Assembly (NCBI GenBank): GCA_017404795.1
Contig: JAFRBR010000004.1
Location: 1 to 64,000, forward strand
Origin: Candidatus Saccharimonadota bacterium
GTDB lineage: Bacteria > Patescibacteriota > Saccharimonadia > Saccharimonadales > Saccharimonadaceae
Length of the DNA: 64,000 bases
Direction of reading: 5' to 3'
Below are positions 1 to 64,000 of this stretch, in pieces. Below the pieces are notes generated by a model. It was not told the origin of the DNA. It ran no database searches and saw only the letters and a program-made list of their open reading frames with translations. How positions within the stretch are numbered: the first letter of the stretch is position 1; the number at the start of each line of letters is the position of its first letter. The translations under genes and the position numbers were made by a program.

Positions 1-777
1 GAGGACTGCGGTGCCATTGGTAGATACACCGGTCTGTTTACCAGCCGTATCAGAGCCCGTGACCGAGCCCATGGAGCTCATTGAGCCGTCTATATCACCG
101 GCATTTGGCGCATAACAAATCTGGCTAGCTGAGCAAGCGCTCTCAGGCAAGGGTGCCACTAGTGCCGCTGCATCATTGGGATGGACTAAAGTGTATTTCA
201 CCTTACCAGTATAGGTATCTACGGCTTGAGTAGAGGAGATACTGACGGTATAGGAGACTTGTATATTAGATCCTTCAGCATTATCGCCACCATCAGTGAG
301 AGAAGTGTACTTGGCGATTTGGGCGTAATCGGCGGGAATGACATGGGCCGAGTCAAAGGAATTCATAATAGTAGGAGCATAAGTGCCGGCGACTGAGGCT
401 ACTTGCATAGACCAACGAGAGGTATTGCCGGATGTAGCGGTATCTATATTAGTATTGGTGCCTATCATTTTGGTATTATTACCAGAATAGCTATCGCCAG
501 AGAAGCCTATAGCATACAATGAATACCCAGCAGTATCATTACAGGTAGCTTTAATACTACTCGGGCCAAAGGTCTTGGTTTCACTGTTAGCGATAGTGTC
601 GCTCTAGTTGTTGCTACCACCAGTGATACTACAGGCACTGGCTACTTTGACTGAAGCGTTGACTGAACTAGAGACAGCTGAGGTATTTGGCTGCATAGCA
701 ACAACCCCGGCCAGCAAAGGCAACCCCAGCACTCCGCCAGAAGTAATAATTATTGGTTTAATCTCGTTTTTATTCAT
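1..777 (-). pseudogene. Cell-surface protein gene interrupted by an in-frame amber codon (3' end outside window)
   Basis: Translation from the ATG at 777 gives a hydrophobic N-terminus (MNKNEIKPIIITSGG..., residues 1-27) followed by a Ser/Thr/Asn-rich exported-type region. A TAG at 604-606 stops it after 57 residues. The same frame then stays open from 603 to the window edge (201 codons). It reads as one protein without a shift: SDTIANSETKTFGPSS, then a region with NDTAGYSLYAIGFSG and YTGKVKYTLVHPNDA. This resembles Ser/Thr-rich surface proteins common in Saccharibacteria (recalled, not searched) and would be a plausible substrate for the sortase at 5455-6159. A strong extended -10 and a purine-rich ribosome site precede the ATG, so the promoter is intact. 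Either the gene is recently inactivated, the TAG is a base-call error, or the stop is read through. The second part has no obvious start of its own. Confidence 0.65.
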
Positions 778-806
778 TGGCTACCTCTCTCATAGAATAT
801 ACCTCC

Positions 807-815
807 ATTATACCA
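807..815 (-). promoter_or_regulatory. Extended -10 promoter of the surface-protein gene
   Basis: On the minus strand the site reads TGGTATAAT, a full extended -10, about 30 nt upstream of the ATG at 777. The -35 region is poor, which is usual for extended -10 promoters. A GAGAGG ribosome site precedes the start codon. Confidence 0.6.
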
Positions 816-837
816 TAACTATTTTCATTTGCCACCA

Positions 838-864
838 AAAAACTCCAATTTTCTGGAGTTTTCC
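838..864 (-). terminator. Rho-independent terminator after tRNA-Ala
   Basis: The arms AACTCCA and TGGAGTT are separated by six bases and followed on the minus strand by TTTTTT. It lies just downstream of the tRNA CCA end and ahead of the surface-protein promoter. Confidence 0.75.
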
Positions 865-880
865 ACAACCAAGTCAATAA

Positions 881-956
881 TGGTGGAGTGCAGGAGACTC
901 GAACTCCTCACCTCGACAATGCGAATGTCGCGCTCTACCAGATGAGCTAGCACCCC
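881..956 (-). tRNA. tRNA-Ala (anticodon CGC)
   Basis: The minus strand folds as a full cloverleaf of 76 nt. The acceptor GGGGTGC pairs with GCACTCC, including the G3:U70 wobble that identifies alanine tRNAs. The anticodon stem CGACA/TGTCG carries the loop TTCGCAT, giving anticodon CGC, which reads GCG. The T-arm contains GTTCGAGTC and the CCA end is encoded. It is transcribed alone, between a good promoter (966-994) and a terminator (838-864). Confidence 0.95.
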
Positions 957-965
957 GACAAGCAT

Positions 966-994
966 ATTATACCACGAAACAGACTATAAGACAA
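966..994 (-). promoter_or_regulatory. Promoter of tRNA-Ala, -35 inside a palindrome arm
   Basis: TTGTCT (989-994), a 17-nt spacer and TATAAT (966-971) with an extended TGG. The -35 hexamer is exactly the outermost six bases of the rpsI boundary palindrome (989-1108). Confidence 0.75.
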
Positions 995-1108
995 TCAAAA
1001 ATGCACTTTAAGGACATTTCGGAGCCTGGCAAGGCGAGAATTAGCGCGATTTCCCCTGTGGCGACAGGGGAAATCGACGCGTGTCCGAAAAGTGCTTTTT
1101 GATTGTCT
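989..1108 (-). repeat. Boundary palindrome after rpsI
   Basis: Long imperfect inverted repeat filling the gap between the rpsI stop (1115) and the tRNA promoter. Outer arms pair AGACAATCAAAAATGCACTTT with its near-complement, then GGACA with TGTCC. An independent inner stem pairs GATTTCCCCTGT with ACAGGGGAAATC. Between them is an asymmetric internal loop with CTCCGAAA on one side and CGCGTC on the other (minus strand). It probably ends the infA-rpsI transcript. It lacks the exact core of the 5341, 19476 and 20313 elements but has the same architecture. Confidence 0.8.
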
Positions 1109-1114
1109 ATTAGC

Positions 1115-1513
1115 TTAACGCTTAGAGAACTGCTCACGTCGACGTGCCGAGCGCAGCCCATACTTTTTACGTTCTTTCTCACGCGGATCCCGCTTCATCA
1201 TCCCAGCTTTCTTTAACACTGGACGTAGATCTGGCGCTTCTACGGTTAAGGCCTTCGCGATCGCGAGTTTAATCGCGTCCACTTGTCCCGCCAAGCCTCC
1301 ACCCTTTACCAGAATCGTAATGTCGTAGTCCTTCTGTTTCTCGGCAATCGCCAAAGGATCAGTGATCTCTGCTAGCAAAGTCTTGTTGCCAGACAGATAC
1401 TCCAGCGCTGGCTTGTCATTAATTGTAATCTCACCCTTGCCTTTATAGAGCCGTGTCGTAGCCGTGGCACTCTTGCGTCGGCCTAGGCCATAGGTATATT
1501 TCTTCGCGACCAT
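1115..1513 (-). CDS. rpsI: 30S ribosomal protein uS9
   Basis: Small-subunit protein whose C-terminal tail reaches the decoding centre and contacts P-site tRNA. The 132 residues contain the early YGLGRRKSATATTRLYKG and the signature tail KKYGLRSARRREQFSKR, ending in the family's SKR. Length is normal. The gene overlaps rplM by one base (stop/start ATGA-type junction at 1513), so translation is probably coupled. It is the last gene of the infA-rpmJ-rpsM-rpsK-rpsD-rpoA-rplQ-rplM-rpsI unit, and the palindrome at 989-1108 begins seven bases after its stop. Confidence 0.97.
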   Translation of the reverse strand: MVAKKYTYGLGRRKSATATTRLYKGKGEITINDKPALEYLSGNKTLLAEITDPLAIAEKQKDYDITILVKGGGLAGQVDAIKLAIAKALTVEAPDLRPVLKKAGMMKRDPREKERKKYGLRSARRREQFSKR

Positions 1514-1938
1514 TATTTAATCTCCTTTGGATTCTGGGCAGTATGAGTATACTCGGCCCCTGCAAAGACTCGTAGGCGCTTCAACCTCTCTGCTGCCAAT
1601 TTATTTTTGGGAAGCATTCCTTTAACCGCTTCGACCACCACCCGGGTTGGGTCCTTTTCCAGCACTTCCACAAGTTTTAGTTCCTTCAACCCCCCAGGAT
1701 AGCCACTATGACGGTAGTATTTCTTATCTACCATCTTGTTGCCAGTCACTACAATGTCTTTAGCGTTCACCACCACCACATAGTCACCATTATCAATATG
1801 GGGGGTATAAGTCACCTTACTCTTGCCCATCAACTTATCGGCAATTATCACCGCTAATTTTCCTAGTGGCATAGTAGAAGCATCAATTACCCACCAATCG
1901 CGCCTCGTCTCACTTGCTTTCTGAGAATAAGTTTTCAT
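1513..1938 (-). CDS. rplM: 50S ribosomal protein uL13
   Basis: Early-assembly large-subunit protein. The 141 residues contain the family blocks WWVIDASTMPLGKLA near the N-terminus, GDYVVVVNAKDIVVTGNK in the middle, and YYRHSGYPGGL with a later VKGMLPKN. Length matches bacterial L13. It shares single bases with rplQ upstream and rpsI downstream, so the three are translationally coupled. Pairing with rpsI is the usual bacterial arrangement; here the pair is appended to the alpha operon. Confidence 0.97.
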   Translation of the reverse strand: MKTYSQKASETRRDWWVIDASTMPLGKLAVIIADKLMGKSKVTYTPHIDNGDYVVVVNAKDIVVTGNKMVDKKYYRHSGYPGGLKELKLVEVLEKDPTRVVVEAVKGMLPKNKLAAERLKRLRVFAGAEYTHTAQNPKEIK

Positions 1939-2408
1939 TACTTGTCCTCCTTCTTGGCCGGTTTAGTAGCCGATTCCTTAGCCGGCTTGGCAGCTAGTTT
2001 ATCGGCTTTCTTAGCCTCAGCCCTCTTGGCTGGTTCAGTCACCTCAAAGTCGATTTCATCCACAAAACTAATCGTCCCCATCTCGGCATTATCGCCCCGC
2101 CGATAACCCGCTCGCTCAATTCTGAGGTACCCAGAATCACGCTGAATCTGTGGCGCAATCACATCCACTAGCAAATTAGCCACATCGATGCTGTTTAGTC
2201 TAGCCATAATCATTCGTCGATTAGCCAGTCCGCCCTTGCGCGCCATCGTAATCAACTTCTCGGTTTCGCGTCGAATCTCCTTACACCGAGCCAAAGTCGT
2301 AGTTATAGATTGATATTCAATGAGAGAGCACATCAGCCCCCGACGGAGTGCTCGTCTCTGATCTGTTTCTCGGCCAAATTTACGGCCTTTATATCCATGA
2401 CGGTGCAT
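1938..2408 (-). CDS. rplQ: 50S ribosomal protein bL17 with a charged C-terminal tail
   Basis: Large-subunit protein near the exit tunnel. The N-terminal 115 residues are typical: GRKFGRETDQRRALRRGL, then SITTTLARCKEIRRETEKLI, and a final beta strand FEVTEP. About 35 further Lys/Ala/Glu-rich residues (AEAKKADKLAAKPAKES...) extend beyond the usual end; such low-complexity tails recur here (uS16, NusB, KH protein). It follows rpoA at one base, the standard alpha-operon order. Confidence 0.96.
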   Translation of the reverse strand: MHRHGYKGRKFGRETDQRRALRRGLMCSLIEYQSITTTLARCKEIRRETEKLITMARKGGLANRRMIMARLNSIDVANLLVDVIAPQIQRDSGYLRIERAGYRRGDNAEMGTISFVDEIDFEVTEPAKRAEAKKADKLAAKPAKESATKPAKKEDK

Positions 2409-2409
2409 T

Positions 2410-3360
2410 TTAAATATTAAACTCCGTTAACTTTTCTTTTACTTCGTCTAATGCCTTCTGCCCAAAGCCCTTCAAATCCTTCAAATCAGTCTCTGATAAA
2501 GTCACCAGATCCCGAATCGTCCGGATATCGTTGTTCAGAAGCGCATTAGCCGTCCTCGCTGACAAATCCAGCTCCTCAATTGATAGCATCAAGCCCGAAT
2601 CGTCCTCGTCCTCGCTATTACCAGGAGTAGGCGCTGATTCTACTTCGGTCCCCCCAGCTAGTGCCTTGTATTGGTTCACTAAAATCGCCGCGGCTTCTTC
2701 AAAAGCTTCCTTAGGCGTGATTGTCCCATCAGTATCAATCGTCAAAGTCAGCTGTTGCAAATTAGTATCCTGCCCCACCCGGGTGTTCTCTACCTTGTAG
2801 CGCACCCTTAGAACTGGGGTAAATACCGCATCAATCGCAATCATATCCGAGTGTAATCTATCCGCACTGGCCTGATCGATCGTCAGATAGCCCCGCCCAC
2901 TTTCTACCACAAAATGCATCTTGAGGACCACCTTTGGGTCATCAATGTGACAAATTACTTGGTTAGGATTCGCAATTTCTACTTCGGCCGGCAACTTAAT
3001 GTCCCCTGCAATCACCCGCTTTTCACCCTTTTTCTCAGATTGCTTTTCGCCCTTCATCTCGAGGGTCAACTCTACTGGCGCGTCAGTGTGCATCTTGAAA
3101 CGGATATTTTTAAGATTTAACATAATATCCATTACATCCTCACGCACCCCCGGGATAGTGGTAAACTCGTGCGTAATCCCTTCCACCGAAAACGCCGTAA
3201 TCGCTGCACCCTTTACACTAGATAGCAATACTCTCCGGAGGGAATTACCAAGCGTATTACCATAACCATAGTAAAGTGGCTTAATCACAAATTCTGCACT
3301 AGTGCTACTGATCTCTTTCACACTGTCCAGTTTTGCTTCGTGAATATTTTTTGTTGTCAT
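2410..3360 (-). CDS. rpoA: DNA-directed RNA polymerase alpha subunit
   Basis: The alpha dimer nucleates RNA polymerase assembly. The 316 residues split into an N-terminal dimerisation domain (about 1-225, with YGNTLGNSLRRVLLSSVKGAAI, the usual dimer helix region), an acidic linker (PTPGNSEDEDDSG) and a C-terminal helix-hairpin domain (about 250-316, with NNDIRTIRDLVTLSETDLKD and GFGQKALDEVKEKL). That domain normally contacts UP elements and activators. An inserted charged stretch GEKQSEKKGEKR lies near residue 108. Gene order rpsD-rpoA-rplQ is conserved. Confidence 0.98.
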   Translation of the reverse strand: MTTKNIHEAKLDSVKEISSTSAEFVIKPLYYGYGNTLGNSLRRVLLSSVKGAAITAFSVEGITHEFTTIPGVREDVMDIMLNLKNIRFKMHTDAPVELTLEMKGEKQSEKKGEKRVIAGDIKLPAEVEIANPNQVICHIDDPKVVLKMHFVVESGRGYLTIDQASADRLHSDMIAIDAVFTPVLRVRYKVENTRVGQDTNLQQLTLTIDTDGTITPKEAFEEAAAILVNQYKALAGGTEVESAPTPGNSEDEDDSGLMLSIEELDLSARTANALLNNDIRTIRDLVTLSETDLKDLKGFGQKALDEVKEKLTEFNI

Positions 3361-3372
3361 ACCCTTTTCTCC

Positions 3373-3990
3373 TTAACGTGAGTAATACTCAACGATTAGT
3401 TGTTCATTAATGCCTGGCTCTGCCTCTTCGCGCTTTGGCGTGCCAGTTACTTCAATTTTCATTTTCTTCCCATCGACCTTCAACCATGAAACCGGCACCG
3501 CATTTGCAGCACTGATAATGTTTGGAAGATTTTTGAAATACTCGGTCTTGCCTGATTTAGGCTTGACTTCCAGAACATCACCCGGGTTCAACCGAATCGA
3601 TGGCACATCAACTCTGCGACCGTTCAATAGAAAATGACCGTGGCTCACCAGTTGTCGTGCCTGACGACGAGTCAAAGCAAACCCCGCGCGAAAAACCGCG
3701 TTGTCCGCTCTTCGCTCCAAAAATTCTAGGAGCTTTTCACCCGTTAGGCCATCAACCCTCTGAGCTTCCTTCATTAATTTAGCAAATTGTTTTTCTAGTA
3801 GTCCATACATACGGCGGACTTTTTGCTTTTCGCGCATTTGCGTCAAATACAAACTACCACCGCGTACGCGCATCCCAGAGTGTTCGCCCGGAATCCCCGT
3901 TTTCTTGGCCATCACTTTGTGAGCCTTCGGAGCCAGTGCTACACCTTCGCGGCGACTTTGTTTGACAATCGGAGCAGTATCTCTAGCCAT
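3373..3990 (-). CDS. rpsD: 30S ribosomal protein uS4, zinc-free form
   Basis: Primary 16S rRNA-binding protein. The 205 residues contain the S4 RNA-binding domain (about 93-155: FALTRRQARQLVSHGHFLLNG) and a C-terminal YYSR-type end. The N-terminal region has no cysteines, so this is the zinc-independent form. It is flanked by rpsK (start and stop overlap) and rpoA (12 bases), the usual alpha-operon order. In other bacteria S4 represses this operon; no such leader could be identified here. Confidence 0.97.
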   Translation of the reverse strand: MARDTAPIVKQSRREGVALAPKAHKVMAKKTGIPGEHSGMRVRGGSLYLTQMREKQKVRRMYGLLEKQFAKLMKEAQRVDGLTGEKLLEFLERRADNAVFRAGFALTRRQARQLVSHGHFLLNGRRVDVPSIRLNPGDVLEVKPKSGKTEYFKNLPNIISAANAVPVSWLKVDGKKMKIEVTGTPKREEAEPGINEQLIVEYYSR

Positions 3991-4460
3991 TATGGTTTCC
4001 TTTCTCCCTTTGGTCGCACACCACCATGGGCGATCGGGGTTATATCTGTAATACTATCAATTTTGATGCCTGCTGCCGAAATAGCCCGCACTGCTGCGTC
4101 TCGCCCTAGGCCAATGCCCTTGACATACACATCCACCGAATTCAATGCGTGATTTTTCTTAGCAATCTCTAGGGCCTTTTCTGCTGCTACGCCAGCCGCA
4201 AAAGCCGTGCCCTTCTTCGAGCCGCGGAACCCATTAGCTCCTGCACTCGAAGCCGAAAGTACTCCACCACTTTTGTCTGACACCGTTATAATAGTGTTAT
4301 TAAAAGTAGCTTGAATGTGCACTGCGCCTGCATTGACAATTCTTTTGGCTTTTTTGGATTTCCTAGTAGCCTTCGGCGCCTCAGTAGTCGTAGTTTCTAC
4401 GGCTTTTTCCTTGACCTCAGCATCTTTAGCATTTACTTGCTTAATTTCTTCTTCTGCCAT
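3990..4460 (-). CDS. rpsK: 30S ribosomal protein uS11
   Basis: Platform protein next to the E site. The core starts near residue 42 with GAVHIQATFNNTIITVSDK and continues with SSAGANGFRGSKKGTAFAAG; the end reads ITPIAHGGVRPKGERKP, where most homologues have a Cys-Arg-Pro-Pro-Lys tail. The first ~40 residues are a Lys/Glu/Thr-rich extension (EEEIKQVNAKDAEVKEKAVE...), which makes it longer than the usual ~130. Translation overlaps rpsD by one base. Confidence 0.96.
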   Translation of the reverse strand: MAEEEIKQVNAKDAEVKEKAVETTTTEAPKATRKSKKAKRIVNAGAVHIQATFNNTIITVSDKSGGVLSASSAGANGFRGSKKGTAFAAGVAAEKALEIAKKNHALNSVDVYVKGIGLGRDAAVRAISAAGIKIDSITDITPIAHGGVRPKGERKP

Positions 4461-4469
4461 GTTTACTCC

Positions 4470-4856
4470 TTAAGTCTTGCTCGCTGCCTTAGGTTGTGCC
4501 CCACCGACCGCGATCGCCTTACCCTTACGAGTACGTGCATTCGTGCGGGTACGCTGGCCGTTGACTGGTAATTTCGCCTTGTGACGCATTCCCTTATAGG
4601 AATTAATATCCTTTATTCGTTTAATATTATTACTCACTAGGCGCTTCAAATCACCTTCAACATGGTATTTCTTGGAAATAATGTCGTTGATTTTTTGTTC
4701 GTCAGCCTCGGTGAGATTTTTCACCCGAGTGGTAGGCTCGATTTTAGCCTCCGCAAGGATTTTTTTACTGGTTGTGCGACCGATCCCATAAACATAAGTC
4801 AGTGCAATCCACACTTGCTTATCCGCCGGAATCACCACACTAGCTATTCTAGCCAT
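4470..4856 (-). CDS. rpsM: 30S ribosomal protein uS13
   Basis: Head protein that contacts tRNA and forms a bridge to the 50S subunit. The 128 residues begin [30 protein letters not shown], carry the helix-turn-helix-like middle, and end in the basic [20 protein letters not shown] tail with [18 protein letters not shown]. Standard bacterial position between rpmJ and rpsK. Confidence 0.97.
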
Positions 4857-4859
4857 AGT

Positions 4860-4976
4860 TTAACCCTGCCTTTGCTTATTCTTAGGTTTTTTCTTATTGA
4901 TGACACGTAGCACACCCTTTCGGCGCACGATGATGTCATCAGGGGAGATTTTTTTAACACTAGCACGTACTTTCAT
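4860..4976 (-). CDS. rpmJ: 50S ribosomal protein bL36, cysteine-less
   Basis: A 38-residue basic protein starting [20 protein letters not shown] and ending [10 protein letters not shown], the family's start and end. The usual zinc ligands (Cys-x2-Cys ... Cys ... His) are replaced: ISPDD stands where MCEKC is common, and no Cys remains. This is the zinc-free type. It lies between infA and rpsM, the standard place, and ends three bases before the rpsM start codon. Confidence 0.95.
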
Positions 4977-5075
4977 TGTGTCAAAATATCCTTTCCTCTT
5001 AATGTTGCAATTATCCCCTGCATTTTAGCCTTTTGCAAATAAGCTAAAATGTTGTAAAAATTACAACAGTTAATA

Positions 5076-5300
5076 TTAATCTTTGAGCCGAAAACTGATT
5101 CTACCCTTTGTAAGATCGTAAGGGGTTAACTCAACCTCAACTCTGTCACCCGGGACCAAACGGATATAGTTCTTCCGCATGCGTCCACTCATATGGGCAA
5201 CAATAACATGACCATTCTCGAGTTCTACCCGAAACTGGGTATTAGGCAGAGCCTCCACGACACTACCCGTGAGTTTAATCACTTCCTTCTGACTAGCCAT
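5076..5300 (-). CDS. infA: Translation initiation factor IF-1
   Basis: OB-fold protein that occupies the 30S A site during initiation. The 74 residues contain ITLE-like [20 protein letters not shown], then [19 protein letters not shown] and [19 protein letters not shown], all diagnostic. It is the first gene of the operon that runs to rpsI. Its promoter (5314-5342) directly follows the palindrome at 5341-5456. About 100 bases separate it from rpmJ. Confidence 0.98.
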
Positions 5301-5313
5301 AAATTACCCTACC

Positions 5314-5342
5314 ATTCTAGCACACTTCTTAATGTTTGTAAA
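5314..5342 (-). promoter_or_regulatory. Promoter of the infA ribosomal operon
   Basis: TTTACA (5337-5342), a 17-nt spacer and TAGAAT (5314-5319). The first two -35 bases lie in the outer arm of the palindrome. The leader to the infA ATG is short. Confidence 0.75.
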
Positions 5343-5456
5343 GATATTTTATTATGTTTTTGGGGCATTTTCCCGGAGTCCCAGCAAAAAGTCAATGCCC
5401 TTTAGGGCTTTACTTTTTGCGGACGCAGGCGCCCCAAAAATATAATAAAATATCTT
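5341..5456 (-). repeat. Boundary palindrome with conserved core, copy 1
   Basis: Outer arms of 26 nt (5341-5366 and 5431-5456) pair with one mismatch. The right arm includes two bases of the sortase stop codon, and the left arm enters the infA -35 box. Inside are TTTTCCCGGA and GGACGCAGGC, then a stem AGCAAAAAGT/ACTTTTTGC closing the conserved loop region CAATGCCCTTTAGGGCTTT. The same core occurs at 19476-19590 and 20313-20425. The outer arms are unrelated between copies. Confidence 0.85.
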
Positions 5457-6159
5457 AATCCATTAAAACGGCTCTTGTAAATTGACGCGAGAGGTAAGTC
5501 CCTTGGGCCTGTGACCACTCTCCCGTACAAGAAATCAGCGTCACCGATTCTTTACCACTCTCCGGCGACTTCGCCGCCGTGCTCATATAATCATTTGACT
5601 CAGTTAGTGGCACTGCTTTATTTTCTGCCACTCGATATTTAAAAATCTCTCCATCCCCTCTCTCCACTTGAATGATATCTCCCTCCATCAAATCCGGCAA
5701 ATTCTTAAACACTCCATAAACGTGTGGGCCACCATTATGCCCATCAATAATCATCGTTCCACCTTCGCCAGGCTTACTTGAGCCTTCATACCAACCCACA
5801 TCAAAGATATTATTTGGCGTGTCCAGCTCTCCAGCAGTATTTACTCCCATCGGCAAAATCCGCGATTTTTTAACTCCCAATCTTTCGATCGTCAAATATC
5901 GTGGCCTATCGGGTGCCACGGTATATTCTGCTACTTCAGTTGCTGTCGGCTCAGTTTCGTCTAAATCCGAGCCGTCATCCACTTGTTCAGCTACTGCCCG
6001 CTCACTCCCTTCCTTTTCATGGTAATAATTGTTCTCAAACACTGCCACCCGAATCAAAAACACCAAGAAAAACACTATTAATACCGACCAAATCGCCCAC
6101 TTCAACGGCCTGCGCCAACCACCCTTAATCTTCAATTTCGTCATCTCCAAAATCATCAT
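5455..6159 (-). CDS. Sortase (membrane transpeptidase)
   Basis: Anchors surface proteins by cleaving a C-terminal sorting signal. The 234 residues have a Lys/Arg-rich start, one membrane helix (about 20-38, WAIWSVLIVFFLVFLIRV), an acidic linker, and the sortase barrel. Catalytic residues are visible as His in IIDGHNGGPH, Cys in TLISCTG and Arg in LSRQFTRAVL. The start overlaps the secY 3' end by 35 bases; a GGTGA site precedes it, but an internal ATG at 6144 is possible. Co-transcription with secY is likely. The sortase class is not assigned. Its last codon touches the palindrome at 5341-5456. Confidence 0.88.
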   Translation of the reverse strand: MMILEMTKLKIKGGWRRPLKWAIWSVLIVFFLVFLIRVAVFENNYYHEKEGSERAVAEQVDDGSDLDETEPTATEVAEYTVAPDRPRYLTIERLGVKKSRILPMGVNTAGELDTPNNIFDVGWYEGSSKPGEGGTMIIDGHNGGPHVYGVFKNLPDLMEGDIIQVERGDGEIFKYRVAENKAVPLTESNDYMSTAAKSPESGKESVTLISCTGEWSQAQGTYLSRQFTRAVLMD

Positions 6160-7561
6160 AAGTCACCATCAAGGCCCTAGAGTCAATCGACCGCAAATTC
6201 TCTAGTGCTACAGTCACAACGATCAAAAGCCCAGTACCCGAAATTGACAACCCGATTGGTGCCCCAGTTAGCACGATGAAAATGTAATCAGTAATAAACG
6301 GAATCATCGCCACAAACCCTAAAGCCAACGCGCCAAAGAGATCTAATCGATTCACTACTTTACTGAGATATTTTGAAGTCGCCAACCCCGGGCGCACTCC
6401 CTCAATAAATCCACCTTGTTTTTGTAAGTTATTGGCAATCTCCTTAGTATTAAAGATAATCGAAGTGTAGAAATAAGTGAACAAAAATACCAAGAGGAAA
6501 TACATCGCCGGATACACAAACCACTGCCCCGTAATCCCATCTGGATAAATCGCCGAAAAATTACTCGCCGAAGGCGCCGAAAAAGTCGCCACCAGCCCCG
6601 CCCCTACCTCGCTGGTAGGATCAACCGACATCATCACCTGCCCCACTAGTGCCGGCAACGACAAGAAAGCCGTCGCAAAAATCACCGGAATCACCCCGGC
6701 TGCAATAATTTTAATCGGCAAAATTGACTTAATTCCTCCGTAAGACGAATTCCCATGCACTCGTTTAGCGTAGTTTACCGTAATAATTCTCTGACCCTCG
6801 TTCAACTTGACCAAGAGATACACCACCCCCACCATTGCAATCACAAATCCGAGCACAATCCAGAACACCACTGGGTCTACCGGGAGCTCCAACCAGCCAA
6901 ATAGATTCAGAGTTCCATTACTAGTGTTAAACATCGCGCTCCCAAGCGCCGCCATCGTGGTCGGTAATTGCGAAATAATCGACGCAAAAATCATCATTGA
7001 GATACCATTACCAATCCCCTGCTCAGTGATTAATTCGCCCATCCACATCAAAATCATCGAGCCGGCCGTCATCGCCGTTACCGAAAGAGTCCAATCAGCA
7101 ATCGTGGGCGTAAAATCAGTTGCGATATTCCCCGAAATCGTCGACTGATACAGGATAAAGATATAAGCTACTGATTGCACGATTGCTAGCGGTACCGTCA
7201 AAATCCGCGTCCATTGGTTAATCTTCTTACGTCCTGCACCGCCATCATTAGATAACTCCTCTAGCCTCGGAATCGCCTTAGTCAAGAGCTGCACCACGAT
7301 AGAACTGGTAATGTAAGGCCCAAGACCTACCAAGATAATACTAAACGAGGCCAACCCACCACCCGAGATCAAATTCAGAAACGACGAAAAGTCCGATTTG
7401 TCTAGTAAATTCGAAACAGCTTCCTTAAAGGTCGATGCATCCCCCATCGGCACCGGAATCTGCGCTAGCAACCGATACGCCACAATAATACCAAGAATAA
7501 TCCCGAATCTCTTCAGCATATCTTTATTCTTCAATGATTTGAAAATAGTCTTGAAATGCAT
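6125..7561 (-). CDS. secY: Protein translocase subunit SecY
   Basis: Channel of the Sec translocon. The 478 residues show ten hydrophobic segments and family blocks: RLLAQIPVPMGD near residue 30, GLGPYITSSIVVQLL, the motif MWMGELITEQGIGNGISM, and a C-terminal IEGVRPGLATSKYL. In most bacteria secY sits in the spc operon after rplO. Here it stands between the sortase and rpoC, with its own leader. Confidence 0.97.
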   Translation of the reverse strand: MHFKTIFKSLKNKDMLKRFGIILGIIVAYRLLAQIPVPMGDASTFKEAVSNLLDKSDFSSFLNLISGGGLASFSIILVGLGPYITSSIVVQLLTKAIPRLEELSNDGGAGRKKINQWTRILTVPLAIVQSVAYIFILYQSTISGNIATDFTPTIADWTLSVTAMTAGSMILMWMGELITEQGIGNGISMMIFASIISQLPTTMAALGSAMFNTSNGTLNLFGWLELPVDPVVFWIVLGFVIAMVGVVYLLVKLNEGQRIITVNYAKRVHGNSSYGGIKSILPIKIIAAGVIPVIFATAFLSLPALVGQVMMSVDPTSEVGAGLVATFSAPSASNFSAIYPDGITGQWFVYPAMYFLLVFLFTYFYTSIIFNTKEIANNLQKQGGFIEGVRPGLATSKYLSKVVNRLDLFGALALGFVAMIPFITDYIFIVLTGAPIGLSISGTGLLIVVTVALENLRSIDSRALMVTYDDFGDDEIED

Positions 7562-7625
7562 AAAACCTCTTGATAACTACCTACTATGATATCATATTAT
7601 TCTTATAAAATAAAGGGTTTATTGT

Positions 7626-7753
7626 TGCATAATTCGCAAGTATTGAGGGATGTAAAGAAAAAATCTACGATTTTTTCGCCAAAAGGGCGGAGCAATGTGA
7701 TAAAATTTTTAATTTATCACATTGCGAAGCTCCCGAAATACGCGAATTATGCA
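7626..7753 (-). repeat. Boundary palindrome between rpoC and secY
   Basis: Outer stem TGCATAATTCGC (7626-7637) with GCGAATTATGCA (7742-7753), then GTATT/AATAC, an asymmetric internal region, and a strong inner hairpin CAATGTGATAAA (7693-7704) with TTTATCACATTG (7713-7724). It starts 22 bases past the rpoC stop and is the only sizeable structure before the secY leader. It lacks the core of the 5341-type elements. Likely role: rpoBC transcript end. Confidence 0.75.
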
Positions 7754-7775
7754 TTATTTCTAGCTGCTCTAGGCT

Positions 7776-10700
7776 TTATAGATTCTCGAGATCAGCCTCT
7801 GTTGGGACTTTCTCATCAGTTGTCTCAAAATCTTCTAGCGGAACTACACCCGTTCCAACCGGAATCTTACGCCCAATGATGACATTTTCCTTTAGCCCCT
7901 TCAAGTGATCAACCCGACCATTAATCGCCGCGTTAATCAGAACTCGAGTAGTATCCTGGAACGATGCCGCCGACAAGAACGAATCCGAGAAGATCGAAAC
8001 CTTGGTAATACCTAACAGCAAATTAGTATAGGTAGCTGGTTCTTTGCCCGCCGCCTCGAGCTCACGATTTTGCATAATCACTGACGCTTTAGAGGTGACA
8101 TCGCCCGAGACAAACTCCGAATCCCCCGGTTCATTTATTTGTACTCGCGAGAACATCTGACGCACCAAAATTTCCAAATGTTTTGGCGAAATCTCGTGCC
8201 CCTGAGCCGCATAAACACTTAGTACCTCATTCATAATATAGCGTTCAGTAGCCTCAATACCCTTATACTTCATCAAATCTTGCAAATTGAGCGACCCAAC
8301 TGTCAACTGATCCCCAGCCACTACATTGTCTCCCGACTTGACCACTAATTCGGCTTCACCTGGTACTTCTACTTTGATCGGCATACCGGCTGCTCCTACC
8401 ACGATGATAGCACCCTTTACCAACTCAACAATCCCATCAACTGGTGATTTAATTGAGGGTTTATCACCGCTCTTTTTGACCAAAGTAGTTCCTACCTTTA
8501 CGTCCTCACCATCCCTGACTGCTGGCTTTCGTTCACCAATCTCGATCTTAGTAATCTTCCCAGCTTGTGGCGCAATTTGAATCACATAGTGATTGCCTTC
8601 TTCTCTTACTTCTACCACACCATCAATCGGCGTAATGTAGGCTTGACCCTTTGGTGTCCTAGCCTCCAAAAGCTCCTCCACCCGCGGCAAACCTCTAGCA
8701 ATGGCCCCAGAACCCGCCACACCCGAACCGTGTTTAGTATCGAGAGTCAGCTGAGTACCCGGTTCACCGAGTGATTGGGCTGCAATCACCCCTACTGGCT
8801 CATTAGCCGCCACTAATTCACGCGTAGACATATCCACGCCGTAGCTCTTGCGCGGGATTCCTTCTACTGCAGTGGTCGAAAGCACTGATTGGATTTTGAC
8901 TGATTCAATCTTTTCATCAGCCTCAATCTGCTCTGCCATCTCCTTGGTGATTAATTCATCAGCTTCCAAATATCCAGGCACCACATCAGCCGTATAGCGA
9001 CCATTAATTCTTGCCGAGAAAGCAATCCCCGAAAGCTCAGTTTCGTGGCGATACACCACAAATCCAGGATCTTCGGCCTCTTCATCGGTAGTAAACACAT
9101 CTTGCGACACGTCTACCAACCGCCTAGTCAAATACCCAGAGTCTGCAGTACGCAGAGCTGTCGACACCTGCCCTTGACGAGCACCTCGCGTCGCGATAAA
9201 CGACTCCAAAGTGTTTAACCCTTTCTTGTACGAAGATTTCACTGGCAACTCAATTTCGTTGTTGTTGATATCTACCATGATACCAATTTCCGCCGAAGCG
9301 AGTTTAATATTTGAAATATTACCCCGTGCACCCGAGTTCACCATTACAGCAATATCCGTGTCCATTTCAGCCAATTTATCTTGCAAAAACTCCGAAATCC
9401 TCTTATCGATATCTCGCCAGTTTGCAATCGTCAACTTGTAACGCTCCTCTTCTGTCACCAACCCATCGTTAAATTGCTCCTGAATCATTGCCGTCTTGGC
9501 ATCACCCTCAGCAATGAAGTCATCAATTTCGTCGTAAGTCGGATAATCGTCCTTGGCGGTCGAAATCGAAGCCACCGTCTCATACTCAAAGGCCAAATCT
9601 TTCAAAGCATCTGCGGTTTTGACCATCACATCCGACCCATACAAGTCAAAGATATCAGCCATCACCTTGGACAAATGCTTCTTGGTTTGGACCGAATTAT
9701 CATAAGGATAATCCTCTGGCAAAATCTCATTAAAGATCACTCGTCCGAGGGTAGTATTGCGGATTTCTTTCTTGGCAAACACCCGAATTGGCGTCTGCAA
9801 GGCAATAATCCCTTGGTCGTAAGCCATCTCCGCCTCATAAATCGACGAAAACGCTCGTGGCTTGTCCGTATCTGTACCTGGTTTATCGTAAGTCAGATAG
9901 TAGGCACCCAGCACCACATCTTGATAAATCGCTAGCACCGGTGAACCATCTGCCGGCTTCAACAGATTATTCCGTGCCGACATCAATTCTTTGGCCTCTG
10001 CCTGCGCCGCACTAGATAGTGGCAAATGCACTGCCATCTGGTCACCATCATAGTCCGCGTTAAAACCCGAAGCCACCAACGGATGCAGTTTGATCGCTTT
10101 ACCGTCAATTAGTCGCGGCTGAAAAGCTTGTACACTCAACCGGTGCAAAGACGGTGCCCGGTTCAAAAGTACATATTTACCCTGAATTACGTCATCCAAA
10201 GCATCCCAGACGATTGTTTCTTTGGACTCAATCAACCGTGAAGCCGCCCGAATATTCGTAGCGTAATCATTACTAATCAACCACGAAATCACAAAGGGCT
10301 TAAACAGCTCCAGAGCCATCTGTTTTGGCAAACCACATTCGTTCAAATTCAGCTCTGGCCCCACCACAATTACCGACCGACCCGAATAGTCCACCCGCTT
10401 ACCCAAGAGGTTCTGGCGGAAACGGCCTTGCTTACCCTTCAAGAGGTCAGATAGAGATTTCAGTTTTCTGCGCCCATTTGAAGCGCTTGCTCCTCGATTA
10501 CCTCGTGCCGCCGAATTATCAATCAATGCATCTACTGCTTCTTGCAGCATCCGCATCTCATTACGACAAATCACCTCTGGCGCATTCAAATCAAGTAGCT
10601 TCTTCAACCGATTATTTCGGTTAATCACCCGTCGATACAAATCATTTAAATCCGAAGTTGCAAATCGCCCACCAGGCAAAGCAATCATCGGCCGAAGGTC

Positions 10701-11609
10701 CGGTGGAATCACCGGAATTACCGTCAATACCAAATCTGACGGTTGAATCCCTGCTGCTTGCATCCCCTCTAGGGTCTTTAAGCGTTTTTGCAATTTCTTT
10801 TCTTTTTGACCCTTGGCTTCAGCTTCTTCAGCCCTTAACTCCTCAATCATTTTGTTTAGATCAATCTCGTCTAACAAAGTTTTGATTGCCGTAGCCCCCA
10901 TCTCTACCGTAATTAGCTCTTCATATTCCTCTGGCAAATTCCGATATTCGATCTCTGTAATCACGCCGCCTTTCTTAAAGGACTCCAGCATTGATTTGCG
11001 CAGACTATAATCCGCTTCTAGCTCTTCTATTTCTTTTGTCTGAGCCTCAGCCAAGGCCTTGACATCGGCATCCTTAGCCTTTGCTTCCTTCTCGTAGCGC
11101 ATTTTAATCGCCTGCTTGGCCGCTGCAGTCTGGTCTTCTAGACTCTCTAGGGTCGTCTGAATAACATCCGACTTAGCGTCCGTAATCATATAGGCCGCAA
11201 AATACACTACCCGTTCGATATTCTTTACTGTAGCATCCAACAGCAAACCCAGCGCCGAAGGAATCCCCCGCATAAACCAAATATGAGCCACTGGCGCCGC
11301 CAAGGCAATATGCCCCATTCGTTCGCGCCGAGTAATAGATTTGGTCACCAGATTTCCTTCTTTGTCTACCGCCTGCTCACGACTTCGCACTCCTTTCAAT
11401 TTAGAATCGTGTGGATTAATATCCTTAGTTGGTCCAAAAATCCTCTCACAGAACAAACCATCCCGCTCGGGTTTTTGAGTCCGGTAGTTGATGGTTTCTG
11501 GTTTAGTCACCTCACCATAACTCCAATTCAAGATATCGTCTCTGTTTGCTACCGTCAACCTAATCGCGTCAAAGTCGGAAGCGCTAATAAAATTATCCAT
11601 CCACGCCAT
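7776..11609 (-). CDS. rpoC: RNA polymerase beta' subunit lacking both usual zinc sites
   Basis: The 1277-residue catalytic subunit has the magnesium-binding [16 protein letters not shown] and the bridge-helix/trigger-loop regions ([28 protein letters not shown]). The usual N-terminal zinc ribbon between GPTKD and [18 protein letters not shown] is replaced by a cysteine-free segment ([20 protein letters not shown]...). The second zinc cluster is also missing: [17 protein letters not shown] stands where homologues have three cysteines. An Ala/Glu/Lys-rich coiled-coil insert lies near residues 165-280. It follows rpoB by two bases, so the two are co-transcribed. Confidence 0.98.
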
Positions 11610-11611
11610 CT

Positions 11612-14600
11612 TTACAACTCCTCTCCGAAGTCAACTGTACCATCATCCTCGTCGACTTCTTTAATTTCTACGCCTTCTTCGGCCATCATAGCTTCGGCCT
11701 CGTCTTCGTCAAGGTCCAAAATTTCTGGCTCGGCGTCTTTCTTATGTTGATCATAGATGGATTGATCATCCTTTGATTTTTCAATTTCTCTTGAAGTTCG
11801 TTCAATGACATCACCGGCGTCAGCTGATTCACCATGGTCCAAGAGGTCTACTTTTAGTCCAAGCCCCTGCAATTCCTTCACCAACACGTTAAAGCCTTCC
11901 GGCAGTTTTGGTCCTTCAATCGGCTCGTGTTTAATGATGGCTTCATAAGCTTTTGCCCGTCCATAGACATCATCCGATTTAATTGTCAACATCTCTTGCA
12001 AAGTTGTAGCCGCCCCGTAAGCTTCCAAAGCCCAGACCTCCATTTCCCCGAATCTCTGACCACCATTTTGCGCCTTACCACCTAACGGCTGTTGAGTCAC
12101 CATTGTGTAAGGGCCAGTGGAACGAGCGTGAATTTTGTCCTCTACCATGTGATGTAGCTTCAAAATATGCATCACCCCTACACTCGTCCGCTCATTAAAC
12201 GGCTCACCAGTCAAACCATCGTAGAGTTGAACTCTACCATCTTCATTAAATCCGGCTTTCTTTAGTTCTTCGTTGATTTTTTCGTCTGGCACACCGTTAA
12301 AGGATGGAGTCGCAACTTTGTAGCCCAAAGCTCTTGCCGCCATCCCGAGGTGAGTTTCAAACAACTGCCCTAGATTCATACGTGAAGGCACACCCATTGG
12401 CGACAAGACCACATCAACTGGTGTCCCATCCGCCATAAACGGCATATCTTCTACCGGCAAAATCCGCGAAATCACACCCTTATTACCATGCCGACCAGCC
12501 AACTTATCACCTACACCGATTTTGCGCAGTTCCGCCACAAAAATCTTAATCTGCATGATTACGCCAGCCTTGAGTTCGTGACCTTGATCACGAGTATAAA
12601 CTCGGACATCCACTACCTTGCCTACCGATGATCCATTCATTCTTACCGAAGTATCGCGCACATCCTTGGCCTTTTCACCAAAGATAGCCCGAAGCAACCG
12701 TTCCTCTGAGCTTAGCTCCTGCTCACCCTTTGGCGTGATTTTACCTACCAAAATGTCGCCATTACGTACTTCGCTTCCTACAGTGACGATTCCATCTTCG
12801 CCCAGATGCCTCAAAGAATGCTCCGACACATTCGGAATATCCCGAGTCACTTGTTCTGGACCTAACTTTGTTTCGCGTACTTCCACGTCAAAATCTTTAA
12901 TATTAATAGAAGTCAAAGTATCGTCCTCTACTAATTTGTTTGAAATCACAATCGCATCGTCCATGTTATAACCTCGCCACGGCATAAAGGCTACAATCAA
13001 ATCTCGCCCTAAGGCTAGTTCACCTTCGCTAACCGAAGCCCCCTCAATCAGGGTATCACCCTTTTTGACTTTTTGACCCCTAGCCACTACACAGTGTTGG
13101 TCATAACACCGGTCGTCATTGGTTTTTTCAAAATGCTGTAATTTATATTCTACATCGCCACCGGAATTGTAAGTCACAATTACCGAATCCGCATCGGCTT
13201 TCTTGACTACCCCTGGGCCCTTAGCCATTACAAGCTGAGAAGTGTTTTTGGCGACTTCACGCTCAATACCGGTACCCACAATTGGCGCGTCTTGGCGAAG
13301 CAGGGGCACTGCTTGTTTTTGCATTGCGCAGGCCATTAGCGACCGGTCTACCCGGTTTTTCTCTACAAACGGAATCAAGCTAGCTGATACCCCCAAAATC
13401 TCTTTGTGCGCTGCATCAATATGGGTCACCCGCTTAGCTTCTACCTGGGCCGGCGTTCCGTGTACCCGTGCCGATACCCAATCTTCTACAAATTTTTTAT
13501 TTTTATCCAATTTGACAGAGGCATCTGCGATCACCATATCGTTTTCGGTGTCGGCGTCCATATAGACTACCTCATCTGTCACTTTGCCATTTTTGACTAC
13601 TAAATACGGCGCTTCAATAAATCCGTAGGCGTTAATCTTGGCGTAAGTAGCGAAGTTTAGCACCAAGCCTACGTTGCCACCTTCTGGTGTTTCTACAGTA
13701 CAAATCCGACCATAATGCGTCGGGTGAGCATCACGCACATCAAAACCAGCCCGCTCCCGAGTCAAACCCCCAGGACCCATACTGGACAAGCGTCGCTTGT
13801 GAGCTAATTCTGAGAACGGGTTTACTTCGTCCATCAACTGTGACAACTGAGAGGTAGCAAAGAATTCCTTCACCGCTGCCACCACTGGTCGGGAATTTAA
13901 CAGTTGCGAAGGGGTCACTTCTTCTAGGTTTGCCATTGACATCCGGTCTAGAATATTACGCTGTAAACGCAGCATCCCTAAACGGAATTGTCGCTGAACC
14001 AGTTCACCCACTAATTTTACCCGTCGGTTAGACAACGAATCAATATCGTCTGCTGGCTCTTGAGTATTATTTAACCTAATAATCTCTGATACAATCGCCA
14101 CCACATCGTCCATTTGCAAAGTCCGATATTCAGGCTTGTTTGGCGTGTCAAATCCGAGCCTCCGATTAATCTTAAACCGTCCCACATTAGAATAGTCATA
14201 TCGCTTCGGGTCAAAGAACATCCGCTCAATCATCGAACGCGCATTTTCAACCGTCGCTAGGTCACCCGGACGAAGTCGCCGATATACTTCTAGCAAGGCC
14301 TCGCCCTGAGTAGAGGTGGAGTCCTTTTCCAAAGTCGCCTCAATATATTTGCGCTCGCCAGTATCTATCTTTTCAAATCGTTTCTTTATCTCAGACTGTG
14401 AAAGCCCTAACGCTCGGAGGAACGTAGTCACTGGCAATTTGCGCCGACGGTCGATTTTGACATAAATCGCCCCGTGAGTTGCAGTCTCAAATTCGAGCCA
14501 TGCGCCCCGACCAGGTATCACCTTGGCACCGTAATAATTCTTGAGACCAATCGTCTCGGCGTTAAAGAACACCCCAGCCGAACGAATCAATTGCGACACA

Positions 14601-14992
14601 ATCACCCGCTCAGTTCCGTTGATGATAAAAGTCGCCCGCTCGGTCATCCAAGGATAGTCGCCAAAGTAAATATCCTGTTCCTTTTTCTCCCCTGTGGTTT
14701 TGTTTTCTAGCTCCACCAAGACATGTAGTGGTGCCTCATAAGTAGCCAAATTATATTTGGCCTCCTGCTCCGTTTCCTTCGGATCCTTAAAATAGTAATC
14801 TTTAAACCTCAGAGATAGCTTCTGGCCGGTGTAATCATCAATCGGATTCAACTCAGCAAAAACCTCCCTTAGGCCATTTTTAACGAAATCCGCCCACGAT
14901 TCCTTCTGATGTGCCGTCAGATCCGGAATCGGCAAGGCAGTATCGCCTTCAGTGAAAAATACCCTTTCACTTTGCTTTAGGTTTGTAACCAT
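11612..14992 (-). CDS. rpoB: DNA-directed RNA polymerase beta subunit
   Basis: The 1126 residues carry the standard order: protrusion and lobes, the rifampicin region (SQLSQLMDEVNPFSELAHKRR followed by GPGGLTRERAGFDVRDAHP), the active-site lysine block GRHGNKGVISRILPVEDMPF, and the clamp end with GKAQNGGQRFGEMEVWALEA. The final ~70 residues are acidic (EPEILDLDEDEAEAMMAEEG). AAGGGG precedes the ATG. A leader of roughly 160 nt separates it from its promoter at 15161-15189. No rplJL genes are upstream in this window. Confidence 0.98.
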   Translation of the reverse strand: MVTNLKQSERVFFTEGDTALPIPDLTAHQKESWADFVKNGLREVFAELNPIDDYTGQKLSLRFKDYYFKDPKETEQEAKYNLATYEAPLHVLVELENKTTGEKKEQDIYFGDYPWMTERATFIINGTERVIVSQLIRSAGVFFNAETIGLKNYYGAKVIPGRGAWLEFETATHGAIYVKIDRRRKLPVTTFLRALGLSQSEIKKRFEKIDTGERKYIEATLEKDSTSTQGEALLEVYRRLRPGDLATVENARSMIERMFFDPKRYDYSNVGRFKINRRLGFDTPNKPEYRTLQMDDVVAIVSEIIRLNNTQEPADDIDSLSNRRVKLVGELVQRQFRLGMLRLQRNILDRMSMANLEEVTPSQLLNSRPVVAAVKEFFATSQLSQLMDEVNPFSELAHKRRLSSMGPGGLTRERAGFDVRDAHPTHYGRICTVETPEGGNVGLVLNFATYAKINAYGFIEAPYLVVKNGKVTDEVVYMDADTENDMVIADASVKLDKNKKFVEDWVSARVHGTPAQVEAKRVTHIDAAHKEILGVSASLIPFVEKNRVDRSLMACAMQKQAVPLLRQDAPIVGTGIEREVAKNTSQLVMAKGPGVVKKADADSVIVTYNSGGDVEYKLQHFEKTNDDRCYDQHCVVARGQKVKKGDTLIEGASVSEGELALGRDLIVAFMPWRGYNMDDAIVISNKLVEDDTLTSINIKDFDVEVRETKLGPEQVTRDIPNVSEHSLRHLGEDGIVTVGSEVRNGDILVGKITPKGEQELSSEERLLRAIFGEKAKDVRDTSVRMNGSSVGKVVDVRVYTRDQGHELKAGVIMQIKIFVAELRKIGVGDKLAGRHGNKGVISRILPVEDMPFMADGTPVDVVLSPMGVPSRMNLGQLFETHLGMAARALGYKVATPSFNGVPDEKINEELKKAGFNEDGRVQLYDGLTGEPFNERTSVGVMHILKLHHMVEDKIHARSTGPYTMVTQQPLGGKAQNGGQRFGEMEVWALEAYGAATTLQEMLTIKSDDVYGRAKAYEAIIKHEPIEGPKLPEGFNVLVKELQGLGLKVDLLDHGESADAGDVIERTSREIEKSKDDQSIYDQHKKDAEPEILDLDEDEAEAMMAEEGVEIKEVDEDDGTVDFGEEL

Positions 14993-15160
14993 TTTACCCC
15001 TTTGTTATTAGTGTTATTAATCTTTCCGACAACTTACAACCAAAACCCATGGCCCTTGATTTGCAAATTATCTCAGCGCCGAAGATTACTGCCTGTTTTT
15101 ACTCTAGCCTCGCTACTTCTAGAGTTACCTCAAAAACAAGGCACACTACTTCTTGCCACC
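14993..15160 (-). other. 5' leader of rpoBC
   Basis: About 160 nt between the predicted start of transcription and the rpoB ATG. I see a ribosome site next to the ATG and no clear terminator, riboswitch or small reading frame. Confidence 0.4.
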
Positions 15161-15189
15161 ATCTTACCACACAACATTCAAAAAAACAA
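15161..15189 (-). promoter_or_regulatory. Promoter of rpoBC
   Basis: TTGTTT (15184-15189), a 17-nt spacer ending in TGG, and TAAGAT (15161-15166). The -35 hexamer directly abuts the outer arm of the palindrome at 15190-15301. Confidence 0.65.
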
Positions 15190-15301
15190 TAGATTTCTTA
15201 GCTGGAATTTGCCAGATTAGTATTTTCTTCTTATGAAGCGCTATTATTGATAGAGCGAATAAGAAAAAATGCTAAGATGGTGAATTCCAGCAAGAAATCT
15301 A
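15190..15301 (-). repeat. Boundary palindrome upstream of the rpoBC promoter
   Basis: Outer arms TAGATTTCTT-A-GCTGGAATT with AATTCCAGC-A-AGAAATCTA, a middle stem TTAGTATTTTCTTCTTAT with ATAAGAAAAAATGCTAA, and a tip CGCTAT/GATAGAGCG. It fills the space between the small-RNA terminator (15304) and the rpoBC -35 box (15189). Confidence 0.75.
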
Positions 15302-15303
15302 CC

Positions 15304-15341
15304 AAAAAAGCGTCATCTCAACGATTAAATGACGCTTTTTT
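15304..15341 (-). terminator. Terminator of the candidate small RNA
   Basis: A perfect stem of AAAAAAGCGTCAT and ATGACGCTTTTTT with a 12-base loop. The T tract works in both directions. Confidence 0.85.
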
Positions 15342-15400
15342 AGACATAGATAAGCTCTCAACTTTACATTGTACAAGCCGACTCGCAGTTAGTTAGCTTA
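15304..15400 (-). ncRNA. Candidate small non-coding RNA (~95 nt)
   Basis: A strong promoter (15407-15434) fires into a gap with no start codon followed by a useful frame, and a clean terminator ends the unit at 15304. The predicted RNA begins GCATAAGCTAACTAACTGCG and can close ATAAGCT with AGCTTAT around an interior containing GAGTCGGCTTGTACAATG, before the terminator stem. It is too short for 6S RNA, RNase P or tmRNA and has no SRP-type GGAA tetraloop helix that I can see. No known family was recognised. It might simply be a short leader or a decoy. Confidence 0.5.
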
Positions 15401-15406
15401 TGCTTT

Positions 15407-15434
15407 ATTATATACAAACAAATTCAAAAGTCAA
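15407..15434 (-). promoter_or_regulatory. Promoter of the candidate small RNA
   Basis: TTGACT (15429-15434), a 16-nt spacer and a perfect TATAAT (15407-15412). It is one of the best promoters in the window, lying between the KH-protein stop codon and the small-RNA terminator. Confidence 0.75.
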
Positions 15435-15456
15435 GCACTTTTTTGGATTTTGTGAT

Positions 15457-15894
15457 TTAAATATCCAAATCGTCCAAATCAGCTAGTTCTGCACGAGTTT
15501 TCTCGGCTAACTCTGAGGTTTCTTCCTCTTCCTGCTCTGGCTCTTCCTCTTCTTCAGGCTCCGCGACTTCGGTTTCCTCAACCTCTTCGACTTCTTCCGG
15601 AGCTTCCTCAGCCGGTTTAGCCTCTTCGCGCTTCGAGCCACCCTCCTCATCGGTATTTACAATCTTCAAATTATACCGTGCATCTTGTTTAGTACCCAGT
15701 GCCCTGAGAAGCACCCTTATCGCCTGCGCCGTCACTCCGCGCTTACCAATCACCCGTCCTACATCTTCCGGATCCACAGTTAGTGACAACAGCACCCCTT
15801 TCTCATCAATCTTACGCTCTACTGCTACCTTATCGGGATTGTTGACTAAGGTTTTTACGATATATTCTACAAATTGCTGATCAATAGTAGCCAT
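15457..15894 (-). CDS. KH-domain RNA-binding protein (KhpA/YlqC family) with acidic tail
   Basis: Residues 1-80 form a single KH domain: QQFVEYIVKTLVNNPDKVAV, then GRVIGKRGVTAQAIRVLLRA with the RNA-contacting GKRG loop. KhpA proteins bind many RNAs and in Firmicutes act with KhpB on cell elongation. The remaining ~60 residues are almost entirely Glu, Ala, Pro and Val, unlike the usual 75-80 residue family members. It lies downstream of rpsP, the conserved neighbour, but has its own promoter inside the intervening palindrome. Confidence 0.88.
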   Translation of the reverse strand: MATIDQQFVEYIVKTLVNNPDKVAVERKIDEKGVLLSLTVDPEDVGRVIGKRGVTAQAIRVLLRALGTKQDARYNLKIVNTDEEGGSKREEAKPAEEAPEEVEEVEETEVAEPEEEEEPEQEEEETSELAEKTRAELADLDDLDI

Positions 15895-15925
15895 ATTTCC
15901 TCCATTAAATTATGTTACGATTTTG

Positions 15926-15954
15926 ATTATAGCACAAGAATGAACTTTTTGCCA
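15926..15954 (-). promoter_or_regulatory. Promoter of the KH-protein gene, embedded in a palindrome arm
   Basis: TGGCAA (15949-15954), a 17-nt spacer ending TGC, and TATAAT (15926-15931). The whole -35 and spacer are the left arm of the palindrome, that is, an inverted copy of the rpsP 3' end. Confidence 0.7.
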
Positions 15955-16104
15955 GCATAATGAGATTTAGACCAGATTTGCGAGTGTCATTTTTACAACT
16001 CAACAACGAAAAAATGTCCCCAAAACTATAAGGACATTTTTTCTTGACTTGCATTGTAAAAATGACAATGAGCAAGTCCCGCCGGCAAAAAGTTTATTCT
16101 TGTG
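15933..16104 (-). repeat. Boundary palindrome overlapping the rpsP 3' end
   Basis: Outer arms 15933-15956 and 16081-16104 pair along about 22 positions with three mismatches. The right arm includes the last codons and stop of rpsP. A middle stem pairs TGTCATTTTTACAA with TTGTAAAAATGACA, and the tip AAAAAATGTCC/GGACATTTTTT is terminator-like. Confidence 0.8.
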
Positions 16105-16453
16105 CTTCCTCGGTCGAAGCTTCTTCAACTGGAGCTTCTTTTGGCTGGTTTTTGCGCAACTTATCCGCGTGTTTAGCCTGAGCTTGCTTTGGCGTGGCTT
16201 CCTTGTACCATTTCGGCAACTTTACCCCATTTTTCTTGAGGATGAACGCCACCCTAGACGACGGCTGCGCCCCATTACTCAAATATTTATTTACCAACTC
16301 CTTGTCTAGGGTCAAAGCCTTAGTCTGAGGGTTGTAATTGCCGACCTCAGCCACTACGCGCCCCGATAAGGGATGACGCTGGGATTCTTGGACGACTATC
16401 CGGTACGTAGGATAATGCGCCCGGCCTTTACGTTGCATGCGAATCGCTAGCAT
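16094..16453 (-). CDS. rpsP: 30S ribosomal protein bS16
   Basis: Assembly protein of the 30S body. The 119 residues start MLAIRMQRKGRAHYPTYRIV and contain VVAEVGNYNPQTK and the NGAQPSSRVAFILKK helix, all standard. The last ~35 residues are a Lys/Ala/Glu tail. The end (AQE and the stop) lies in the palindrome arm. An AAGGAG site precedes the ATG. Confidence 0.97.
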   Translation of the reverse strand: MLAIRMQRKGRAHYPTYRIVVQESQRHPLSGRVVAEVGNYNPQTKALTLDKELVNKYLSNGAQPSSRVAFILKKNGVKLPKWYKEATPKQAQAKHADKLRKNQPKEAPVEEASTEEAQE

Positions 16454-16481
16454 TTTTTCTCCTTAACTTATTATTCCCCCA

Positions 16482-16510
16482 ATTATATCACAAAAAAAGT
16501 GGGGCCGCAA
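16482..16510 (-). promoter_or_regulatory. Promoter of rpsP
   Basis: TTGCGG (16505-16510), a 17-nt spacer ending TGA, and TATAAT (16482-16487). The -35 sits in the loop and 3' arm of the terminator at 16492-16521. Confidence 0.65.
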
Positions 16511-16521
16511 GTAGCAGCCCC
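16492..16521 (-). terminator. Terminator after the 16532-17140 gene
   Basis: GGGGC and GCCCC arms around an 11-base loop, then a TTTTTTT run on the minus strand. Confidence 0.7.
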
Positions 16522-16531
16522 GCCCCCCCTT

Positions 16532-17140
16532 CTATTTTTTGAGGAATTTTGAATTATCCATCCGAAAACGGATGATTTTTAGGATGTCCTGCATCGCCAT
16601 CTGACGGCGGGATTTCTCCAGATGCTTTAGCTCCTCGCGGAACTGCTCCCGATAATACTCATCCACAAAATCGCGGATTTCGAAGGAATAACCCGGCTCC
16701 TTCAACGGATAGCCATATTCATCGTCCCGAGTCCGGTAATTAAAAGTCAAAAAATCCAAAAATTCCTCGACCTTCACCGTCTTCAAGCCTTGACTTCCCA
16801 GGCACGCATTCAGCTCTTCCATCAGCCTCGCGCAACGTCCATGACAACCATCTTTTACCGCATGACCCAGTTTCTCAAAAGCCGCATCGAGCGCCTTACT
16901 ATCAACCTCTCGAATACTGCTTCCGTGTAAAAACTTCTCCGAAAAGTAAGTCTTTGCGCCGCTGTTCACCTGACCCAAGGGTACTCCATGGTATCGCCAC
17001 AGACTCAACTCATACTGTGTATGGCGCACCTTAGCATACTGCTCGAGCGCCGACTTCGTAGTTTTCCCTTTCTCGTCCTTCCCCACAAAAAACAATTCGC
17101 GAGTAATTTCAAAATATCCTCTGGTAATCTGCTCTGTCAT
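16532..17140 (-). CDS. Hypothetical protein, 202 residues
   Basis: Family not recognised. The start chosen is the ATG at 17140, with AGGGGG six bases upstream; the frame is open further to a TTG at 17173 but without a ribosome site. The protein is soluble, mixed charged and mostly helical. It starts MTEQITRGYFEITRELFFVG, has a Cys pair in DGCHGRCARLMEELNACLGS, and ends with a basic helix (KHLEKSRRQMAMQDILKII...FKK). No signal peptide, membrane segment or catalytic motif is evident. It is a single-gene unit with a consensus promoter and its own terminator. Confidence 0.8.
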   Translation of the reverse strand: MTEQITRGYFEITRELFFVGKDEKGKTTKSALEQYAKVRHTQYELSLWRYHGVPLGQVNSGAKTYFSEKFLHGSSIREVDSKALDAAFEKLGHAVKDGCHGRCARLMEELNACLGSQGLKTVKVEEFLDFLTFNYRTRDDEYGYPLKEPGYSFEIRDFVDEYYREQFREELKHLEKSRRQMAMQDILKIIRFRMDNSKFLKK

Positions 17141-17184
17141 TTCTCGCCCCCTATATTGGTCGACAGATTCCAATTCCTATCCCC

Positions 17185-17213
17185 ATTATACCACAGAACA
17201 TCAAAAAAGTCAA
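17185..17213 (-). promoter_or_regulatory. Near-consensus promoter inside the rnc terminator
   Basis: TTGACT (17208-17213), a 17-nt spacer ending TGG, and TATAAT (17185-17190). The -35 is part of the 3' arm of the hairpin at 17203-17238, so terminator and promoter share bases. Confidence 0.8.
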
Positions 17214-17238
17214 GCTAAACCCCTGTTAACTTGACTTT
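17203..17238 (-). terminator. Terminator after rnc
   Basis: AAAGTCAAG-T-TAA pairs with TTA-G-CTTGACTTT, followed by a T run. It starts seven bases after the rnc stop codon. Confidence 0.75.
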
Positions 17239-17244
17239 CTACCC

Positions 17245-17952
17245 CTAACTCATATTATCTTCGCGGTACTTCCGAATCCCCTCTCTAGCCGCCTCTGTTT
17301 GCGCCTCTTGTTTGGAGTGCCCCACCCCTGTCCCCCTCAAATTACCATCCACATACACCCCCACCGTAAATGTCTTATTATGATCCGGCCCCTCCTCTTT
17401 GAGAGTCCGATATGTCGGCGTAAACCCATCGTTTTTCTGCGCCAACTCCTGCATATACGACTTAGGGTCGCGCCAACTCTCCTCCTTTAATACCGTATCA
17501 ATTTTTGTCAAAATATGCTTAGCAATGAACTCTCGAGCCACCTCGTACCCCTGATCCAGATAAATTGCCCCAATCACTGCCTCAAAACAATCTGCCAAAA
17601 TCGACTCGTGCGCTCGCTCCGTCCCCTTTTGCTCTCCCTTAGACAACCGCACTAGAGGCTCATACCCTAGTTCCTTACCGGCCTCCCCAATCGACTCCGT
17701 CCTCACCAGCGCCGCTCGAAGCGCCGTCATTACCCCCTCCGGATAATCATAATTCCGATACAAAAAATCCGAAGTCACCAACTCCAGCACCGCATCCCCC
17801 AAATATTCCAACCGCTCATTATGCTCCCGCGCGGTTTTTTGGTGCTCATTCATATAGCTCCGATGCGTCAACGCCGTCACTAGCAAACCAATATCATTAA
17901 AAGAAAACCCCAGTTTTTCTTTTGCAAACTCCTGATAAGGTGTAGTATCCAT
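17245..17952 (-). CDS. rnc: Ribonuclease III
   Basis: Cleaves double-stranded RNA in rRNA and mRNA processing. The 235 residues contain the catalytic signature HNERLEYLGDAVLELVTSDF (about 42-61), a second acidic site in HESILADCFEAVIGAIYLDQG, and a C-terminal dsRNA-binding domain (about 158-230) with GVGHSKQEAQTEAAREG. The start used is the ATG at 17952 with AAAGGAGA upstream; a TTG one codon earlier is not needed. It follows the Nudix gene by 12 bases. Confidence 0.96.
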   Translation of the reverse strand: MDTTPYQEFAKEKLGFSFNDIGLLVTALTHRSYMNEHQKTAREHNERLEYLGDAVLELVTSDFLYRNYDYPEGVMTALRAALVRTESIGEAGKELGYEPLVRLSKGEQKGTERAHESILADCFEAVIGAIYLDQGYEVAREFIAKHILTKIDTVLKEESWRDPKSYMQELAQKNDGFTPTYRTLKEEGPDHNKTFTVGVYVDGNLRGTGVGHSKQEAQTEAAREGIRKYREDNMS

Positions 17953-17964
17953 CAATTTCTCCTT

Positions 17965-18543
17965 TTAATAATCTCCTGCGCGAATTTTCTTCTTCGCAAT
18001 CAGCATTAATTTTTCAATATCATCATATTCAATCACGTCCAGCGCCTTCGCAAACGAAAACCACGCAATCCCTTTCATCCATTTTTCAGGGGTCGGCTTT
18101 TCGTGACCATCTAGCGACTGTACCAAATAAATCTGCGTCGTCATCAGCACCAATTTGTCCATCCTCCGATACTTAAAATGAATTTTGCCTAGCCACGTCA
18201 ACACCGATATATTTTGCAGACCAGTCTCTTCCTCGATTTCTCGCCTAGCTGTCATCTTGGCCGTCTCCCCTGGCTCGATATGCCCCTTCGGAATCGTCCA
18301 CCGCCCCTTAGAATCTTGGATTAGCAAAATCTCAATGTCCTTCTTATCCGGCGTAAACCGAAACACAATTCCGCCCGAAGTCGGCTCCCGCACAATCTCT
18401 TGAATCGCCGTTTTGCGCCGAAAAGCCGATTTCAGCTTATCTAATGCCGACTGTTTTTCCACCGGCAAAGCCTCCGGCACCTTCAACTGGCGCCGAGCCA
18501 AAGGCTCACTAGCGCTCGTCCTGGGTGACATCACCGAGTTCAT
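17965..18543 (-). CDS. Nudix hydrolase
   Basis: Pyrophosphohydrolase of unknown substrate. The Nudix box is complete (GHIEPGETA...REIEEETGL), preceded by GGIVFRF and RWTIPKG. I place the start at 18543 (MNSVMSPRT) because GGTGGGG lies just upstream and the previous gene, nusB, stops 20 bases earlier. The frame is open to 18747 but would then overlap the low-complexity nusB tail by 185 bases. The first ~50 residues are a Ser/Pro/Lys linker. Same transcription unit as nusB and rnc. Confidence 0.88.
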   Translation of the reverse strand: MNSVMSPRTSASEPLARRQLKVPEALPVEKQSALDKLKSAFRRKTAIQEIVREPTSGGIVFRFTPDKKDIEILLIQDSKGRWTIPKGHIEPGETAKMTARREIEEETGLQNISVLTWLGKIHFKYRRMDKLVLMTTQIYLVQSLDGHEKPTPEKWMKGIAWFSFAKALDVIEYDDIEKLMLIAKKKIRAGDY

Positions 18544-18562
18544 CGACCCCACCAGCCCTTTA

Positions 18563-19192
18563 CTAGGCTGATTTGGTCTTCTGGTCGGCTGATTTGTCGG
18601 ACTCGCCGGACTTTTCAGCTGACTTGTCGGCTTTTTGGTCGTCCGTTTGGTCGGTCGCTTGATGTCCATCCTCTGTTGACGCCTCATCTGCAGACTGGTC
18701 TGCTTTGGCGGCAGATTTGGACTTGGATTCTGCTTGCTGTTTTCCATGATTATCTGTTTCGTTAATTCCTAGCTGTTTATAAGCCGTCCCGAGCACCCCG
18801 TTCACAAACCGAGATGAGTTCTCAGAACCAAACTCTTTGGCCAGCTCTACAGCTTCGTTAATTGCTACCTTCGGTGGGATAGAATCCCGGCATTCCGAAA
18901 GTTCATATAGCCCCATCCTGAGTACATTTCTATCTATCGCCGCAATCGAGGCAATCGGCCACTCGGGAGCGAGCGGCGCCAGTACCTGGTCCAACGTCTC
19001 AAAATTCTCCGCTACCTTGCGAGCCAAATTATACACGAACTCCGTATCCCCCAAAGCTTTCTCGTAAGGTTCAATGTTCTTCGCGACCACGATATCTAGA
19101 TCGACCTCTGGGTCTTTTGCCAGTGTCCGAAGCTCATATTCGTATAAGCTCTGCAACACTATTACTCTACCTAAATGTCGATTACTTGCCAT
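18563..19192 (-). CDS. nusB: Transcription antitermination protein NusB
   Basis: Binds boxA with uS10 during rRNA transcription. Residues 1-145 match the family: RHLGRVIVLQSLYEYELR at the start, then FETLDQVLAPLAPEWPIASIAAIDRNVLRMGLYEL and PPKVAINEAVELAKEFGSENSSRFVNGVLG. A Lys/Asp/Ser tail of about 60 residues (DQSADEASTEDGHQATDQ...) exceeds the normal length of ~140. Confidence 0.95.
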   Translation of the reverse strand: MASNRHLGRVIVLQSLYEYELRTLAKDPEVDLDIVVAKNIEPYEKALGDTEFVYNLARKVAENFETLDQVLAPLAPEWPIASIAAIDRNVLRMGLYELSECRDSIPPKVAINEAVELAKEFGSENSSRFVNGVLGTAYKQLGINETDNHGKQQAESKSKSAAKADQSADEASTEDGHQATDQTDDQKADKSAEKSGESDKSADQKTKSA

Positions 19193-19221
19193 ATTTTTAA
19201 TTCTTTTCTCTTAAATTATTG

Positions 19222-19419
19222 TTATTTTGACTTGGTTTTGGTGGTCTTTTTAGCGGTCTTCCGACTCGCAGTCTTGACCTTCAAATTAGGGGTCTTTTTC
19301 TTCGTCTCGAACACTTTGACCGGGGAAATCTTATTCACCCGCTTCGCCAGTTCCAACCGAAGATGACTCCTACGTAGCCCAGTTTTGCGTGGACTACTCT
19401 GTTTCTTAGGTTCAGGCAT
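19222..19419 (-). CDS. rpmF: Probable 50S ribosomal protein bL32, cysteine-less
   Basis: The 65-residue very basic protein starts MPEPKKQSSPRKTGLRRSHL, which fits the bL32 start pattern of basic residues then Arg-Arg-Ser/Ala-His. Homologues usually continue with a zinc ribbon of four cysteines; here there are none, and the tail is Lys/Thr-rich (KVKTASRKTAKKTTKTKSK). AAGGAG precedes the ATG and it has its own promoter (19453-19481). It could instead be another small basic nucleic-acid-binding protein. Confidence 0.6.
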   Translation of the reverse strand: MPEPKKQSSPRKTGLRRSHLRLELAKRVNKISPVKVFETKKKTPNLKVKTASRKTAKKTTKTKSK

Positions 19420-19452
19420 TATTACTCCTTAGTTTAATAGATAATTTTATCC

Positions 19453-19481
19453 ATTATAGCACGTTTTTTGTTTCAGGGCAA
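19453..19481 (-). promoter_or_regulatory. Promoter of the probable rpmF gene
   Basis: TTGCCC (19476-19481), a 17-nt spacer ending TGC, and TATAAT (19453-19458). The -35 hexamer is exactly the last six bases of the palindrome arm. Confidence 0.75.
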
Positions 19482-19590
19482 CTGACTCCCATTTCTGAGG
19501 CAATTTCCCGGAAAAATCCAAAAAGTCAATACCCTTGTGGCTTTACTTTTTGGATTTTGGAGGCGCCTCAGAAATAGGAGTCAGTTGCCC
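19476..19590 (-). repeat. Boundary palindrome with conserved core, copy 2
   Basis: Outer arms of 26 nt (19476-19501 and 19565-19590) pair with one mismatch. Inside is TTTCCCGGA on one side and GGAGGCGCC on the other, then AAATCCAAAAAGT/ACTTTTTGGATTT around CAATACCCTTGTGGCTTT. The stop codon and last 16 codons of the SpoU methyltransferase are inside the element, so the element codes for its C-terminus. Confidence 0.85.
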
Positions 19591-20085
19591 AAGCACAAAC
19601 ATTGCAATCCCGGCCGCCACTGATACATTAAAAGATTCTTTTCTGCCCTTCATCGGTATCTCTATAAACAGGTCAATTATCTCATAGAGCGAATCCGGTA
19701 TCCCCTCCACTTCTTCGCCCAGGATCAGCACTATTTTATCTGAAAACTTCTCTTTTAACCCCTGTTCGTTCAATTTCGCCAGTCGCTCATTCTGAATATT
19801 ATTCTCTAGTCCTACAATCTGCCACCCCTGTTCGCGCCAATCTGCTAAATCAGCAAATATATCACCAGATGAATAAATATCCACCAGCTCCTCTGCCCCG
19901 AGAGCCGTCTTGTGGATTTCGCGGTCTAGTTTGGCTCTGAGGTGTGGCAATAAATTAACATCATGCACTCTAGGTGTATAACCCGATAATACCACTCTCT
20001 TTACGCCCATTCCCTCTGCCGTTCTCAAAATCGCCCCTACATTGTAGCACGAACGAATGTTGTGTAAAACTAAGATTATTTCCAT
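19543..20085 (-). CDS. SpoU/TrmH-family RNA 2'-O-methyltransferase
   Basis: SAM-dependent methylation of a tRNA or rRNA ribose; target unknown. All three family motifs are present: NIRSCYNVGAILRTAEGMG (8-26), VLILGEEVEGIPDSL (about 125-139), and IPMKGRKESFNVSVAAGIAMF (about 146-166), which form the trefoil-knot cofactor site. The 180 residues are close to a minimal SpoU domain. The tail LTPISEAPPKSKK is encoded by the palindrome, including the stop. It overlaps the glutaredoxin gene by ten bases. Confidence 0.92.
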   Translation of the reverse strand: MEIILVLHNIRSCYNVGAILRTAEGMGVKRVVLSGYTPRVHDVNLLPHLRAKLDREIHKTALGAEELVDIYSSGDIFADLADWREQGWQIVGLENNIQNERLAKLNEQGLKEKFSDKIVLILGEEVEGIPDSLYEIIDLFIEIPMKGRKESFNVSVAAGIAMFVLGQLTPISEAPPKSKK

Positions 20086-20288
20086 AAACCTGCGTTTTTT
20101 AAGGTTTTTTTAATGGCCGGCCGGTCAAACCCCACAATTCTCTCCCCCTCTATCTCTGTTACTGGCACTGCCGAAATATCGTCCTCTTTCGTGGCATCCA
20201 TCTCAACAAATTCCACCCCCTTACTTTCCAGCCAATCCATCAGCGCATGGCAATAAGCACAGGTCGGCGTAGTATAAACTTTAATCAT
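20076..20288 (-). CDS. Glutaredoxin-like protein
   Basis: Thioredoxin-fold redox protein of 70 residues with active site CAYC in YTTPTCAYCHALMDWLE, the cis-proline VPVTEIEGERIVGF, and a final helix. Size and motifs fit NrdH/glutaredoxin-type reductants. It starts the two-gene unit with the methyltransferase. Its extended -10 (TGTTATACT, 20295-20303) lies just outside the palindrome at 20313-20425. Confidence 0.9.
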   Translation of the reverse strand: MIKVYTTPTCAYCHALMDWLESKGVEFVEMDATKEDDISAVPVTEIEGERIVGFDRPAIKKTLKNAGLWK

Positions 20289-20312
20289 AGTAATAGTATA
20301 ACATACCAGTTA

Positions 20313-20425
20313 GCAGCTAATTATTATTTTTGAGGCAATATCCCGGAAAAATGAAAAAAGTCAATGCCCTTTAGGGCTTTACTTTTTTCATTTTGGAGGC
20401 CGCCTCAAAAATAATAATTAGCTGC
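20313..20425 (-). repeat. Boundary palindrome with conserved core, copy 3
   Basis: Outer arms of 24 nt (20313-20336 and 20402-20425) pair perfectly; the right arm ends on the leuS stop codon. Inside are ATATCCCGGA and GGAGGC, and the stem AAAATGAAAAAAGT/ACTTTTTTCATTTT around CAATGCCCTTTAGGGCTTT, identical to copy 1 in that loop. The -35 region of the glutaredoxin promoter falls in the left arm. Confidence 0.88.
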
Positions 20426-22812
20426 TACACTACAATATTAACTAGCTTAGCTTTTTTGACAAAAATTGTTTTCTTAATGCCATCACTAGTGTATTTTTGG
20501 ATTTTCTTATCTTTAAGGGCCATTTTGATAATTTTATCTTCATCTTCAAGGTCTGTCATTTCTACGGTTAATTTAGTCCTGAGTTTGCCATTGACTTGTA
20601 CCACCACCTCAGCTGTATCAGACACTAGATATTTCTCGTCCCACTTCGGCCACTCATCATCCGCCCCCAGTCGCTCCAGCATTTCACTCGTCAGATGCGG
20701 CGCAAACGGCTTCAATAATTTGGCTAAAACGATTAGATCTTCCTCGCCTGCTCCGACCTTGTACAATTCATTCACATACTCCATCAACGCCGCCACCGCG
20801 GTATTAAAGTTGCACTTATAAATATCTTCAGTTACTTTCTTTATCGTTTTATTTCTTATTGTTATATTCTTGCTACCATCTATCTTCTCACTATTCAATA
20901 AATTGTAACATCTATTGAGGAAACGATAAACGCCACCGACTGACCGCGGGTCCCACGCCGCGTCGAGTTCCACCGGCCCAATAAACATCTCATAAGTACG
21001 CAAAGTATCCGCCCCATACCCATCATTAATCACATCCAGCGGATCAATCACATTGCCCTTGGATTTACTCATCTTCTTCCCATCTGGGGCATTGATATAA
21101 CCATGATAAATCAATTTCTTGATCGGCTCGCGAAAAGGTAGATACCCTTGGTCCGCAAAGAATTTACACCAGAATCGAATATACAGAAGGTGTGCCACCG
21201 CGTGGTCCGCCCCTACATAAATATCTGTCGGCGCCCAATAAGAGATCGCCTCTGGATCCCAAGCATGTTTCTTATCATGCGGCGACACATACCGCCATAG
21301 ATACCATGAAGAACACGCATAGCCATCCAGCGTATCCGTCTCTCGGGTACACTCTATCATCTGTGTCTTGCCAGTCTTCGGGTCTTTCACCGGTATCTTC
21401 ACCTTCAGCCAATCCTTCGCCTTGGCCAATGCCGACCGCCCCGATTCATCTGGTTTATAATCCTCTATTTCTGGTAGCATCACCGGCAACTGGTCTTCGG
21501 GAATCGGGTGAGGATTTCCGTCTTTATCATAAGCAATCGGAATCGGGCAACCCCAATACCGCTGGCGGCTAATCAACCAATCCCGCATCCGATAAGTAGT
21601 CTTCGGTGTACCAAACTGCCCAAATTCACACAGTTCTGTCTCTACCACCGGTAAATCATGTGCTTCAGCAAATTCCCGGTCGCGCTCGTCCATCGCCGGC
21701 ACCGCCATAATCGCCCCCGTACCATAACCGCTCAAAACATAATCCGCCACCCAAATTGGTATCTTCTCCTTAGTCGCCGGATTAATCACATACGCCCCCG
21801 TAAACACTCCGGTCTTTTCCTTATTCTCCTGCCGTTCAATCTCAGACTTCAGTAGCGCCTCCGCCCGATATTTCTCTACCGCCTCCCGCGCATCATCCGC
21901 CACGATGTATTCCAACCCCGGATACTCCGGCGCCACTACTAGAAAAGTCGCCCCAAAAATCGTATCCGGCCGAGTAGTAAAGACTGTGATGCTGCGATTG
22001 CTGCAAGACTCGGATTCGTGAGCGTTTGCGACAACGGGAGCAATCGACGAAGCGAGCCCCATAACGACGGGCGCGAGCGAGGAGGCGAACGAAGACGAGT
22101 CTTGAACAATCGCAAACTCAATCTCTGCACCTACCGATCGCCCAATCCAATTTTTCTGCATGGTCTTGATTTTATCCGGCCAGTCTAAAGCGTCAACTTC
22201 ATCTAACAGCTCATCTGCATATTCAGTAATCTTAAAGAACCACTGCTTCATCTTCTTTTTTTCGACCTCATGCCCACAGCGCCAGCAACAGCCGTTCTCT
22301 ACTTGCTCATTAGCCAGCACCGTCTGGTCTACCGGGCACCACCACTGATAAGACTCCTTTTGGTAAGCCAGCCCCTTCTTGTACAGCTGCAAGAAACACC
22401 ACTGTGTCCACTTATAATACTCTGGGCTGGAAGTGTTAATCTCCCTATCCCAATCTATCGCGTACCCCAGCCGCTTCGCTTGCTTCCGGAAATTCGCCAC
22501 ATTCTCCGCTGTCACGTCCTTCGGCGACCGCCCGGTCTTAATCGCGTAGTTCTCCGCCGGCAACCCAAAAGTATCATACCCAAACGGCCGCATCACATTC
22601 AGCCGTTGCTGTTCATAGAACCGCGTCAATGCGTCCACAATCGTAAAATTCCTCACATGCCCCACATGTAGCCCCGCCCCACTCGGGTACGGGAACATCT
22701 CCGCAATATACATCTTGGGCACTCCCTCGACAGTCTCAGCCTTATACGGCTTCTCCTCCTCCCATATCTTCTGCCATTTTTCTTCAATTTTCAGCGGTTC
22801 ATATCTATCCAT
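20425..22812 (-). CDS. leuS: Leucyl-tRNA synthetase with an in-frame palindromic insertion
   Basis: Class I synthetase charging tRNA-Leu. It has the HIGH-type PSGAGLHVGHVRN, the KMSKS loop KKMSKSKGNVIDP, a Cys-rich zinc domain (WWCPVDQ...ENGCCWRCGHE) and the editing motif TTRPDTIFGAT. Between GRSVGAEIEF and ITVFTTRPDT are about 43 residues where homologues have about seven; the extra DNA (21993-22114) is a palindrome coding for an Ser/Ala-rich peptide around residues 233-273. The start at 22812 (MDRYEPLKIEEKW) is seven bases after a TATAAT, so the mRNA is probably leaderless; the frame is open to 22902 without similarity. Confidence 0.96.
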   Translation of the reverse strand: MDRYEPLKIEEKWQKIWEEEKPYKAETVEGVPKMYIAEMFPYPSGAGLHVGHVRNFTIVDALTRFYEQQRLNVMRPFGYDTFGLPAENYAIKTGRSPKDVTAENVANFRKQAKRLGYAIDWDREINTSSPEYYKWTQWCFLQLYKKGLAYQKESYQWWCPVDQTVLANEQVENGCCWRCGHEVEKKKMKQWFFKITEYADELLDEVDALDWPDKIKTMQKNWIGRSVGAEIEFAIVQDSSSFASSLAPVVMGLASSIAPVVANAHESESCSNRSITVFTTRPDTIFGATFLVVAPEYPGLEYIVADDAREAVEKYRAEALLKSEIERQENKEKTGVFTGAYVINPATKEKIPIWVADYVLSGYGTGAIMAVPAMDERDREFAEAHDLPVVETELCEFGQFGTPKTTYRMRDWLISRQRYWGCPIPIAYDKDGNPHPIPEDQLPVMLPEIEDYKPDESGRSALAKAKDWLKVKIPVKDPKTGKTQMIECTRETDTLDGYACSSWYLWRYVSPHDKKHAWDPEAISYWAPTDIYVGADHAVAHLLYIRFWCKFFADQGYLPFREPIKKLIYHGYINAPDGKKMSKSKGNVIDPLDVINDGYGADTLRTYEMFIGPVELDAAWDPRSVGGVYRFLNRCYNLLNSEKIDGSKNITIRNKTIKKVTEDIYKCNFNTAVAALMEYVNELYKVGAGEEDLIVLAKLLKPFAPHLTSEMLERLGADDEWPKWDEKYLVSDTAEVVVQVNGKLRTKLTVEMTDLEDEDKIIKMALKDKKIQKYTSDGIKKTIFVKKAKLVNIVV
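21993..22114 (-). repeat. Palindromic element inside leuS
   Basis: TGCGATTG (21993-22000) pairs with CAATCGCA (22107-22114), CAAGACTCG (22004-22012) with CGAGTCTTG (22096-22104), and TTCGT with ACGAA. The interior is a GC-rich variable part. It stays in frame in the editing-domain region. Confidence 0.8.
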
Positions 22813-22819
22813 ACCCCCC

Positions 22820-22828
22820 ATTATATCA
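22820..22828 (-). promoter_or_regulatory. Extended -10 of leuS (leaderless start)
   Basis: TGATATAAT on the minus strand, seven bases upstream of the ATG at 22812. There is no room for a ribosome site. Confidence 0.65.
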
Positions 22829-24076
22829 CATCTTACCCACCACTCTTTTATAGATATTAATAAACTTATCCAGCGTCCTCTCAAAATCATGTTCACTCGC
22901 AATCTTCATAGATTCCTGTGCAAACCGCTTCTGCAGCCCCTCATCAGTCAAGATCTTCACCAGCGCCTCCGTCATCTCCGCCGTATCCCCTGGCTTACAG
23001 AGGTAGCCATTCACGCCGTTCACACATACTTCACTTACCGCACCTTTATCTACCGCAATCAGGGGCAGCCCACAAGCCGCCGCCTCTATTAACACTATCC
23101 CCTGTGTCTCAATCTCGCTCGCCGTTGCAAACACCGTCCCCACCCTATATATTTCATACAAATCCGGCGGCACCACCCGCCCCAAAAACTTCACCACCCC
23201 TGTCAGCCCCTCTGTATTCACGATTTTTTCTAGCCTAGCCTTATCTACCCCATCACCCACTATCACCATCTCTGTTGTCGGAACTTTACTACGCGCCCTT
23301 TTAAACGCTTCAATCACCTTTCCTATCTGTTTTTCGGGGTCCACTCGCCCCACGTAGAGCACCACTGGCACCCCCTTAGAAATCCCATATTTCTGATAAA
23401 TCTCATCCTTAGCCCGCCCCGGCTTAAAATGCCTCAAATCCACCCCATTACTCACCGCTGCCACCGGCACCCCCAAATCCTTTCGCGCCCCCTCCATCAG
23501 CCCCCTTATCGCCTGCTCTGTCGGCATCGTCACAAAATCACTTTTGCTCTGCCGGTTCCGAAAATATGCATAAAGCAGATAATTTGCTGGTTTTTTCAAC
23601 GCACTCGGCATCTTCAAGGGATCCGTCAACACTTCTGGCTGGTTATGCTCCGTCGTCACCACCGGCACACCATGTCTTCTCGCCCACCCCACTACCGATA
23701 GCCCGATCGGGTCCGACACCTGTACATGTACCACATTAGGCTGGAACTCGCCAAGCACCTTCTTTACCTCTAACTGCGGAAACACCGCCACCCGAAACCC
23801 ATGCCGGTACATAAGTCGCGGCAGTTTTACCCCCAGCACCTTCTTCCTCTCTGGCACCGCATGAATCTGGTCCGGATAAACCTTAGCCTCCACTGATCTC
23901 AAATAAATCGTTTTTACCCCGTCCACCACCTCAGTATAATTCTTACCGGTCTGACTCGGGCAAATCACCATCACCTCGTGCCCCCGTTCCGCCAACCCCA
24001 AAGCCAAATTATGTGAAAACACCGCCACCCCGTTAATTTGCGGGTAATACACAGCAGTGGCTATTACAATTCTCAT
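22826..24076 (-). CDS. Glycosyltransferase family 4 (GT-B)
   Basis: Transfers a sugar from a nucleotide donor. The 416 residues start MRIVIATAVYYPQINGVAVF with the Gly-rich acceptor loop (PQINGVAVFSHNLALGLAERGHEV), then the C-terminal donor domain with YVGRVDPEKQIGKVIEAF, EMVIVGDGVDKARLE and the E-x7-E motif region ASEIETQGIVLIEAAACGLPL. This matches mannosyl- or glucosyl-diacylglycerol-type GT4 enzymes; the acceptor is unknown. It overlaps the S41 protease gene by four bases. Confidence 0.92.
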   Translation of the reverse strand: MRIVIATAVYYPQINGVAVFSHNLALGLAERGHEVMVICPSQTGKNYTEVVDGVKTIYLRSVEAKVYPDQIHAVPERKKVLGVKLPRLMYRHGFRVAVFPQLEVKKVLGEFQPNVVHVQVSDPIGLSVVGWARRHGVPVVTTEHNQPEVLTDPLKMPSALKKPANYLLYAYFRNRQSKSDFVTMPTEQAIRGLMEGARKDLGVPVAAVSNGVDLRHFKPGRAKDEIYQKYGISKGVPVVLYVGRVDPEKQIGKVIEAFKRARSKVPTTEMVIVGDGVDKARLEKIVNTEGLTGVVKFLGRVVPPDLYEIYRVGTVFATASEIETQGIVLIEAAACGLPLIAVDKGAVSEVCVNGVNGYLCKPGDTAEMTEALVKILTDEGLQKRFAQESMKIASEHDFERTLDKFINIYKRVVGKM

Positions 24077-25266
24077 AGTTTTTTCGCTTTATCTAGTTGC
24101 GGGTCGCGCATCGCATTGATATCTTCATAGCTTCGCTCCACCTCTACATCCGGAGTAATCCCCTCACCGTTGATCGAACGGTCCTTTGGTGTGTACCACT
24201 CAGCCGTAGTCACCTTTAGCACCGTCCCACCTGACAAATCATACAGATTCTGCACCACTCCCTTGCCATAAGTCTTTTCACCCACCACTGTAGCCTTCTC
24301 GTAATCCTGCAACGCCCCCGCCACAATCTCTGAGGCGCTCGCCGTCGAGCCATTTACCAGTACCACCGTCTTCATATCTTTCAAAATCGCCTTGCCCGAA
24401 TTTGCCTTTTCCTCTGAATCCCCAAAATGCTTAGACTTTTGCAGCAAAATTGTCTCGCCATCAATCCATAGGCTCAGCAAATCCTTAGCCGCACTCACAT
24501 AACCACCTCCGTTTCCTCGCAAATCCAAAATCACTTTCTTGACTCCTTTATCAGCAAATTCTCTCGCAAATCCCTGCACCATCGTCCCGGTATCTTCATC
24601 AAACCGCGTCACTGTTACAATCGCCGTCGAGCCACTATATTCCACATACGCCGACACATTATTGATAGTCTCTCGCTTCATGGTAAAGGATTTCTCCTCG
24701 CCATCTCGGACTACCGTCACCGTCACCTTGGTCCCCTCTTCGCCTCGCACTTTCTTAGCAATCTCGTCTGTCGACAAATTATAAACTTCCTCGTCATCCA
24801 CCTTATACAAAATATCACCCGCCAATATCCCCGCTTCTCTCGCTGGATTATCTGGCAAAGTCCTAAGCACCCGCACATAGCCGTCGCGAAGCCCCATTTC
24901 TACACCAATTCCACTCCCCACATTACCATGCAAATCATCATAAAAATCCGCCGTCTCCTCAGCATCCATATACACGGTATAAACATCGCCTAAGGACTCC
25001 GTCAAACCTCGCTTAGCCCCCTCAATTACTTCGCTTTCTGAAATCTCTCCATTATAAGACCCCGCCAACCTATTATAAACTTCATCTAGCGCCGACCAAT
25101 TAACCGAACTGCTCCTTGAAGACAACCCCAAATACGGCCCAAACCCGCCAAACCAACTATTCCAATTCGCCCCTACTACTCCCCCTAGTACCGCCAGTAC
25201 AAAGCCAATAATTATTGCACTAGACAAATTAACCTTTTTTTCTCTCCACTCCTTATTTTCGTTCAT
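24073..25266 (-). CDS. S41 carboxy-terminal processing protease
   Basis: Exported or membrane-anchored protease. The N-terminal segment (about 14-33, SAIIIGFVLAVLGGVVGANW) is an anchor. A PDZ domain follows (GSGIGVEMGLRDGYVRVL...AREAGILAGDILYKVDD), then the catalytic domain with LRGNGGGYV, the nucleophile in VNGSTASASEIVAGALQDY and the general-base lysine in GEKTYGKGVVQ. Length 397 is typical of CtpA. The start lies seven bases after TATAAT (25274-25279) with TGA extension, implying a leaderless message. Confidence 0.95.
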   Translation of the reverse strand: MNENKEWREKKVNLSSAIIIGFVLAVLGGVVGANWNSWFGGFGPYLGLSSRSSSVNWSALDEVYNRLAGSYNGEISESEVIEGAKRGLTESLGDVYTVYMDAEETADFYDDLHGNVGSGIGVEMGLRDGYVRVLRTLPDNPAREAGILAGDILYKVDDEEVYNLSTDEIAKKVRGEEGTKVTVTVVRDGEEKSFTMKRETINNVSAYVEYSGSTAIVTVTRFDEDTGTMVQGFAREFADKGVKKVILDLRGNGGGYVSAAKDLLSLWIDGETILLQKSKHFGDSEEKANSGKAILKDMKTVVLVNGSTASASEIVAGALQDYEKATVVGEKTYGKGVVQNLYDLSGGTVLKVTTAEWYTPKDRSINGEGITPDVEVERSYEDINAMRDPQLDKAKKL

Positions 25267-25293
25267 GTTTATAATTATATCACGAATTTAATC

Positions 25294-25329
25294 AAAAAAC
25301 GAAACGGAATTCATTTCCGTTTCGTTTTT
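25294..25329 (-). terminator. Terminator between the CHAP gene and the S41 protease
   Basis: Near-perfect stem AAAAAACGAAACGGAA with TTTCCGTTTCGTTTTT, with T runs in both directions. Confidence 0.85.
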
Positions 25330-25330
25330 C

Positions 25331-25396
25331 AAGCTTGCTTTCTTTGCTAAACTTTCTTTCTTGAAAGAAAGTTTAAGCAAAAAAATGCCAAGCTAG
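25331..25396 (-). repeat. Inverted repeat after the CHAP gene
   Basis: AAACTTTCTTTC (25349-25360) pairs with GAAAGAAAGTTT (25363-25374); outer bases AGCTTG and CAAGCT can pair as well. It lies 18 bases after the CHAP stop, next to the terminator. Confidence 0.6.
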
Positions 25397-25413
25397 CGGA
25401 TTTTAGCAAGAAT

Positions 25414-26580
25414 TTAAAAATGAATGTAATTATACTGTCCCACTTCCCCCGCCGGAATCGTCCTCGCCCCAAAGTCCCCATAATGCATATCCCCCGAATA
25501 TAAATACGTCGCCCAAGCATTGTTATATTCTGTCACATTGATTGAACCGTCGCCATTCACACTCTCCACCCAGAACACATGCCCATAAGGATAGCCGTCC
25601 ACCTGCCCTACACTACCAGCCGTCGGCGTATTATCTACTCGGTACCCAGCACTTCTAGCATAATCATCCCAAGAATAAGCATTGCCCCAAGCCGGGTATA
25701 GCCCATAGTATTCATAAACTTTCCACCCCGCATAGCTCACACATTCACAAACATAACCACCTAGTGCCCTCCCATCAATATAAGTCATATAATAATCCTG
25801 CTTGCCTGGGCAATCCGCCTGCCACGGGTAAGTATCATCCCCCGAATAATACGCCAAACCGCTCAAACTACTCTGATGCGCCTCTTGCCAAGCCCGCTCC
25901 GCCGCTTGTTTTTCTTCTCGAGCCGCCGCCGCTACCGCCTCATATGCTTCTGCATCATTCTGGTACTTAGACACCAACTGTTCTCGTTCTTGCCTTTTTG
26001 CCACCAAATCTTCCTTTGCTTGCTTCTGCTGGGCCAGTTTAGCTTCTACCTCGGCCTTGTCTTCTTCTAGGGCCTGTTTGGCCTCTTTGATCTTATTCTT
26101 AGTAGCGTTAATCTGCTCTCTGGCTACTTCCTCTCGCGCCGCCCTCTCCGCCAAATCCGAAATCGAAGTCGACCCCGCCGCAATCATGATTGGTTCCACA
26201 TCCGACTCAAAATGTTTGCTTCTTAGTAGTTCTGCCGCTGCTTCACGCTCTTCTTCAATTTTTTTCTGATTCTTTTCGATTTCATCATTCAAAGCGTTAA
26301 TGTCAGCCTGGGTCTCTGCAATCTCGGCTTCTTTAGATGCAATCTCCGCCGCAGTCTCTGCCACCTTTATCTGGTAAGCATTCGCCGAACTCGCCGCTTT
26401 CGCTGCCGCTTTGTTTGCCTCTGCTTCCTTTGCCGCCGCCGCCACGCATTCTGGCGAACTCTGGCACGCACGCGACAACCCGCTCACATCACTATAATTC
26501 GTTCCAAGAGTCAAAAACGGTACCACTAAAAGTACCGCCACCATCACAAAAATCAAAACTTTTTGGTTTTTTATTTTCAT
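25414..26580 (-). CDS. Secreted coiled-coil CHAP peptidoglycan hydrolase (PcsB-like)
   Basis: The 388 residues comprise a signal segment (KVLIFVMVAVLLVVPFLTL), a long Ala/Glu/Lys coiled coil (about 45-240, starting AAAKEAEANKAAAKAASSAN), and a C-terminal CHAP domain with catalytic Cys in GYVCECVSYAGWKVYEY and His in YPYGHVFWVESVN. This is the PcsB arrangement, in which the coiled coil holds the enzyme inactive until FtsEX triggers it. The ftsX and ftsE genes lie directly upstream, which supports that role. TATGAT with TGC extension sits six bases before the ATG. Confidence 0.92.
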   Translation of the reverse strand: MKIKNQKVLIFVMVAVLLVVPFLTLGTNYSDVSGLSRACQSSPECVAAAAKEAEANKAAAKAASSANAYQIKVAETAAEIASKEAEIAETQADINALNDEIEKNQKKIEEEREAAAELLRSKHFESDVEPIMIAAGSTSISDLAERAAREEVAREQINATKNKIKEAKQALEEDKAEVEAKLAQQKQAKEDLVAKRQEREQLVSKYQNDAEAYEAVAAAAREEKQAAERAWQEAHQSSLSGLAYYSGDDTYPWQADCPGKQDYYMTYIDGRALGGYVCECVSYAGWKVYEYYGLYPAWGNAYSWDDYARSAGYRVDNTPTAGSVGQVDGYPYGHVFWVESVNGDGSINVTEYNNAWATYLYSGDMHYGDFGARTIPAGEVGQYNYIHF

Positions 26581-26632
26581 AGTTCCATCATAGCATAAGC
26601 ACTATCAAAAAGCAAGCTTTAAACCCTATATT

Positions 26633-27670
26633 TTAAGCCTTACGCAAATATTTATGCACCGCTAGTCGCGCCGAAATCCGCCCAATCAACACTCCCGCCA
26701 CGATAAACGTCAAGAACACTAGCACTAATTGATTGGATTCTAGAATGTTATTAATCTGTGACACGTCAATCCCATACCCCGCCAATTTGGGCGACAAGAA
26801 TTTAAAGCCAAAATACGACACCACCCCCGCCACAATCCCCGCAATCATCCCGCAAATCTCCGCCTCCACCAGAAACGGCCCTCTCACAAATCCTTTATCC
26901 GCACCTACTAGATTCATCATGTAAATCTCTTCCCGCCGCGAGAAAATCGCCATTCTGATAGTCGAGAAAATAATCAAAATCGAAATCACCAGAAACACTA
27001 CCGCCAAAATAATCCCACCTGTGCGCGCGATTCGCGCCCAAGATGTAATCGTACCAATCTCCGCCCTGTTCACATCATAAGTCGGCGCCATTTCCTTATC
27101 AGTGTTCGCCTTAAACAGCTCATCATTTTCTACAATATTTTTGATACTATCTAAATTATCCACATCATACACTTTAATCCGCATCGTCGACTGCATTTTA
27201 CCAATCATAATTTCGGTCATTTCTTCATCCATAATCTCTAAAATATCGTCATTGTCCGCGTTTTCCGCCATAAACTTATCATATTCCTCTTTTGAAGTGG
27301 AAGTTTCTACAGATTTAATATTCGGGTCCTTCCGAATCGTATCCTCCAAATCATCAAGCACTGTTTGTGAAGTATTAGGCTTGAAATAAATCGTAATATC
27401 AATCTTATCTTTCATCATCTCAGCCGTATTCGTCAAAATCACACTTGCCACAATCGTCACGAACAAGATAATCAGTGTGATCGCCATCACCACCGTCGCT
27501 GCTGTCGACAGCCAAATATTCCGCCCAAACCCTTTAGTCCCATACTTCACCACCCGAGCTTTGTCTCGCACTATATGACGACCACGGTTTTTCTGCATCG
27601 TCTTTAGGCTCTTTTTGGAAACTTTCTTTAGCTTCTTTTCTTTTGTAACTTTGTTTTCTTTTTCCACCAT
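26633..27670 (-). CDS. ftsX: Cell division protein FtsX
   Basis: Membrane partner of FtsE. The 345 residues have a ~40-residue Lys-rich cytoplasmic start, a first helix (about 58-86, LSTAATVVMAITLIILFVTI), an extracellular domain with FKPNTSQTVLDDLE, and three C-terminal helices, including GGIILAVVFLVISILIIFSTIRMAIFSRREEIYMMNLVGA, the FtsX/MacB signature. The Lys-rich N-terminal extension is longer than usual. It starts seven bases after ftsE. The CHAP hydrolase downstream is its likely target. Confidence 0.95.
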   Translation of the reverse strand: MVEKENKVTKEKKLKKVSKKSLKTMQKNRGRHIVRDKARVVKYGTKGFGRNIWLSTAATVVMAITLIILFVTIVASVILTNTAEMMKDKIDITIYFKPNTSQTVLDDLEDTIRKDPNIKSVETSTSKEEYDKFMAENADNDDILEIMDEEMTEIMIGKMQSTMRIKVYDVDNLDSIKNIVENDELFKANTDKEMAPTYDVNRAEIGTITSWARIARTGGIILAVVFLVISILIIFSTIRMAIFSRREEIYMMNLVGADKGFVRGPFLVEAEICGMIAGIVAGVVSYFGFKFLSPKLAGYGIDVSQINNILESNQLVLVFLTFIVAGVLIGRISARLAVHKYLRKA

Positions 27671-27676
27671 AATATC

Positions 27677-28444
27677 CTATATCACCCTTCTTTTTGGCCT
27701 CAAAGCATGCCCTGGCGTCTGCACCATTCGAGCTGGTCGCTTCGGCACTGGCGCCTCGTCTAATTTATACACCCCGCCTGTCTTCTGGTCGTCCACAATC
27801 TTACCGTGCTTCAAAGTCACCACTCGTTTTTGCAAATTATTCACAATCCCTTCGTTATGCGTAGTCACTAGTATCGTCGTCCCAAAATCATTGATCTTTT
27901 TCAGCAAATCAATAATTTCCTTAGTGGTCAACTTGTCTAGATTCGCCGTCGGCTCATCTGCAATCAAAATCTTTGGCTGCCTCGCTACACTCCTAGCAAT
28001 CGACACTCTTTGTTGCTGCCCACCCGACAGCTGATGCGGGAATTTCTTCGCTTGGTTTGCCAAATCCACCAGTTCTAGCACTTTTGGCACCGTCCGCCGG
28101 ATATCCTTATTACTCATCCCAGCAATTTCTAGCGCAAACGCCACATTTTCGTAAACTGTCCGCCGCGGTAGCAACTTAAAATCCTGAAACACCACCCCCA
28201 GTCTCCGACGATACCCCGGAATGTGCCGCTTTTTTACATAATCAAGGTCAATTCCACCAATGATAATCTTCCCGCTATCCGGACTCTCCTCCTTGGTGAT
28301 CATCTTCATCAAAGTCGACTTCCCCGCTCCCGACTTCCCCACTAAGAACACAAACTCATTCGGCTCGATATGCAAAGAAATGTTATCCAACGCCGGCTCA
28401 CTATCACCCGGGTATTTCTTCGTCACCGAATCTAACAGTATCAT
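27677..28444 (-). CDS. ftsE: Cell division ATP-binding protein FtsE
   Basis: ABC-type ATPase. Walker A GKSGAGKSTLMKMI (37-50), signature LSGGQQQRVSIARS, Walker B KILIADEPTANLD and the switch His in LVTTHNEG are all present. Residues after about 215 (KTGGVYKLDEAPVPKRPARM...) are an extra basic tail. TAATAT with TGC extension lies six bases upstream of the ATG, so the transcript is probably leaderless. Confidence 0.96.
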   Translation of the reverse strand: MILLDSVTKKYPGDSEPALDNISLHIEPNEFVFLVGKSGAGKSTLMKMITKEESPDSGKIIIGGIDLDYVKKRHIPGYRRRLGVVFQDFKLLPRRTVYENVAFALEIAGMSNKDIRRTVPKVLELVDLANQAKKFPHQLSGGQQQRVSIARSVARQPKILIADEPTANLDKLTTKEIIDLLKKINDFGTTILVTTHNEGIVNNLQKRVVTLKHGKIVDDQKTGGVYKLDEAPVPKRPARMVQTPGHALRPKRRVI

Positions 28445-28495
28445 ATTCTTATATTAGCATAAGTGTGAATATATTTCAAATTAAAATTGCATAAA

Positions 28496-30883
28496 TTAAT
28501 ATTCAATATGAAAAGTAATATTCCTATTTTTCTGCCCTGGCGCCTGATAAATCGTACCAGGCGTGATAGTCGCTTCCGGATATTTATCTTTTAGTTCTCG
28601 CAAAACCTCCGCATAAGTCCGATCCGTAGTAATAGTTACGTCTTCTTTCTTTTTCGCGCCAAACTTAATCTCTCGCGTAGACCGAGCCTGATTCTTTACC
28701 AGCTCCAAATCAATTTCAAACCCTGCTACATACGGCGCTAATTTAAACTCACTTCGAACTGAATTCTTAAACTCGCCCACCACCCCCACATATTCACCAT
28801 CAATCAAAATCTCCGCCGTTCGCTTTGGCTCATAGGGCTTGCTCTCCGCCTCTACTCTCTTAATCGGCACAAATTCCGCTGAGATATTTAACTCGCTAAA
28901 TAATTTTGCCGCGTATAGTTTTGCCTTATAAAATGCCGTCTCGGGGTTCTTGCGCTCAGCTACCACTAATCCCAATTTCATCCGCCCCGCCGGCACCTTT
29001 TCTGCATCCACACCCCACTCCTTACAATATACCTGATTCATCTCAAAAATCGCAAACTTCTCCACCGGCAATTTCTCATTCAAATAAGTTTTCTCCAGCA
29101 AACTCGGCGTCAAAGATTGCCTGATGTATTGCAACTCCGGCGAAATCGAATTCACGATTCTGTAGGAATTCTTGACGTCCTGTCCTACTCGCTCTAGCAA
29201 TCTTCCACTTACAAAACTATAAGTCAGCACTTCATTTGCACCAAACCGTGCCAAAGTATTTCGGATTTGTTTCTTCAGCTCCCACATTTCATTCTTCTCA
29301 GCCGTAGCGTGCAAGGGCAAAGTCGGTTCAATATTGTCATAACCGTTAAGCCGCCCAACCTCCTCGGTAATATCTTCCTTGATATGAATATCCGTCCGCC
29401 ATAGAGGCGCCAGAATCTCCAGTTCATTTCTTTTGCTTTTAACCCCAAAACCGACATTTTCTAAAGTCTGTGCAATCGACTTTTCATCATAATCCGTTCC
29501 TAGTAGCCCATTTATCTCCTCTGTTGTAATTTTTACCGTCGTAGGAGATGAGCAAGAAGAAAACTTGTTTTCTTCTTCAAATCGACGCCCGACGGAAGAC
29601 CTCCGGTCTACAGCATTCGGCCTCTCCGGCTGTGGATATTCATCTGCTCCACCAGTCACCTTAAACCCATCTGCCAACATCTCTGCGCAAGCTTCCGCCA
29701 CCGCCAAAGTCTGATATGGCGGTTGCCCCTTGGTAAAGCGCGTAACTGCTTCCGAGAAAATCCCGTGCGCCATCTGAGTTTTGCGCAAATTATATAGTGA
29801 GAACGTCGCCGACTCTAGAATTATATTCTTAGTATTCTCATCAATCATCGTCGACTTGCCACCCATCGCCCCCGCCAAGGCCACCGGCGTCTCGCCCGAG
29901 CAAATCACGATGTCATTTTCATTCAGCTCTACTTCTGTGTCATCAAGCAAAATCAACTTTTCGCCCGCTCGCGCTAGCCGCACCACAATCTCCGGCTTAT
30001 CCTTACCCCCCACCGCCACAAACTTATCATAGTCAAACGCATGCAGAGGTTGCCCCGTAAGTAGCATCAAATAATTCGTCGCATCCACAATCGGACTAAT
30101 CGGCTTCATCCCCGACTTAGAGAGCACCGTATCCACCCAAGTGAGATACTTAGCCTTCATCTCGCCATGCTTCTCCAAAATTAGCGCTGTATATCGCTGG
30201 CAAATATTCGGACTAGAGATAGAAATTGTAATGGCGCGGGTGGCGGAAAATGCCTTTTTCACGGACGTTTCCGCCAGGATCCGCGCCGGTTCAAACTTGG
30301 CACCAAGCACTCCAGCTACTTCTCTCGCAAACCCAATAATTCCAAAGCAATCCGGCCGATGAGTCAATGATTTATTCTCAATTTCTAGAATCAAATCATT
30401 CAGCTCAAAAACATCCGCCAGCTTATCCCCTGGAACAGCCGTTTCTGGCTCAATCTCCACAATCCCCGAATGATCCTCACCAAAATCCAACTCATCCGCC
30501 CCTGCCAACATCCCATTACTCTCATAACCCTGCATCTTGCGTTTGCCAATCACAAACGGCGCATCCTCATGCACGCTCGCTGGCACAATCGCTCCTGGCG
30601 CAATCCACACCGCCAACATCCCCTCTCGCACATTTGGCGCCCCACACACTACCTGGACTAGTCCAGAATCACCAACATTTATTTGACAAAGTGTCAAATG
30701 TGTGTCCGGTATCTTTTCACAAGTCTCCACCCGCACTATATATATATTGTCATACTTATGTGTTTCATCTATCACCCCCTCCACTTCCACTAATCTCGAG
30801 CCAATCAAGCGAATCAGCTCTTCATTCGACACCGATTCCGGGATTTTTACATATTTTTTTAACCAATTTAACGAAATTTTCAT
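28496..30883 (-). CDS. pheT: Phenylalanyl-tRNA synthetase beta subunit carrying two palindromic insertions
   Basis: The 795 residues have the N-terminal tRNA-binding domain (with CQINVGDSGLVQVVCGAPNV), the B3/B4 editing domain, the B5 domain (KITTEEINGLLGTDYDEKS) and a C-terminal anticodon-binding domain (EDVTITTDRTYAEVLRELKD). Two segments look foreign. Residues about 199-217 (ARILAETSVKKAFSATRA) are encoded by the palindrome at 30233-30287. Residues about 429-449 (VGRRFEEENKFSSCSS) come from the palindrome at 29536-29595. Neither breaks the frame. Its start overlaps the pheS stop by one base. Confidence 0.96.
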   Translation of the reverse strand: MKISLNWLKKYVKIPESVSNEELIRLIGSRLVEVEGVIDETHKYDNIYIVRVETCEKIPDTHLTLCQINVGDSGLVQVVCGAPNVREGMLAVWIAPGAIVPASVHEDAPFVIGKRKMQGYESNGMLAGADELDFGEDHSGIVEIEPETAVPGDKLADVFELNDLILEIENKSLTHRPDCFGIIGFAREVAGVLGAKFEPARILAETSVKKAFSATRAITISISSPNICQRYTALILEKHGEMKAKYLTWVDTVLSKSGMKPISPIVDATNYLMLLTGQPLHAFDYDKFVAVGGKDKPEIVVRLARAGEKLILLDDTEVELNENDIVICSGETPVALAGAMGGKSTMIDENTKNIILESATFSLYNLRKTQMAHGIFSEAVTRFTKGQPPYQTLAVAEACAEMLADGFKVTGGADEYPQPERPNAVDRRSSVGRRFEEENKFSSCSSPTTVKITTEEINGLLGTDYDEKSIAQTLENVGFGVKSKRNELEILAPLWRTDIHIKEDITEEVGRLNGYDNIEPTLPLHATAEKNEMWELKKQIRNTLARFGANEVLTYSFVSGRLLERVGQDVKNSYRIVNSISPELQYIRQSLTPSLLEKTYLNEKLPVEKFAIFEMNQVYCKEWGVDAEKVPAGRMKLGLVVAERKNPETAFYKAKLYAAKLFSELNISAEFVPIKRVEAESKPYEPKRTAEILIDGEYVGVVGEFKNSVRSEFKLAPYVAGFEIDLELVKNQARSTREIKFGAKKKEDVTITTDRTYAEVLRELKDKYPEATITPGTIYQAPGQKNRNITFHIEY
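29536..29595 (-). repeat. Palindromic element inside pheT, second copy
   Basis: CCGTCG (29536-29541) with CGACGG (29590-29595) outside, and CAAGAAGAAAAC (29553-29564) with GTTTTCTTCTTC (29567-29578) inside. The span is exactly 60 bases, 20 codons. Confidence 0.6.
30233..30287 (-). repeat. Palindromic element inside pheT, first copy
   Basis: GGCGCGG (30233-30239) with CCGCGCC (30281-30287), and GGCGGAAA (30242-30249) with TTTCCGCC (30268-30275). On the coding strand the ends read CGGATCCTGGCGGAAA and TTTCCGCCACCCG, matching the ends of the larger element in the exonuclease gene. Confidence 0.75.
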
Positions 30884-31842
30884 TATCCAAACTCCCTTAA
30901 GAAATTAAGATTACCGCTTTCAAAATATCTCACGTCGTCTAGACCATAACGTAGCATTACTAATCGGTCAATCCCGCCACCCCACGCAAATCCGTGATAC
31001 TCCTCCGGGTCAATCCCTGCCATTTTTAACACATTCGGATGAATCATCCCGCAGCCAAGCATCTCCAAGAAGTCGCCCTTTTTACCGCCTAGCGACTTTG
31101 GCTTTTCGATCATAAATTCGAGCGACGGCTCCGTAAACGGAAAATACCCTGGCTGCGTCCGGATGTTTAGCTTCTGCTCGTAATACTTCTCAAAAAACTC
31201 CTTCAAAATCCCCAGCATCTGCCCCATATTACAATCCCGCGATACATACACTCCCTCACATTGATAGAACGTATGCTCATGCGTAGCATCCACATCTTCG
31301 TTCCGATACACTCGCCCCGGCACTACCACCGCCAAAGTGCCCCTGCCCTCTAATTGTTTGCGGTATCGCTTCAATACCCGATTCTGCATCGTCGAAGTGT
31401 GCGCCGGCGGAATCAGCCCCTCTTCCGTCCGAAAAGTATCATATCCGTCCCGCGCCGGATGGTCTTTAGCAAAATTTAAAGTATCAAACATATGATATTC
31501 ATCGTCTAACTGCTGACTCTCTACTACCTCAAACCCCATCATTTGATAAATTTCCGTCACTCGATCTAGCTCTGTCATCAGTGGATGCCTAGAACCCTGC
31601 AAAGTCGGATATAGCTCCGGCAAAGGCTCGTTCACTCCGCTCCATGCCGTCACATCAATCGGTTGCACTTCCACGTCCAGCGCCGCTCTTTCTGCCTCCG
31701 CAATCCGTGCCAATATCTCCCGCTTACGCAAATTTAATTTCCGCCCAAACTCCGCTCGTTTTTCTACCGCAATCTCGCGAATCTTCCCCGCTTCCACATT
31801 TAATTTCTTTAGTTCTTGTTTTAATTGATCAAGTTCTACCAT
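30883..31842 (-). CDS. pheS: Phenylalanyl-tRNA synthetase alpha subunit
   Basis: Catalytic class II subunit. The 319 residues begin with a coiled coil (about 1-50), then motif 1 (EVVESQQLDDEYHMFDTLN), motif 2 (RTEEGLIPPAHTSTMQNRVL), and motif 3 (GGGIDRLVMLRYGLDDVRYF). Length is slightly short for the family, which typically has a longer coiled coil. An extended -10 (TGATATAAT) lies 11 bases upstream of the ATG, leaving at most a few leader bases. Confidence 0.96.
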   Translation of the reverse strand: MVELDQLKQELKKLNVEAGKIREIAVEKRAEFGRKLNLRKREILARIAEAERAALDVEVQPIDVTAWSGVNEPLPELYPTLQGSRHPLMTELDRVTEIYQMMGFEVVESQQLDDEYHMFDTLNFAKDHPARDGYDTFRTEEGLIPPAHTSTMQNRVLKRYRKQLEGRGTLAVVVPGRVYRNEDVDATHEHTFYQCEGVYVSRDCNMGQMLGILKEFFEKYYEQKLNIRTQPGYFPFTEPSLEFMIEKPKSLGGKKGDFLEMLGCGMIHPNVLKMAGIDPEEYHGFAWGGGIDRLVMLRYGLDDVRYFESGNLNFLREFG

Positions 31843-31906
31843 ATATAATACATATTATATCACCGATATTGCAAAAATCAAAACATCAACACAACAACTC
31901 TATATG

Positions 31907-31934
31907 TTGCAAAAATCCAAAAATGTGATAATAT
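31907..31934 (+). promoter_or_regulatory. Promoter of the RiPP locus
   Basis: TTGCAA (31907-31912), a 16-nt spacer ending TGA, and TAATAT (31929-31934). An imperfect copy of the -35 region (TTGCAAAAATC) lies 38 bases upstream at 31869. Confidence 0.65.
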
Positions 31935-32014
31935 TTAGTCAGAGTAAACCTAGTATAATCATGCAACAAAGAATGTAGATATAGGGTACTAGTAATTTAA
32001 GGGAAGGTGAAGCA

Positions 32015-33073
32015 ATGATGGAGAAGCTATACGATTTCAAAGCCAAACCAACATCTTTATGGCTAACCGTCAATCGCAGCTGTAATTTTCGCTGCAAATG
32101 GTGTTATGCAGAGTGCGCTGGGTTTAAAAGTAGCGATGACATGCCATTAATAATGGCAAAAAGAATTGCAAACATCGTACACGATACGGAAGTTAAGCAT
32201 ATCACTCTTATAGGAGGTGAACCAACCCTATGGCCATCACTATTTAAGTTCAATGATTACTGTAAAACTTTACCAATCAACGTAGGCATGGTAACCAACG
32301 CATGTTTATTTGGTAATGATGAGTTTTGGTCACGTTTTCTTAAAAACCCATTCAAAAGCTTAGGTATATCTGTTAAAGGCATAAATGAAAAGCAGTTCGC
32401 GGAAACAGTAGGCACGAGCAACCTTTATTCAGAAACCTTACTAGGTATAAAACGTCTTTTGAATTATTATCCAAACAAGGGCGTAAGCGTGGTTTACAGT
32501 AATCTCGTCTCACCAGAAGAAGTAGAAGAGATTACAGAACGTTCACACGAAATGGGCGCAAAATCATTCCAACTGAGCAGCTGCTCCGTGACGCTAGACG
32601 ATCAGGGATACAACAGCGACTATAGTTTGCAAATCGAGCAATTCGTAGATGGTCTAATACAAGTATATCCGCGACTACATGAGCTCTACGATGGAAACAT
32701 TCTGATTGAACCAAGATTACCACTATGCGTTTTTCCTGCTAGCTTCCTAAAGAAAGTTAGGGAACGCAAGCAGCTCCTCAATGTATGCCATGTACAAAAT
32801 CGTAGTGGTATAGTGTTTGACACAGATGGGAGTATACTACCATGTAATAGCATGGTAGGCATAAAAATCGGAAAGCTCGATGAAGATTTTAGCACCGGCG
32901 AAGAATTGTTGACATTTCTCAATAATTCACGTCTAATCGATGATTATAGAGAGATGCTTCGATACCCTTCAGACGAGTGTCTCCAATGTAAGCTAAATGA
33001 TATCTGCCGTGGCGGCTGCATTCAGAATTGGTTAGCCCTTGAACCGAAAATCTGTCATGCTTTTCACGAGTAG
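32015..33073 (+). CDS. Radical SAM/SPASM peptide maturase
   Basis: Predicted to modify the adjacent Cys-rich peptide. The 352 residues have the radical SAM cluster C23-x3-C27-x2-C30 in NRSCNFRCKWC, the SAM-binding GGEP (TLIGGEPTLWP), and a C-terminal SPASM domain with CxxCx5CxxxC (ECLQCKLNDICRGGCIQNW) plus further Cys residues (ILPCN, KICHAF) for auxiliary clusters. Such enzymes form thioether or C-C links in sactipeptides, ranthipeptides and related products. AAGGTGA precedes two adjacent ATGs (32015 and 32018). It is encoded on the plus strand, against its neighbours, which suggests acquisition. The exact modification cannot be read from sequence. Confidence 0.9.
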   Translation: MMEKLYDFKAKPTSLWLTVNRSCNFRCKWCYAECAGFKSSDDMPLIMAKRIANIVHDTEVKHITLIGGEPTLWPSLFKFNDYCKTLPINVGMVTNACLFGNDEFWSRFLKNPFKSLGISVKGINEKQFAETVGTSNLYSETLLGIKRLLNYYPNKGVSVVYSNLVSPEEVEEITERSHEMGAKSFQLSSCSVTLDDQGYNSDYSLQIEQFVDGLIQVYPRLHELYDGNILIEPRLPLCVFPASFLKKVRERKQLLNVCHVQNRSGIVFDTDGSILPCNSMVGIKIGKLDEDFSTGEELLTFLNNSRLIDDYREMLRYPSDECLQCKLNDICRGGCIQNWLALEPKICHAFHE

Positions 33074-33097
33074 TCACAACGAAAGGAGGTGAGAGAT

Positions 33098-33262
33098 ATG
33101 AAAGATTTTATCGCTCGTTTAAAGAAGGTTGGTTCAACAGAAGTTTTCTCCATTATTGACACTCGCAAAAACATCAACGCAGGCATGGACTGCAATGCCT
33201 GCAGCGCATGCGATTGTGCGTGTAGCGATTGTTCAGGCGGAAACTGCAGCAATTGCAACTAA
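33098..33262 (+). CDS. Cysteine-rich RiPP precursor peptide
   Basis: A 54-residue peptide. Leader: MKDFIARLKKVGSTEVFSII, then DTRKNINAGM. The last 24 residues hold eight cysteines (32, 35, 38, 40, 42, 45, 50, 53) spaced by small or acidic residues: DCNACSACDCACSDCSGGNC, then SNCN. The ribosome site AAAGGAGGTGA is a perfect anti-SD match, implying heavy translation. It starts 24 bases after the radical SAM stop and is followed by a terminator (33273-33305). A metal-binding peptide such as a small metallothionein is the main alternative, but the maturase neighbour favours a modified peptide. Confidence 0.85.
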   Translation: MKDFIARLKKVGSTEVFSIIDTRKNINAGMDCNACSACDCACSDCSGGNCSNCN

Positions 33263-33272
33263 CCTTCCAACG

Positions 33273-33305
33273 CCCTCAAGAGGTTTTGTCTTCTTGGGGG
33301 TTTTT
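33273..33305 (+). terminator. Terminator of the RiPP operon
   Basis: CCCTCAAGA pairs with TCTTGGGGG (one G-U) across a 10-base loop, then TTTTT. The T tract merges into the extended -10 of the next gene. Confidence 0.8.
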
Positions 33306-33313
33306 GCTATAAT
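33306..33313 (+). promoter_or_regulatory. Extended -10 of the HExxH gene
   Basis: TGCTATAAT-type box starting in the terminator T tract (TG at 33305-33306, TATAAT 33308-33313), seven bases before the ATG at 33321. Confidence 0.6.
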
Positions 33314-33320
33314 TAGAATC

Positions 33321-34013
33321 ATGAAATACAGGTATAAAATTATATTAGATAAAGAACGAGATGCTTGGAATTGGTTCGATGCAAGCCAAAAACCGTCATT
33401 CCAGGGATGCAGTTGGCGTAACTTCTTGCACAACCAAGATTTAGAGTTTTTTGACAACATCGTAAAACTACCCCCACAAAACGCAAAACAAAAAATCAAT
33501 CATTATCTAACCGAAAAATACAACACCAACAAAAATCTATTCGTAGAACGAACAAAACTGATCGATGAAAAACTGGACGAAAAATTCCTATCCGCTTGTA
33601 AATGGCTTGAAAAGACCACGGGTCACCCATTGTTTTTTCATAATTACATAATTTACCTGACTACTTTTCCGCGAAGTCCATACGACGCGGAAAATGGTTC
33701 ATTTTTTATCAATATCTATAAGCAAAATGGACTTATAAACGTATTTCTGCACGAAGGATTGCACTTTCAGTTCATCAACTATTGGCGCAATAACAAAAAA
33801 ACACTAGTATCACAAATGTCAAAAGATAAATTTGAAACTTTAAAAGAAGCCTTGACCGTAATAATCGACGAAGACGCCGTCCCACCCGCAGATTATCCAG
33901 ATAAGGGCTATATAGCCAGTCACCAAAAAATCCGTGAGTCTCTACATGCAGAATGGAAAAAAACACATAATTTTGACGCGCTAACAGAGTACGGGGTTAA
34001 ACTCCTTGAATAA
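33321..34013 (+). CDS. Putative HExxH zinc metallopeptidase next to the RiPP operon
   Basis: The 230 residues show no family I recognise, but contain HEGLH (144-148) in LINVFLHEGLHFQFINYW, the zinc-metallopeptidase motif, with a possible third ligand in KEALT (E176). There is no signal peptide, so it should act in the cytoplasm. The start is fixed by the -10 box seven bases upstream, although the frame is open further into the precursor gene. Location suggests leader removal or another role with the peptide; that is inference. It could equally be an unrelated DUF2268-like protein. Confidence 0.7.
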   Translation: MKYRYKIILDKERDAWNWFDASQKPSFQGCSWRNFLHNQDLEFFDNIVKLPPQNAKQKINHYLTEKYNTNKNLFVERTKLIDEKLDEKFLSACKWLEKTTGHPLFFHNYIIYLTTFPRSPYDAENGSFFINIYKQNGLINVFLHEGLHFQFINYWRNNKKTLVSQMSKDKFETLKEALTVIIDEDAVPPADYPDKGYIASHQKIRESLHAEWKKTHNFDALTEYGVKLLE

Positions 34014-34035
34014 AACTATATTTAGCATAATTATC

Positions 34036-34077
34036 CTATTCCCAAAAGTCAAGAAATTTCGCAAGTTTCGGGAATAG
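34036..34077. repeat. Inverted repeat between convergent genes
   Basis: CTATTCCC and GGGAATAG (8 bp) around 26 bases, including AAGTCAAG. Too little T run for a confident terminator, though it sits between two convergent stop codons. Confidence 0.4.
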
Positions 34078-34082
34078 AGTCT

Positions 34083-37000
34083 CTATACCGCAAAATTCTG
34101 ATTCCGCACATCCGCATAAACCACCCCCTCTAGTGCCACGTTCATCCCATCCATCACATACTCATTCTCCAAATTCACAACTCGTTCTCCTTCATCCACT
34201 ACCGGCGCGCCAAACGCATACCGTTCGCTCGCATCATATTCATTAATATAATTATAATACGCAATGATATCCAACATATCCGACACCGTCTCTTTGTCCA
34301 GCCCCGAATACCGTGCCAGCATCCCCTCATACGAATTATCTAGCGGGTTCTCCTCATAATACTCCTCCAAATACACCGCCACTGCTGATTTTTCAATTAA
34401 TCCCATTGACTCCGCCAAAGATTGATCCTCGATAAATCTTTGATAATACTTGGCTAAATTCCAGTTATCTCCACTCGCTGCTGTCCCACCTACGCTACTA
34501 GTCAATTTTATATCACCATCACCAGCATAAGCTAGCGCCGCAGAACTTCCGCCCTGATTCACGCAGGACTGACCACCAATGTAACCAAAATTCGCCTGAA
34601 TCATATCCGCTTCTCCAAAAGTCAAGACCTCACCAACTAACGGTGCCGACCCAATCGCCCCGTCTACAAAATCATTACCAGTACTGGTCCCAGAAATAAT
34701 ATCATTCTTAATATTTATATCCGGCGTTCCTAACATCGAGGTCCGCCCCGGACAATACCGCACATACACCGCAAGATCCGAATTCTTATCGATTATTACA
34801 TTTCCATCACTGGTTTCACCACTAAACATGCCCAGGTCATCCAGTATATTAATTACTTCTCCCGGCTCCTCATCCATGGTGGACAAATCCGAATCCGCCA
34901 ACGGCGTACCTCCAGAATCACAGGCCGCACCAACCGATGTTACATATGGACAAACTTCTTCAGCCTCTTCCCCTGTCAACAAATTATCCGCAACTTGCTT
35001 CGTAGTCGCCGAAACCGACGGCATCAACCCCACTAGAGATGTAGACACCGCCGAGCTCCCCGCTGATACCGTACTCATCACCGAACTCGCTGTACCAAAA
35101 CTCGCCAACTTAGCCATAATCGACCCCATAAAAGTATTTTTAGAAGTAATATCAAATTGGCTCATCGTTTCGCGTTCATATTTGGCCTCCTCTGCAATCA
35201 CTTGTTGCCGTGCTACCGCAAAACTCTTATAACTGTCAATTGAAGCGTAAGACCCACCATTGGCCCGACTCACCCCACCCTGATACATATTGGCTGCTAC
35301 CCACAGTCCATTCCCAAGATCTTCACCCCCGACTCCAGTCAAATCTCGCACAAGAACATCAGTTATCATCGGTGCCAATACCGCTACTAATGTTCCTATA
35401 CCAGCGGCAATTGCTGCCCCAGACAACATGCTAAAACCAGCTTCTAACAGCAGTGGTATGCAAGCAGCGCCAAAAGTTTCTACGCCAAATGCTACGCATG
35501 CAGCCAGGGTAGGCGCAGTGGTGACCACACCGGCCACAGCCGCTCCAACCATAGCAAAAGAGCACCCTTTAAATGTATTCATATCTCCACCTATCCCCCC
35601 CATCACACTCCTAATACTACCCGCAAGATTAAAGCTTTTCAAGCTAGGATTATTAGGGTTCGCTTTTTTACCAGTAAACAAACTTGATAGCCCCTCCGAT
35701 TCCATCGCCGCTTTTGTAGTCGTAGTATACGTACTATCCAGTTTCAGATTCTCAACATTTCCTCCAGTCCCGGCTGACAAAGTAGCGTTAGTATTAGCCC
35801 CCTTCTCATTAAACATCGCCGACAATTCTTTAAAGGGCGCCTCAGCTCCATAGCCCGCCTTAGTCTTGTCCACTGTTTCAAAAGTTAAAGTCGCAATATT
35901 CATAATTTGCAAAGCCTGCGCTGCATAAACCAAACCACTGAATGCCCCCATTATCTCCACGAAAGCACAACTAGCATTAACGGGTAATTCAACAAGGTTA
36001 CCTTTATTAAATTTCCCGGCAATATTTTTTAGCTTTGTCTCCACCTCACTCTGACTCAAATCACTCCTCTTTACCTTACCTTCTTCACCAAAATCCACCG
36101 TGTTAGTCCTTTCATCCAACAATTCTCTCGTTACTCTCGTACCATCACCATCCGCCTCTGCCTTTTTTTGCTTAAAATCCTTGGTCATATTTCGTGTCAA
36201 ATTATTATTTTTAACCCAACTATTAGTCACTCCACCAAACCAGTTCGCAAACTGCCCCCGCCAAGTCATCGACCCAGCAGTATATTTATGGCTAAAAGTT
36301 GCGTTATTCAACGCCGCATCAAAACTCAGTGCCCCCACTCCTTGTCCTCTTAAACTCGCCGCCGTATCCGCATCCGCCGTTACTACTCGTGATTGCCCTC
36401 CATCAGTCGTGTATTCAAAAACCCTAATCTTTCTTCCATCAGGAGTCTCATAGGCATCGTTGTAAGTAATTCCTTGCCTAGCCAATTCTGTCTGTTGCTT
36501 TTCAGAAACTACAAATCTTTGTGGGCTAAAAGCCGTCCCTTTCCCCCTCACCGGATTTTTAAGCAAACCCGAATCCATCTGCCAACGCATAAATCTTGCC
36601 GACCGAATATAGGCCGACGTATGCATCGAATTATAATTTTCCTGCAAATTCGCCACCAAACTAAACAGCTGTGAACCTTGTGCCCCCATCATTAGCGCCC
36701 CCACCCCAAAAATCACAAAAAATATCCCAAGCACCGGCCCGGCCTTCTTAAACGCCCCCTTAAAATTCCCTTTCTTGAAATCTTTAGCTGCACCAACTTT
36801 ACTTGCTAGCCCGCTTCTCTCCTCACCACCCGAATAAAAACCACCAGCCTGTTCACCAGCTCGAGCTTCCTCCAAGCTATCTCCACGTTGCGATAATTCA
36901 CCTCCAGCCGAATCTTCTACCCCCTTCAATCTATCAGCCGCTGTGCCATTAGCCGTTGTACGTGCATTAGCCCTTTTCTCAGCTTGCGGTCCATCTTGTG

Positions 37001-37100
37001 CTCCGTTACTATCTTCGCCAATCTCAAAAACCGGCCGGATATTTCTAAAACCTTCTTTTACGCGACCAAATAATCCACTTTTATCGGCATTTTCATCCAT
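34083..37100 (-). CDS. Large multi-pass membrane protein, 1005 residues
   Basis: Family uncertain. The N-terminal ~115 residues are hydrophilic and disordered (Gly/Glu/Ala). A helix at about 125-146 (PVLGIFFVIFGVGALMMG) is followed by an Ala/Ser/Gly-rich region, a helix near 385-410, and a strongly hydrophobic stretch near 520-600 (FAMVGAAVAGVVTTAPTLAA, IPLLLEAGFSMLSGAA, GIGTLVAVLAPMI). Cysteines are paired in the last third. The order resembles VirB6-like or other T4SS/pilus membrane components, but no diagnostic motif was found. The ATG at 37100 lies 11 bases after a TATAAT. Confidence 0.75.
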   Translation of the reverse strand: MDENADKSGLFGRVKEGFRNIRPVFEIGEDSNGAQDGPQAEKRANARTTANGTAADRLKGVEDSAGGELSQRGDSLEEARAGEQAGGFYSGGEERSGLASKVGAAKDFKKGNFKGAFKKAGPVLGIFFVIFGVGALMMGAQGSQLFSLVANLQENYNSMHTSAYIRSARFMRWQMDSGLLKNPVRGKGTAFSPQRFVVSEKQQTELARQGITYNDAYETPDGRKIRVFEYTTDGGQSRVVTADADTAASLRGQGVGALSFDAALNNATFSHKYTAGSMTWRGQFANWFGGVTNSWVKNNNLTRNMTKDFKQKKAEADGDGTRVTRELLDERTNTVDFGEEGKVKRSDLSQSEVETKLKNIAGKFNKGNLVELPVNASCAFVEIMGAFSGLVYAAQALQIMNIATLTFETVDKTKAGYGAEAPFKELSAMFNEKGANTNATLSAGTGGNVENLKLDSTYTTTTKAAMESEGLSSLFTGKKANPNNPSLKSFNLAGSIRSVMGGIGGDMNTFKGCSFAMVGAAVAGVVTTAPTLAACVAFGVETFGAACIPLLLEAGFSMLSGAAIAAGIGTLVAVLAPMITDVLVRDLTGVGGEDLGNGLWVAANMYQGGVSRANGGSYASIDSYKSFAVARQQVIAEEAKYERETMSQFDITSKNTFMGSIMAKLASFGTASSVMSTVSAGSSAVSTSLVGLMPSVSATTKQVADNLLTGEEAEEVCPYVTSVGAACDSGGTPLADSDLSTMDEEPGEVINILDDLGMFSGETSDGNVIIDKNSDLAVYVRYCPGRTSMLGTPDINIKNDIISGTSTGNDFVDGAIGSAPLVGEVLTFGEADMIQANFGYIGGQSCVNQGGSSAALAYAGDGDIKLTSSVGGTAASGDNWNLAKYYQRFIEDQSLAESMGLIEKSAVAVYLEEYYEENPLDNSYEGMLARYSGLDKETVSDMLDIIAYYNYINEYDASERYAFGAPVVDEGERVVNLENEYVMDGMNVALEGVVYADVRNQNFAV

Positions 37101-37176
37101 ATATAATATATATTATATAACACTTATGCTAAAATCGCACCAAAAACATCAAATCATCCCCCACATCTCATAATTC

Positions 37177-37413
37177 CTAAATAAATACAATGGAAATGAT
37201 TGAAATCACTGCCAGCACAATCAACACTATCCAGACCCAACCAAATTTACTAGTCTTTTTCATATTTTTGACATACTCCGAATCGTCAGCAAAATCCGGA
37301 TCTGGATTCCCCTCGATTTCTTCCGATCCTACTTGCTTAGCTTTTAAATCCTCGTCAATTCTTTTTGAGAGTTCGTCTTTGTTGGTATTTTGCTTGTTTA
37401 CTATTACACCCAT
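37177..37413 (-). CDS. Small tail-anchored membrane protein, 78 residues
   Basis: Starts MGVIVNKQNTNKDELSKRID, has an acidic middle (EEIEGNPDPDFADDSE) and ends with a single membrane helix (WVWIVLIVLAVISIISIVFI). The start at 37413 is preferred over 37446, because the earlier ATG overlaps the -10 box (TGATATAAT, 37445-37453) and could not be transcribed, whereas AGGA precedes 37413. Function unknown. Its promoter is divergent from that of the aquaporin gene. Confidence 0.75.
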   Translation of the reverse strand: MGVIVNKQNTNKDELSKRIDEDLKAKQVGSEEIEGNPDPDFADDSEYVKNMKKTSKFGWVWIVLIVLAVISIISIVFI

Positions 37414-37444
37414 AATTTTCCTAAATAAGTTAATAACTTTTTCC

Positions 37445-37471
37445 ATTATATCACAAAAAGTGTGCTATAAT
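37445..37471. promoter_or_regulatory. Divergent promoters for the small membrane protein and the aquaporin
   Basis: Minus strand TGATATAAT (37445-37453); plus strand TGCTATAAT (37463-37471). Only nine bases separate the two extended -10 elements. Confidence 0.65.
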
Positions 37472-37498
37472 AATATAAATATTATTTAAGGAGGAAAA

Positions 37499-38410
37499 AT
37501 GGCGACCAAAAAGTCGAAAGCGTCGAACAAGTCCAAAAAGACTGAATCGACCAAATCCAAAACTGCCGACAAGTCTGTCAAAAAGACCGAAGCAGTCAAA
37601 ACCAACACGGTGGAGAAAGCTGGCGCAAAGAAATCCTGTCTGTCTGGGTTCTTCGCCAAGAAATACGATGAGAAGGAGTCCATCCTGACCATCTTCAAAA
37701 ATCACAAATTTTACGGCTCGCTTCTCGGCGAAGTTATCGGCACTATGCTTCTTGCATTGTTGCTCTTTTCTTTGTTCTTGATGGGCTTGCCAAATCTTGC
37801 TACCTACGCTTTTGCGGTCATTGCAATCCTGATTGCAATCTACGCCTTCTCAGGCGCCTGTCTCAACCCGCTCGTAGTAGTCGGCATGATGGCTTCACGC
37901 CGGATGTCAGTAATTCGTGGCATCATGTATATTATCGCTGAAGTTGTCGGTGCTTGGCTTGGCTGGATGATCTTCAACGGCTTCCACCTTGCCGGTGGTG
38001 AGACCGCTTACGATGTTCCTGCTATGTCCGCTCTCGCCGAGAATGGCTTCTGGCCTATCGCTATGGTTGAGCTCCTAGGCGCAGCCATCATTGCGTTCTT
38101 CTTCGCTCGCGCGTTGAAATACAAACGCAGTGTCTTCACCTTTGGTGCAGTAGTAGCTGGCGGTGTCATTCTAGCTATCATTATTGGCTACGTTGTTTCC
38201 GCTGCCTTCCTAGGCGCCAGCAACAACTTCGTTATGAACCCAGCCGTTGCTACCATGCTTCAAATCTTCCCCTCTTCGGGCGACAATTTCGGCGAAATCA
38301 TCGGCGGCATTTGCCAAGCCTTATCGCTTTACGCAATCATTCCAATGATTGGCGGTGTCATCGGCTTCTATCTATCCGATTTCACCAGTAAACTCTCCGC
38401 CGAGGAGTAG
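37499..38410 (+). CDS. Aquaporin/glycerol facilitator (MIP family)
   Basis: Channel for water or small solutes. After a 65-residue Lys/Thr/Ser-rich start come six membrane helices. The first begins FYGSLLGEVIGTMLLALLLF. The first half-helix loop is SGACLNPLVVVGM, with NPL in place of NPA, and the second is NNFVMNPAVATM with the usual NPA. The long basic N-terminus is not typical. The gene has an AGGAGG site and its own promoter and terminator. Confidence 0.85.
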   Translation: MATKKSKASNKSKKTESTKSKTADKSVKKTEAVKTNTVEKAGAKKSCLSGFFAKKYDEKESILTIFKNHKFYGSLLGEVIGTMLLALLLFSLFLMGLPNLATYAFAVIAILIAIYAFSGACLNPLVVVGMMASRRMSVIRGIMYIIAEVVGAWLGWMIFNGFHLAGGETAYDVPAMSALAENGFWPIAMVELLGAAIIAFFFARALKYKRSVFTFGAVVAGGVILAIIIGYVVSAAFLGASNNFVMNPAVATMLQIFPSSGDNFGEIIGGICQALSLYAIIPMIGGVIGFYLSDFTSKLSAEE

Positions 38411-38422
38411 AAATATAACTTC

Positions 38423-38452
38423 AAAAAATATACCCGAAAGGGTATATTTTTT
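38423..38452. terminator. Bidirectional terminator between the aquaporin gene and metG
   Basis: Perfect stem AAAAAATATACCC/GGGTATATTTTTT with a GAAA tetraloop. It overlaps the metG stop codon by two bases. Confidence 0.9.
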
Positions 38453-39869
38453 ATTGCTTTGGAAATAGCGGTTTCTCAGGCGGTTCAATTTTGCCAGCAA
38501 AAATCTCGTCAATTTTATCCGTAGTTACTGGAATAAACGGCTTTAATTCATAATTCACTTGCAACAAATCACGAACTAGTCCGCTTAAACATTTGTGCAA
38601 TTTTTCTGTTTCACCATTCTTGGCTAGCATCCATGGTTTCTCATCATCAATTCGCTTGTTCAAAGCCTGTACTTTCTCCCAGACACAATCAAATACTTTA
38701 GCGTATTCAAATTTGTCCATCAATACCCGATATTCTGCGTCAAAATCTAATTCTGGCAACTTGCTAAGTTCAATCCCATTTTTCGCACACATCGCCGCAA
38801 GTCTCTGTACCAAATTCCCCAAATCATTAGCTAGCTCATTATTATAGGCATTCTCAAACTTTTCCCAAGTAAAATCCGAATCATTAAAAGTATCGACATG
38901 GCGCAAAAAATAATACCGAAAGGCGTCCAAGCCATATTTCTCAATTACTTCCATTGGGTCCACCACATTACCTATCGTCTTGCTCATTTTTTGCCCATCA
39001 GCTAGCACCATTCCGTGCGAAATCAAAACTTTCGGTAATTCTAATCCTAATCCCAGCAGCATTGCCGGCCAAATAATCGCGTGGAACCTCAAGATATCCT
39101 TCCCCACAAATTGCGCTGCCGCCGGCCACCATTCACGATAATCATCCGTATCCGGATACCCCAGCACTGTCAAATAATTCGACAACGCGTCCACCCACAC
39201 ATACATTACTTGCGACTCGTCTCCAGGTACCGGTATCCCCCACTCTAGCTGTTCTTTCGGCCTCGAAATTGACACATCCGGCGAATCCGCCAGTAATCTC
39301 AAAATCTCTTTTTTCCGAAACTCCGGCAAAACTAACATTTTGTCCGATTCAATCGCCCGAGCAATCTGCTCCTTAAAATCCGAAATTCGAAAATAATAAT
39401 TCTTTTCCTTTAGTTTTTCATATGGTTTTAAATGGTCCGGGCAAGCTCCATTATTTTCTTCATATTCTTTATCCGTAATGAATCTTTCACAACCAGTGCA
39501 ATACCACCCTTCATACGTGTCCATATAAATATGGTTAGTTAATCGTTGCCAAATCTCTTGCACTCGCTTTTCGTGCTTAGTGTCCGTAGTTCTTACAAAA
39601 TCCGTATAATTAACCCCTAACTGACTAATAAAATCCACAAACTTACCCGCCTGCGCATCCACAAACTCCTGCACACTCACTCCTAACTGAGTTGCTTTTT
39701 GCCAAATCTTACTACCATGTTCATCCGTCCCCGCCTGCAAGCGTACTTCATCACCACACAGATTATAATATCGTACACAAACATCGGCCAAGCAATAATC
39801 CATTGCATGACCGATGTGGGGGTTTCCGTTCATATACGGAATCGCCGTTGTCACATATTTCTTCGTCAT
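38451..39869 (-). CDS. metG: Methionyl-tRNA synthetase
   Basis: Class I synthetase. The 472 residues contain the HIGH motif in PYMNGNPHIGHAMDY, the zinc knuckle (WYCTGCERFITD...GACPDH), and the KMSKS-type loop GQKMSKTIGNVVDP. It has no C-terminal tRNA-binding (EMAP) domain, which is the short form. Zinc ligands are retained, unlike in the RNA polymerase. TAAAAT (39876-39881) lies six bases upstream of the ATG. Confidence 0.96.
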   Translation of the reverse strand: MTKKYVTTAIPYMNGNPHIGHAMDYCLADVCVRYYNLCGDEVRLQAGTDEHGSKIWQKATQLGVSVQEFVDAQAGKFVDFISQLGVNYTDFVRTTDTKHEKRVQEIWQRLTNHIYMDTYEGWYCTGCERFITDKEYEENNGACPDHLKPYEKLKEKNYYFRISDFKEQIARAIESDKMLVLPEFRKKEILRLLADSPDVSISRPKEQLEWGIPVPGDESQVMYVWVDALSNYLTVLGYPDTDDYREWWPAAAQFVGKDILRFHAIIWPAMLLGLGLELPKVLISHGMVLADGQKMSKTIGNVVDPMEVIEKYGLDAFRYYFLRHVDTFNDSDFTWEKFENAYNNELANDLGNLVQRLAAMCAKNGIELSKLPELDFDAEYRVLMDKFEYAKVFDCVWEKVQALNKRIDDEKPWMLAKNGETEKLHKCLSGLVRDLLQVNYELKPFIPVTTDKIDEIFAGKIEPPEKPLFPKQ

Positions 39870-39878
39870 GAAAATATT

Positions 39879-40931
39879 TTACAATACTTCACAGACAAAA
39901 TCAAGCGACTCATAATTAGCTTGGATGCTAGACTTTGTCAAATCAAGAGCTCCAGTGCTATCCGTCGGCAAGAAATAAACATCAGCACTTTCTGGTGTCA
40001 ATTCATCTGCCAAAGCTTCGTGCACCGCATTTTCTACCGGTTCGTTACTTACTGCATCTTCATCAGTATAAGTGACCATTTCGGTTAGAACGATCTTGGT
40101 CAACATATTGTCGTCATCAAACTCTGCGCTCACGCTAATAGTCCCCGATGTAGCATCATTCAATTTAGCAATTTCTGCTGTCGTCATATTACGAGCGCAA
40201 CTAATCGCACCAGACGTTGCGTCCACGTTTTCCTCATCTTCCATTTCATCCGTAGCATTACTGTTTGTATTCTCATCAATTGTCACTTGAGTATTTGGAG
40301 TACTGCCACCAGATGAACCACCCTGGTCGCCTAATAACTGAATTGCTAATACTGCGCCTAGGGCAATCACAATCATCGCCGCTACAATAATCAAAGCAAT
40401 CAGAGTAGTTTTATTTGTTTTCTTCTTGGCTGGTGCCATTGGCGCGCCGTTTGCCACATCTGGTTGCGTAGCCGGATCATTAAAAGCCACACTTGGTGTC
40501 TGCTTGTCATTATTTACAAATGGATTCGCCGCCGGTGCTGGCTCCACCGCAGCTCCTGCCGCCGGCCCAGATACTGCCGAACCAATTGAACCCGGTGCTG
40601 GCTCTGCCGCCTTCATTGGCGCCTTAAGCTCTTCCTCTACTGGATCTGGCGCTGGGGCTGGCTCTGGCATCATAATTGGGTCGGTCGCAGCTAGTCCTTC
40701 AGATTGCATCGCCGGATTGCCTACTGGTGCTGGTGCTCCCGATGGAGACACCACCGGATTAATCACCGGATTAACCGGTGGAGTGGTCATTCCGCTCGCT
40801 GCCGTAGCCGGAGTCGGGCTAGGAGCCGCCGCTGGCGCTGGTCCTGCCGGAGCTACTGGAGCAGGCGCTGCTGGTGCTGCTGGAGCAGGCGTCGGGTTAG
40901 GATTTGGTGTTGGATTTGTTGTTGGATCCAT
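39879..40931 (-). CDS. Single-pass membrane protein with Pro/Ala-rich cytoplasmic region
   Basis: Residues 1-165 are Pro, Ala, Asn and Thr-rich and disordered. A Lys cluster (PAKKKTNKTT) precedes one membrane helix (about 170-195, LIALIIVAAMIVIALGAVLA). The exterior domain of ~150 residues has two cysteines (ISCARN, FVCEVL), likely a disulfide. Proteins of this layout are common in Saccharibacteria; function is unknown. Confidence 0.75.
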   Translation of the reverse strand: MDPTTNPTPNPNPTPAPAAPAAPAPVAPAGPAPAAAPSPTPATAASGMTTPPVNPVINPVVSPSGAPAPVGNPAMQSEGLAATDPIMMPEPAPAPDPVEEELKAPMKAAEPAPGSIGSAVSGPAAGAAVEPAPAANPFVNNDKQTPSVAFNDPATQPDVANGAPMAPAKKKTNKTTLIALIIVAAMIVIALGAVLAIQLLGDQGGSSGGSTPNTQVTIDENTNSNATDEMEDEENVDATSGAISCARNMTTAEIAKLNDATSGTISVSAEFDDDNMLTKIVLTEMVTYTDEDAVSNEPVENAVHEALADELTPESADVYFLPTDSTGALDLTKSSIQANYESLDFVCEVL

Positions 40932-40977
40932 TTTCTTATTCCTTTTTAAAAATTATTTAACTAATTGCTTTTGCTTA

Positions 40978-41005
40978 ATTATAACATACATAATCAAAAA
41001 TTGAA
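40978..41005 (-). promoter_or_regulatory. Promoter of the 39879-40931 gene, overlapping a terminator
   Basis: TTCAAT (41000-41005), a 16-nt spacer ending TGT, and TATAAT (40978-40983). The -35 lies in the hairpin arm of the terminator at 40997-41031. Confidence 0.6.
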
Positions 41006-41031
41006 ATGGAATTGACTTCCATTTTAATTTT
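40997..41031 (-). terminator. Terminator after the DUF2207-like gene
   Basis: AAAATTAAAATGGAA and TTCCATTTCAATTTT pair on the minus strand with one mismatch, and a TTTTT run follows. Confidence 0.75.
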
Positions 41032-41083
41032 CTTACTAGTTTCTTTTCCTGGTCTTTTCTTTGCCCAAATAAAAGGCCGAATT

Positions 41084-42970
41084 TTATCTCCCCCCAAATC
41101 CTCCGCCCCCTCCACCCCCACCAGACAATCCTCCGCCACCCCCGCCCGAACCGCCAGAAGACCAACCCCCACCACCAGATACCGAACTACTCGTATACTG
41201 CGTAGCCCCAGTAGCATATCCCGCAGCGTTTCGCATCGTCCGTGACAATTCAGAAGCCGTAATCCCCGCCAGCAAATAATCAGGCTCTTCAATCTCCTCA
41301 ACCTTACAATACTGCTCCATCTCGTTCATCCAACTCTCTTCCAGTCCAAATATCGCTGCATAGGGCAGCAGCTTCTCATACAATTTCACAATCCCTTTAC
41401 TAGAAACATCTGCTCCGTCCACACTCTGCAAAAACTTCATTCGTTCCGCTTCCGCCATCCCAATATACAGTTTCAACCCCTCCATATATTTTGACGCTTT
41501 TAGCCCCTCAGTAGTGTGATTGCCGTATTTTCGCGTCCTTCGCCTCAGAATAATCCATATCATCATCGTCACACAAATCATCCCAAAAGTTACCGGCAAA
41601 AATTCTTCTTCACCGATTACTCTCCCGCCATAATTCTGAGCAAATTCAATCATGCTTTCCCCTATTCCTATCCAGGTAGCTCCCCCGATCATCACAAACG
41701 GCACCGCCACTATAAATCCAGCTATCACGCCTAGAATCGATGTGCTCGTACTACTATTTCCAATCATATAATCCTTTTCCACTAGACCATCCCTCTTTAT
41801 CTTGGACAATATTTCGTCATCAAACTTCTTGCCCAACTTTTGCAGGCTACTAGTTGCCGTATGTCTTTGAACTGTAATCACATCCTCATTATTCACGGCC
41901 GAGCCACCATTTAGTAGTTCTAACACATATTTTTCCTCTGGCTCCAGACTTTCCACCTCTTTTACAATTATTTCCCATTGCTTAGACTTCTTCACTTCTT
42001 CATTCTTCTTAATTTCAATTTTTCGTTTTACAATTAAATCCAATAATATCCCCACTTTAGAATCCTTTTTCTTGCCCAAATATACTTCAGTCATCTCCGC
42101 CAAACTATACTTACCATCAGGTTGATATTGTGGCGCCGTAAAAATCCCCTTATATTCTTTAATTTTCGGCCTTGCCTTCAAATATTTCCGCCCCGGAAAT
42201 AGCGCCAACAGTAATCCACAAATCACCACTAGCCCAATCATCATCCACACCAAAATACAATTATCATCTACCGCCGGCACCACAAAACTCCCAGATTTTA
42301 GTTCTATATCAAAAGTCAAATTCTCTCCTGCCTTCAAATTTGCCGCCGTAAACTCCACCCCGTCATCAATCTGACTAATCTCGCACCTATCCTGTCCGCT
42401 TGCACCGTATTTTCCTACATAACACCACTGCTTACCGGCATAATCATTTGCAACGCTTTCATCAAAATGCACTCTTGCCACCACCTTATCAAATCTCTGA
42501 CTCGCTCCATTTCCATTCGTATCCCAATAGAGCTCTTGGTAATCCCCAAAATCCGTCACTACTTTTTCAAAATTATATTCAAAAGTATAAACTTGTTCAC
42601 CTAGCACATAATCATCCGTGCCCGTACAAACTTCATAATGCCCGCTATATTTTTCAATACTATAAATCGGTTCCGTCTCTCCATTTCTTAGCACTTTGAT
42701 ATTACTCGAATTCAAATTCGGCAAAGTCACATTCGCTCCATCTTGATTAGTATATGGTATCTGCCGACATATTCCTTTATTTTGATTATATTCTGGAAAT
42801 ACCGCCGTCACATCCTCTATTATCTTTAAGTGACTAACTCCTTCCTCATCCTTACTCAAATAATAATCACCCGTAAAATCACTAAAATAAAAATCCTGCA
42901 CTCCCGCATATACTGGCACCGTTAGTAAACTTATTATTGTTATTATTGTCCCCAAAATCCACTTTTTCAT
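41084..42970 (-). CDS. DUF2207-like membrane protein with glycine-rich tail
   Basis: The 628 residues have a signal segment (WILGTIITIISLLTVPVYAG), an exported beta-rich domain (about 25-235, DFYFSDFTGDYYLSKDEEG at its start), a helix near 240-260, a cytoplasmic domain, two helices near 405-460, and a Gly/Ser tail (SSVSGGGGWSSGGSGG...). That domain order and tail fit DUF2207. Function is unknown. It has a leaderless-type start: TATAAT (42977-42982), six bases upstream. Confidence 0.85.
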   Translation of the reverse strand: MKKWILGTIITIISLLTVPVYAGVQDFYFSDFTGDYYLSKDEEGVSHLKIIEDVTAVFPEYNQNKGICRQIPYTNQDGANVTLPNLNSSNIKVLRNGETEPIYSIEKYSGHYEVCTGTDDYVLGEQVYTFEYNFEKVVTDFGDYQELYWDTNGNGASQRFDKVVARVHFDESVANDYAGKQWCYVGKYGASGQDRCEISQIDDGVEFTAANLKAGENLTFDIELKSGSFVVPAVDDNCILVWMMIGLVVICGLLLALFPGRKYLKARPKIKEYKGIFTAPQYQPDGKYSLAEMTEVYLGKKKDSKVGILLDLIVKRKIEIKKNEEVKKSKQWEIIVKEVESLEPEEKYVLELLNGGSAVNNEDVITVQRHTATSSLQKLGKKFDDEILSKIKRDGLVEKDYMIGNSSTSTSILGVIAGFIVAVPFVMIGGATWIGIGESMIEFAQNYGGRVIGEEEFLPVTFGMICVTMMIWIILRRRTRKYGNHTTEGLKASKYMEGLKLYIGMAEAERMKFLQSVDGADVSSKGIVKLYEKLLPYAAIFGLEESWMNEMEQYCKVEEIEEPDYLLAGITASELSRTMRNAAGYATGATQYTSSSVSGGGGWSSGGSGGGGGGLSGGGGGGGGFGGR

Positions 42971-42976
42971 ATTTTT

Positions 42977-42994
42977 ATTATAACATGCTATAAT
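42977..42994. promoter_or_regulatory. Back-to-back divergent extended -10 promoters
   Basis: The 18 bases ATTATAACATGCTATAAT hold TGTTATAAT for the minus strand and TGCTATAAT for the plus strand. The two TG extensions are adjacent (CATG). Each start codon lies exactly six bases beyond its -10. Confidence 0.75.
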
Positions 42995-43000
42995 ATGCTT

Positions 43001-43915
43001 ATGGATAATAATAAAATCATGATTGTGGGGACTGGCAACGTAGGAGCATCAATTGCTTTTGCCTTACTTAATCAGCGTACCGCCGTCAACGAAATAGTTT
43101 TAACTGATATCATTGCAAAAGACGCCGCCGGCGAAGCCATGGACTTAAAAGACGCTCTTGCCGTCTCACCTAGCTACATCAAAATCAAAAACGGCACCTA
43201 TAAAGACGCTAGAGATTGTGATGTTGTAGTCATCACTGCCGGTGCCGCTCAGAAACCCGGCGAAACCCGCATGGATTTACTCAAGAAAAATGTCAACATC
43301 TTAAAAGGCATGGTCGAGCAAATCATGGATTCTGGGTTCAACGGCATTTTCCTAGTCGTCACCAATCCTATGGATGTTATGACTTACTATACTATGAAAT
43401 TCTCTGGCCTCCCCGCCGAAAAGGTCCTTGGCTCTGGCACCGTCCTAGATTCCGCCAGGCTCCGCACTCGCATTGCCAGCTACTTAGACGTTAATCCCAA
43501 ATCCATCCATGCTTACCAAGTCGGCGAACATGGCGACACCGAACTCACCCTATGGTCACTAGCCGACATCGGCGGCCAACCAGTTTCCAAATTACTCCCC
43601 GCCGCCACCCGCAAAGACATCTCTGATTTCGTCAAAAACGAAGCCTATGACATTATCGACAAAAAAGGTGCCACCTATTATGGCATCGCAACTTGTGTCG
43701 TCCAAATTCTTAATTGTATTCTTAATGACGAACACCGCGTCCTCGCCGTCTCGTCATATGACCATTTCTCCGGTGTGAGTTTTGGCTGGCCATCAATAGT
43801 AGGACGAAATGGTGCCATTCGCCGCCTAGATCTCAAAATCTCCGAGAAAGAAGGCATCTCTCTCCAAAAATCTATCAACACACTGAAGAAAGCCATAGCA
43901 TCAATTCATCTTTGA
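43001..43915 (+). CDS. ldh: L-lactate dehydrogenase
   Basis: Reduces pyruvate to lactate with NADH. The 304 residues contain the Rossmann motif IMIVGTGNVGASIAFALL, the substrate loop AGAAQKPGETRMDLL with Gln (lactate rather than malate type) and catalytic Arg, VTNPMDVMTYYTMKFSG, and the catalytic His in YQVGEHGDTELTLWS. The start at 43001 (MDNNKIMIVG) is six bases after TATAAT; an ATG at 42995 touches the -10 and is unlikely. The 3' end overlaps the convergent exonuclease gene by 41 bases. Confidence 0.95.
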   Translation: MDNNKIMIVGTGNVGASIAFALLNQRTAVNEIVLTDIIAKDAAGEAMDLKDALAVSPSYIKIKNGTYKDARDCDVVVITAGAAQKPGETRMDLLKKNVNILKGMVEQIMDSGFNGIFLVVTNPMDVMTYYTMKFSGLPAEKVLGSGTVLDSARLRTRIASYLDVNPKSIHAYQVGEHGDTELTLWSLADIGGQPVSKLLPAATRKDISDFVKNEAYDIIDKKGATYYGIATCVVQILNCILNDEHRVLAVSSYDHFSGVSFGWPSIVGRNGAIRRLDLKISEKEGISLQKSINTLKKAIASIHL

Positions 43916-45365
43916 TAAAATCATCGTCAATTTTTTCGAGCTCGGCTAAGAATTTTGGCGCCTGCCATTTTAAGCGTTCCTGCCGATATTCTTCCCATTT
44001 TGCCATCTCGGCTTCCGACAAAGACTGCGGAAAATTCCGGCCTTTATAATGGAGCAATAACTCCGGCAATCTTTCGTCATCAAATATCGGATGAAAATCC
44101 GCCAATCTATCAGCATCCGCATTTCTTACTGCCGTCACTTTTACTCTATCTTTATCATTCAAAAACCCATCATATATTGCCGCTTCCGGCTCCCTAGCCG
44201 GCGGAAATTCTGGCCGATTCTCATATTCACTCCGCATTTGCTCCGCAAATTCCGGATGCTCCAACAATGTATCTAGATTCTTTTTCACCGTTTCCTTATC
44301 CAATCCAATCTTCCCCCACCCATCGTCCACCTCTAGCACCGACATTGGCGCCACGGCTGGACATTTGTTATAACATAGTTCTTTCACGATCGGGAAAAAA
44401 CTAGAACGGGTGGCTGAAACCTGTTTTTTCGGAAGCTTAAAATGATTTGAATTTTCAACACGTATATTCCTGACGGCCCGGACAGGTTCGCCCCGAAGGG
44501 GCGGTTCTGCCCGCGGCCCAGCGTATGACGTGCTTGAAAATTCAAGTCCCGCTTCCGAAAAAATAGGTTCAGCCAGGACCCGTTCCAGGCTATACCGAAG
44601 GTCAAATACTAGTACATTTCCGTTCCGCCCTGGTGCAATCGGAAATGCCACTGTAGCCTTATTGAATTCATTGGCATACCTCCCACTCGCATACACAAAC
44701 GGCTTTTTATTATCTAAATTCACTAATTTCTTAACTTCATTCTTACCCCGCATTTTTAGCAAATATTCAAACAACTTAGGCTGTTTATCTCGAATCATCC
44801 GCGCCACCGCTATCGTTGCATAAACATCAGAAAGCGCATCATGCGCATGCGCATGCTCCAAGCCATTTAGTTTAGTTAGTAGTTCCAATCTATTTGTCGG
44901 CGCACCGTCATCCCGAAACGGCCAATTAATCCCCTCTGGGCGCAAAGCCCGCGTCAATCGCACCACATCTAGCATGTCCCATCGGCTCCGCTCCTCTTTC
45001 CACTCCCACTCATACGGATCATAAAAATTTCGCCACAGACACGCCCGCATAAATTCATCATCAAATCGCACCGTATTATAACCCACCGCAATCGTTCCGG
45101 GCACAAAAATCTCTTCATCCGCAAATTTGCAAAACTCCGCTTCGCTAATCCCATCCATCAAAGTCTGTTGTGGCGTAATCCCCGTCACTTTAATCGCACC
45201 CGGGCTCGGCAACGCATCATCCGTCATTTTGATCAAAACATTCACCGGTTCTCCCACCGGCTGCAAATCCATTGAAACTCTCTGCCCCGCAAACTGCATA
45301 ATTCTGTCTTCGCGCGGCATCAACCCCGAAGTTTCCAAATCATAAAAGAAAAAACTCTGCTTCAT
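43875..45365 (-). CDS. sbcB: Exonuclease I (SbcB-like) with an in-frame palindromic insertion
   Basis: 3'-5' single-strand DNA exonuclease. The 496 residues have the DnaQ-type motifs FFFYDLETSGLMPREDRIMQ (Exo I), VGYNTVRFDDEFMRACLWRN (Exo II) and HDALSDVYATIAVARMI (Exo III), and the ExoI-specific ELCYNKCPAVAPMSVL. Between VFDLRYSL and that last motif is a segment longer than in the E. coli enzyme; it is encoded by the palindrome at 44404-44585 (residues about 260-320). TACAAT with TGA extension lies seven bases upstream of the start. Confidence 0.92.
   Translation of the reverse strand: MKQSFFFYDLETSGLMPREDRIMQFAGQRVSMDLQPVGEPVNVLIKMTDDALPSPGAIKVTGITPQQTLMDGISEAEFCKFADEEIFVPGTIAVGYNTVRFDDEFMRACLWRNFYDPYEWEWKEERSRWDMLDVVRLTRALRPEGINWPFRDDGAPTNRLELLTKLNGLEHAHAHDALSDVYATIAVARMIRDKQPKLFEYLLKMRGKNEVKKLVNLDNKKPFVYASGRYANEFNKATVAFPIAPGRNGNVLVFDLRYSLERVLAEPIFSEAGLEFSSTSYAGPRAEPPLRGEPVRAVRNIRVENSNHFKLPKKQVSATRSSFFPIVKELCYNKCPAVAPMSVLEVDDGWGKIGLDKETVKKNLDTLLEHPEFAEQMRSEYENRPEFPPAREPEAAIYDGFLNDKDRVKVTAVRNADADRLADFHPIFDDERLPELLLHYKGRNFPQSLSEAEMAKWEEYRQERLKWQAPKFLAELEKIDDDFIKDELMLWLSSVC
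44404..44585 (-). repeat. Large palindromic element inside the exonuclease I gene
   Basis: GAACGGGT (44404-44411) with ACCCGTTC (44578-44585); CTGAAACCT with AGGTTCAG; TTTTTTCGGAAGC (44424-44436) with GCTTCCGAAAAAA (44551-44563); TTGAATTTTCAA (44447-44458) with TTGAAAATTCAA (44534-44545); and a GC-rich tip with GCCCCTTCGGGGC-like pairing. It stays in frame and encodes RVLAE near one end and VSATR near the other. Confidence 0.85.
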
Positions 45366-45389
45366 ACCCTATATTGTATCACAATCTTA

Positions 45390-46106
45390 TCAGTTCGCAC
45401 TATCGGCAATTATTTTCTTTGGGTTCACATCCAGTAGCCACTTCAATTCGCGCTCACTATAATACTTCCCTAACTTTTTCTGCGCCTCCGTCAAATAATT
45501 AGTTCTACTGCATCGGTGAATGTCACTCCCAAACGTAAAAATCATTTTATCCTTAGCCAACTTTTTAATCACTCTTTTGGCTTCCTTGCCATATCTGCCT
45601 ACGATACTGCCCAAATTACACTGTAATAATATTCCCATCTGGTGCAATCTGCGTACCACCTCATAATCTTCTTGCACTATTGTGTATCTCTCAGGATGCG
45701 CCAAAATCACCTTTAATCCATAATCCATCAAATCCTGCAAATAATCTTCATAATTTGGATATTCATCGTCGAGCGGTAATTCCACCAGCAAATACGAACT
45801 ATCCGCCAAAGTTGTCATTTTTCCTGCTTCCAGCAAATCTATTATATTATCACTAATATATATTTCATTACCCAAAAACACCTCTATCTTCAAATTTTCT
45901 TCCGCCAAAGCCTCTTTTAATTCTGCTAGTAATTTCAAATTATGAGACCTCGACGACACAAATGCCGTCCCATCCATGTAATGCGGCGTGGCAATCACTT
46001 TCGTCACCCCTTGCTCTACTAACTGGCGCACAATTTCAACACTTTCCGCAATATCCCTCGCCCCATCGTCTATACCTGGCAAAATATGCGAGTGAATATC
46101 TATCAT
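45390..46106 (-). CDS. CpsB/YwqE-type tyrosine-protein phosphatase (PHP domain)
   Basis: Manganese-dependent phosphatase of the capsule tyrosine kinase. The 238 residues start MIDIHSHILPGIDDGARD, giving the metal-binding His-x-His, then VIATPHYMDGTAF, the third cluster KVILAHPERY, and FTFGSDIHR at the end. All PHP motifs are there. It follows the kinase gene by one base, the usual cps arrangement. Confidence 0.93.
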   Translation of the reverse strand: MIDIHSHILPGIDDGARDIAESVEIVRQLVEQGVTKVIATPHYMDGTAFVSSRSHNLKLLAELKEALAEENLKIEVFLGNEIYISDNIIDLLEAGKMTTLADSSYLLVELPLDDEYPNYEDYLQDLMDYGLKVILAHPERYTIVQEDYEVVRRLHQMGILLQCNLGSIVGRYGKEAKRVIKKLAKDKMIFTFGSDIHRCSRTNYLTEAQKKLGKYYSERELKWLLDVNPKKIIADSAN

Positions 46107-46107
46107 A

Positions 46108-47472
46108 CTAGCTACTACTACCGTAATAATAACTATTATAATATTTCGAAGATCTACGATTCACCATATTAAACACCACTCCCGCGATATTGGCCCCAAC
46201 TTTCTCCAGCGAATCCTTGGCTGTAGCCAAATCGTTCTTAGAGGTATTCGCGTCTTTTACTATAATCAATGTCTCATCCATCAAACTTGCTAGAATCACC
46301 GAATCAGCCAACCCCCCTACCGGTGCTCCGTCAAAGATAATTACATCATAAAAATCCCGCAAAGACTTAACCAAATGTTTATTCTTCTTAGAAGCTAGTA
46401 GTTCGCTCGGATTCGGCGGATAAGTCCCGCAAGTCATCACATCTAAATTTTTAATTTTGGTCGCGTGAACATACTTACCAAAGCTCCGCTGATCGCTTGC
46501 CAGCAAATTAGATAGCCCGCTGGTATTCGTCAATCCAAATAATTTATGTAGTCGACCCTTCCTCAAATCGCAATCTATTAGCAATACTTTTTTATCCGCC
46601 TGCGCAAACGAAATCGCCAAATTTGAAGATATAAAACTCTTACCCTCACCCGCATTAGTACTGGTCACCAAAATCGTTTTCACCTTTTTATCTACCGCCG
46701 TAAATTGCAAATTGGTCCTAAGACTCTTGATGTTCTCGCTCACAATTGCTTTTGGTGTCTTAGCTACAATCAGCTCATTCTCGGCCCTTTTTGACTTAAT
46801 GTCACTCTTCAAAATCTGAGCCGTAATCGGCAAACCAATCATTTTTTCTACATCATCACTGTGCTTCACTGTGTCATCAAGATAGAACCTAATAAATGCA
46901 AATCCGGCCACCCCCACCACTGCAATCACTACTGCCAAAATCAAATCTCGCGTCAAAGTATTATTAGCCGGTACTTCTGGCGCCACCGCCACCGATAGTT
47001 GAGTCACATTTTCAACTTTATAAATCGTCTTCACTTCTTCGGCAAACACTTTAGCTACTTCATTGGCGATCGTCGCCGAAAGTCTAGCATTCGGATCCTT
47101 TACCGTAATGCTAAGAATAGAAGTGTCGTCTAACGGCTTCACCGTCAAGCTCTTGTTTAGTTCTTTGACAGTAGCATGCAGGCCCAAATTCTCAATCACT
47201 TGGTTCAAGACCAATTCACTTTTGGCAATTTCACTATAAGTAGTAGCCAACTTCTGGCTAGCATTAATGTCATTAAGCGTCGCCGCCGAGGACCCTTCCA
47301 GAGTGACATCAGATTTCGCAATCACCACCGTGGTATTTGATTGATAAATCGGTTCCTTAATCATCGAATCATAAACCGCCACACCCCCTACCGCTAGAGC
47401 GATCACTATCACAAACGCCAAAATATAATGTTTCAAATAGCTAAAAAAATCTTTAATATTTATTTCTTCCAT
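46108..47472 (-). CDS. Capsule chain-length regulator fused to BY-kinase (Wzz-CpsD)
   Basis: Residues 1-200 form a Wzz-type domain with helices near 16-34 and 175-198. The kinase follows: Walker A STNAGEGKSFISSNLAISFA, Walker A' KVLLIDCDLRKGR, Walker B DFYDVIIFDGAPVG. The tail KYYNSYYYGSSS is the tyrosine cluster that gets phosphorylated. Fusion of both parts is the proteobacterial-type layout, rather than the split CpsC/CpsD of Firmicutes. A GGAG site and TATAAT promoter precede it. Confidence 0.93.
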   Translation of the reverse strand: MEEINIKDFFSYLKHYILAFVIVIALAVGGVAVYDSMIKEPIYQSNTTVVIAKSDVTLEGSSAATLNDINASQKLATTYSEIAKSELVLNQVIENLGLHATVKELNKSLTVKPLDDTSILSITVKDPNARLSATIANEVAKVFAEEVKTIYKVENVTQLSVAVAPEVPANNTLTRDLILAVVIAVVGVAGFAFIRFYLDDTVKHSDDVEKMIGLPITAQILKSDIKSKRAENELIVAKTPKAIVSENIKSLRTNLQFTAVDKKVKTILVTSTNAGEGKSFISSNLAISFAQADKKVLLIDCDLRKGRLHKLFGLTNTSGLSNLLASDQRSFGKYVHATKIKNLDVMTCGTYPPNPSELLASKKNKHLVKSLRDFYDVIIFDGAPVGGLADSVILASLMDETLIIVKDANTSKNDLATAKDSLEKVGANIAGVVFNMVNRRSSKYYNSYYYGSSS

Positions 47473-47544
47473 AAATAACTCCTATCCTCCATTATAGCAT
47501 AAGCATTTATAAAGTAAATTATTTTTCATCATTTTGTCCAAATT

Positions 47545-48834
47545 TTAATCTTCCGAAGTTGACTCCTCCGCCGGCTCCGCCACCGTCAAATATTCATTAA
47601 TCTGGTTCGTAGCGTTTGCAATCGACTCCGCACTCGGCAACATCACATAAAGCGGCAAATTCGCCCCCATACTATAAGTCGGCTCATAAGTCCCAGTCCC
47701 ATCTACCGAGATAGATTTTACCTGCCACTTAATCGGGTCAGTTAATTGTCGACGAATAAATCCTGACACATTATCCCGCGAAATATCAGTTTCAAACGAA
47801 TCCGCCGCGATATCTAGAATCGTCGGAATCTTTAATAAATAATCTTTTGAGCTACTCAATCGCCCAATAATACTCGTAATCACCTGTTGTTGATTTTCGC
47901 CCCGATGACGATCACCAGTTTCGTACGATTTTCGCTCGCGAGCAAACCTCAGAGCGCAATCACCATCCACATGCTGTTTACCCACCACATACTCACAAAC
48001 TTTACCGTTTTCGGCTTTCAAAGTCATCGCCTGGTCGGATTCAATATCAATCCCGTCCAGCTGATCTACCACTCTCACCACCGTATCAAAACTCACCTTA
48101 ATCGTATAATCAATTTTAATTCCCAACAAATCTTCAATCGTAGTCTTACTCATATTTATTCCGTACACCCCAGCATGCGTCAATTTATCTTTCAATCCTG
48201 TTGTGTCGTGCAACTGCACATAAGTATCCCGCGGTATCGACACCAGCAGGATCTTTCCCTCGCCCGGATTCACCACCGCCACAATATTCACATCCGAACG
48301 CGCCGTAGTCTGAATCCCCGTTCTAGAGTCACTTCCCGAAATATACACCACAAACGGCTCCGTAGTAATCTCTTTTGTCGAAACCTCCACATCCTCACCC
48401 TCAAGCTCAATTTCAAAAGTATAAATCACTTTGGTGTTTTTTATCATCTCCTCTGATTCTTCCTTCAACATCTCCAAACGATCCGTTTCCAGCGTAATCG
48501 CGTCCGTAATTCTGTTCTTTAATACATCCAGCATCATATCTATATCATCATAAAAATCCGCCTCCACCTTTACTACATTTTGCAAATATTGCTCCGCATT
48601 CACCGCCTTCGGGTCAGTTTTTAAAAATCCTACACTTTTATTCTTCAAATCCGCAATTTCGTTTAGCCCACTATCATTATTAACTAGCACGCTGTATTGT
48701 TTCACCTCAGGCTTTCGCCCAGTAATTTTATCCAAAAACCCATTATAAGCCAGCACGTAGCGTAGCACCACGCCCAGTACTATCAAAATAATTACACCAA
48801 GCACTATCAAAATAATCTTTTTAGTTTTGGACAT
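47545..48834 (-). CDS. LytR-CpsA-Psr family glycopolymer transferase
   Basis: Attaches polyprenyl-linked glycans to the cell wall. The 429 residues start with one membrane helix (IILIVLGVIILIVLGVVLRYVLA), a domain of about 130 residues, and then the LCP domain with SGSDSRTG, LVSIPRDTYVQL, KLTHAGVYG and RFARERKSYETGDRHRGENQ, which carry the conserved Asp and Arg residues that bind the lipid pyrophosphate. It lies two bases after the UDP-glucose dehydrogenase stop. Confidence 0.93.
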   Translation of the reverse strand: MSKTKKIILIVLGVIILIVLGVVLRYVLAYNGFLDKITGRKPEVKQYSVLVNNDSGLNEIADLKNKSVGFLKTDPKAVNAEQYLQNVVKVEADFYDDIDMMLDVLKNRITDAITLETDRLEMLKEESEEMIKNTKVIYTFEIELEGEDVEVSTKEITTEPFVVYISGSDSRTGIQTTARSDVNIVAVVNPGEGKILLVSIPRDTYVQLHDTTGLKDKLTHAGVYGINMSKTTIEDLLGIKIDYTIKVSFDTVVRVVDQLDGIDIESDQAMTLKAENGKVCEYVVGKQHVDGDCALRFARERKSYETGDRHRGENQQQVITSIIGRLSSSKDYLLKIPTILDIAADSFETDISRDNVSGFIRRQLTDPIKWQVKSISVDGTGTYEPTYSMGANLPLYVMLPSAESIANATNQINEYLTVAEPAEESTSED

Positions 48835-48836
48835 TT

Positions 48837-50021
48837 TTAATCTCTCGCAAACAAATCTCTAGTATAAACTTTGTCCTTAATATCCTCTAACTCTGGCGTC
48901 ATCCGATTTGCCAAAATCACCGAGCAATCTTTCTTGAATCGCTTCAAATTATCCGTCACCTCTACGCCATTAGACTCTGCACCTTCAAACATCGGCTCGT
49001 AAATTAGTATTTTTTTCTTCTTGTCTTTAAGATTTTTGATAATATCATGAATCGCCGCATCGCGAAAATTGTCCGAATCCGACTTCATCGTCAGCCGATA
49101 AACCCCGATTAGTTCTGGCCCCCTCGCCAGCACTTCGTCCGTAATAAATTTTTTCCGCGTAATATTAGCCTCCACAATCGCCCTAATCAAATCTTGTGGT
49201 ACACCTTTATAATTGGCCAGTAGTTGCTTGGTGTCCTTCGGCAAGCAGTACCCACCATAACCAAACGAAGGATTATTATAATGCACCCCAATCCGCGGGT
49301 CTAAGGAAACCCCATCAATGATGCTCTTAGCATCCAAGCCCTTAATTTCAGCATAGGTATCCAACTCATTAAAATACGCCACTCGGAGCGCTAAATAAGT
49401 ATTAGCAAATAGCTTCACCGCTTCCGCTTCGTTGCTATTCATCATCAATATCTGCACATCTTTTGCCAGCGACGCTTCCTGGAGTAACTCAGCGAATTTT
49501 TGTGCCTCTTCCGAATACGAACCCACAATAATTCGTGACGGATACAAATTATCATATAACGCTCTACCCTCTCTCAAAAACTCCGGCGAAAAGAAAATGT
49601 TATCAATTCCATATTTCTGCCGCATCGCGTTCACATATCCCACCGGAATGGTGGATTTGATCACCATCGTGGTCTTAGGGTTATCCAGCGCGATTACCTT
49701 TTCAATGATATCCTCCACTGAGCTAGTGTTGAAAAAATCTTTCTCAGCGTCATAATCAGTCGGCGTGGCGATAATCACATAATCTGCTTCCCTGAAGGCC
49801 TCCTCCCAATCCAGCGTCGCTCTGAGGTTTAGTATCCGCTCACCCCTTCTAGCCTCATCAAAATACTTTTCAATATATTCATCTTGAATTGGTGAAACAA
49901 GTTCGTTCACCATTTTCACTTTTTCTGGAATGATGTCTAGCGCCACCACTTCATTGTTTTGAGACAGCAAAGTCGCCAGCGAAAGCCCCACATATCCCGT
50001 TCCTGCAATTGCAATTTTCAT
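48837..50021 (-). CDS. UDP-glucose 6-dehydrogenase
   Basis: Oxidises UDP-glucose to UDP-glucuronate with two NAD. The 394 residues contain the GTGYVGLSLATLLS nucleotide motif, IIATPTDYDAEKDFFNTSSV, FSPEFLREGRALYDNLYPSR and the catalytic Cys in FGYGGYCLPKDTKQLL. AGAAAAA with GGAG upstream precedes the ATG. Its product feeds the adjacent epimerase (50088-51236), giving UDP-galacturonate. Confidence 0.95.
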   Translation of the reverse strand: MKIAIAGTGYVGLSLATLLSQNNEVVALDIIPEKVKMVNELVSPIQDEYIEKYFDEARRGERILNLRATLDWEEAFREADYVIIATPTDYDAEKDFFNTSSVEDIIEKVIALDNPKTTMVIKSTIPVGYVNAMRQKYGIDNIFFSPEFLREGRALYDNLYPSRIIVGSYSEEAQKFAELLQEASLAKDVQILMMNSNEAEAVKLFANTYLALRVAYFNELDTYAEIKGLDAKSIIDGVSLDPRIGVHYNNPSFGYGGYCLPKDTKQLLANYKGVPQDLIRAIVEANITRKKFITDEVLARGPELIGVYRLTMKSDSDNFRDAAIHDIIKNLKDKKKKILIYEPMFEGAESNGVEVTDNLKRFKKDCSVILANRMTPELEDIKDKVYTRDLFARD

Positions 50022-50087
50022 TTTTTCTCCACACTAAAAATTAAAATATACCTATTATATTATATATCTTTTACTCCATATCGTCAA

Positions 50088-51236
50088 CTAAACATAAAAA
50101 TCATGGTACCATTCGGCAAAGTTGCGAAGACCATCGCGAAGTGAAGTATGTGGTTTAAAGCCAAAATCCCTTTCAAGCGCACTTGTATCCGCGTAGGTCA
50201 CCGGTACATCTCCAGGCTGCATCGGCACCAGTTCCTTGTGCGCCTCAAAATCATAATCCTCCGGCAAAACTTTCGCGCGGATTAGCTCTTCCTGCAAAAT
50301 CTGCACGAAATCTAACAGATTCTCTGGATTAGAATTACCAATGTTATAGACTTTATATGGCGGAATCGGCAGGCCGTCTTCACCTTCTTTTTTCTCAGGT
50401 GCTTTCGCCATCACTCGCATCACCCCCTCGACAATATCATCAATATAAGTAAAATCGCGTTTACAATTGCCATAGTTGTAAATCTGAATCTTTTCACCCT
50501 TGATCAATTTATTCGTAAAACCAAAATACGCCATGTCCGGCCTTCCTGCCGGGCCGTAAACCGTAAAGAATCGGAGGCCCGTTGAGGGTATATTATATAG
50601 TTTGGAGTAGGCGTGCGCCATTAGTTCATTGGACTTTTTCGTTGCCGCGTATAAACTCACCGGGTTATCCACCTTATCGTCCGTTGAAAACGGTACTTTC
50701 TTGTTCCCACCGTAAACCGATGAAGATGAAGCGTAGACCAAATGCTCCACCGGATGGCCCGTCTTTTTCTTGCTACTTTTTTCCATTTCCTCATCACCAT
50801 TATCCCCATACTCAGACTCTTCCATCGTTTCATTTCCACTATGCCGACAAGCCTCCAAGATATTATAGAAACCGATGAGATTCGACTCAATATACGCATC
50901 CGGATGGTCAATACTGTATCGCACTCCCGCTTGCGCGGCAAGGTTCACCACGATATCTGGCTGGTATTTTTCAAATACTTCATCTACTTTGGCCTTGTCC
51001 GCCAAATCCCCTTTTACAAATATAAAATTCGGATATTTCTCCAACTTCTGCAACCGGTATTCCTTCAGTCGCACATCATAATAATCGTTTAAGTTGTCAA
51101 ATCCAATCACCTTGGGCTGCTCACCACCTGATTGCTGGCTCTCCTCGCATATCCGCTCACAAAGCGCCGCCCCAATAAACCCCCCCGCCCCCGTAATCAG
51201 AATTGTTTTACCCTCAAAATCAGCTGTTTTACTCAT
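50088..51236 (-). CDS. UDP-glucuronate 4-epimerase-like SDR
   Basis: Extended short-chain dehydrogenase. ILITGAGGFIGAAL binds NAD, the NLNDYYDVRLKEYRLQKL stretch is typical of CapI/LpsL, and SLYAATKKSNE holds the catalytic Tyr-x3-Lys. The start at 51236 (MSKTADFEGKT) lies six bases after TATAAT, although the frame extends to 51338 without similarity. A hydrophilic insert of ~30 residues (GNETMEESEYGDNGDEEMEK...) sits between the NAD domain and the SSSSVYGG active-site strand; it is not a palindrome. Confidence 0.9.
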   Translation of the reverse strand: MSKTADFEGKTILITGAGGFIGAALCERICEESQQSGGEQPKVIGFDNLNDYYDVRLKEYRLQKLEKYPNFIFVKGDLADKAKVDEVFEKYQPDIVVNLAAQAGVRYSIDHPDAYIESNLIGFYNILEACRHSGNETMEESEYGDNGDEEMEKSSKKKTGHPVEHLVYASSSSVYGGNKKVPFSTDDKVDNPVSLYAATKKSNELMAHAYSKLYNIPSTGLRFFTVYGPAGRPDMAYFGFTNKLIKGEKIQIYNYGNCKRDFTYIDDIVEGVMRVMAKAPEKKEGEDGLPIPPYKVYNIGNSNPENLLDFVQILQEELIRAKVLPEDYDFEAHKELVPMQPGDVPVTYADTSALERDFGFKPHTSLRDGLRNFAEWYHDFYV

Positions 51237-51315
51237 AACTCCATTATACCACAAAAAGAAGCCCCTGCGGTAGGAGCATACTGCCCCGTGCAAGAACTTC
51301 ATTACCTTAATTATA

Positions 51316-51699
51316 TCAAATGAGTAGTTTAATGTCAATCACCCTACCATTTCTTGCAATTAATAATAACCCATGTATTTGTTTTTGCTCTTTAGCTTTT
51401 CTGATTAAAAAACGTTTCAAATCATAATCTCTCATATTTTTCATTCGTGAAGAATCAAAAATTATATTTTTGGATTGTTTCAAGCCACGCTTAATATTAC
51501 GCTCTAATTTATCTGGCTTATTAGTAAAAGGAGATTTTATCTCATATTCTATCCCGTCCAATAAGATATCAGCAGTGTGAACATTTGACTCTGCTAAAAA
51601 TTCTACAGTATGTCCAGCCAAAGCCAAGATATTAGCAACACGCAGTTCGTGCGGCCATGGCTTACGACCAGCAGGTATAATAATTTTCCCTTTATCCAT
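51316..51699 (-). CDS. CdiA-C-like nuclease domain protein, copy 1
   Basis: A 127-residue stand-alone protein. VHTADILLDGIEYEIKSPF, with Asp and a Glu-x-Lys, matches the active-site layout of CdiA C-terminal tRNA nucleases and related restriction-like-fold toxins; QSKNIIFDSSRMK follows. The start at 51699 (MDKGKIIIPAG) is seven bases after a -10 box; the frame is open to 51750, but that part is promoter DNA. No signal sequence or immunity gene is evident. Its control region is repeated at the second copy. Function as a cytoplasmic nuclease is inferred. Confidence 0.72.
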   Translation of the reverse strand: MDKGKIIIPAGRKPWPHELRVANILALAGHTVEFLAESNVHTADILLDGIEYEIKSPFTNKPDKLERNIKRGLKQSKNIIFDSSRMKNMRDYDLKRFLIRKAKEQKQIHGLLLIARNGRVIDIKLLI

Positions 51700-51798
51700 G
51701 CTCCCCACCCTACCACAACCACAAAAATACTTCAACCCCCACCCCGCCAAACCTGTACTGCCCCGCCAAACCTATACTACCTCGCCAAACCAACACAC
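51697..51798. repeat. Control block, copy 1, with three 19-bp tandem repeats
   Basis: It holds the nuclease promoter (TTGAAG, 17 nt, TAGGGT with TGG) and three 19-bp units at 51742-51760, 51761-51779 and 51780-51798, of the form CCCCGCCAAACCTATACTA. The block is nearly identical to 53755-53856. The repeats lie between the nuclease promoter and the plus-strand KAP promoter. Confidence 0.8.
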
Positions 51799-51811
51799 AA
51801 AAGGCACATGT

Positions 51812-51817
51812 TATAAT
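51812..51817 (+). promoter_or_regulatory. -10 box of the first KAP gene (leaderless start)
   Basis: TGTTATAAT on the plus strand, with TATAAT at 51812-51817. The ATG at 51824 is six bases downstream. Confidence 0.65.
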
Positions 51818-51823
51818 ACTGAT

Positions 51824-53176
51824 ATGGATAATAAAGCAACTCACAAACTCTTTTCTCATCCTGAATTCTTAAAAGAGACTGCGGAGGAATCTCCCCTTAG
51901 ATTCCAAGAGCAAGAAATAAAAAGAATCCTTCAGTATATAAATCACCATATAGAACAGCAGAAATCAGAAATAATTGCCTATTTAGCGCCATATGGTTCT
52001 GGAAAAAGTGTTATTCTAAACAATGTTTTAGAAAAACTACCAAATAGTTATCACAAAATCCAGTTCGACATCTGGCAATGTGCTAACGATGCAGACATCT
52101 GGAGGAACTTTTTAATTAAATCATTATCAAAAGTAAAAAATAAAGATGAAAATAGAATCTTCGATGAAATTGACGGCTCCAAAATTAACAATAAACAGTT
52201 AATATTCTTTCTTGCCATTTACTTTGCATTAAGTATGGTAACTTGGTTTCTCCTTAAAGATTCAACAAATTGGTTTTTTGCCTTCTTAAAATCATTTTTG
52301 ATTTACGCCGTCCCAATACTCCTAGTACTTGTTGGCCTCAATCGATTCTTTCCAGTTTACGAATCCCCAGCAAAAACACTATTCCAATACGAGGAAAAGT
52401 TAAAGCAAGAATTACTCCATATAAAACACGCCACTATCATTATAATAGAAGATATAGATCGCTCCGGCGAATCAGGTAAACGTTTTCTGGAAACGCTAAA
52501 ATGTTTTCTTAGTAAAATTGATAAACCAATATTAGTCATTTGTCCTCAAAAAAATATGTCATTCGGTAAATCTGTGATGGGTACCATAAGTGACTATCCT
52601 GACGCAACGTCAAAATTGGAAAATTCCATCAAAATCTATGATGATGTTATTTACGGAAACATGCCAACAAAAATCACAAAAGAACAGGCCACCCAATTAT
52701 TAGAAAGAGTTGGCTGCATAAATGAGAAATTGACCAATGTGGTTGAATTACTAATTGGGCTATCTTCCGAATATTCAATCTTCACTATGAGATCGTTAAA
52801 ATTTCTACTAAGAAATATTGTCTCTTTCATGGACGCTTATCCAAATGCCGATCCAGCCCTAGCCTTTTTCTTCCTATCAAGCAATTTTTTAAATAGTTAT
52901 GAAAGCGCTACCACCGTGCCACTCGTCAAATCAATTATCAAGCCTGGAATAAGTATCACAGCAAATCCAAACAGTTCAAAACTCAAATTAGCTATAGTCC
53001 TATTCGAAATAAACCCAGACATTTTAAGAAGAGCAACACTTATACAATTCAAGTTCTCCAATATTGATAACGAAAAAGAATCCAAATATCACAGACATAC
53101 CAAAAACAAATCGTGGATTGTATGTGAAGCTGATATGAAATATAAAGAGTTGCTGGATAGTATTTCAATAAACTAA
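51824..53176 (+). CDS. KAP-family P-loop NTPase with membrane insertion
   Basis: The 450 residues have Walker A in LAPYGSGKSVIL (55-66), two membrane helices at about 125-175 (IFFLAIYFALSMVTWFLL; FLIYAVPILLVLVGLNRFF), and Walker B in TIIIIEDIDRSG. Helices inserted within the P-loop domain are the hallmark of KAP NTPases (Kidins220/ARMS and PifA). Such proteins are linked to phage exclusion and plasmid functions in bacteria (PifA of plasmid F). It is divergent from nuclease copy 1, sharing a control block. TATAAT lies six bases before the start. Confidence 0.88.
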   Translation: MDNKATHKLFSHPEFLKETAEESPLRFQEQEIKRILQYINHHIEQQKSEIIAYLAPYGSGKSVILNNVLEKLPNSYHKIQFDIWQCANDADIWRNFLIKSLSKVKNKDENRIFDEIDGSKINNKQLIFFLAIYFALSMVTWFLLKDSTNWFFAFLKSFLIYAVPILLVLVGLNRFFPVYESPAKTLFQYEEKLKQELLHIKHATIIIIEDIDRSGESGKRFLETLKCFLSKIDKPILVICPQKNMSFGKSVMGTISDYPDATSKLENSIKIYDDVIYGNMPTKITKEQATQLLERVGCINEKLTNVVELLIGLSSEYSIFTMRSLKFLLRNIVSFMDAYPNADPALAFFFLSSNFLNSYESATTVPLVKSIIKPGISITANPNSSKLKLAIVLFEINPDILRRATLIQFKFSNIDNEKESKYHRHTKNKSWIVCEADMKYKELLDSISIN

Positions 53177-53266
53177 CACTTTTTAAAATGTCTTTTTTTC
53201 AAGGCACAACTCAACTTTTTTCAACCACCTGGGGTATAATAAAAACACATTCGGGAATACCCGCGT

Positions 53267-53293
53267 CCCCCTCTCTAGAGGGGTATATTTTTA
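53267..53293 (+). terminator. Terminator after the first KAP gene
   Basis: CCCCTC and GAGGGG arms with a short loop, then TATATTTTT. It is about 90 bases past the stop codon. Confidence 0.6.
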
Positions 53294-53317
53294 CTCAGAA
53301 TATAAAGCCAAACCAAA

Positions 53318-53355
53318 AAGATAGGGCTCATCTATTCCGAGACAAGTCCTATCTT
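53318..53355 (-). terminator. Terminator of nuclease copy 2
   Basis: AAGATAGG pairs with CCTATCTT around a 22-base loop, then TTTTGG on the minus strand. Together with the preceding element it separates convergent genes. Confidence 0.6.
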
Positions 53356-53370
53356 ATTACCCATATTATA

Positions 53371-53757
53371 TCAAATCTGTTTCTTAAAATCAATAATTTT
53401 CTTTGTCTTCGTAATTACTTTTAGCCACTTTACACCTTTAGATTTGTAAAATTGCTTCTCTAATTCCTGCAAACACCTATCTTGATGGATTTTTATCCTT
53501 CTTAGATCAATCACGATATTTGGTGACTGCCTATTAGCCTTTTTCAGGGTATTCTCTAAAAGCCACCTACCTTTTCCTCTCGGACTTTTTAATTCCCATT
53601 GCAATCCATCCATGACAATATCGGCTGTACGAATTCCCTTCTTATTACTTTTAGGTATAAGCTCTACGTCTTCCCCCATTTCCGTAAAAAATAAAATGGT
53701 TTTATATTCATGTTTTTCCAAAACTACACCATTCGGAATAATTTTCCCTTTATCCAT
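53371..53757 (-). CDS. CdiA-C-like nuclease domain protein, copy 2
   Basis: The 128 residues are a paralogue of the protein at 51316-51699. IRTADIVMDGLQWELKSPRG holds the same Asp and Glu-x-Lys, followed by SPNIVIDLRRIK. The proteins are clearly diverged, although the upstream DNA is almost the same. The start at 53757 (MDKGKII) is seven bases after the -10. The gene is convergent with the first KAP gene and same-strand with the second, from which it is separated by ~200 bases without an obvious terminator. Confidence 0.72.
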   Translation of the reverse strand: MDKGKIIPNGVVLEKHEYKTILFFTEMGEDVELIPKSNKKGIRTADIVMDGLQWELKSPRGKGRWLLENTLKKANRQSPNIVIDLRRIKIHQDRCLQELEKQFYKSKGVKWLKVITKTKKIIDFKKQI

Positions 53758-53856
53758 GCGCCCCACCCTACCACAACCACAAAAATACTTCAACCCCCAC
53801 CCCGCCAAACCTATACTACCCCGCCAAACCTATACTACTTCGCCAAACCAACACCA
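53755..53856. repeat. Control block, copy 2, with three 19-bp tandem repeats
   Basis: Units at 53800-53818, 53819-53837 and 53838-53856; the first two are identical (CCCCGCCAAACCTATACTA). The nuclease promoter is TTGAAG (53788-53793), 17 nt, TAGGGT (53765-53770). No divergent gene starts beyond it, unlike copy 1. Confidence 0.8.
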
Positions 53857-53961
53857 ATAAACACATATCTCACATCTATAACTTTGCTAAAAAACTACAC
53901 CACAAATAGACACAAAACCACTAACATTTAAAGGCGAAAAGATCACGCCCCTGCGCAACGA

Positions 53962-56190
53962 CTATTCGTCATCTAACCCTAGCTTATCGTATTGATAAAT
54001 AAACTGCTCAACAACAACTTTCCTAAAATCCTCTGTACGTTCGTTTCCGACTCTACCAATATTTTTATTCTCTCGATTAAAAGGATCGCTGAAAGACCTA
54101 AACTTTTTCTCCTTAGCGTTCACAACATCATCATACCTTGAATCCCTACTAATTAAATCATAAAAATACTCCAGATCGACATATTTTTGAATTGTTTTTA
54201 GAGTCGCACTATCAACATCACTCCTATAGCTAATTCCGTCACTCATACTAGTCGATATGCCCAGAAACTGCGTTATAAAATTTATCACGCCATCAGAAGT
54301 TATTACATGTTTCCTAACATAAGTATTTATTTCTTCACGATTGCCAAACTGTTCCCAGTAAATATAGATCAAGGAAGAATTGTTTTGCGCATCCCAGGGC
54401 ACCATATCCTTATCCGCCATCTCTCGAATCACATCTAACGCATATTTCTTATATTCCCTCAACTCATCATTGGTCAGGTTAGGCTCATTACGAGAACGTT
54501 CGGGGTTACTATACAAAACCACTTGCCGAATAAGAAACGGGATCGATTCAGCCCGCCCTAATTCATAATTATATCGCAGCAATTGTTTATATATTTCTAA
54601 CTTATTGTCCTCCCCCCTTAGCAAATCATCGATAAAGAATAAGGCCGAATCAAACAAGCTCATAGAAAGATCTCTCCTCCTGCTATAGCCGCACACATCC
54701 GCTAAATCTAAAAGAGCTTTACTGAAATTAATTTTATCCACTATCTCTTTCTGATGGTCTCTAAATTTTCTAAAAGCCGACCGGTAATTAGACGCATCTA
54801 TAGCCAAAATCTTTTTATCTAATTTAGATTTATCCATTGAGTTCTTAACTATATCCATGATAACATCATCGTCAATTTTAGTTATACCAACAGATATAGA
54901 AAAATATAAATCGAAATAATCAAACGACGCAGCTCTTCTCTTTTGGCGTAATTCATCCTCATCATCACTCCCATTATCCTGTCCCCTGATAATACGCTGC
55001 GCACGCGGAAAAAGTTCCAACATAATATTCGCAGCCACAGCACTTCCGTTGCACAAAGAATTTACTTTTTCTTTCTTCTCCTCATCACTCAATCTTATAT
55101 ACGATGAATCGACGTCACCATAATTGTTTATGATTAGTTTTTTATTCTCAAAAATCATATTATAATACTCTTTATCAAATACTCTAATTATTTCAAGTAC
55201 TATAAAATCAACTACATTTATTTTATTCTGTTTTTCAATTAACGAAAATCTGAGCGAATTCACTAGCCTAACAGCATCCCTTGGAGTTGATATATATTTA
55301 TTTAATCCATAATGTCGATACAAAATAACAAACCTCTCCCAATCATCTTCTTCAATCGATAATCCTAAATCGGATAATAAAATTTGCAACTTCTTCCCAA
55401 AATAATCGTCTAGCTCTTCCTGCAAAATCACAGGCAGATCGACTGGTATTTGCACTATTTTGTCTATATAGGCTTCCCCACTTAACGAAGGGGGCAAATG
55501 CGCAGATATCATTTTACTAACATATTCTTTGTCGAAAGGCAATAAAAAATACAATCCTCGCCCCAAAGAAGAAAAACGATTTATCTGCCCCAAAAGCTCG
55601 ATTATATCTTTCCCATTCAATCTATCTATGTTATCTATACTAACTATGATCTTTTTTTCTCTAACTTTCTTCCTAATTGCTTTATTTATAGCATGCTCAT
55701 CCATAGATCTCATAACCCCATCAATGATAAAACTCGACGAAACGCTAACCCCAAAATATGATAAATTTATATTAGGCTTATTCTTTGATCTAGCTCTTTT
55801 TCCACCCCATCTTTTTATTCGTCCTAAGAACTTTCGTCTTTTTATCTTTTTTAGCCAACCATCGTCAATATCATCATCATTATTTAATATCTTTCTAGCA
55901 ATCTCGGCCTGAATTCCAAAAGTGTTACCGCTATAATTCCAGGCATCAATACAGAAAAAATCAGCCGACCCTTCATCGACCACCGTGTCTCCATATAGTT
56001 CTTTCAATAAGTTTACAACCGAAGTTTTACCTGCGCCCCAACTACCATATACACCTATCGTATAACTCTTTTCTATACTAAAGCTCTTTATAGTTTCAAA
56101 AATCGCCTTGGCGGTCTTAATCCTCCCAAAGCAATCCTCGTTTTTGGATTCAATCGGTGAGTCTGAATAATACTCATCATTCTCCGACAT
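53962..56190 (-). CDS. KAP-family P-loop NTPase, soluble
   Basis: The 742 residues contain Walker A GVYGSWGAGKTSVVNLL (47-63), Walker B KIIVSIDNIDRLNG (about 188-201), and the KAP motif SLGRGLYFLLPFDKEYV. Unlike the first KAP gene there is no clear membrane helix. The remaining ~400 residues are charged and probably alpha-helical. GAAGGAGG precedes the ATG. The A/T-rich composition and location with the nuclease genes suggest one accessory island. Confidence 0.88.
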   Translation of the reverse strand: MSENDEYYSDSPIESKNEDCFGRIKTAKAIFETIKSFSIEKSYTIGVYGSWGAGKTSVVNLLKELYGDTVVDEGSADFFCIDAWNYSGNTFGIQAEIARKILNNDDDIDDGWLKKIKRRKFLGRIKRWGGKRARSKNKPNINLSYFGVSVSSSFIIDGVMRSMDEHAINKAIRKKVREKKIIVSIDNIDRLNGKDIIELLGQINRFSSLGRGLYFLLPFDKEYVSKMISAHLPPSLSGEAYIDKIVQIPVDLPVILQEELDDYFGKKLQILLSDLGLSIEEDDWERFVILYRHYGLNKYISTPRDAVRLVNSLRFSLIEKQNKINVVDFIVLEIIRVFDKEYYNMIFENKKLIINNYGDVDSSYIRLSDEEKKEKVNSLCNGSAVAANIMLELFPRAQRIIRGQDNGSDDEDELRQKRRAASFDYFDLYFSISVGITKIDDDVIMDIVKNSMDKSKLDKKILAIDASNYRSAFRKFRDHQKEIVDKINFSKALLDLADVCGYSRRRDLSMSLFDSALFFIDDLLRGEDNKLEIYKQLLRYNYELGRAESIPFLIRQVVLYSNPERSRNEPNLTNDELREYKKYALDVIREMADKDMVPWDAQNNSSLIYIYWEQFGNREEINTYVRKHVITSDGVINFITQFLGISTSMSDGISYRSDVDSATLKTIQKYVDLEYFYDLISRDSRYDDVVNAKEKKFRSFSDPFNRENKNIGRVGNERTEDFRKVVVEQFIYQYDKLGLDDE

Positions 56191-56358
56191 GTATTCCTCC
56201 TTCTGGCTTTATTATAACACATATATATAATAAATATTACATTATGTCAAAAAATTCGCGATGCTAGGTTATTTTTTTGATAACAGTCGACAAAGCGACC
56301 AAAAGAATTTTTCTCACACCCTCCCATGCCCTCCGCTTCAAAATAACACCAAACATCT
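56191..56358. other. Gap between the second KAP gene and the glycan cluster
   Basis: It has a TGTTATAAT promoter for the KAP gene and a weak GTTATC/ATAAC hairpin near 56265-56285. Nothing else recognised. Confidence 0.4.
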
Positions 56359-57282
56359 CTATGCGGATACATACTTTTCCGGCAGCTCAAGCATTTTGCC
56401 GAGACGTTCGTCATATTCACGTTTTTCCCATTCTATCATTCCACCGCAAGTATAAAAAGTCAACTCACCAAAATATGGTTTCCCTTTTACTTCATAAAAA
56501 TCCACCCGGACCTGCGGAAAATCTTTTGAAAGCTTTTTGGCTATCCTCTTCATTTCTTCAAAACTTTTTGGCTTTGGCGGTAGTTCTTTTAGTGCTTTAT
56601 AGTCTGCTCTTTTTATATCTGAAATTTGATAATCCATGTCGGCAAAACTAATTGATGCTGTTGCATGATTTTCTAGACCTTTGGAAATATACATTATCGT
56701 CGGTTCACCATTAAAACAAAAGAATTTGTAGTCAGCGATGTCCTCGTTTTTATCGTTTGCCATAAATTTTTCAATAATTATACGCGGTTTAATTTGAGAA
56801 TAAACCCATTCACGCTGGATTCTACCATAGTATTTTACTTTCAAAGCTTTAGTGATTTTTTTTCTAGCTTTTTCAATGTCAAAATCTTTCTTATCTCTGC
56901 ATAATATCACACTAGCACAATCATGCGTACATTTGATTACGAACTGATCGGGTAATTCATCAAAATTAATATTATCAAAACTATCATATACGCCAATTGT
57001 TGGTATAATATATTTTTCACCAATAATCTTAGCCACTTCTTCTTTGGCAGTAGCCTTGTCTACGAGGCGAGGTAAAATTGGTTTTCTATAGTATAATTTC
57101 ATCCATTGTATTTTTTCATTTAGTGTTTTGGGGTGCTCAAAATCTGGGCGGTAGCCAAATTTGTATTTATAATACAATTCCAAATATTTTTTATCATTCA
57201 AACGAATTAGGCCTATCTTGTCTAAGCTAAGTAAATAATATTCAGGTGTTTTTAGTTTTTTTAATATCTTCTTTATTTTCAT
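56359..57282 (-). CDS. TupA-like ATP-grasp protein
   Basis: The 307 residues have KTLNEKIQWMKLYYRKPILP near the N-terminus and the VDKATAKEEVAKIIG block, then PDQFVIKCTHDCASVILC and DIADYKFFCFNGEPTIMYIS, which match TupA-type ATP-grasp enzymes found in polysaccharide clusters. They ligate amino acids or similar groups to glycans. It overlaps the flippase gene by four bases. Confidence 0.82.
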   Translation of the reverse strand: MKIKKILKKLKTPEYYLLSLDKIGLIRLNDKKYLELYYKYKFGYRPDFEHPKTLNEKIQWMKLYYRKPILPRLVDKATAKEEVAKIIGEKYIIPTIGVYDSFDNINFDELPDQFVIKCTHDCASVILCRDKKDFDIEKARKKITKALKVKYYGRIQREWVYSQIKPRIIIEKFMANDKNEDIADYKFFCFNGEPTIMYISKGLENHATASISFADMDYQISDIKRADYKALKELPPKPKSFEEMKRIAKKLSKDFPQVRVDFYEVKGKPYFGELTFYTCGGMIEWEKREYDERLGKMLELPEKYVSA

Positions 57283-58721
57283 TTATCATTTCCTTTCTGA
57301 GCATTTTTAAATTCTGGGAGAAGCCTCTGCATACACAAAAACGGCAACGATGCCAGTAAATATATCGCTCCGCCAATCAATACTTTATAGATAATGTTTA
57401 TTAAATCTGAATTACTCACATTCGGCACCATTATTAATACCAAGAATACTACAATTCCAATAATTAAATATATCGTAGATTTTAAAACTATATGCCAAAT
57501 TTTTAAATTCTTTCTAGTTAAAATGATTTGCGATATGCAAACACCAGCTTCAGCCATAAGCGTACCAACAGCAGCACCGTTTGCGCTAAATTGTGGAATT
57601 AAAATACTATTAGCAATCAAATTGATAATTGCTCCAGCGACTACTGACCATATAAAAATACTGTCGTATTTATACGGGATTAAATGTTGAGTTCTAACAA
57701 CATTAGCTATTGCGAGGAACATGCAACTTGGCATCAAAATTTGCAGTAACATTACGCACGGTTCAAAACCCGGTCCATAATACCATGGCACAAAATCTTT
57801 AGCTATCGCCATAATACCAAAACACATAGCCGAAGAGATGAACATGGCAAAATACAATGACTTTTCAATATATTTTTTACTTTCAGTGTGGTTATTATTC
57901 GCAACTAGATTTGATATTTTTGGCATCATTACGGTGCCTAGTGATGTGATTAAAGCTAGTGGCACTTGAACAAATTTTTCGGTACTTTCATAAAAGCCAA
58001 CTTGTTCTAAGCTCGACATATTGCCTAGCATAATTTTATCCATCATTTTATATAAACTAATTGCAATAATTGGAATAAATAAAACTAAATTTGGTTTTAA
58101 ATGCTTGATAGCGTCTCTAATTGGAACTCTGTGGGGCTTTACATCCTTCTTTAGATAAAACCATAAGACTAGTTGGCTAACTAATGATGCAAGAACATTT
58201 ATCAATGCGTAAATTAAAACATCTTCTTTAGATTTAACGAATATAAATATTGAAAGCATAGATAGAATTTTGACAGTTGAGCTACGTAATGCGGTAAGTT
58301 TGAATTTTTCTAACCCAAAGAAAAGCCAATTGATATCAAAGGCCGCCGATACTACATATATTAGCATTACCCAAGTCATCAAATTATTAGATATAAATGT
58401 TGCATATATGATATACAGGGTAATCGCGAATACTGAAACTAAAACTTGCATAGTGTAGATTTCGGAAAAGACTTTGGATAATTTTTCTTTATCATCTCTC
58501 ACACATGCAATGGTTCTATTGCCATAATTGTTTAAGCCTAACATAATAAATATTACAAAATAGTACGCAATAGCATGCGCATAGGAATATGAGCCAATTT
58601 CTTCTGCGCCTAGTACTCTAGCTATGTATGGGGTAGTGATTAATGGAATTATTAGCAGCAATATCTGATACAAACTGTTATATAGAAAATTTTTTTTAGT
58701 TGACGATATCTTCTTAGCCAT
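57279..58721 (-). CDS. Oligosaccharide flippase (Wzx, MOP superfamily)
   Basis: Moves lipid-linked glycan units across the membrane. The 480 residues comprise about 12-14 hydrophobic helices, beginning with KKNFLYNSLYQILLLIIPLI and TTPYIARVLGAEEIGSYSYA, the Wzx signature. The start at 58721 (MAKKISSTKK) has AAGGAG six bases upstream and overlaps the polymerase stop; the frame to 58811 is not used. Confidence 0.92.
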   Translation of the reverse strand: MAKKISSTKKNFLYNSLYQILLLIIPLITTPYIARVLGAEEIGSYSYAHAIAYYFVIFIMLGLNNYGNRTIACVRDDKEKLSKVFSEIYTMQVLVSVFAITLYIIYATFISNNLMTWVMLIYVVSAAFDINWLFFGLEKFKLTALRSSTVKILSMLSIFIFVKSKEDVLIYALINVLASLVSQLVLWFYLKKDVKPHRVPIRDAIKHLKPNLVLFIPIIAISLYKMMDKIMLGNMSSLEQVGFYESTEKFVQVPLALITSLGTVMMPKISNLVANNNHTESKKYIEKSLYFAMFISSAMCFGIMAIAKDFVPWYYGPGFEPCVMLLQILMPSCMFLAIANVVRTQHLIPYKYDSIFIWSVVAGAIINLIANSILIPQFSANGAAVGTLMAEAGVCISQIILTRKNLKIWHIVLKSTIYLIIGIVVFLVLIMVPNVSNSDLINIIYKVLIGGAIYLLASLPFLCMQRLLPEFKNAQKGNDK

Positions 58722-60009
58722 GGAGTTCTCCTTCCGGAATAGAGCGCGTATCGTCATTGGATAAAAGAATGCAACATACGATTGTGAAAGCATAAATTCC
58801 CGATAGCACATAATTGTATGTCCCCATCACTGCGACGTAAGTCAAAAAAGTGGCTACATATATTGTTTTTAAGGATGGTGATTTGGCTCTCTTCTTATAT
58901 GAAAAACCGATTATAGTACCGAGGATAATCGAAAAGAGAAAACACCCAAAATACCCACCTGAATTCATAAATTCAAAATATACCGTATAAAAGGCATTAT
59001 AGTGGTCGGAGGAACCAATATCATGACCAGTTGTCAAATATTCATTCACTACAGAATGATCGAACATCAGACCAAAAGGAGCTAGAGTACGTTCTATAAT
59101 TAAGCCGAGACCGCCTAGATATTTGAGTACTAGTGGAGAATCTTTAAGCGTCAAGCCGTTATTATGATCGTCATAATATGTAGAAAACATGTAATTCGAG
59201 CCGGAATAGTCCACTATTAAACTGTTTGCAGAATTTGAAAGAACGCCATTATTACCTGAAATCGATCTTACAGAAAAAGTTGCCAAAGCGGCTATTATCA
59301 ATACGAGCGCGCTCCTAATCAATATTTTCTTCTGTTTTTTATTGAGTTTGATGCTTGAAAACAAGAAGAAAATGATTACAAAAATTACGACCTTTAGTAT
59401 TTCAATCCGACTTTGCATAATAAGGATGAAAAATATAAAATTTAATATCGTAGCAATAGGTATTTTTTCTCCCCTGCAAAGCAATTTCCCAAAACGATAC
59501 GTCAAATCAAAGAAAGCAAAGCCTCTGACAATGTATTGATAGAATACATAGATAAAACCATTAAAATATATTTTCGTGTAAGCGTCATCGCCATATCTCG
59601 TGCTATAGCTCATTTCACGAATTGAAGTGATTGAATAATGACCAGTAATTATTCCGATAAGCATATTTACAAAGATAATTAAAGACAGGATTAAGCAAAT
59701 GATTCTAAAAACCTTAAAAAATAATTCTGAATTAAACCTGATTTTGTGTATCTTTTCTTTATTCTTTGAAACTTTAATAAAGCATCCTACAATAATAAAT
59801 AAATCTAATAGCAATATATTGAGTTCTATAAATACAGAAGATTCTGGCGTGGGAATGCATTGCCCATAAAGCCCGAGTCGACCTAATATTAACCACAAGC
59901 TAAATACAAAATTGATAATTGATATAGGATTAAATGTCTTTTTAAAAAACACCGTACTAATAAAAATTAGCGCAATAATTAGAATTAAAAGAATTACAAA
60001 GAAAAGCAT
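58714..60009 (-). CDS. O-antigen/capsule polymerase (Wzy-like)
   Basis: The 431 residues have about 11 membrane helices and a large outside loop near 290-360 with YDDHNNGLTLKDS and HDIGSSDHYNAFYTVYFEFMN, the layout of Wzy proteins. Sequence is poorly conserved in this family, so the assignment is from topology and location between a flippase and glycosyltransferases. It starts one base after the next gene's stop. Confidence 0.8.
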   Translation of the reverse strand: MLFFVILLILIIALIFISTVFFKKTFNPISIINFVFSLWLILGRLGLYGQCIPTPESSVFIELNILLLDLFIIVGCFIKVSKNKEKIHKIRFNSELFFKVFRIICLILSLIIFVNMLIGIITGHYSITSIREMSYSTRYGDDAYTKIYFNGFIYVFYQYIVRGFAFFDLTYRFGKLLCRGEKIPIATILNFIFFILIMQSRIEILKVVIFVIIFFLFSSIKLNKKQKKILIRSALVLIIAALATFSVRSISGNNGVLSNSANSLIVDYSGSNYMFSTYYDDHNNGLTLKDSPLVLKYLGGLGLIIERTLAPFGLMFDHSVVNEYLTTGHDIGSSDHYNAFYTVYFEFMNSGGYFGCFLFSIILGTIIGFSYKKRAKSPSLKTIYVATFLTYVAVMGTYNYVLSGIYAFTIVCCILLSNDDTRSIPEGELHG

Positions 60010-61128
60010 TTAACTAGTCCTCTCGTTTTTCATGCTAGTTAGTTCATGTTCTATTGTTTTTGTAAAACCATTCTGATAATCAAATAGCTCTTCAGTTAAA
60101 ATTCTAATTTTATTAGTTATAGCTTGCGGTTTTTCAGCTTTATATATTTTTTCATAAAAATCTATAATTTTATCTATATTGATATAGCTTTCGTCGGCTG
60201 GAAGTTTTAAATAATATGGAAATTTAATATCATCCAATTCAGTCTTAACTGCCGAAATCACTGGCACTCCTCTAGCAACATATTCCTTACCTTTAAGTGA
60301 ACTATTATAATAGACTCCTGACCTATGGCGACCAAGCGCATCCACAGCGATATCTGTCTCATCAAAAATTTTGTCTAAACCGTCGCCGGTTTTTGCGCCA
60401 TGAAATATTATATTGTCCATATCTACCGAAAGCTTTTTTAAGTTATCAATTTCCTGACCGCCACCTACTACGTTGAGAATTATATGATAGTCGCCTTCGT
60501 ATTCTTTTATCCCATTAATTAATCTATCAAGCCCATGCCAATACATAAAATTTGAAACACAAGTCAGCCGAATAGTATTTAGTATTAGTTTAAACTTTTC
60601 ACTTCTTGGCTTAATTTCATTGTAATTGACACAATTAGACATCCTAATTGTAGGTATACCCCAAATAGCCTTATCATCAGAATAAGTTGCAATTCTGTCT
60701 ACGACCTTGCTAAGATTTTTTTCGCAACGCACGCTCTTGACAATCATTAATCTTGAGAGTCCAGTATACTCTGAATGGAATGGATATGTTGGAATTTCTA
60801 TAATGATAAAAATGCTAGGGTATAATCTTTTAACTTTTTTTAATACTTTGTAAAAATAAGTGGTCAAGGATGGTTTACGGATGTAAATATAGCGTGTATT
60901 TTTATTGGCTGGCTCAAGAATCTTTCCCCAACCCATTTCGCGATTGCTTTTTATAAACGGCAATAAAAACTTAATTTTTTCAATCGCATTATCACTAAAA
61001 ACATAATTGATTACTTTTAGTTGACCTAAAGATTTCAAGCATTTTATTTGTTGTAAAATCTTTTTTTCTACACCAATACTTGCAGTGGTTCTATTTTTTG
61101 CTTTTTCGTAATAATAAATACCTTCCAT
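60010..61128 (-). CDS. Glycosyltransferase (GT4-like)
   Basis: The 372 residues have a GT-B type C-terminal half: LNVVGGGQEIDNLKKL, NIIFHGAKTGDGLDKIFDET, and SSLKGKEYVARGVPVISAV. The N-terminal half is poorly conserved. Lys- and Ile-rich composition is typical of exchanged capsule genes. It shares a base with the upstream gene. Confidence 0.8.
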   Translation of the reverse strand: MEGIYYYEKAKNRTTASIGVEKKILQQIKCLKSLGQLKVINYVFSDNAIEKIKFLLPFIKSNREMGWGKILEPANKNTRYIYIRKPSLTTYFYKVLKKVKRLYPSIFIIIEIPTYPFHSEYTGLSRLMIVKSVRCEKNLSKVVDRIATYSDDKAIWGIPTIRMSNCVNYNEIKPRSEKFKLILNTIRLTCVSNFMYWHGLDRLINGIKEYEGDYHIILNVVGGGQEIDNLKKLSVDMDNIIFHGAKTGDGLDKIFDETDIAVDALGRHRSGVYYNSSLKGKEYVARGVPVISAVKTELDDIKFPYYLKLPADESYINIDKIIDFYEKIYKAEKPQAITNKIRILTEELFDYQNGFTKTIEHELTSMKNERTS

Positions 61129-61925
61129 TATCCATCAACTCCAAACTTAAAACCAAAAGCTTTTTCGGTGAATTTTTTAATACCAATTCTTGCATTAGCT
61201 GGAATACGTGCAACGACATTATTCCTGATATGGCGAATAGCAGATTCTTTGAATGATAAAACTGGTCGGTTATCAAAGTTTATTTCTGGATTATCTTTCT
61301 TTAATCTTTTGTAATTAATTGCATCCCATTCACCTTTGATGATGCCTGGAAGTAATCTAAAATAATTCTTTCTGACAATTAAATGTTTGTCGTAGTATTT
61401 ATTAGTCTTTTTCTTTAAATAATATTCTTCAAAATCCAAATCATCCTTGAACTTTAAAAACTCTTCATTTAGATAATCATAACTTACGACAAAAGCCGTA
61501 AAATTATGACTATATCTATCCAGAGCGTTTATATATCTAAAATATTGATTGCATTTTTTTTCTTTCGTATACCCTTTTACGTATTTTAATGAACAATAAT
61601 CTATATTGCTATTATCTATAGTATTTAAAAGATTCATTACGCTGGAGTTATTTATTTTTTTGCTAATAAACGCATCGCCTAAGAAACTGATATAGTATTT
61701 GCTTTTATACTCCTTTGATGCATCCACTAAACATTTAATCAATGAAGCATTCTTGCCGTTGTAGATGTTTTTTACTCCCTCTATCTTGATGTCCTCGCCG
61801 GTCATTGAAACCACTATTTCAAATTGACAGTCTGACCAATTCTTCCTTAATAATTTTAAAAAATTTGCAGTTATTTTACTGTACTTAGAATGAGTAGGTA
61901 AAACAATGATAAAATCATTGGCCAT
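61128..61925 (-). CDS. Putative glycosyltransferase of the capsule cluster
   Basis: The 265 residues start MANDFIIVLPTHSKYSKITA. FLGDAFISKK could be a donor-binding acidic motif, and NYKRLKKDNPEINFDNRP follows. It resembles proteins annotated as capsular polysaccharide glycosyltransferases, but no clear family motif was found. Start at 61925 chosen for spacing from GGGTGA; ATGs at 61931 and 61937 are possible. Confidence 0.6.
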   Translation of the reverse strand: MANDFIIVLPTHSKYSKITANFLKLLRKNWSDCQFEIVVSMTGEDIKIEGVKNIYNGKNASLIKCLVDASKEYKSKYYISFLGDAFISKKINNSSVMNLLNTIDNSNIDYCSLKYVKGYTKEKKCNQYFRYINALDRYSHNFTAFVVSYDYLNEEFLKFKDDLDFEEYYLKKKTNKYYDKHLIVRKNYFRLLPGIIKGEWDAINYKRLKKDNPEINFDNRPVLSFKESAIRHIRNNVVARIPANARIGIKKFTEKAFGFKFGVDG

Positions 61926-62751
61926 AATCATTCTCACCCTTTAAAGATTGTTTTTTTTCGCACACAACAATATTATTAATGTAATTCACGATGTTTGTTG
62001 CCGTAAAAAAACTCGCTACCAACGGATTAAAACGGTTAGCATCCCTATGCATCCGATAGTGATACTTCACTAAATGGGCTTTGCCGCCAGAACTAATACT
62101 CCCAGGACTACGATCATAAATCGCCAAAACTCCTGGATATTTCATCCCGTGGCGAACCTTCTTTAAGATCACGCACCAAAGCGCATAATCATTCCGCTTG
62201 GGCAAATTCGGTATTTCTACATGCCCCACCGCATCCTTGTCATACACCACCGTCAAGCATCCCACCGAACACCCAATCAACATCCTAAAATACGACATCT
62301 TCGCCGGACAAATCCTTCGTCTATATATTCTCCCCGTCACAATATCACAAATATCATAATCCCCGTACGAAAAAGCCACTTTATTTTTTTTCATAAACTC
62401 AATCTGCGTTTTTAGTTTATCTTTTCTCCAACAATCATCGCTATCCAAAAATGCTATATATTTCAAAGATGGATCTTCTTCGATTCTTTTTATCGCCAGA
62501 TTCCTAGCCGCTGCCGCACCCCTATCATCTTTTAACTGAATCAAGTGAATTCGTTTATCCTCTTTGGCGAGTTTTTTTACTATTTCAACCGTCTTATCAG
62601 TAGAATGGTCATCTACCACAAAGACCTCAAAATCAGAATAGCTCTGCCCCATAACCGAACGCAAAGCTTTCTCAATAATTTCACCGCTATTATATGCTGG
62701 CATTACTATGCCAACTCTTGAATCCTTCTCGGTTGATTTTTTCTTTGTCAT
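61915..62751 (-). CDS. Glycosyltransferase family 2
   Basis: The 278 residues have a GT-A fold: RVGIVMPAYNSGEIIEKALR, FEVFVVDDHSTDKT, RGAAAARNLAIKRI and the metal/nucleotide-binding YIAFLDSDDCWRKDKL. The start at 62751 (MTKKKSTEKDS) was chosen because it begins just before the domain; the frame opens to 62844 into the likely promoter (TGGTAAAAT). First gene of the glycan cluster. Confidence 0.9.
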   Translation of the reverse strand: MTKKKSTEKDSRVGIVMPAYNSGEIIEKALRSVMGQSYSDFEVFVVDDHSTDKTVEIVKKLAKEDKRIHLIQLKDDRGAAAARNLAIKRIEEDPSLKYIAFLDSDDCWRKDKLKTQIEFMKKNKVAFSYGDYDICDIVTGRIYRRRICPAKMSYFRMLIGCSVGCLTVVYDKDAVGHVEIPNLPKRNDYALWCVILKKVRHGMKYPGVLAIYDRSPGSISSGGKAHLVKYHYRMHRDANRFNPLVASFFTATNIVNYINNIVVCEKKQSLKGENDYGQ

Positions 62752-62860
62752 TTCGCAATTTTCCACACTACAAAATAATTTGTTCTCAATATATTTTACC
62801 ACACAACCCCCCAAAAAAGCAATGAAGCTTATGCCAAATTCCACTCTAAATTTTAAAAAA

Positions 62861-62892
62861 TAAAATAGACCCTACAAAGGGCCTATTTTATT
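62861..62892 (-). terminator. Terminator after rpsH
   Basis: AAAATAG-x-CCC and GGG-x-CTATTTTA arms around TACAAA, with a T run on the minus strand. It separates the ribosomal genes from the glycan cluster. Confidence 0.8.
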
Positions 62893-62909
62893 AGTCCAGC
62901 AACCTGAAA

Positions 62910-63311
62910 TTACCAGACCTTCACCAAAATCTCACCCCCCAGCCGGTTCTTTTTGGCTTCGCGCCCAGTCATCAAACCTTTGGAAGTAGACACAATGATC
63001 ATACCACGTCCAGATTTCACCACCGGCAAATCATCCGCCGAAGAATACACCCGGCGTCCTGGCTTGGAAACCTTAGAAATCTCGTTAATCTTTGAAACCG
63101 TCCCCGGCTCAAAAATCACTACCTTCAGCATCCCTCGTGGCTCCCCCTCGATTACTTCGTAACCAGCAACGTAACCATTCTTGGCCAAGACCTCAATCAC
63201 GCCTACTTTCAGCTTGGAGGTAGGAACTAAAATTTCATTTTTGCCGACCATCACCGCATTGCGAATCCGCGTCAATAAATCAGCAACTTGATCTGTAGAT
63301 TGTAATGACAT
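62910..63311 (-). CDS. rpsH: 30S ribosomal protein uS8
   Basis: Central-domain 16S binder. The 133 residues start MSLQSTDQVADLLTRIRNA and end GRGMIIVSTSKGLMTGREAK...GGEILVKVW, the family's end. AAAGGAG precedes the ATG at 63311; an upstream in-frame ATG at 63332 overlaps rpsN. In many bacteria rpsH is followed by rplF; here a terminator follows. Confidence 0.96.
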   Translation of the reverse strand: MSLQSTDQVADLLTRIRNAVMVGKNEILVPTSKLKVGVIEVLAKNGYVAGYEVIEGEPRGMLKVVIFEPGTVSKINEISKVSKPGRRVYSSADDLPVVKSGRGMIIVSTSKGLMTGREAKKNRLGGEILVKVW

Positions 63312-63325
63312 ATTTCTCCTTTCTC

Positions 63326-63595
63326 CTACCAACTACTCTTTGTTACACCCGGAATTTCGCCTTTCGAAGCTTTTTCCCGGAAATTAATACGCGATAAACC
63401 AAATCGGCGCATATAACCACGTGGTCGACCATCCAACATGTCGCGATTCTTAAGCCGCGTCGGCGATGAATTACGCGGTAACTTCTGCAAACCCTCGAGG
63501 TCGCCTGCCGCCTTCAATGCCGCCCGCTTGTCTTTATATTTCTCATACATTTTTTGCCGCTTTTTGTCGCGGTAAACAGCAGATTTCTTCGCCAT
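63326..63595 (-). CDS. rpsN: 30S ribosomal protein uS14, zinc-free long form
   Basis: The 89 residues include [39 protein letters not shown] and the terminal SSW. The short zinc form has CxxC...CxxC; this one is the cysteine-less type. It lies directly after rplE, the conserved order. Confidence 0.95.
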
Positions 63596-64000
63596 CTATT
63601 TACCCTCCCTTTCAAATGGCATTCCAAAGAGTTCTAGCAATTTCAAACTTCCTTCCTTTGAACCATTTTTAATAATAAACGTTACTTCTAGACCGTGCAA
63701 AACGCTCGCGTCCTCAAAAGTAATCTCTGGGAACACCGTCTGCTCCTTGATGCCTAGGTTGTAATTACCTTGTTGATCAAAAGCCGCCCGACTCACCCCG
63801 TGAAAATCCCTTACGTGCGGCAAAGCCACATTAATCAACCGGTCCACGAACTCATACATCTTATCATTACGCAAAGTCACGAGATAGCCAATCGGCGCGC
63901 CCATGCCTTTCCGAATCTTAAAAGTCGCGATCGATTTCTTGGCCAGCCTCGAAGTCGGTGCTTGACCGGTAATCTTACCCAGCGTCAACGCTACCGTCTC
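63596..64000 (-). CDS. rplE: 50S ribosomal protein uL5, 5' end outside the window
   Basis: Central-protuberance protein that binds 5S rRNA. The visible ~135 residues cover the C-terminal three quarters: LGKITGQAPTSRLAKKSIAT, RKGMGAPIGYLVTLR, PHVRDFHGVSRAAFDQQGNY, NLGIKEQTVFPEI. The reading frame is open to the last base, so the usual ~45 N-terminal residues continue past 64000. Confidence 0.95.
   Translation of the reverse strand, partial: ETVALTLGKITGQAPTSRLAKKSIATFKIRKGMGAPIGYLVTLRNDKMYEFVDRLINVALPHVRDFHGVSRAAFDQQGNYNLGIKEQTVFPEITFEDASVLHGLEVTFIIKNGSKEGSLKLLELFGMPFEREGK

What the first reader, a model, noticed from the sequence alone, without database searches (positions are those of the whole stretch)
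31907..33305. Compact RiPP locus: SPASM radical SAM enzyme with an eight-cysteine precursor
A radical SAM protein with CxxxCxxC and a full CxxCx5CxxxC SPASM block is followed 24 bases later by a 54-residue peptide with eight cysteines in its last 24 residues, a perfect AAAGGAGGTGA ribosome site and a terminator. The two are on the plus strand inside a minus-strand region. The core (C-x2-C-x2-C-x-C-x-C-x2-C-x4-C-x2-C) does not match a class I can name. In an epibiotic bacterium with almost no biosynthesis, this could be a bacteriocin or host-interaction peptide.
Basis: partly seen in the sequence, partly recalled or inferred. Interest (0 to 1): 0.82.

Follow-up and report, generated by a model that had tools for sequence, protein, structure and literature searches.

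The report
Cysteine-peptide maturation cassette in Patescibacteria
A tiny parasitic-lineage bacterium carries a small, mobile set of genes that very probably makes a chemically altered cysteine-rich peptide, and the same set turns up scattered across at least six classes of these ultra-small bacteria (and in one phage-like contig), although what the peptide does is unknown.

Summary
A 352-aa radical SAM/SPASM enzyme (32015-33073) is followed 24 nt later by a 54-aa peptide with eight C-terminal cysteines (33098-33262), a near-perfect ribosome site and a terminator. In all 13 full-length maturase homologues examined (the window, 11 other Patescibacteria genomes in at least six classes, and one phage-like contig), a short cysteine-containing ORF lies close to the maturase gene; 12 of 13 have four or more Cys. 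An HExxH gene is present in 11 of 13. Such ORFs are rare elsewhere (3 in 191 kb). Part of the leaders share a motif beyond composition, and the precursor is under purifying selection. No curated family names the three proteins. I conclude this is an undescribed radical-SAM RiPP family, sporadic and apparently mobile. Thioether cross-linking is likeliest but inferred. The HExxH protein is either a leader peptidase or an alpha-ketoglutarate-HExxH-type oxidase. Function is open. Prior art: graspetide RiPPs are already predicted in CPR bacteria.

The parts
32015..33073 (+). Radical SAM/SPASM peptide maturase, 352 aa, no N-terminal extension (radical SAM motif starts at residue 23, so no room for a fused RRE domain)
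   Evidence: closest solved structures by profile: SuiB 5v1q, SkfB, CteB 5wgg, PqqE, anSME
33083..33093 (+). Near-perfect Shine-Dalgarno AAAGGAGGTGA of the precursor, conserved in most cassettes
33098..33262 (+). Precursor peptide, 54 aa: leader MKDFIARLKKVGSTEVFSIIDTRKNINAGMD (residues 1-31), core with eight Cys (residues 32-54)
   Evidence: orthologue in L012 shares GMDCxACSACDCAC
33272..33301 (+). Intrinsic terminator after the precursor
   Evidence: (-19.2 kcal/mol, z -3.34); L012 has one in the same place (-20.0, z -4.9)
33308..33313 (+). TATAAT promoter element just after the terminator, 7 nt before the ATG of the third gene (probably a leaderless transcript); same arrangement in L012 (TATAAT 7290-7295, ATG 7302)
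33321..34013 (+). HExxH (zincin-like) protein, 230 aa: HEGLH at residues 144-148, conserved Glu176, later DxGYxxHxxxR; candidate leader peptidase or tailoring enzyme
   Evidence: no Pfam/NCBIfam/PHROG/PDB hit for the window protein

Best explanation
A ribosomally made, post-translationally modified peptide (RiPP) cassette of a family not yet described. Shown: the maturase gene, the strongly initiated precursor and an HExxH gene travel together; the precursor has a leader with few or no cysteines and a cysteine-rich C-terminal core; precursor and HExxH gene are under purifying selection in a close pair of genomes. Inferred: the leader (helical start, then L..TG..P...G) docks directly on the radical SAM/SPASM enzyme, which has no RRE domain; the enzyme abstracts hydrogen atoms from residues between or beside the core cysteines and closes several Cys-S to carbon thioether links (2 Da lost each); the zinc-type HExxH protein then removes the leader, or less likely adds a second modification; the small cross-linked product leaves the cell by an unlinked route and acts in competition or contact with other bacteria, including the host cell. 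The confidence given is for the RiPP cassette claim; for thioether chemistry I would say about 0.5, for the HExxH protein as leader peptidase about 0.6, and for an antibacterial or host-directed role about 0.4.
For: Linkage in 13 of 13 full-length homologues from at least six Patescibacteria classes and one phage-like contig, with HExxH in 11 of 13. The gene order varies (maturase-peptide-HExxH; peptide-HExxH-maturase; divergent peptide), so the linkage is not one frozen operon. Background of Cys-rich short ORFs with a ribosome site is 3 per 191 kb, against 10 of 12 cassettes passing the same filter; chance about 1e-11 by a simple Poisson estimate. Leave-one-out leader profiles with the cysteine core removed beat at least 499 of 500 shuffles for 7 of 13 precursors, the window's included. 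Precursor: 4 synonymous, 0 non-synonymous changes between G473 and G082 (neutral chance 0.002). Same cassette in two genomic sites in one genus: beside pheS here, between a cysteine desulfurase and mnmA in L012. Maturase profile is nearest to peptide-modifying SPASM enzymes: SuiB, SkfB, CteB, and the window enzyme to anSME and PapB, all far below family cut-offs.
Against: The chemistry is not shown: no acceptor residue or Cys spacing is conserved across the family, one precursor has only 3 Cys (G680) and two have 4. Leader jackknife fails for six of the 13 precursors. G542 and the phage-like contig lack an HExxH neighbour, and HExxH homologues stand without a maturase beside them in G069 and G119. 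In G082 the maturase is deleted in two places, one removing the first radical SAM cysteines, yet the peptide is intact, so the modified product is dispensable there or this is very recent decay or assembly error. No exporter or immunity gene is linked in the window.
Confidence: 0.8

Rival explanations
1. The third protein is not a protease but an alpha-ketoglutarate/iron HExxH enzyme that hydroxylates or oxidatively cleaves the precursor, as in ChlH, PflC and PosC, so the cassette makes a doubly modified RiPP.
For: One member (L034, G978) matches TIGR04267 weakly, 15.2 bits. HExxH-fold RiPP enzymes once annotated as peptidases proved to be oxidases, and they resemble zincins (PMC12636437).
Against: Score far below the cut-off of 40, only one member. 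Both HExxH subgroups keep a Glu downstream of the motif (27 or 17 residues after it), as expected for zinc gluzincins. Other weak hits are SprT-like, DUF5700 zinc peptidase and the YydH/LiaK maturation protease.
Confidence: 0.25
2. The peptide is a metal- or cluster-binding small protein (a metallothionein- or bufferin-like chelator), and the maturase modifies it only to tune binding, or makes a peptide-derived cofactor in the manner of PQQ or mycofactocin.
For: Dense CxC/CxxC pairs without a fixed acceptor pattern; very strong ribosome sites suggest high abundance; maturase, short peptide and metallopeptidase is also the minimal PQQ/mycofactocin plan (general knowledge of those pathways).
Against: No metal transporter, regulator or user enzyme is linked in the window; core sequences vary too much for a cofactor; the distribution is sporadic (3 of 174 genomes of the genus), unlike a housekeeping cofactor.
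Confidence: 0.2
3. The peptide is a chance or unrelated small ORF beside a solitary radical SAM enzyme with another substrate.
For: The window peptide alone matches no known family.
Against: Recurs in 13 of 13 homologues with mostly strong ribosome sites and, in part, a common leader; 0 of 4 changes non-synonymous.
Confidence: 0.03
4. The cassette is a variant of the CPR graspetide loci described earlier, with an ATP-grasp ligase elsewhere in the genome.
For: PMC8939145 reports ATP-grasp RiPP loci in CPR bacteria, some with SPASM maturases and zincin peptidases. G723 has an ORF that looks by eye like an ATP-grasp ligase and a second SPASM cassette close by.
Against: A search of the window's genome with the G723 ORF found nothing (a weak negative, single query). 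No such ORF was seen beside most other cassettes (one more in G833). The core lacks the Thr/Asp pattern given for Branch 1 and is built of Cys.
Confidence: 0.07

Closest known systems
Ranthipeptides (PapA/PapB, CteA/CteB, SCIFF)
   Same: Short precursor with leader and Cys-rich C-terminal core beside a SPASM radical SAM maturase; PapB is the second-best curated family for the window enzyme (62.7 bits); CteB (5wgg) is among the solved relatives.
   Different: Far below the PapB cut-off of 340; no conserved CX3[DE] (absent in 3 of 13); no room for an RRE domain; an HExxH partner.
Sactipeptides (SkfB, AlbA, StsB maturases)
   Same: SPASM maturase; Cys-containing core; SkfB (6efn) is the second solved relative of the family profile.
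   Different: Scores an order of magnitude below curated cut-offs; linkage type unknown.
FibroRumin Cys-rich radical-SAM RiPPs (TIGR04135)
   Same: The only curated precursor family touched: G669 core, 13.9 bits; also a Cys-rich short target.
   Different: Cut-off is 45 bits; no other precursor hits; no paper found.
CPR graspetide loci (PMC8939145)
   Same: RiPPs of Patescibacteria, sometimes with SPASM enzymes and zincin peptidases.
   Different: Defined by an ATP-grasp ligase and Thr/Asp cores; no homologue of the G723 ORF found in the window's genome.
ChlB/ChlH, PflC/PosC alpha-ketoglutarate HExxH RiPP enzymes (TIGR04267)
   Different: Only one distant member reaches 15 bits against 40; the others do not match.
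PQQ and mycofactocin cassettes
   Same: Short peptide, SPASM enzyme and metallopeptidase as a minimal set.
   Different: No PqqD/MftB-like chaperone seen, Cys-based core, sporadic distribution.

Membership tests
Radical SAM SPASM enzymes | CxxxCxxC plus SPASM cysteines / TIGR04085 above cut-off | tested here: met
   PF04055 60.0 bits vs 29.5, TIGR04085 40.8 vs 27; invariant in 12 aligned homologues except the last Cys, which only window and L012 keep
RiPP (general) | Precursor gene close to the modifying enzyme across diverged genomes | tested here: met
   13 of 13 full-length homologues
RiPP (general) | Shared leader separate from a variable core | tested here: met
   7 of 13 leaders significant in leave-one-out test, window included; six not
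RiPP (general) | Demonstrated covalent modification | not testable with these tools
   needs mass spectrometry
Ranthipeptides | PapB-type maturase above curated cut-off | tested here: not met
   62.7 vs 340 bits
Ranthipeptides | CX3[DE] cross-link motifs in the core | tested here: inconclusive
   two in the window core, none in three family members
Ranthipeptides | Thioether to a non-alpha carbon | not testable with these tools
   needs MS/NMR
Sactipeptides | Maturase in StsB/SkfB/AlbA families | tested here: not met
   StsB 47.3 vs 625 bits
FibroRumin RiPPs | Target peptide matches TIGR04135 | tested here: not met
   best 13.9 vs 45 bits, one member only
Graspetides | ATP-grasp ligase with the locus | tested here: inconclusive
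   no match to the ORF from G723 in the window's genome; single-query negative, and that ORF was taken for an ATP-grasp ligase by eye only
alpha-KG HExxH peptide hydroxylases | TIGR04267 match | tested here: not met
   only L034, 15.2 vs 40 bits; window protein none
Zincin/gluzincin metallopeptidases | HExxH plus downstream Glu ligand | tested here: met
   HExxH invariant in 13; Glu invariant within each of two subgroups, which align to each other (Prob 94.5, E 7.5e-8)
Zincin/gluzincin metallopeptidases | Zincin fold | tested here: inconclusive
   model from three sequences has pLDDT 40 and cannot be used

The most novel reading that the evidence does not exclude
A new RiPP class of the Patescibacteria in which a compact RRE-less SPASM enzyme makes a dense set of cross-links of a type not yet described in CxC/CxxC cores, and the partner HExxH protein carries out a second chemical step; the product serves contact with or competition for bacterial hosts, and the cassette moves between these bacteria and their phages.
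Probability: 0.2. Interest if true: 0.85.

Novelty: new variant of a known kind. Interest (0 to 1): 0.6.

Why it matters
Patescibacteria live on other bacteria with minimal genomes and almost no biosynthesis, so genes kept or gained for peptide tailoring point to something used against, or with, other cells. The cassette is small enough (maturase plus 54-aa peptide) to express whole. A defined family of diverse precursors sharing one enzyme type makes it possible to test directly whether these bacteria make specialised peptides, and whether the HExxH partner is a peptidase or an oxidase.

Tried and rejected
Single-protein pattern scans of genome contigs and viral contigs found nothing; alignments found what they missed. 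Plasmid and phage collections: only generic 22-28% radical SAM hits at protein level and no DNA match. A viral scan with the HExxH alignment found nothing. Chance-ORF reading rejected. CX3D as the family rule rejected. The first-found G082 'maturase' is a remnant with 120-bp and about 423-bp deletions relative to L012, not a shorter enzyme. The G615 hit lies at a contig end and was not counted. Of the other IMG/VR hits, L036 and L037 were looked at and show no cassette; the rest match only parts of the query at 23-51% identity and were not examined. The idea that the HExxH gene is strictly part of the cassette was weakened by lone copies in G069 and G119.

Full report
What is there. The window is 64 kb of a 692-kb genome (94% complete) whose nearest named relatives are Candidatus Saccharibacteria (same genus). 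A terminator follows (-19.2 kcal/mol, z -3.3). Its TATAAT lies 7 nt before the ATG, just past the terminator, so it is probably read as a leaderless transcript; the orthologous locus L012 has the same layout.

Related loci. In 174 genomes of the genus only three carry the maturase: this one, G473 (L012/L014, a sheep-jejunum Saccharibacterium, 55% identical) and G082 (L003/L013, roe-deer jejunum). In both relatives the same three genes lie between a cysteine desulfurase and mnmA, whereas here they lie beside pheS: one cassette, two sites. A profile of window plus L012 then found distant homologues in other classes of the phylum (7 of 380 genomes including the window's own) and a wider profile found more (6 of 188 genomes of one class). 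The classes of G680, G723, G669 and G542 each hold one. Counting the window's own class and that of G699, this makes at least six classes.

Every full-length homologue has a short cysteine-containing ORF close by. Thirteen are in hand: window, G473, G542, G699, G723, G669, G680, G842, G947, G833, G975, G978 and the IMG/VR contig L035. The ORFs have 41-71 residues and 3-9 cysteines. Ten of the 13 cassettes listed (the window, 11 other genomes and the G082 remnant) have a ribosome site with a run of 8 or more matches to AAAGGAGGTGAT or better, against 4 of 91 background genes scored generously. Outside cassettes, short Cys-rich ORFs with a ribosome site occur 3 times in 191 kb, and one of these three is itself a second peptide beside another radical SAM gene in G723. 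Eleven of 13 loci also have an HExxH gene; G542 and L035 do not. Gene order differs between loci, so this is repeated association, not one inherited block.

Are the peptides one family? Core sequences cannot be aligned across the set, as is usual for RiPP cores. Leaders, with the cysteine core removed, were tested by leave-one-out profiles, near-duplicates also left out: 7 of 13, the window among them, beat at least 499 of 500 shuffles of themselves; six do not. The common pattern is a hydrophobic start then TG..P...P.G. The window and G473 peptides share GMDCxACSACDCAC. Between G473 and G082 the precursor has four synonymous and no non-synonymous changes (chance 0.002), and the HExxH gene has pN/pS about 0.14. 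In G082 the maturase has lost 120 bp including its start and first cysteines, and about 423 bp more, in frame: a recent loss or an assembly fault.

The enzyme. Twenty-seven positions are invariant in 12 homologues, including the three radical SAM cysteines, six SPASM cysteines, IGGE and W339. The seventh SPASM cysteine (C347) is kept only in window and L012, so the second auxiliary cluster probably has an open or different ligand in the rest (inference). The radical SAM motif begins at residue 23, so there is no fused RRE domain. No curated family fits: the best for the window are anSME (64.7 of 349 bits) and PapB (62.7 of 340); family-wide, the best solved relative is SuiB. Hence the reaction cannot be read off. 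Thioether formation is the most economical guess for a Cys-rich core, but Cys spacing and possible acceptors vary and the CX3[DE] rule of PapA is absent in three members (PapB described in PMC9413430).

The HExxH protein. Two subgroups keep HExxH and a later Glu (27 or 17 residues after the motif), and align to each other around the motif (Prob 94.5, E 7.5e-8). That is what zinc gluzincins look like, and a leader peptidase is the natural role. A caution: HExxH proteins in RiPP clusters have turned out to be alpha-ketoglutarate oxidases, some of which also cut peptide bonds (PMC12636437), and one member here has a weak match to that family. Lone copies in G069 and G119 show that the gene can live without a maturase beside it.

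Known or new. RiPPs in this phylum are not unheard of: graspetide loci in CPR bacteria were reported in PMC8939145, some with SPASM enzymes and zincin peptidases, and for several of these no precursor could be named. The present family has no ATP-grasp partner detected in the window's genome (weak negative) and no match in NCBIfam, Pfam or PHROGs beyond generic radical SAM domains. No paper in the library describes it, but the library is not complete. I therefore call it a new variant of a known kind: a new radical-SAM RiPP family rather than a new principle.

What stays open: whether the precursor is modified at all (strongly expected), how, what removes the leader, how the product gets out, and what it is for. 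None of the activity claims (bacteriocin, host contact, metal binding) has direct evidence.

Noticed in passing
L025:2067-4633 (G723); L034:3392-3529 and L107:8380-10641 (G978); L105:182-1504 (G833): A second, different SPASM-type radical SAM enzyme (GeoRSP-like in G723; starts ..LKSPL.VQ.E) occurs near three cassettes. In G723 and G978 it comes with a short peptide sharing CYDC.YNCEEC and an HExxH gene of about 300 aa; ORFs that look by eye like ATP-grasp ligases lie nearby in G723 and G833. These could be precursors missing from the CPR graspetide 'Branch 2' loci of PMC8939145.
   Followed up: partly
L035:3953-5268 (IMGVR_UViG_3300047523_000011): A 44-kb contig with a Sak4-like phage recombinase (phrog_124) carries a maturase homologue (36%) overlapping a Cys peptide with the TTGIP leader, no HExxH: possible phage carriage.
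   Followed up: partly
L024:4758-13459 (G699): Here the cassette sits in a longer row with a C39-like peptidase, an M16 peptidase and an MMPL transporter: candidates for processing and export.
   Followed up: partly
L003:4907-5464 (G082): Maturase remnant with two in-frame deletions beside an intact precursor and HExxH gene.
   Followed up: yes
L010:1513-3959 (G119): HExxH homologue without a maturase, directly after an ABC transporter gene on the same strand.
   Followed up: no
window 33308-33321: TATAAT 7 nt before the ATG of the third gene, just after the terminator of the precursor; conserved in L012; suggests a leaderless mRNA.
   Followed up: partly
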